The position numbers and the translations under genes were made by a program. From the NCBI GenBank assembly GCA_030151165.1, contig JASLEM010000595.1, forward strand, positions 1-18,293: DNA of 18,293 nucleotides, written 5' to 3'. The stretch comes from Burkholderiaceae bacterium (GTDB taxonomy: Bacteria > Pseudomonadota > Gammaproteobacteria > Burkholderiales > Burkholderiaceae). Positions 1 to 18,293 of this stretch are shown one piece after another. The notes under the pieces are model-generated. The model made no database searches and was not told the origin of the DNA. It worked only from the letters and a program-made list of their open reading frames with translations. Position 1 is the stretch's first letter. Each line of letters opens with the position of its first letter.

Positions 1-2
1 GC

Positions 3-446
3 AAGTACCAGGGCTCGCTCACGGTCGCGCCGTGCTCGGTCGCGCTGTGCATCGGGCTCGGCTCGATGCGCGACGACCTCGTCACCGAACTCCTCGTGCG
101 CATCCTGCGCGACCTCGACATCGACGCGCGCCACATCTCGGTCGAGGACATCGCCAACGGGCCGCCGCCGGGCGCGACGACAGGGGGCGTGGGGATGGTG
201 TTCATCGTCAGCGCGTTCCCGCGCGACGAGTGGGCGCGCGCCGTGGAGATGGCTTCGACGCTGCGCGAACGCTTCGCCGGCGCGGCCATCGTCGGCCTCG
301 TGCAGGACGCCGACTTCGGCGACGAGGAAGGCGTCGCCGACGTGCTCGTGCACAGCTTCGAGGAGTCCGTCGAGCAGGCCAACGAGCGCTTCCCCGCGGC
401 GCAGCGCAAGAAGCTGGAGACGCCCGTCGTCGTCCGCAGCGTCTGA
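3..446 (+). CDS. C-terminal fragment, probable AI-2E/PerM-family transporter
   Basis: The reading frame is open from the left edge, so the true start lies outside; 147 residues plus the stop are visible. An internal ATG at 66 would give a 126-residue protein, but the codons before it (KYQGSLTVAPCSVALCIGLG) read like real protein. The fragment alternates short hydrophobic strands (SVALCIGLG, GMVFIVSAFP, AAIVGLV) with helices, like a Rossmann or B12-binding-type fold, and has no membrane segment. From memory, Burkholderiales AI-2E-family permeases carry a similar C-terminal cytoplasmic domain with a strand, a 'DEL..LLxxLL..xGIDAR' helix and an 'ISALPP'-like strand. The match is by pattern only and could be wrong. 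The gene converges with the MDR enzyme, with only 5 bases between the stops. Confidence 0.45.
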   Translation, partial: KYQGSLTVAPCSVALCIGLGSMRDDLVTELLVRILRDLDIDARHISVEDIANGPPPGATTGGVGMVFIVSAFPRDEWARAVEMASTLRERFAGAAIVGLVQDADFGDEEGVADVLVHSFEESVEQANERFPAAQRKKLETPVVVRSV

Positions 447-451
447 CGGGC

Positions 452-1390
452 TCAGCCCGGCAGGCCGACGTGCATCACGGTCTTGCCGCGCAGCTCGCCG
501 CGCTCGCCGAGCCGGTGCACGCGTGCCGCGTCGGCCAGCGCGAACTCGTGCGACACCGCCACGCGCACCAGGCCCGCGTCGACCAGCTCCGCGATCTTCG
601 CGAGCACCTCGCCGCGCGGCGGCGTGAAGATCATCTCGGCGCGCACGCCGGCCGCGGCGGCGCGTTCGGCCGACGGCGGCATCGTCGTGGTGACGAGCAG
701 GCCGCCCGGGCGCAGCGCCGCGTACGAGGCCTCCTGCACGGCGCCGCCGACGGTGTCGATGACGACGTCGACCCCGTGCACGAGCGCCTCGAAGCGCTGG
801 CGCTGGTAGTTGATGACGTCGTCCGCGCCCGTCGCGCGCGCGATCGCGATGGAGGCGTCGCCCGCGGTCGCCGTCACGTGCGCGCCGGCACGCTTCGCGA
901 GCTGCGCGGCGACGCTGCCGAGCGGGCCGCCCGCGCCGTGCACCAGCACCTTCATGCCGGGCTGCACGTGCGCCGTCTCGACGACCGCGCGCCACGCGGC
1001 CTGGGCCACCGTGGGGATCGCGGCGGCCGTCGCGAACGAGACGGTGCGCGGCTTCAGCGCGACCTGCGCGGCATCGACGGCGACGAACTCGGCATAGGTG
1101 CCGCCGCGCGAGAACTCGGCGAAGAAGTAGACCGCGTCGCCCGGCTTGAACGCGGTGACGCCCGAGCCGACCGCGCTGACGACGCCGGCGGCATCCCAGC
1201 CCATCGTCATCGGCAGCTTGACCGGGAAGGCCGCGGCGAGCGCGCCGGAGCGGATCTTCCAGTCGACCGGGTTGACGCCGGCGGCGACGACGCGCACGAC
1301 GACGTCGCCGGGGCCGCATGCGGGCATCGGGACGTCCTGGAGTTCGAGTTGCCCGGCGGCGCCGAACGAGTGGAGGCGGATGGCTTTCAT
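452..1390 (-). CDS. NADP-dependent quinone oxidoreductase-like MDR enzyme (zinc-independent)
   Basis: A 312-residue medium-chain dehydrogenase/reductase of the quinone oxidoreductase (zeta-crystallin-like) branch, expected to reduce quinones or enones with NADPH in the cytoplasm. The N-terminal GroES-like domain (about 1-125) has the family's GVNPVDWKIRSG stretch at 39-50. The Rossmann domain follows with the nucleotide loop HGAGGPLGS at 151-159. The zinc-ligand cysteines of true alcohol dehydrogenases are absent, which fits the zinc-independent group. I chose the ATG at 1390 because the protein begins MKAIRLHSFG as family members do, and an AAGGA lies 8 bases upstream. The frame stays open to 1540 but that extension overlaps the promoter region and looks non-coding. 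It is transcribed away from the LysR gene, the usual layout of a regulator and its target. The substrate cannot be told. Confidence 0.9.
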   Translation of the reverse strand: MKAIRLHSFGAAGQLELQDVPMPACGPGDVVVRVVAAGVNPVDWKIRSGALAAAFPVKLPMTMGWDAAGVVSAVGSGVTAFKPGDAVYFFAEFSRGGTYAEFVAVDAAQVALKPRTVSFATAAAIPTVAQAAWRAVVETAHVQPGMKVLVHGAGGPLGSVAAQLAKRAGAHVTATAGDASIAIARATGADDVINYQRQRFEALVHGVDVVIDTVGGAVQEASYAALRPGGLLVTTTMPPSAERAAAAGVRAEMIFTPPRGEVLAKIAELVDAGLVRVAVSHEFALADAARVHRLGERGELRGKTVMHVGLPG

Positions 1391-1410
1391 GATGCGTTTC
1401 CTTGCGTTGC

Positions 1411-1426
1411 CCGGAAGACGTTCCGG
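1411..1426. promoter_or_regulatory. Palindrome, candidate operator for the LysR regulator
   Basis: A perfect inverted repeat, CCGGAA-N4-TTCCGG, lies 20 bases upstream of the MDR enzyme's ATG in the 131-base gap between the divergent genes. LysR proteins usually bind dyads in such gaps. The assignment to this regulator is inference. Confidence 0.4.
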
Positions 1427-1486
1427 AGTGAATGAATGGTCGATCAATCGGGCCTGCGAGGGAACGGACAGCGCCGGGAATGATCT

Positions 1487-1500
1487 TTCCATCCGTGGAA
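1487..1500. promoter_or_regulatory. Second palindrome, candidate operator
   Basis: A perfect inverted repeat, TTCCA-N4-TGGAA, sits 21 bases before the LysR ATG. It shares the TTCC/GGAA core and the 4-base spacing of the palindrome at 1411-1426. Two related dyads, one near each start, would suit a regulator that controls its target and itself. Confidence 0.35.
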
Positions 1501-1521
1501 CAAAGCGGTAGATTCCGGCGC

Positions 1522-2433
1522 ATGAGCGATCTCTCCGCACTGCACGACATGACGCTGTTCGTCGAGGTGGCGCGCACGCGCAACTTCAGCGCGGCGAGCC
1601 GCAACCTCGGCGTGCCGGTGGCGACGCTGTCGCGCCGCATCGCGGCGATGGAACGCGAGTTCGCGGTGCGGCTGTTCGACCGCACCACGCGGCGCGTGGA
1701 GCTGACCGAGGCCGGCGCGCGCTACTTCGAGCGCTGCGCGCATCTCGCCGACGAGGCGCGGCTCGCGCAGGAATCGCTGCGGGACCATGCGCGCAAGCCG
1801 AGCGGGCACCTGCGCGTGTCGATGCCGGTCGATCTCGGCGTCTACATCGTCGGCCCGCTGGTGCCCGAGTTCGCGCGCCAGTTTCCCGGCATCACGTTCG
1901 ACCTCGACCTGTCGTCGCGCAAGACCGACCTCGTGGGCGACCACGTCGACATCGCGATCCGCCTGGGTGACGTCAAGGGCGACCAGCTCGTCGCGCGGCG
2001 CATCGGCAGCGTCGACCGCGCGTTGTTCGCGTCGCCGGCCTACCTCGACCTGCGCGGCGAGCCGACCGCGCCCGCCGACCTGGCGGAGCACGATTGCCTG
2101 CAGCTGTTCGCCACGCGCAGCGGCGCGAGCTGGCGGCTCGAGCGCGCGGGGCCGGACAAGCATGGGGACGCAGGCGTGACCGTCGCCACGCGCGGCCGGG
2201 TCACCGTCAACAACCATGGCCTGCTGCGGCTGCTCGCGGAGCGCGGCCTTGGCATCGGCGTGCTGACGCCGGACCTCGTGCGTGACGGCGTCGCCAGCGG
2301 CCGGCTCGTGCGCGTGCTGCCGCAGTGGTCGATGGCGCCGCTGCCGATCCACGCGGTGACGGCGTCGCGCCTGCTGCCCGCGAGCGCGAAGGTGTTCATC
2401 GAGTTTCTGAAGGGGCGCCTCGGCGGCGCGTGA
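1522..2433 (+). CDS. LysR-family transcriptional regulator
   Basis: A 303-residue LysR-type regulator. The N-terminal winged helix-turn-helix (about residues 8-66) shows the hallmark pattern: FVEVARTRNFSAASRNLGV, then ATLSRRIAAMEREFAVRLFDRTTRRVELTEAG (split here only for reading). The remainder, from about 92 on, is the periplasmic-binding-protein-like effector domain. Length is normal for the family. The ATG at 1522 was chosen because it puts the helix-turn-helix about 10 residues from the N terminus; the open frame upstream overlaps the divergent promoter region. It is transcribed away from the MDR oxidoreductase at 452-1390, which is the most likely target. It resembles the large AaeR/DmlR-like LysR group common in Burkholderiales, so no effector can be proposed. 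Confidence 0.93.
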   Translation: MSDLSALHDMTLFVEVARTRNFSAASRNLGVPVATLSRRIAAMEREFAVRLFDRTTRRVELTEAGARYFERCAHLADEARLAQESLRDHARKPSGHLRVSMPVDLGVYIVGPLVPEFARQFPGITFDLDLSSRKTDLVGDHVDIAIRLGDVKGDQLVARRIGSVDRALFASPAYLDLRGEPTAPADLAEHDCLQLFATRSGASWRLERAGPDKHGDAGVTVATRGRVTVNNHGLLRLLAERGLGIGVLTPDLVRDGVASGRLVRVLPQWSMAPLPIHAVTASRLLPASAKVFIEFLKGRLGGA

Positions 2434-2451
2434 GCCGAAGGCTGCGCGCGC

Positions 2452-4107
2452 TCAGCGCCGGCGGCCGGCCGCCTCCGACGGCACGACCACGAGCAACGCG
2501 CCGGCCGCCGCGGCGAGCGCCAGGTGCGCAAGCGCGACACCGGTGCCGCGCGCTGCGGCGTCGAGCAGCGGCACGCCCTGCGTCGTCGCATAGGCCGTGA
2601 CCAGGAACACCAGCTCGAACGGGCGGCTGCTGCGCGTCAGCAGGCCCGAGGCGAGGCCCCCCATCGAGAGCGACGCCGCGATCGCGAGGGCAGGCAGCAG
2701 CATCGCGGGCGCGCTCGTCGCGGCGTGCAGCAGCCCCGGCGCGATCGCGATCGTCGCGAGGCCCGGCAGCATCGCGGCGCGCGCGCGCAGCAGTCGACGC
2801 GCCGCGCCCGGCGCCGTCCACACCAGCTCGCCGGTGTGGTGCTCGCTCTCGCGCAGGCCCGCGCGCGAGAACGCGTCGAGCAGCAGCGTCCAGCCGCCCA
2901 GCATCGCGAGCGCCACCTCCTGGCGCGAACCGAACACCTGCGCCGCCCACAACGGCGCCCACGCGGCCCACCACCACCAGGCGCGCGTGCGCAGCAGCAC
3001 GCTGGTCTCCGCGGCCACGAGCACGCCGAACGGGAAGCGGCGCAGCGGCGCGAGCGCGGCGCGCAGCCAGCGCAGCGAACGCGGCGCGCGCGCGGCTTTC
3101 GCGGACGTGCCCGACACGCTCGCGCGGCTCGCGGCCCGGTCGAGGAAGGGCACGGCCGCCAGTACGCCGCCCACGGCCAGCGCGAGCCAGAGCAGCCGCC
3201 CCCACAGCACCGCGGGTGATGCCTCCCACCGTATCCACGTGAAGCGCTGCAGCTTCGCGTCGAGCGGGCCGCAGCCGACGCAGAAGCCCTCGGCGAGCTT
3301 CATGCCGGGGAACTGCGGGCGCACCTGCGCGTCGATCGACCACTGCATCATCTGCAGCCCGGCCATGTCGCTCGTCCAGGGCTGGCGCGCGACGATCTCC
3401 GGCAACGTCGCGCCGGGATGGCGCGCGTGCTCGTGCGCGAGCTGCGCGGCGCCGGACGACAGCAGGCCGATCCACACGAAGAAAAACACGACGTTGCCGG
3501 CGGTGCGGCGCAGCCACGGGATCATGTCGAACCAGACGACGAGGGTCGCGCACATCGCGAGCACCGGCAGCGAGATGAACAGCGCCGGCTTGGCGAGCTC
3601 CCACAGGTCGACGTGGCGATCCTCCGCGCGCACCCATTGCGCCGCGAGGCCGACCAGCAGCGTGCCCGCGAGGATCGCGAGCAGCACCAGCAGGTGGCTC
3701 GCCCATTTCGCGACGAGGTAGCCCGTGCGCGACATCGAGCTCGCGCCGAGCAGCTGCCAGACGCGCGTGTCGAAGTCGCGTTGCAGCGTGCCGCGCACGA
3801 CGTAGAAGCCGGCGAGCGCCCACAGCATCGTCAGCATCGCGAGCACCATGCCGATCCACGCGCTCGAATAGAAGCCGCGGTAGTGCGCGCCGATCGCGAC
3901 GACGAGGTAGCCCGCGTCGGGCGCCGGGAAGCACCACCACGTGGCGAGCGCGGCGAGCAGCATGAGGACGCGAAAGCGCGTGCTGCGCGTGCGCTGCCGC
4001 AGGTCGGCGACGAGGATCGCGAGCAGCGGATGCGGACGCGAGACGCGCGCGCGGGCCGGCGCGGCGGCGGGCCGCGGGGGCGAGTCGAGCAGGGCGCGTG
4101 TCGTCAT
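2452..4107 (-). CDS. ABC-2 type transporter permease
   Basis: A 551-residue integral membrane protein with about ten hydrophobic segments (roughly residues 45-60, 83-105, 137-158, 172-193, 203-222, 302-322, 375-393, 448-490, 496-515 and 523-543). The first half reads like an ABC-2 permease: a cytoplasmic N terminus, then VRGTLQRDFDTRVWQLLGAS between the early segments. The loop between the fifth and sixth segments (about 223-300) is predicted to be extracytoplasmic and holds a CVGC motif (Cys276, Cys279). Its ATG at 4107 comes one base after the stop of the ATPase gene (TGACATG), so the two are translationally coupled and make one exporter. At 551 residues it is longer than simple ABC-2 subunits and looks like two fused repeats or an ABC-2 unit with an extra membrane half. 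Cargo unknown. Confidence 0.85.
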   Translation of the reverse strand: MTTRALLDSPPRPAAAPARARVSRPHPLLAILVADLRQRTRSTRFRVLMLLAALATWWCFPAPDAGYLVVAIGAHYRGFYSSAWIGMVLAMLTMLWALAGFYVVRGTLQRDFDTRVWQLLGASSMSRTGYLVAKWASHLLVLLAILAGTLLVGLAAQWVRAEDRHVDLWELAKPALFISLPVLAMCATLVVWFDMIPWLRRTAGNVVFFFVWIGLLSSGAAQLAHEHARHPGATLPEIVARQPWTSDMAGLQMMQWSIDAQVRPQFPGMKLAEGFCVGCGPLDAKLQRFTWIRWEASPAVLWGRLLWLALAVGGVLAAVPFLDRAASRASVSGTSAKAARAPRSLRWLRAALAPLRRFPFGVLVAAETSVLLRTRAWWWWAAWAPLWAAQVFGSRQEVALAMLGGWTLLLDAFSRAGLRESEHHTGELVWTAPGAARRLLRARAAMLPGLATIAIAPGLLHAATSAPAMLLPALAIAASLSMGGLASGLLTRSSRPFELVFLVTAYATTQGVPLLDAAARGTGVALAHLALAAAAGALLVVVPSEAAGRRR

Positions 4108-4108
4108 G

Positions 4109-5050
4109 TCAGGCCTGCGCGAACGAGGTCGAGGGCACGGCGGCGCCGAGGTCGTCGGGCTCGCGGGCCAGGAGGTCGGTGTAGGCGTCCTCGAGGCCGG
4201 GCTCGACCGCGAGCGCGCCGGCGCCCGGCGATTGCGCACCGAGCACGCGCACCTGCACGCTCGCGCCGCGGTGGATCGACTGGCTCACGACGAAGGCCTG
4301 GCGCACGGCGGGCAGCTGCGCGGGCGCGATCGTCCAGTCCCAGCAGCGGCCGCGCGCTCCGGCGATCAGCGCCTCGGGCGTGCCGTGGAAGACGAGCCGG
4401 CCCGCCTTCATCACCGCGATGGCGGCGGCGCTGGCCTCGACGTCGGAGACGATGTGCGTCGACAGCAGCACGAGCCGCTCGCCGGCGAGCTCGGTCAGCA
4501 GGTGCCGGAAGCGCAGGCGCTCGCCGGGGTCGAGGCCGACGGTCGGCTCGTCGACGACCAGCAGCTGAGGGTCGTTGAGCAGCGCCTGCGCGATGCCCAC
4601 GCGCTGGCGCATGCCGCCCGAGAAGCCGGCGAGCGGGCGGTCGGCGGCGTCGCCGAGGCCGACCTGCGCGAGGCAGGCGTCGACGCGCTCGTCGGTCTCC
4701 GCCGCCGGCAGGCCCTTCACCGCGGCGAGGAAGGCGAGGAACTCGCGCGCGGACAGCGCCGGGTAGACGCCGAAGTCCTGCGGCAGGTAGCCGAGCGTGG
4801 CGCGCAGCGGGTCGGGGTCGCGCGCGATGTCCGTGCCGTGCCACAGGATGCGGCCGCCGCGCGGGCGCGCGAGCGTGGCCAGCATGCGCATCAGCGTCGA
4901 CTTGCCCGCGCCGTTGGGCCCGAGCAGCCCGGTGATGCCGGGCCCCAGCGCGAGCGACAGATTGCGGTTCACGGCCGGGCCGCGGCCGTAGCCGAACGAC
5001 ACGTCGTCGAGGACGAGCCAGTCGGGCGGGAAAGTGGTCGGCGCGTTCAT
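4109..5050 (-). CDS. ABC transporter ATP-binding protein (ABC-2 exporter)
   Basis: A 313-residue ATPase that would power the permease encoded immediately downstream. All nucleotide-binding motifs are visible: Walker A GPNGAGKST (44-52), Q-loop Gln91 in YLPQDFGVYP, signature FSGGMRQR (143-150), Walker B LLVVDEPT (163-170) with D-loop GLDP, and switch His199 in STHI. The pattern matches exporter ATPases of the BcrA/NatA-like group. The last 80 or so residues form the regulatory extension usual in this group. The ATG at 5050 gives a start (MNAPTTFPPDWLVLDDVSFG) close to the first beta strand; upstream codons in the same frame lie in the divergent promoter region. The gene faces away from the Crp/Fnr-type regulator at 5274. 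Confidence 0.93.
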   Translation of the reverse strand: MNAPTTFPPDWLVLDDVSFGYGRGPAVNRNLSLALGPGITGLLGPNGAGKSTLMRMLATLARPRGGRILWHGTDIARDPDPLRATLGYLPQDFGVYPALSAREFLAFLAAVKGLPAAETDERVDACLAQVGLGDAADRPLAGFSGGMRQRVGIAQALLNDPQLLVVDEPTVGLDPGERLRFRHLLTELAGERLVLLSTHIVSDVEASAAAIAVMKAGRLVFHGTPEALIAGARGRCWDWTIAPAQLPAVRQAFVVSQSIHRGASVQVRVLGAQSPGAGALAVEPGLEDAYTDLLAREPDDLGAAVPSTSFAQA

Positions 5051-5273
5051 GGCGGAGTCGGGCAGTGGCGTTGCGGCGCATCGTGGCGCGGCGGCCGCGC
5101 CGGCGCCACGCCGCTGCGACGAGCTGCACGAGCCGCCGGACGGACGCCTCTTTCCGCGCGACAGGGCGGAACGCGGCCGGGCGCTGCCGGAGAATGGCAA
5201 ACCGGCGATACTGAACCCGCAGAGAACTCGCCCGACCTTGCGCTGCCTCACGCCCGCAGCGCCGGAGCCCCGC
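5051..5273. promoter_or_regulatory. Divergent intergenic region between ABC exporter and Crp/Fnr regulator
   Basis: These 223 bases must hold both promoters. I see only a weak candidate -10 (GATACT, about 5206-5211) for the plus strand, and no clear Crp or FNR box (no TGTGA-N6-TCACA or TTGAT-N4-ATCAA). Nothing else stands out. Confidence 0.3.
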
Positions 5274-5924
5274 ATGACGCCACGCAAATCCGGACCGATC
5301 GACTACAACGCCTTGCCCGAGATGCTGCGCCCGCTCGCCGAACGCAGCGAGATCCGGCGTTTCCGCAAGGGCGCGCTGGTGCTCGACGAGGGCGACCGCG
5401 GCGACGCGCTCTACATCGTCCTGGCGGGCGAGCTGCGCGCCTTCACGGGCAGCGACACCGGTCGCCACGTCACCTTCGGCCTCTACGGCCCGGGCGACTA
5501 CCTCGGCGAGATGGGCCTGGACGGCGGCGCGCGCATGGCCAGCGTCGAGGCGCTGTCGGACACCACCTGCGCGCTGGTCGAGCGCACGACGCTGCTGCAG
5601 TACATCGGCGAGCGGCCCACGTTCGCGCTCGAGCTGATCTCGAAGATCATCCAGCGCGCGCGCGTCGCCACGCTCGCGGCGAGCCAGTTCGCGCTGAACG
5701 ACGCTTACGGCCGGCTCAAGCGCTGGCTGGACGCCGTCGCGCAGGCGCAGTTCGACGGCACGCGCCTCGTGCGCGAGCCGATCGCCGAGATCGACCTGCC
5801 GCTGCGGCTCGGCTGCTCGCAGGAGATGGCCGCCAGCATCCTGCGCGACCTCGAGCACGCGGCGATCATCTCGCTCGAGGACGGGCGGCTGCGCGTGCTG
5901 CGCGAGCTCCCGTCGCACTGGTGA
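5274..5924 (+). CDS. Crp/Fnr-family transcriptional regulator
   Basis: A 216-residue protein with an N-terminal cyclic-nucleotide-binding-type beta barrel (about 20-115), a dimer helix (about 116-140) and a C-terminal winged helix-turn-helix (about 165-210; LGCSQEMAASILRDLEHAAII). In the phosphate-binding cassette it has GEMGL (78-82) and then Arg87-Met88-Ala89. In cAMP-binding members a Thr or Ser usually follows that Arg, so the ligand may differ. It lacks the N-terminal cysteine cluster of FNR, so it is not an iron-sulfur oxygen sensor. The ATG at 5274 is preceded by GGAG at good spacing and gives normal family length. It is divergent from the ABC exporter, which it may control; that link is inference from position. 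Confidence 0.88.
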   Translation: MTPRKSGPIDYNALPEMLRPLAERSEIRRFRKGALVLDEGDRGDALYIVLAGELRAFTGSDTGRHVTFGLYGPGDYLGEMGLDGGARMASVEALSDTTCALVERTTLLQYIGERPTFALELISKIIQRARVATLAASQFALNDAYGRLKRWLDAVAQAQFDGTRLVREPIAEIDLPLRLGCSQEMAASILRDLEHAAIISLEDGRLRVLRELPSHW

Positions 5925-5930
5925 TCTGCC

Positions 5931-5945
5931 CGCGCGTGACGCGCG
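5931..5945. repeat. Short GC hairpin between convergent genes
   Basis: CGCGCG-TGA-CGCGCG lies between the stops of the Crp/Fnr gene (5924) and ilvA (5958). It has no T tract, so it could at most slow transcription or block 3' decay. Confidence 0.3.
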
Positions 5946-5957
5946 CGAGCCGGTCGG

Positions 5958-7598
5958 CTAGCGGAGAAACAGCTTGTAGACGGGGTTGTCCGTCTCCTCG
6001 ACCCACGGGTAGGCCAGCGACTCCATGAACTTCGCGAGCGCCTTGCTGTCCTTCTTCGGCACGACGAGGCCGACCAGGATGCGGCCGTAGTCGGCGCCCT
6101 GGTTGCGGTAGTGGAACAGGCTGATGTTCCAGTCGGCGTGCATGGAGTTGAGGAAGCGCAGCAGCGCGCCCGGGCGCTCGGGGAACTCGAAGCGGAACAG
6201 GCGCTCGTCGCCGGCGAGCTCGCCGCGACCGCCGACCATGTGACGCACATGTTCCTTCGCCAGCTCGTCGCCGGTGAGGTTGACGGTCGGGAAGCCGTGG
6301 CGGTCGAAGTGGCGCGCGATCTTCTCGGCTTCGTCGCGCTTCGCGATCGTGATGCCGACGAACACGTGCGCCTTCGACGCGTCGTTGATCCGGTAGTTGA
6401 ACTCGGTGACCTGGCGCGGCTGGCCGCCCGGCGGGCCGATCAGCTCGCAGAAGCGGCGGAAGCTGCCGCGCTCCTCGGGCACGGTCACGGCGTAGAGCGC
6501 CTCGCGCTGCTCGCCGAACTCCGCGCGCTCGGCGACGAAGCGCAGGCGATCGAAGTTCATGTTCGCGCCGCAGGTGATCGCGACGAACGTCCGGCCCTTG
6601 AGCTTGTGCGTCTCGACGTACTGCTTGATCGCGGCCACGCCCAGCGCGCCGGCCGGCTCGAGCACGCTGCGCGTGTCCTGGAACACGTCCTTGATCGCGG
6701 CGCAGGCGGCGTCGGTGTCGACGGTGATGTACTCGTCGACCAGCGCGCGTGCCACGCGGAAGGTCTCGGCGCCGACCAGCTTCACGGCGGTGCCGTCGGA
6801 GAACAGGCCGACGTCGGTCAGCGTGACGCGCTTGCCGGCGCGCACCGAGCGCAGCATCGCGTCGGAGTCCTGCGCTTGCACGCCGATGACCTTGATCTCG
6901 GGCCGCAGCGCCTTGATGTAGGCCGCGACGCCGGAGATCAGCCCGCCGCCGCCGATCGCGACGAACACCGCGTCGATCGGGCCCTGGTGCTGGCGCAGCA
7001 CCTCCATCGCGACGGTGCCCTGGCCGGCGATGACGTCGGGGTCGTCGAACGGGTGAACGAAGGTCAGGCCCTCGTCCTTCTCGATCTGCACCGCGTGGGC
7101 GTAGGCGTCGGAGTAGCTGTCGCCGTGCAGGACGACCTCGCCGCCGAGCGCGTGGACGGCGTCGATCTTGACCTTGGGCGTCGTCACCGGCATCACGATG
7201 ACCGCCCGCGCGCCCAGGCGCTTCGCGCTGAGGGCGACGCCCTGCGCGTGGTTGCCGGCCGACGCGCAGATCACGCCGCGCTGCAGCGCCGCGGGCGGCA
7301 GGTTGATCATCTTGTTGTACGCGCCGCGCAGCTTGAAGCTGAAGACGGACTGGGTGTCCTCGCGCTTGAGCAGCACCTGGTTGCCGAGGCGGCGCGACAG
7401 GTTCTTCGCGGGCTCGAGCGGCGTCTCGACGGCGACGTCGTAGACACGCGCCGTCAGGATCCGGCGCAGGTAGGTGCCGGCGATCGCCTGGGCGGTGCGC
7501 GAGAGCGCCGAGACGGGGGCGGGCGCGCTCGCGATGCCGATCGCGGTGACCCCGGAAGCGTCGGAGGGGGTTTCGCGCGGGGGGCGAGCGGCGGCCAT
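5958..7598 (-). CDS. ilvA: Threonine deaminase (threonine ammonia-lyase), biosynthetic, two ACT-like domains
   Basis: A 546-residue PLP enzyme that converts threonine to 2-oxobutanoate and ammonia, the first committed step to isoleucine. The catalytic domain (about 43-360) shows the PLP lysine in SFKLRGAYNKM (Lys89), SAGNHAQG (113-120) and the phosphate-binding glycine loop GGGGL (216-220). Two C-terminal ACT-like regulatory repeats (about 367-440 and 463-535) include FPERPGALLRFL and NISLFHYRNQGADYGRILVG, as expected for the isoleucine-inhibited biosynthetic form. The catabolic TdcB type lacks them. The ATG at 7598 has GGAG 6 bases upstream. This start gives an N-terminal extension of about 40 mostly Ala/Pro/Ser residues before TYLRRILTARVYDV, where usual family members begin, so a later start is possible. 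A predicted small RNA with its own terminator lies upstream on the same strand. Confidence 0.96.
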   Translation of the reverse strand: MAAARPPRETPSDASGVTAIGIASAPAPVSALSRTAQAIAGTYLRRILTARVYDVAVETPLEPAKNLSRRLGNQVLLKREDTQSVFSFKLRGAYNKMINLPPAALQRGVICASAGNHAQGVALSAKRLGARAVIVMPVTTPKVKIDAVHALGGEVVLHGDSYSDAYAHAVQIEKDEGLTFVHPFDDPDVIAGQGTVAMEVLRQHQGPIDAVFVAIGGGGLISGVAAYIKALRPEIKVIGVQAQDSDAMLRSVRAGKRVTLTDVGLFSDGTAVKLVGAETFRVARALVDEYITVDTDAACAAIKDVFQDTRSVLEPAGALGVAAIKQYVETHKLKGRTFVAITCGANMNFDRLRFVAERAEFGEQREALYAVTVPEERGSFRRFCELIGPPGGQPRQVTEFNYRINDASKAHVFVGITIAKRDEAEKIARHFDRHGFPTVNLTGDELAKEHVRHMVGGRGELAGDERLFRFEFPERPGALLRFLNSMHADWNISLFHYRNQGADYGRILVGLVVPKKDSKALAKFMESLAYPWVEETDNPVYKLFLR

Positions 7599-7633
7599 CG
7601 GGGCTCCAGTCGAAGGTTGAGTAGAGCGGGCGG

Positions 7634-7677
7634 ATGATAAGTCGCTCGGTGGCGCGCGGGTTCTTATTGCGTGAACC
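7634..7677 (-). promoter_or_regulatory. Candidate ilvA promoter and operator region
   Basis: On the minus strand, TATCAT (plus 7634-7639) is a good -10 match and lies about 36 bases upstream of the ilvA ATG. Its -35 is poor. Just upstream is a perfect inverted repeat GGTTC-N9-GAACC at 7659-7677, which would overlap the -35 region and suits a regulator-binding site. The regulator is unknown. Confidence 0.3.
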
Positions 7678-7710
7678 GAGTCCACGCCGCCAGCGAATTC
7701 GTCCCGACCA

Positions 7711-7743
7711 AGAAAAAGGCCCAAAGCTTCACAGCTTCGGGCC
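7711..7743 (-). terminator. Intrinsic terminator of the small RNA upstream of ilvA
   Basis: Read on the minus strand: an 11-base-pair stem (GGCCCGAAGCT / AGCTTTGGGCC, one G-U pair), a GTGA loop, and then TTTTTCT. This is a textbook Rho-independent terminator. It ends transcription about 115 bases before the ilvA start codon, and no protein gene on this strand ends just upstream of it. Confidence 0.9.
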
Positions 7744-7827
7744 TGAATCCACCAGTTTTAAGGAGGTGGAGGAGACAACTTGCGGTCGGTGCGGAAGAGG
7801 CGTGGCGCCGTGTTCCGAACCAACAAT
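7713..7827 (-). ncRNA. Candidate small RNA with anti-Shine-Dalgarno sequence
   Basis: A predicted transcript of about 115 bases starts near 7827 (promoter at 7834-7862) and ends at the strong terminator at 7713. Its middle carries CUCCUCCACCUCCUU. The last nine bases, CACCUCCUU (plus strand AAGGAGGTG, 7760-7768), match the 3' tail of 16S rRNA that pairs with ribosome-binding sites. The sequence folds as UCCACC / GGUGGA (7765-7770 with 7748-7753) around the loop UCCUUAAAACU, so part of the anti-SD is looped out. A 5' hairpin is also possible (GGTTCGG with CCGACC, enclosing GGCG-CCA-CGCC). From memory, this fits the betaproteobacterial toxic small RNA family, described as carrying anti-SD motifs; I could not run the covariance model. 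Alternative: an ilvA leader or attenuator. Confidence 0.65.
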
Positions 7828-7833
7828 GAAGCC

Positions 7834-7862
7834 AGTCTAGCGCAGCGATTGCTGCGCCGCAA
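7834..7862 (-). promoter_or_regulatory. Sigma70-like promoter of the small RNA
   Basis: On the minus strand, TTGCGG (plus 7857-7862) and TAGACT (plus 7834-7839) are exactly 17 bases apart. The first purine at a suitable distance is the A at 7827. The -35 matches consensus in TTG only. The spacing and the good terminator downstream are what support it. Confidence 0.5.
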
Positions 7863-8047
7863 TAAATCTTCGTTCTCCTCTGTAGGGAGGGGTCTCCAAA
7901 GCCTCCTGGCGGTGCGAAAAGCGCGGTCGTGCACCAAGTTGGACGGGATTTGCGGTGCCCTGGGGCAAGCGGGGCGCCGGCCTGCGTTGCACAATCGACA
8001 CGGCGCAGTCGCGCCCCCTGCAATTTCGCGAATCCCGGGACCTCGAC

Positions 8048-8473
8048 ATGGAATGCACGATCAACTGGCTGCCGGCGAGCGGCATGGCCTTCAGCGCGGA
8101 AACCGGCAGCGGCCACCTGCTGACGATGGACGGCGCGCCGGACGGCGGCGGTCGCAACCTGGCGCCGCGCCCGATGGAGACGTTCCTGGCCGGCGCCGGC
8201 GCCTGCACGGCCTACGACGTGGTGCTGATCCTGCGCCGCGGGCGGCACGACGTCGCGGGCTGCCAGGTCAAGGCCACGGCCGAGCGCGCGAACGAGGATC
8301 CGAAGGTGTTCACGCACCTGCACCTCCATTTTGTCGTCACCGGCCGCGCAATCCCCCCGGCGGCGGTCGAACGCGCCATCACGATGTCGCATGACAAATA
8401 CTGCTCGGCGACCATCATGCTCGGCAAGACGGCCGACATCACGACGAGTTTCGAAGTCGTCGAACCAAGCTGA
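8048..8473 (+). CDS. OsmC-family protein
   Basis: A 141-residue protein of the OsmC/Ohr superfamily. These are small dimeric enzymes, many of which reduce organic hydroperoxides through a cysteine pair. Both family cysteines are present: Cys53 in GAGACTAYDVVLILRR and Cys119 in HDKYCSATIML, with the usual long helix between. The length and the MECTINWLPASGMAF start suit the YhfA-like subgroup rather than Ohr itself, so peroxidase activity is plausible but not shown. The ATG at 8048 has no strong ribosome-binding site (GGGAC at best); upstream in-frame codons from 7955 do not look coding. It converges with coq7, with 41 bases between the stops. No clear promoter is visible upstream. Confidence 0.9.
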   Translation: MECTINWLPASGMAFSAETGSGHLLTMDGAPDGGGRNLAPRPMETFLAGAGACTAYDVVLILRRGRHDVAGCQVKATAERANEDPKVFTHLHLHFVVTGRAIPPAAVERAITMSHDKYCSATIMLGKTADITTSFEVVEPS

Positions 8474-8479
8474 CGGTTT

Positions 8480-8500
8480 TTCGTCGCGAATTCCGACGAA
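8480..8500. terminator. Possible hairpin terminator between osmC-like gene and coq7
   Basis: TTCGTCG-N7-CGACGAA is a perfect 7-base-pair stem between the convergent stops. No T run follows on either strand (the T run precedes it on the plus strand), so it is a weak terminator candidate. Confidence 0.35.
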
Positions 8501-8514
8501 TATCCAGGCGCCTA

Positions 8515-9177
8515 TTAAATGTAGTGCGCCGTGGTCGTCATGACGCGGGCCGCGAGACGCATCGCGGCACGCACCGGCGCCGGCAGTTCGATGCCGCCGG
8601 CCTGCTGTGCGGCGACGGCGTGCGCGGCCTCGTCGGCCTGCATCTGCGCGACGATGGCGCGCGACGCGACGTCCTGCGCGGGCAGTCGTTCGAGATGGCC
8701 GGCGAGATGGTGCTCGACCTGGCGTTCGGTCTCGACGACGAAGCCCAGGCTGACGCGGTCGCCCAGGCGGCCCGCGGCCAGTCCGATGAGGAAGGCGCCG
8801 CCGTACCAGAGCGGGTTGAGCAGGCTCGGGCGATCGCCGAGTTCGTCCAGGCGCGCCTGCGTCCAGGCGAGGTGGTCGATCTCCTCCCGCGCCGCGTGCT
8901 CCATCTGCGCGCGCAGGTCGGCGTTGTCCGTGGCCAGCGCCTGCGCCTGGTAGAGCGCCTGCGCGCAGACCTCGCCGACGTGGTTCACCCGCATCAGCGC
9001 GCCGGACAGCCGCCGCTCCTCGGCGCTGAGCACTTCCAGCGCCGTCGACGGCCCGGACGGCGCCGGTTCCGGGGCGCCACCGGCAGGCGCGGGACGCTCG
9101 GCGCGCGCGCCGCCGGACAGGGTTCGCAGCGCCGCTTCCGCGCCGCACAACCAACGATCGACCAGGCTCAAATCCAT
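8515..9177 (-). CDS. coq7: Demethoxyubiquinone hydroxylase Coq7
   Basis: A 220-residue di-iron hydroxylase of ubiquinone biosynthesis that adds the C6 hydroxyl to demethoxyubiquinone at the inner membrane. All expected iron ligands are visible: Glu69 in [14 protein letters not shown], Glu99 and His102 in REEIDHLAW, Glu151 in [10 protein letters not shown], and Glu183 and His186 in ADEAAHA. The hydrophobic stretch [12 protein letters not shown] (125-136) matches the membrane-docking helix. Bacterial Coq7 in Burkholderiales has this size; residues 25-45 are an Ala/Pro/Gly-rich linker that I judge unconserved. The ATG at 9177 gives the expected N terminus ([10 protein letters not shown]). The frame upstream stays open for over 400 codons antisense to the porin, but that is composition, not coding. 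The gene is divergent from the porin. Confidence 0.96.
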
Positions 9178-9311
9178 GGGCGAACGATAACCGATGGACC
9201 CGCGCGAAGCGTCCGAAACCCCGCGCCGACGCGTTGCGCAACAACGTCCGGGCGGCCCCGCGGCGTCGTTGCTGGCAGACAACAGGGCGGCGTGATTTCG
9301 CCGGCGAAGCT

Positions 9312-9340
9312 TTGCACCGGGAGGGTCCGTCTGGTGCAAT
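9312..9340. promoter_or_regulatory. Perfect dyad overlapping the candidate porin promoter
   Basis: TTGCACC-N14-GGTGCAA (9312-9339) is a perfect 7-base inverted repeat. Its arms coincide with a possible promoter, TTGCAC (9312-9317) and TGCAAT (9335-9340), spaced 17 bases apart. That would give the porin mRNA a leader of about 98 bases. The promoter matches are moderate (3/6 and 4/6). It may be an operator, a promoter, or both. Confidence 0.4.
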
Positions 9341-9444
9341 AGCCGAAGCTTCCGAACGGTCGCGGTCTCAGGCGTGAGAATAAGAAATCGCCCCCAGCCG
9401 TGGCTGCAATTGGAATCTCTTGTTAACCCTAGGAGATATTCGCA

Positions 9445-10554
9445 ATGAAAAAGTCGCTGCTCGCTCTCGCAGTGCTCACCGCCGTCACCGGCGCCGCATA
9501 CGCTCAATCGTCGGTCACCATCTACGGCAAGGTCGACCTGGGCCTGGTTCTGGATAGCGGCACCCCTGCTGGCAAGTCCCTCCGTCTGTCCTCCGGCGTG
9601 ACCGGCGGCTCGCGCATCGGCTTCAAGGGCGTCGAAGACCTCGGCGGCGGCTACAAGGCCTCGTTCCAGCTGGAAACCGGCTATTGCGCCGACAGCGCCG
9701 CGGGCGACAAGTTCACCGCGACCAGCAACTCCACGGGCAAGACCGTGACGGACAGCGGTGCGAATTTCTGCACGGGTTCCAACAACTTCATGGGCCGCCA
9801 GGCTCACGGCGACCTGACGGGCGCCTTCGGTGGCCTGAGCGCCGGTCGTCAATACAGCCTCGGGTTCAACAACCTGAGCACGATCGATCCGTTCGGCACC
9901 GGTTTCGCTGGCCAGATCAACAACATCATCGATCCGTCGGGCATCCGCCTGAACAACTCGGTGACGTACGTGACGCCGTCGATCGCCGGCCTGACCGGTG
10001 CCGCTGAAATCGCCTTCGGCGAGCAGACCGGCAACTGGGAAGCCAACCGCGAAACCGGCGCTGCCCTGACGTACGTGAACGGCCCGGCCTATGCCGGCTT
10101 CACGTTCTACCAGGTCGACAACTCCAACGGCGTCGGCTCCTCGCGCAAGAACTACACCCTCGGCGGCACGTACGACTTCGGCGTCGTGAAGATCCACGCC
10201 CTGGCGCAGAAGTCGAGCGGCAGCCCGACCGGCGGCAAGAAGCTGGACGTCCTCGACCTGATGGGCGGCGTGACCGTTCCGTTCGCCGGCGGCCAGATCC
10301 TGGCTTCGTACATCCACCACAACGACCGCACCAACGACGCCATCGCCACCAACACGGGCAACGAAGACTCGAGCCAGTTCGGCGTCGGCTACGTCTACCC
10401 GCTGTCGAAGCGCACGTCGATCTACACGGCCTACGCGCGCATCCACAACGACAACAACGACTTCGGCCACAACGCCGGCTTCACCGTGGGCAACGCCACG
10501 GAAAACGGCGTGGGCACCAAGGGCTTCAACCTGGGCGTCGTCCACAACTTCTGA
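9445..10554 (+). CDS. Gram-negative porin (OmpC-like, betaproteobacterial)
   Basis: A 369-residue outer-membrane general porin. It has a signal peptide ([20 protein letters not shown], cleavage before Gln21), followed by the family's opening strand [14 protein letters not shown]. Alternating beta-strand patterns run throughout, with the typical [20 protein letters not shown] and AGRQYSLG. The C-terminal strand FNLGVVHNF ends in phenylalanine, the assembly signal. A strong ribosome-binding site (AGGAGA) sits before the ATG. Codon use is visibly less extreme than in the neighbours and looks like that of a highly expressed gene. Two cysteines (Cys81, Cys109) lie in what should be an early external loop and could form a disulfide. 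It has its own terminator downstream, so it is probably monocistronic. Confidence 0.95.
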
Positions 10555-10568
10555 TCTTCGGTGGTCTT

Positions 10569-10616
10569 CCCGGCTTCGCGCCGGGCACCGGATCGGCGCT
10601 CCGCCTCGCGCGGAGC
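10569..10616 (+). repeat. Two tandem hairpins in the porin 3' UTR
   Basis: CCCGGC-TTCGC-GCCGGG (10569-10585) and GCTCCGC-CTCGC-GCGGAGC (10598-10616) are perfect stems of 6 and 7 base pairs, directly before the terminator. They may protect the abundant mRNA from 3' decay. Confidence 0.6.
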
Positions 10617-10620
10617 CACG

Positions 10621-10648
10621 AAAGGCTCGTCTTCGGACGGGCCTTTTT
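10621..10648 (+). terminator. Intrinsic terminator of the porin gene
   Basis: An 11-base-pair stem, AAAGGCTCGTC / GACGGGCCTTT (one G-U pair), with a UUCG tetraloop; the 3' arm runs straight into the TTTTT tract (10644-10648). This is a classic Rho-independent terminator, 67 bases after the porin stop. Confidence 0.92.
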
Positions 10649-10734
10649 CATTTCCGGCGCGCCGCGCGCGAAGCCCGCGCGACGCAAGGTAAGCCCGGGG
10701 TGGGCGGCGTTTCATTGCAGTTATTCTTGACGCG

Positions 10735-11748
10735 ATGCTGTCGTTCATCCTCCGTCGATTCGGCCAGGCCGTGCTCGTGCTGCTGGTCGTCGGGATGGGT
10801 GCGTTCGCGCTGTTCCAGTACGTGGGCGATCCGGTCAACAACATGGTCGGCCAGGACGCGACGCTCGAGCAGCGCCAGCAACTGCGCAGCGACCTCGGCC
10901 TCGACCGCTCCGCGCCGCTGCAGTTCGCGCGCTTCGTGGGCCATGCGCTGCACGGCGACTTCGGCGTCAGCCTGCGCCAGGGTCGCGAGGTATCCGTGCT
11001 GATCGCCGAGCGCCTGCCGGCGACGCTGGAGCTGTCGATCGCCGCGGCCATCATCGCGACGGTGTTCGGCATACCGTTGGGCGTATTCACCGCGTTGCGG
11101 CGGCGCCATTGGGACGCGCAGGTCGCGATGATCGTCTCGCTGCTGGGCGTCTCGCTGCCCGGCTTCCTGGTCGGGATCCTGCTGATCGAAGGGTTCGCGG
11201 TGCTGCTCGGCTGGCTTCCGAGCTCCGGCCGCGGCGCCACGGTGCAGGTCGGCGACTGGAGCACCGGCCTGCTGACGGTGGACGGCTGGCGCCATCTGGT
11301 GCTGCCGGCGATCGCGTTGTCGCTCTACCAGCTGACGCTCGTGATGCGCCTGGTGCGCGCCGAGATGCTCGAGGTGCTGCGCTCCGACTACATCAAGTTC
11401 GCGCGCGCCCGCGGCCTGCCGGACCGCATCGTCCATTTCCGCCACGCGCTGCGCAACACGCTGATCCCGGTGCTGACGATCTCCGGCCTGCAGTTCGGCA
11501 GCCTCGTCGCGTTCTCGATAATCACCGAGACGGTGTTCGCGTGGCCCGGCATGGGCAGCCTGTTCATCCAGGCCGTGCAGTTCGCGGACGTGCCGGTGAT
11601 GGCCGCCTACCTGTGCCTGATCGCGGTCGTCTTCGTCGTGATCAACCTGGTCGTCGACCTGCTCTACGTCGCGGTCGACCCGCGGCTGCGAGGACGCGGG
11701 GCCGCGGCGTCGGGCGCGAGCGCGGGCGCCGGCGGGGTCGGCCGATGA
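10735..11748 (+). CDS. dppB: Dipeptide/oligopeptide/nickel ABC transporter permease (DppB-like)
   Basis: A 337-residue inner-membrane permease of the peptide/nickel importer family (DppB, OppB, GsiC, NikB). It starts MLSFILRRFGQAVLVLLVVG, the usual first membrane segment. The family's GDP at 31-33 follows, then a periplasmic domain with LRSDLGLDR and HGDFGVSL. Five more membrane segments follow, and the coupling (EAA) loop reads SDYIKFARARGLPDRIVHFRHALRNTLIP near 217-245. It opens a four-gene operon and ends in an ATGA overlap with the next permease. A TATTCT 7 bases before the ATG hints at a leaderless or short-leader mRNA, without a good -35. No substrate-binding protein gene is next to it here, so the substrate is open; the gene symbol is by family only. 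Confidence 0.88.
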   Translation: MLSFILRRFGQAVLVLLVVGMGAFALFQYVGDPVNNMVGQDATLEQRQQLRSDLGLDRSAPLQFARFVGHALHGDFGVSLRQGREVSVLIAERLPATLELSIAAAIIATVFGIPLGVFTALRRRHWDAQVAMIVSLLGVSLPGFLVGILLIEGFAVLLGWLPSSGRGATVQVGDWSTGLLTVDGWRHLVLPAIALSLYQLTLVMRLVRAEMLEVLRSDYIKFARARGLPDRIVHFRHALRNTLIPVLTISGLQFGSLVAFSIITETVFAWPGMGSLFIQAVQFADVPVMAAYLCLIAVVFVVINLVVDLLYVAVDPRLRGRGAAASGASAGAGGVGR

Positions 11749-12710
11749 GCGAACGCGCCGCGCCCGCGCGCTCGCAAGCCGTCGATGCGGTGGCGCGGCG
11801 GCCGTCGCGTTTCGAGCGGTTCGTCGGCAGCGATCTCTGGTTCGACTTCGTCCATTCGCCGGTCGCGCTGGTCGCCGCGACGCTCGCGATCGTCTGCCTC
11901 GTCTGCGCGTTCGGCGCGCCGCTGATCGCGCCGCATGATCCGTTCGACCTGTCGACGCTCGACCTCAACAACTCGCACCTGCCGCCGGCATGGATGGCGG
12001 ACGGCCGCGCGACCTACGTGCTCGGCACCGACGACCAGGGCCGCGACATGCTCTCCGCCATCATGTACGGCGCGCGCGTCTCGCTGGTGGTGGGGCTCGC
12101 GTCGGTCGCGCTGTCCATGCTGTTCGGCGTCAGCGTCGGGCTCGTGGCGGGCTTCGTCGGTGGCGTGCTGGACGCCGCGCTGATGCGGCTGTGCGACGTC
12201 ATGCTCTCGTTCCCGCCGATCCTCGTCGCGCTGCTGATCGATGGCGTCGGCCGCGTCGTCTTCCCGCAGACGCGCGACCTGGTCGCCTTCGGCGTGCTGA
12301 TCTTCGCGATCGCCGCGACCGACTGGGTGCGCTACGCGCGCACGGTGCGCGGGTTGACGCTGGTCGAGCGCCACAAGGAATACGTGCAGGCCGCGCGGCT
12401 GATCGGCGTGTCGCGGCTGCGCATCCTGCGCCGGCACGTGCTGCCCAACGTGCTCGGGCCGGTGCTGGTGCTCGCGACGATCCAGGTCGGCCAGGCGATC
12501 ATCACGGAGGCGACGCTGTCCTTCCTCGGCGTGGGCGTGCCGCCGACGACGCCGTCGCTCGGGACGCTGATCCGCAACGGCAACGACTTCCTCTACGCCG
12601 GCGAACTGTGGATCACGGTGTTCCCCGGCGTCGCGCTGGTGCTGATCGCGATGAGCGTGAACCTGCTGGGCGACTGGCTGCGCGACGCGTTGAATCCGAG
12701 GCTTCGATGA
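11745..12710 (+). CDS. dppC: Dipeptide/oligopeptide/nickel ABC transporter permease (DppC-like)
   Basis: A 321-residue second permease of the importer, pairing with the DppB-like subunit. It has the DppC-type cytoplasmic N terminus and a first membrane segment at about 40-62. The conserved LGTDDQGRDMLSAIMYGARVS (split only for reading) lies at 93-113. The coupling loop HKEYVQAARLIGVSRLRILRRHVLPN runs from 210 to 235, and the family's TEATLSFLGVGVPP is at 254-267. The ATG at 11745 overlaps the previous stop (ATGA), and its own stop overlaps the next start the same way, so translation is coupled through the operon. Length and order (B, C, D, F) are standard for peptide importers. Confidence 0.9.
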   Translation: MSERAAPARSQAVDAVARRPSRFERFVGSDLWFDFVHSPVALVAATLAIVCLVCAFGAPLIAPHDPFDLSTLDLNNSHLPPAWMADGRATYVLGTDDQGRDMLSAIMYGARVSLVVGLASVALSMLFGVSVGLVAGFVGGVLDAALMRLCDVMLSFPPILVALLIDGVGRVVFPQTRDLVAFGVLIFAIAATDWVRYARTVRGLTLVERHKEYVQAARLIGVSRLRILRRHVLPNVLGPVLVLATIQVGQAIITEATLSFLGVGVPPTTPSLGTLIRNGNDFLYAGELWITVFPGVALVLIAMSVNLLGDWLRDALNPRLR

Positions 12711-13683
12711 CGGCGCCGCTGCTCGAGGTGCGCGAGCTGCGCGTCGACTTCCCGACCCGCCGCGGCTCGCTGCGCGCGCTCGACGGCGTGTCGTTCGACA
12801 TCGCGCCGGGCGAGATCCTCGGCGTCGTCGGCGAATCGGGCGCCGGCAAGTCGCTGACCGGCGCCGCGATCATCGGCCTGATCGATCCGCCGGGTCACGT
12901 GAGCGGCGGCGAGATCCTGCTGGACGGCCAGCGCATCGACGACCTCGCGCCCGAAGCGATGCGGCGGCTGCGCGGCAAGCAGATCGGCGCGATCTTCCAG
13001 GATCCGCTGACGTCGCTGAACCCGCTGCACACGGTCGGCCGCCAGCTCGTCGAGACGCTGCGCACGCACCTGCCGCTGGGCGCGACCGAGGCGCGCGCCC
13101 GCGCGATCGAGCTGCTGCGCCAGACCGGCATCCCGGCGCCCGAGACGCGCGTCGACCAGTATCCGCACGAGTTCTCCGGCGGCATGCGCCAGCGGGCGGT
13201 GATCGCACTCGCGCTCGCCGGCGAGCCGCGGCTGATCATCGCGGACGAACCGACGACAGCGCTCGACGTCGTCGTGCAGGCGCAGATCATCGCGCTGCTG
13301 CGCCAGGTCTCGCAGGCGCGCGGCACGGCGGTGATGCTGATCACGCACGACATGGGCGTCATCGCCGAGACCTGCGACCGCGTCGCCGTGATGTACGCGG
13401 GGCGTGTCGTGGAGATCGGGCCGGTGCAGGAGGTGATCCATCGCCCCGCGCATCCGTACACGGCCGGCCTGATGGCCTCGGTGCCCACGCTCGACGCGGC
13501 CGAGGGTCGGCTCGCGCAGATCGAGGGCGCGCTGCCGCGGCTCGGCGAGATCCCGTCCGGCTGCGCGTTCCACCCGCGCTGCCCGAAGGCGAGCCCGAAG
13601 TGCGAGGCCGAGCGGCCGGAGCTCGCGCTCGTCGGCCGCACGCGCGCGGCGTGCTGGTGGCCGCTCGTCGACGGGACGATGTC

Positions 13684-13687
<4 letters not shown>
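12707..13687 (+). CDS. dppD: Peptide ABC transporter ATP-binding protein (DppD-like)
   Basis: A 326-residue importer ATPase. Motifs: Walker A GESGAGKSLT (42-51), Q-loop FQDPLTSLNP (97-106), signature EFSGGMRQR (155-163), Walker B LIIADEPT (176-183) and switch His214 in ITHDMG. The C-terminal oligopeptide-transporter domain has HPYTAGL and the cysteine motif CAFHPRCP with two later cysteines (Cys286, 292, 299, 316). In DppD-type subunits such cysteines are reported to bind a [4Fe-4S] cluster. It joins both neighbours by ATGA overlaps. Its intact RVAVMYAGRVVE region (GTCGCCGTGATGTAC at 13382-13396) is a useful in-window reference for the damaged copy in the next gene. Confidence 0.92.
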
Positions 13688-14731
<1,044 letters not shown>

Positions 14732-14744
14732 ACGCGGGCGCCGC

Positions 14745-14987
14745 CTACTTGCCGGGCGAGACGACGCCGGTGGGCGCGGGCACGGGCTCTTCGGTGGGCA
14801 TCGGCGGCACCGCGGGCGGCGGCGGCATGCGGTCTTCGGACTCGGGCGAGCTCGGAACGTGTGCGGCCGGCCGCGCCGACGTGCCCTGCGTGGCGGGCAG
14901 GAACAGCGGGCCCTTCTGGCCGCAGCCGGCGAGCAGCGACAGCGCGGCCGCGCCTGCGACGACGGCACCGAGCGCGAGCGCGCGCAT
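14745..14987 (-). CDS. lptM: LptM/YifL-family small lipoprotein
   Basis: An 80-residue outer-membrane lipoprotein. The signal peptide (MRALALGAVVAGAAALSLLAG) ends in a lipobox with Cys22 as the lipidated residue (LLAGC). It is followed at once by the family signature GQKGPLFLP (23-31). The rest is Pro/Ser/Glu-rich and probably unstructured. LptM of E. coli helps mature the LPS translocon LptDE; the role here is by family. The ATG at 14987 has a GGAGGG ribosome-binding site upstream (11-base spacing). It is divergent from cyaY (97-base gap), the usual pairing. Its stop is only 13 bases from that of the dppF-like gene, which converges on it; lysA, often next to this gene in relatives, is not there. 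Confidence 0.9.
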   Translation of the reverse strand: MRALALGAVVAGAAALSLLAGCGQKGPLFLPATQGTSARPAAHVPSSPESEDRMPPPPAVPPMPTEEPVPAPTGVVSPGK

Positions 14988-15084
14988 CGATCCGCGTCCC
15001 TCCAAGACTGCGCCGGGCGCAGGGGGGCGGCGCGCCGCTAAACTCGATGCCGGACATTCATTCATCAGACGGATTCTATCGACC

Positions 15085-15435
15085 ATGGCGACTTCGACGT
15101 TGCACGACACCGAGTACCACGATGCGGCGGACCGCCTGCTCGCCGCCATCGAGCGCCAGTGCGACGAGTGGCTGCAGCAGGGCGTGATCGACATCGACTC
15201 GAACCGCGCCGGCAGCCTGCTCGAGCTCGCGTTCCCGAACGGCAGCAGGATCGTCGTCAACAAGCAGCCGCCGCTGCAGGAGATCTGGCTCGCGGCGCGC
15301 CAGGGCGGCTACCACTTCAAGTTCTCGGACGGCCGCTGGCGCGACACGCGCGACGGCGTCGACTTCTTCGTGCGCCTGTCCGACGAAGCCGGCCTGCAGG
15401 GCGGACGCCCGTTGCCCTTCGTTTCCGCGGCCTGA
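15085..15435 (+). CDS. cyaY: Frataxin homologue CyaY
   Basis: A 116-residue frataxin-family protein that binds iron and tunes IscS-driven iron-sulfur cluster assembly in the cytoplasm. The acidic first helix is visible (EYHDAADRLLAAIERQCDEWL, 10-30, split only for reading), with DIDSN and LLELAFPNGSRIVVNKQPPLQEIWLA following. The conserved surface GGYHFKF sits at 74-80. Length is normal. The ATG at 15085 starts MATSTLHDTEYH as in relatives. It is divergent from lptM and only 19 bases upstream of the DJ-1-like gene, so the two plus-strand genes may share a transcript. The frameshifted dppF frame happens to run into cyaY in phase, with no stop between them. Confidence 0.95.
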   Translation: MATSTLHDTEYHDAADRLLAAIERQCDEWLQQGVIDIDSNRAGSLLELAFPNGSRIVVNKQPPLQEIWLAARQGGYHFKFSDGRWRDTRDGVDFFVRLSDEAGLQGGRPLPFVSAA

Positions 15436-15454
15436 GAACGCCGGCGCGCGACCC

Positions 15455-16237
15455 GTGGCGACGATCCTGATCCCCTTGCCGCGGCTCGATTTCGATCCGT
15501 CCGAGGCCGGCATCCCCTGGCGCGTGCTCACCGAGGCCGGCCATCGCTGCGTCTTCGCGACGCCCGGCGGCGTGCGCGCCCAGGCCGACCCGCGCATGCT
15601 GAAGGGCACCGACCTCGGCCTGCTCGCGCCGATGCTGCGCGCGCAGGCGAACGCGGTCGCCGACCACGACCGCATGGCGAGCTCCCCCGAGTTCACGAAG
15701 CCGCTGGCGTGGTCCGACATCGCCACCGGCGTGCGGGCCGGCCTCTTCGACGCGTTGCTGCTGCCCGGCGGCCATGCGCCGGGCATGCGCGAGTACCTCG
15801 AGTCGCCGGTGCTGCAGTCGGCGGTGGCGGCGTTCTTCGCGGCCGACAAGCCGGTCGCGGCGATCTGCCACGGCGCGGTGCTCGTCGCGCGCTCGACAGC
15901 GATCCACGGCACCGACGCGGGCCGCAGCGTGTTGTACGGACGCCGCACCACCGGCCTGACGCGCCAGCTCGAGATGCTCGCCTGGCGACTGACGCGCCGA
16001 CGCCTCGGCGACTACTACCGCACCTATCCGCAGACGGTGCAGGACGAGGTCAGCGCTTCGTTACGTTCGCCGCTTGACTTTCTGGCCGGGCCGCCAGCTC
16101 TGCTGCGGGATTCCGACCGACTGCGCCGCGTCGGCTTCACCGTGCGCGACGGCCGCTACCTCTCGGCGCGCTGGCCCGGCGACGCGCACCGCTTCGCGCA
16201 CGAATTCGCTGCGATGCTGGACGAGCCGCGCGCCTGA
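15455..16237 (+). CDS. DJ-1/PfpI-family protein (type 1 glutamine amidotransferase-like)
   Basis: A 260-residue protein of the DJ-1/PfpI superfamily, whose members include glyoxalases, deglycase-like enzymes, proteases and chaperones. The nucleophile elbow is Cys138-His139 in AAICHGAVLV, and Glu17 near the N terminus (SEAGIPWRVL) matches the acid that pairs with it. LLLPGGHAPGMREYL (101-115) is the conserved loop after the third strand. The start is GTG at 15455 (MATILIPLP), with no clear ribosome-binding site; no better start exists before the cyaY stop. It follows cyaY by 19 bases. The C-terminal third (about 175-260), with its Arg-rich helix, extends beyond the core domain. The biochemical role cannot be called from sequence. 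Confidence 0.85.
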   Translation: MATILIPLPRLDFDPSEAGIPWRVLTEAGHRCVFATPGGVRAQADPRMLKGTDLGLLAPMLRAQANAVADHDRMASSPEFTKPLAWSDIATGVRAGLFDALLLPGGHAPGMREYLESPVLQSAVAAFFAADKPVAAICHGAVLVARSTAIHGTDAGRSVLYGRRTTGLTRQLEMLAWRLTRRRLGDYYRTYPQTVQDEVSASLRSPLDFLAGPPALLRDSDRLRRVGFTVRDGRYLSARWPGDAHRFAHEFAAMLDEPRA

Positions 16238-16243
16238 GCGTCG

Positions 16244-16272
16244 CGCGCGCCGGCGGAAGCAACCGGCGCGCG
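16244..16272. terminator. Strong GC hairpin between convergent genes
   Basis: CGCGCGCCGG-N9-CCGGCGCGCG, a perfect 10-base-pair stem, fills most of the 49-base gap between the DJ-1-like stop and the PBP1A stop. There is no T tract, so it is not a classic intrinsic terminator, but it could block convergent transcripts in both directions. Confidence 0.45.
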
Positions 16273-16286
16273 GGCCGGGCCGGGCC

Positions 16287-18293
16287 TCAGTTGCCGGTCT
16301 TGAACAGGTCGAGGATGCTTTTCTTCTCGTCCTCGGTCGATTCCTTCGGCGCCTTGTCGTCCAGGCCGACGCCGCTCACGCCCGAGGCCGGGCCGAACTC
16401 GTTGAAGTACCACTCGCCGTTGACGTTCATCACGCCGTCCGGCGGCACGAGGTCGGCCACGGGCACGTCCGCCAGCGCCTGCTGCATGAACTCGATCCAG
16501 ACCGGGAGCGCGAGGCCGCCGCCGGTCTCGTGGTCGCCGAGCTTCTTCGGGTTGTCGTAGCCGATCCACACGATTGCCGACAGCGACGGCTGGAAGCCGC
16601 AGAACCAGGCGTCGAGCGAGTCGTTGGTCGTGCCGGTCTTGCCGTAGACGTCCGGCCGCTTGAGCATCGCCTGCGCCTTGGCGGCGGTGCCGAAGCGGGT
16701 GTTGGAATTCAGCAGCGTGTTCATGATGAAGGCGTTGCGCGGCTCGATGACGCGCATCGAGTCGTCCAGCGGCTTCGGCGCCTGGTCGAGCAGCACCTTG
16801 CCGCGGGCGTCGACGACGCGCGTGATCAGCACCGGGTTGACCTTGTAGCCGCCGGTGGCGAAGGTGTCGTAGCCGACCGACATCTGGATCGGCGTGACCG
16901 AGCCCGAGCCGAGCGCCATCGTCAGGTAGGGCGGATGCTTCTCGGGGTCGAAGCCGAAGCGCGAGATCCACTGCTGCGCGTAGGCCGGGCCGATCGACTG
17001 CAGGATGCGGATCGACACCATGTTCTTCGACTTGGCGAGCGCGTTGCGCATCGTCATCGGGCCTTCGAAGGTGCCCTCGTAGTTCTTCGGCTCCCACGGC
17101 TGGCTGCCGGTGGTGCCGGCGTCGAAGAACAGCGGGCCGTCGTTGATGACCGTCGACGGCGTAAAGCCCTTCTCGAGCGCGCCCGAGTAGATGAAGGGCT
17201 TGAAGCTCGAGCCCGGCTGGCGCCAGGCCTGCGTGACGTGGTTGAACTTGTTCTGGTTGTAGTCGAAGCCGCCGACGAGCGCGCGGATCGCGCCGGTGGT
17301 CGGCTCCGTCGCGACGAAGGCGCCCTGCACTTCGGGCAGCTGGGTCAGCGTCCAGTCGCCCTTGGGCAGTTGCAAGGCGCGCACGATCGCGCCCGGGCGG
17401 ATCTGAACTTTCGGGTCGGCCTTGGCGGCCAGGCCGGACGTGACGGGCTTCAAACCGTCGCCGGTGATGGTGACGGTGTCGCCTGTCTGCAACTCGACAA
17501 TGACCTTCTTGGGGGTCGCCGACAGCACGACGGCCGATTTCAGCTCGTCGTTGTCGGGGTGGTCGGCCAGCGCCTCCGACACGCGCTCGTCCACCGCCTT
17601 CGGGTCGGCGGGCAGGTCGACGTAGCCTTCCGGGCCCCTGAATTGCTGGCGGCGCTCGTAGTCCATGATCCCGCGCCGCAGGGCGTGGTACGCCGCCAGC
17701 TGCTGGACCGAATCGACGGTCACCTGCACGTTCAGGCCGCGCGTATACGCCTCGTCGCCGTATTGCGCGAACACGAGCTGGCGCGCCATTTCGGCCACGT
17801 ATTCCGCGTGGATCGGGGACTCGGACGGCGCCCGGTATGTCAAGACCTGGGCGTGCGCAGCCTTGCGCTCGTCCTCGGTGATGAAACCATTCACGAACAT
17901 CCGGTCGATGATGTATTGCTGCCGCTCGTGCGCCCGCGCGGGGTTGTTGATCGGGTTGTACGCGGTCGGGGCCTTGGGCAACCCGGCGAGCATTGCCGCT
18001 TCTCCGATCGTGATGTCTTTAAGGGGTTTCCCGAAGTAGATTTCGCTGGCGGATGCGAAACCATAGGCGCGCTCCCCCAGATAAATCTGGTTCATGTACA
18101 GCTCCAGAATCTGGTCCTTGCTCAATTGCGCCTCGATCTTGAGCGCCAGCAGAATCTCGTAGAGCTTGCGGGTAAACGTCTTTTCGGTCGACAGATAGAA
18201 GTTGCGGGCGACCTGCATCGTGATCGTGGACGCGCCCTGGCTCCGCGCTTCCCCGACATTGGCCATGCCGGCGCGGATCACGCCGAGGTAGTC
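16287..18293 (-). CDS. mrcA: Penicillin-binding protein 1A (bifunctional peptidoglycan synthase), 5' end cut
   Basis: The frame is open to the window edge; 668 residues and the stop are visible. This class A PBP polymerises and cross-links peptidoglycan at the inner membrane. The N-terminal membrane anchor and first glycosyltransferase motif lie outside; the visible part begins DYLGVIRAG, then SQGASTITMQVARNFYL, a core GT51 motif. The middle has an OB-like insert (KKVIVELQTGDTVTITGDG). The transpeptidase domain shows the SxxK motif in PGSSFKPF (catalytic serine codon at 17208-17210), SKN, and KTGTTNDSLDAWF near 16620. The tail after about 16500 ends KKSILDLFKTGN. It is also called ponA in Burkholderiales. 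It converges with the DJ-1-like gene. Confidence 0.95.
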   Translation of the reverse strand, partial: DYLGVIRAGMANVGEARSQGASTITMQVARNFYLSTEKTFTRKLYEILLALKIEAQLSKDQILELYMNQIYLGERAYGFASASEIYFGKPLKDITIGEAAMLAGLPKAPTAYNPINNPARAHERQQYIIDRMFVNGFITEDERKAAHAQVLTYRAPSESPIHAEYVAEMARQLVFAQYGDEAYTRGLNVQVTVDSVQQLAAYHALRRGIMDYERRQQFRGPEGYVDLPADPKAVDERVSEALADHPDNDELKSAVVLSATPKKVIVELQTGDTVTITGDGLKPVTSGLAAKADPKVQIRPGAIVRALQLPKGDWTLTQLPEVQGAFVATEPTTGAIRALVGGFDYNQNKFNHVTQAWRQPGSSFKPFIYSGALEKGFTPSTVINDGPLFFDAGTTGSQPWEPKNYEGTFEGPMTMRNALAKSKNMVSIRILQSIGPAYAQQWISRFGFDPEKHPPYLTMALGSGSVTPIQMSVGYDTFATGGYKVNPVLITRVVDARGKVLLDQAPKPLDDSMRVIEPRNAFIMNTLLNSNTRFGTAAKAQAMLKRPDVYGKTGTTNDSLDAWFCGFQPSLSAIVWIGYDNPKKLGDHETGGGLALPVWIEFMQQALADVPVADLVPPDGVMNVNGEWYFNEFGPASGVSGVGLDDKAPKESTEDEKKSILDLFKTGN

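Follow-up and report, generated by a model that had tools for sequence, protein, structure and literature searches.

A PhaR-type palindrome over the promoter of an RF02278 small RNA gene suggests a link to carbon storage in Burkholderiales

Introduction

Which part of a small RNA does the work, and what switches its gene on, are the questions raised by a locus between ilvA and an osmC-like gene in a Burkholderiaceae bacterium. The locus lies in the window, the whole 18,293-nucleotide stretch of DNA analysed here. An initial annotation, made from the sequence alone, described a small RNA whose hairpin loop presents a copy of the 16S rRNA tail and proposed that it pairs with ribosome-binding sites and inhibits translation broadly. 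The reading favoured here, and considered fairly probable, is that the gene encodes a trans-acting RNA of family RF02278 that would be repressed by PhaR and would limit carbon intake upon polyhydroxybutyrate (PHB) storage. The RNA family is already known; new are the apparent PhaR link of the RF02278 RNA and the phasin 3′ element. For the Burkholderia cenocepacia RNAs, what switches them on is called unknown in the available text of their description (PMC5688073). Among the papers listed in literature searches, none links PhaR to RF02278 and none describes a phasin 3′ UTR RNA.

The small RNA gene and its family

The features of the locus and its neighbours are as follows.

7711..7862, minus strand: small RNA locus, between ilvA and the divergent osmC-like gene
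7857..7862, minus strand: −35 box TTGCGG (direct reading; similar layout in relatives)
7834..7839, minus strand: −10 box TAGACT (direct reading; similar hexamers in relatives)
7849..7862, minus strand: PhaR-type palindrome TTGCGGCGCAGCAA (TGCRNYGCARCA), overlapping the −35 box and running into the spacer
7779..7827, minus strand: hairpin-forming leader (from the fold)
7711..7778, minus strand: supposed mature small RNA of ~67 bases, RF02278 (Rfam and model R1)
7767..7778, minus strand: seed (Site 1) UUGUCUCCUCCA, with the first 8 bases unpaired
7748..7770, minus strand: hairpin 1, stem 7770-7765 with 7753-7748, loop 7764-7754
7760..7768, minus strand: 9-base copy of the 16S tail, CACCTCCTT (RNA: CACCUCCUU; direct reading)
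7717..7744, minus strand: intrinsic terminator stem-loop (12 pairs, 7 GC), then a U tail
5958..7601, minus strand: ilvA (threonine dehydratase), downstream neighbour (Pfam PALP and Thr_dehydrat_C)
8048..8473, plus strand: osmC-like gene, divergent neighbour that mostly accompanies the small RNA (Pfam OsmC, 60.5 bits; synteny)

Direct reading places the promoter pair, the 9-mer, the 6-bp hairpin and the terminator where the initial annotation had put them. The −35 and −10 boxes are separated by 17 bases, and a similar promoter layout recurs in relatives; a strict sigma-70 consensus scan called no promoter at the small RNA. The start site is estimated at ~7827, which would give a primary transcript of ~117 bases, and the leader is perhaps removed by RNase E-type processing, by comparison with Bordetella S17 (PMC11722255). 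Hairpin 1 has a 6-bp stem (UCCACC/GGUGGA) and the loop UCCUUAAAACU. Folding of the 122-base strand yields −52 kcal/mol, where shuffles average −32.8 (z −5.7) and 0 of 200 do as well. The non-coding gene originally proposed is supported. A plasmid BLAST search returned a single match, located within ilvA.

The resemblance to the betaproteobacterial toxic small RNAs, suggested in the initial annotation, is borne out by Rfam. The RF02278 model matches at 7777-7711 over its full length (positions 1-64 of 64) with 51.7 bits, above the gathering score of 50, and an E-value of 5e-8. The traits of the family are present in the window: a 5′ CU-rich element UGUCUCCUCCA, hairpin 1 and an intrinsic terminator. 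A model built in this work (R1) from 54 sequences, the window's own among them, scores the window at 71.8 bits at 7778-7712. The small RNA gene is thus real and a member of RF02278, a known family that includes NcS27 of Burkholderia and S17 of Bordetella. Both have been studied, and the initial view of a poorly known role does not wholly hold. NcS35, considered as a possible further member, was set aside, as the available text of PMC5760752 reports no Rfam match for it.

A betaproteobacterial host, expected for RF02278, is indicated here by gene similarity; the best ilvA relatives, with identity of up to 80%, come under the titles Rubrivivax, Ideonella and Burkholderiales. Relatives were taken as the best 80 of 590 ilvA loci, mostly titled Burkholderiales, a few bearing other titles (Pseudoxanthomonas and Methylotenera, for example). 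Of these 80 loci, 61 contain RF02278, always upstream of ilvA on its strand, and a divergent osmC lies beside the small RNA in most; the terminator, too, is conserved in relatives. Two outcomes that would have spoken against the initial annotation, no covariance-model match and no conservation in relatives, are thus not seen. Model R1 adds four loci (L040, L061, L068 and L073). Among the remaining 15, seven have no osmC visible (L080 ends just upstream of ilvA), and in the other eight osmC is present with no small RNA found by Rfam or model R1. Whole-genome searches give a match in 26 of 27 relatives (25 over the cut-off) and in 0 of 14 controls; across the order, 67 of 100 genomes have a match, 42 of them over the cut-off. 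Two of these order relatives, G034 and G083, hold nine and eight RF02278 matches, some less than 400 bases apart.

The constant position on the same strand upstream of ilvA in 61 of 80 relatives could suggest a cis-acting leader or attenuator, in which hairpin 1 and the terminator govern read-through into ilvA. Such a leader should always lie upstream of the gene that it controls. In Variovorax (L057) and Limnohabitans (L026), the ilvA locus lacks the small RNA, which stands elsewhere beside osmC/coq7 (L090 and L100) with no ilvA within the 3-kb locus. Across 29 loci sampled order-wide, 19 have osmC nearby and one has ilvA. Because of this placement and these counts, the small RNA is best described as accompanying osmC for the most part, and not as an ilvA leader. 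The published relatives are, moreover, free small RNAs, and the leader reading is scarcely credible.

The conserved 5′ seed

The 12-base seed UUGUCUCCUCCA is identical in all 61 Rfam-positive ilvA-linked relatives and begins just before the 9-mer on which the initial annotation had centred. The 9-mer itself, CACCTCCTT, recurs in 1 of the 61, and CACCTCC in 18. In the window it occurs once against 0.04 expected, and 9 of 200 shuffles contain it. Hairpin 1 keeps its pairing throughout the alignment (6 pairs, 100% of 318 cells paired), and its loop differs in sequence and length. The covariation across Burkholderiales that the initial annotation had asked about is seen as two-sided changes at 2 pairs of hairpin 1, and at 11 of 17 predicted pairs overall, mostly in the terminator. 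Seed identity is not absolute beyond the 61 relatives: among the four weaker copies, UUGUCUCCUCUA is seen in at least two (L040 and L073), and order-wide some copies start CGUCUCC or AGUCUCC, or read UGUCUCUUCC.

Since the seed is invariant, the 9-mer rare and the loop variable, the working element is likely the 5′ seed, which corresponds to Site 1 of Bordetella S17, and not the 9-base copy or the loop UCCUUAAAACU. The seed complements (GG)AGGAGACA(A), with the fuller complement GGAGGAGACA(A), in a register other than that of the 16S tail. The complementarity to ribosome-binding sites proposed at first is supported. Alphaproteobacterial 'cuckoo' RNAs carry anti-SD-like CU-rich loops, and they are likened to this RNA by description, not by sequence.

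The alternative, that CACCUCCUU mimics the 16S tail and slows all translation by binding Shine-Dalgarno sequences generally or by competing with the 30S subunit, starts from the 9-mer that does exist in the window. The copy is present as first described, and its presentation is partial: four of its nine bases (CACC) are paired within the stem of hairpin 1, so only UCCUU is exposed in the loop. A mimic would be expected to keep its copy both conserved and exposed, and this one, found in a single relative and nearly half paired, stands next to an invariant element in another register. Modelled as a duplex with the hairpin ignored, pairing reaches −16.0 kcal/mol at the 16S-type site AAGGAGGTGA against −13.9 kcal/mol at the AAGGAGACA site, which favours the mimic. 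So does the published record in part, in which the family is called toxic to Escherichia coli and overexpression of NcS27 slows growth (PMC5688073). Against it, exponential growth of E. coli is described as unimpaired by S17S overexpression (PMC11722255). The mimic is considered highly improbable, and the seed is taken below as the likely working part.

A PhaR-type palindrome at the promoter

Absent from the initial annotation is the palindrome TTGCGGCGCAGCAA that overlaps the −35 box. The full box, TGCRNYGCARCA, lies within 200 nt upstream of the small RNA in 66 of 68 copies (the window, the 61 Rfam matches and six further matches), where Markov shuffles average 0.17 of 68 and never exceed 2. 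By region, it is found upstream in 59 of 61 relatives, downstream in 3 and inside ilvA in none, and in one relative's genome (G002) its background is 8 of 3960 200-nt windows. PhaR is the repressor that senses PHB granules. Its operator consensus in Ralstonia eutropha is given as YTKNTGCRNYGCANMAR (PMC12849132), and the window palindrome, compared by eye, fits it at 16 of 17 positions. The PhaR gene is present in 27 of 27 relatives, from which its presence in the window's source organism is inferred.

As osmC is the divergent neighbour, the palindrome could be an osmC operator that merely lies near the small RNA. Where osmC stays without the small RNA (8 loci), the full box occurs in 0 of 8 and the nine-base core in 2 of 8. 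Conversely, 2 of 4 paralogues away from osmC carry the full box (L108 and L110), and in the window the palindrome overlaps the small RNA's own −35 box. The box thus goes with the small RNA rather than with osmC. The operator reading is extremely unlikely and is rejected here together with the 16S-mimic loop as working part and the ilvA leader. Second small RNA copies without a PhaR-type box, also away from osmC, are found at L107:1561-1501 and L109:1500-1563.

A different reading accepts an RF02278 RNA of the published anti-ribosome-binding-site type and supposes that the palindrome serves some regulator that is not PhaR, or that it is a feature of promoters in general. The nine-base core is common in these genomes (downstream controls 15/61 and 5/29). 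Of the 29 order-wide loci, only 4 have the full box and 16 have the core, compared with 5 of 29 for the core in the downstream control and 1.0 on average in shuffles. The box is also missing from several lineages that bear PhaR; in the wider set described below, 12 of 34 PhaR-bearing genomes have no core near the small RNA. Weighing against this reading are the fit to the published PhaR consensus, the rarity of the full 12-mer elsewhere (8/3960 windows), the recurrence of the core, mostly in pairs, at the phasin promoters in these genomes, and the absence of the core near the small RNA in genomes without PhaR. It is considered unlikely, and control of the small RNA by PhaR through the palindrome is the inference preferred here.

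The contrast between genomes with and without PhaR can be put in numbers. Over the Rfam cut-off, the core lies within 200 nt of the small RNA in 21 of 28 PhaR-bearing genomes and 0 of 13 PhaR-less ones. With weaker matches added the counts are 22 of 34 and 0 of 15; the addition covers 8 of the 25 genomes of this kind, of which three were chosen for a nearby phaR, and G002 is left out. Four changes suffice to explain the presence of PhaR on a RecA tree of 48 genomes. Supported branches yield three independent PhaR-box contrasts, of which a mean of 2.4 agree and 0 oppose, and the association is not significant because the independent contrasts are too few.

Genome-wide, the box pattern occurs 15 times against 1 in G002 and 12 against 1 in G022, and is not enriched in G010 (8 against 9). 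Three of the genome-wide sites, from these same genomes, lie upstream of phasin matches by their coordinates. Weak RF02278-like elements are also seen within ~1 kb of phaR in three order relatives: L269 (G096), L270 (G049) and L271 (G102).

Phasin genes and their 3′ element

The main phasin gene, the classical target of PhaR, has the box core upstream of its Pfam domain at 16 of 16 loci, drawn from 15 genomes, and in 14 of these it is paired, with cores 57-60 bp apart. Upstream of weaker phasin matches it is found in 0 of 5. Three phasins (L221, L222 and L231) have ambiguous start codons, and the longest frame puts some boxes inside the gene.

In 13 of the 16 loci the 3′ UTR, just past the main phasin gene, holds a UGUCUCCU-like element together with a hairpin and a terminator; these are 11 loci with UUGUCUCC or UUGACUCC and two (L229 and L230) recognised by a looser pattern. 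Model R1 detects 12 of the 13 at 21.7 to 35.1 bits. Rfam at gathering scores reports nothing in the phasin 3′ UTRs (9 loci given). In a MAFFT alignment of the elements the terminators are out of register. The pattern TTGTCTCCTYGGNWCC is matched in 3 of 100 order genomes, always adjoining a phasin gene and with 0 reversed matches, so the strict form of the element is not widespread. In the divergent relatives L269 and L270, phasin and terminator flank a GUCUCCUCCU element, and phaR lies next to them. The UUGUCUCCU-hairpin-terminator element of the phasin (phaP) 3′ UTR has its seed in common with RF02278 and is possibly an undescribed small RNA derived from the phaP mRNA. Examples are located at L217:1069-1143, L222:2161-2236 and L226:2081-2153, and ten more loci have one.

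Target-like ribosome-binding sites

Stop-to-stop gene calls in this GC-rich DNA gave poor starts, and the count of 7-mers preceding ATG was made free of gene calls. In 400 kb of G002, AGGAGAC and GGAGACA occur at 4.2 and 3.8 times the base rate before ATG (+3 to +9) and rank 3 and 6 among the 7-mers that pass the count filter. Other 7-mers complementary to the seed are not enriched before ATG in G002 (0.9 to 1.6 times). Complements of the 16S tail from AAGGAGG to GGAGGTG reach 1.4 to 2.0 times in the same genome, and the A-rich side of the 16S-tail complements 4.7 to 6.3 times, the latter from 6 to 8 occurrences.

In a second relative, G022, the pattern AGGAGACA-N3-8-ATG has 53 matches against 0 with the reversed pattern. 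The first 30 of the 53 include 13 uptake genes, 11 catabolic or central-carbon genes, one sigma-54 activator and five other or unknown genes; 16 of the 30 lie on one contig (C4), so not all are independent. The uptake genes encode three TctC, three SBP_bac_1, Peripla_BP_4, Peripla_BP_6, DctP, an ABC permease, an MFS protein and two porins. The sigma-54 activator belongs to the class of the proven target of S17. For comparison, the control ribosome-binding site AAGGAGY has 96 matches against 37 reversed in G022. From its first 30 loci, a set with many false starts, 10 short-frame loci were dropped and 20 proteins scanned; 16 have a Pfam match, of which 3 are transporters, with ribosomal or housekeeping proteins among the rest. 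Uptake alone differs weakly and not significantly between the two sets (13/30 vs 3/20, p 0.06; 13/29 vs 3/16, p 0.11). Uptake plus catabolism gives 24/29 vs 5/16 (p 0.001), with classes assigned by the analyst and false starts in the control. In this one relative, AGGAGACA sites look like markers of mostly uptake and catabolic genes.

Published work agrees with this picture of the targets. In Bordetella pertussis lacking S17, 91-92 genes are described as up, 70 of them matching single-stranded sites of S17, and 32 transporter-related genes or operons are among those up (PMC11722255). Compensatory mutations prove the action of S17 Site 1 on a sigma-54 activator, and two of four further candidates were unaffected (PMC11722255). 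Likewise in accord, growth slows when NcS27 is overexpressed and speeds up when it is silenced (PMC5688073). With published targets selected and AGGAGACA sites in G022 falling mostly on uptake and catabolic genes, broad inhibition of translation, as first proposed, fits poorly.

A longer pattern, GGAGGAGACA-N2-9-ATG, is rare, with 0-3 matches per genome in 11 genomes and 0 in controls, and its match in G007 is the antisense of the small RNA gene itself. No GGAGACA ribosome-binding site occurs within the window. At window positions 9430-9447, a porin gene at 9445 has the ribosome-binding site TAGGAGATATT, which matches the seed complement over six bases (AGGAGA), and is a weak candidate for a local target.

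A proposed circuit and its closest known systems

In the proposed circuit, PhaR would bind the palindrome over the −35 box and repress transcription of the small RNA. When carbon is stored, PhaR would leave the DNA for poly-hydroxybutyrate granules and the RNA would be made. The transcript would then be trimmed to ~67 bases, by RNase E if it behaves as its published relatives do. Its free 5′ element UUGUCUCCU would mask ribosome-binding sites of the AGGAGACA type on mRNAs for uptake and catabolism and repress them, again on the model of published relatives, which also suggest that Hfq probably assists pairing. By physiological logic, the outcome would be less further carbon intake. A wider proposal, favoured only narrowly, is that in many Burkholderiales the response to PHB storage has RF02278 RNAs as its RNA arm. 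Titration of PhaR by granules would free both the small RNA and the mRNA of phasin. At the end of its 3′ UTR, the latter would carry a second, undescribed double-hairpin RNA with the UUGUCUCCU seed, and both RNAs would silence genes of uptake and catabolism at their AGGAGACA-type ribosome-binding sites.

If true, the circuit would parallel that of PhaR and MmgR in alphaproteobacteria and would account for 'toxic' RNAs that rise in glucose medium and biofilm. These RNAs would gain a sensor, the PHB granule, and a purpose, slower carbon intake once the cell is storing. With the second, seed-sharing RNA at the 3′ end of phasin mRNA, a bioplastic pathway that is much engineered would have one more hidden regulator. 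Deletion of phaR or of PHB synthase is predicted to change the small RNA as well as the uptake genes that it targets.

A different RNA family offers a precedent for such a circuit, because PhaR binds the promoter of MmgR, as shown by EMSA (PMC12542648). MmgR/alpha-r8 of Sinorhizobium is an Hfq-dependent small RNA tied to carbon storage, its promoter bound by PhaR/AniA, and SisA, one of SisA-D of Caulobacter, represses TonB-dependent receptors (PMC12542648, PMC8401924, PMC12559287). MmgR/alpha-r8 differ from the RNA described here in family name and bacterial class, and the likeness is functional.

Within RF02278, S17/S17S of B. pertussis has a processed form of 67 nt, with a 27-nt 5′ region conserved in betaproteobacteria (PMC11722255). 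Its promoter is TTGCAT-17-TACTAT, its gene lies beside coq7, and it represses the sigma-54 activator via Site 1 at the ribosome-binding region (PMC11722255). S17 differs in being higher in Bvg+ mode, and no PhaR link is described in the available text (PMC11722255). The B. cenocepacia RNAs ncS03, ncS05, ncS27 and ncS62 share RF02278, the CU-rich 5′ element, hairpin 1 and the terminator, and are also predicted to pair at ribosome-binding sites (PMC5688073, PMC4603805). Unlike the present analysis, the available text on the B. cenocepacia RNAs mentions neither PHB nor phasin and does not use PhaR in this sense. It does report a 'common upstream motif' for three of the four B. cenocepacia double-hairpin RNAs.
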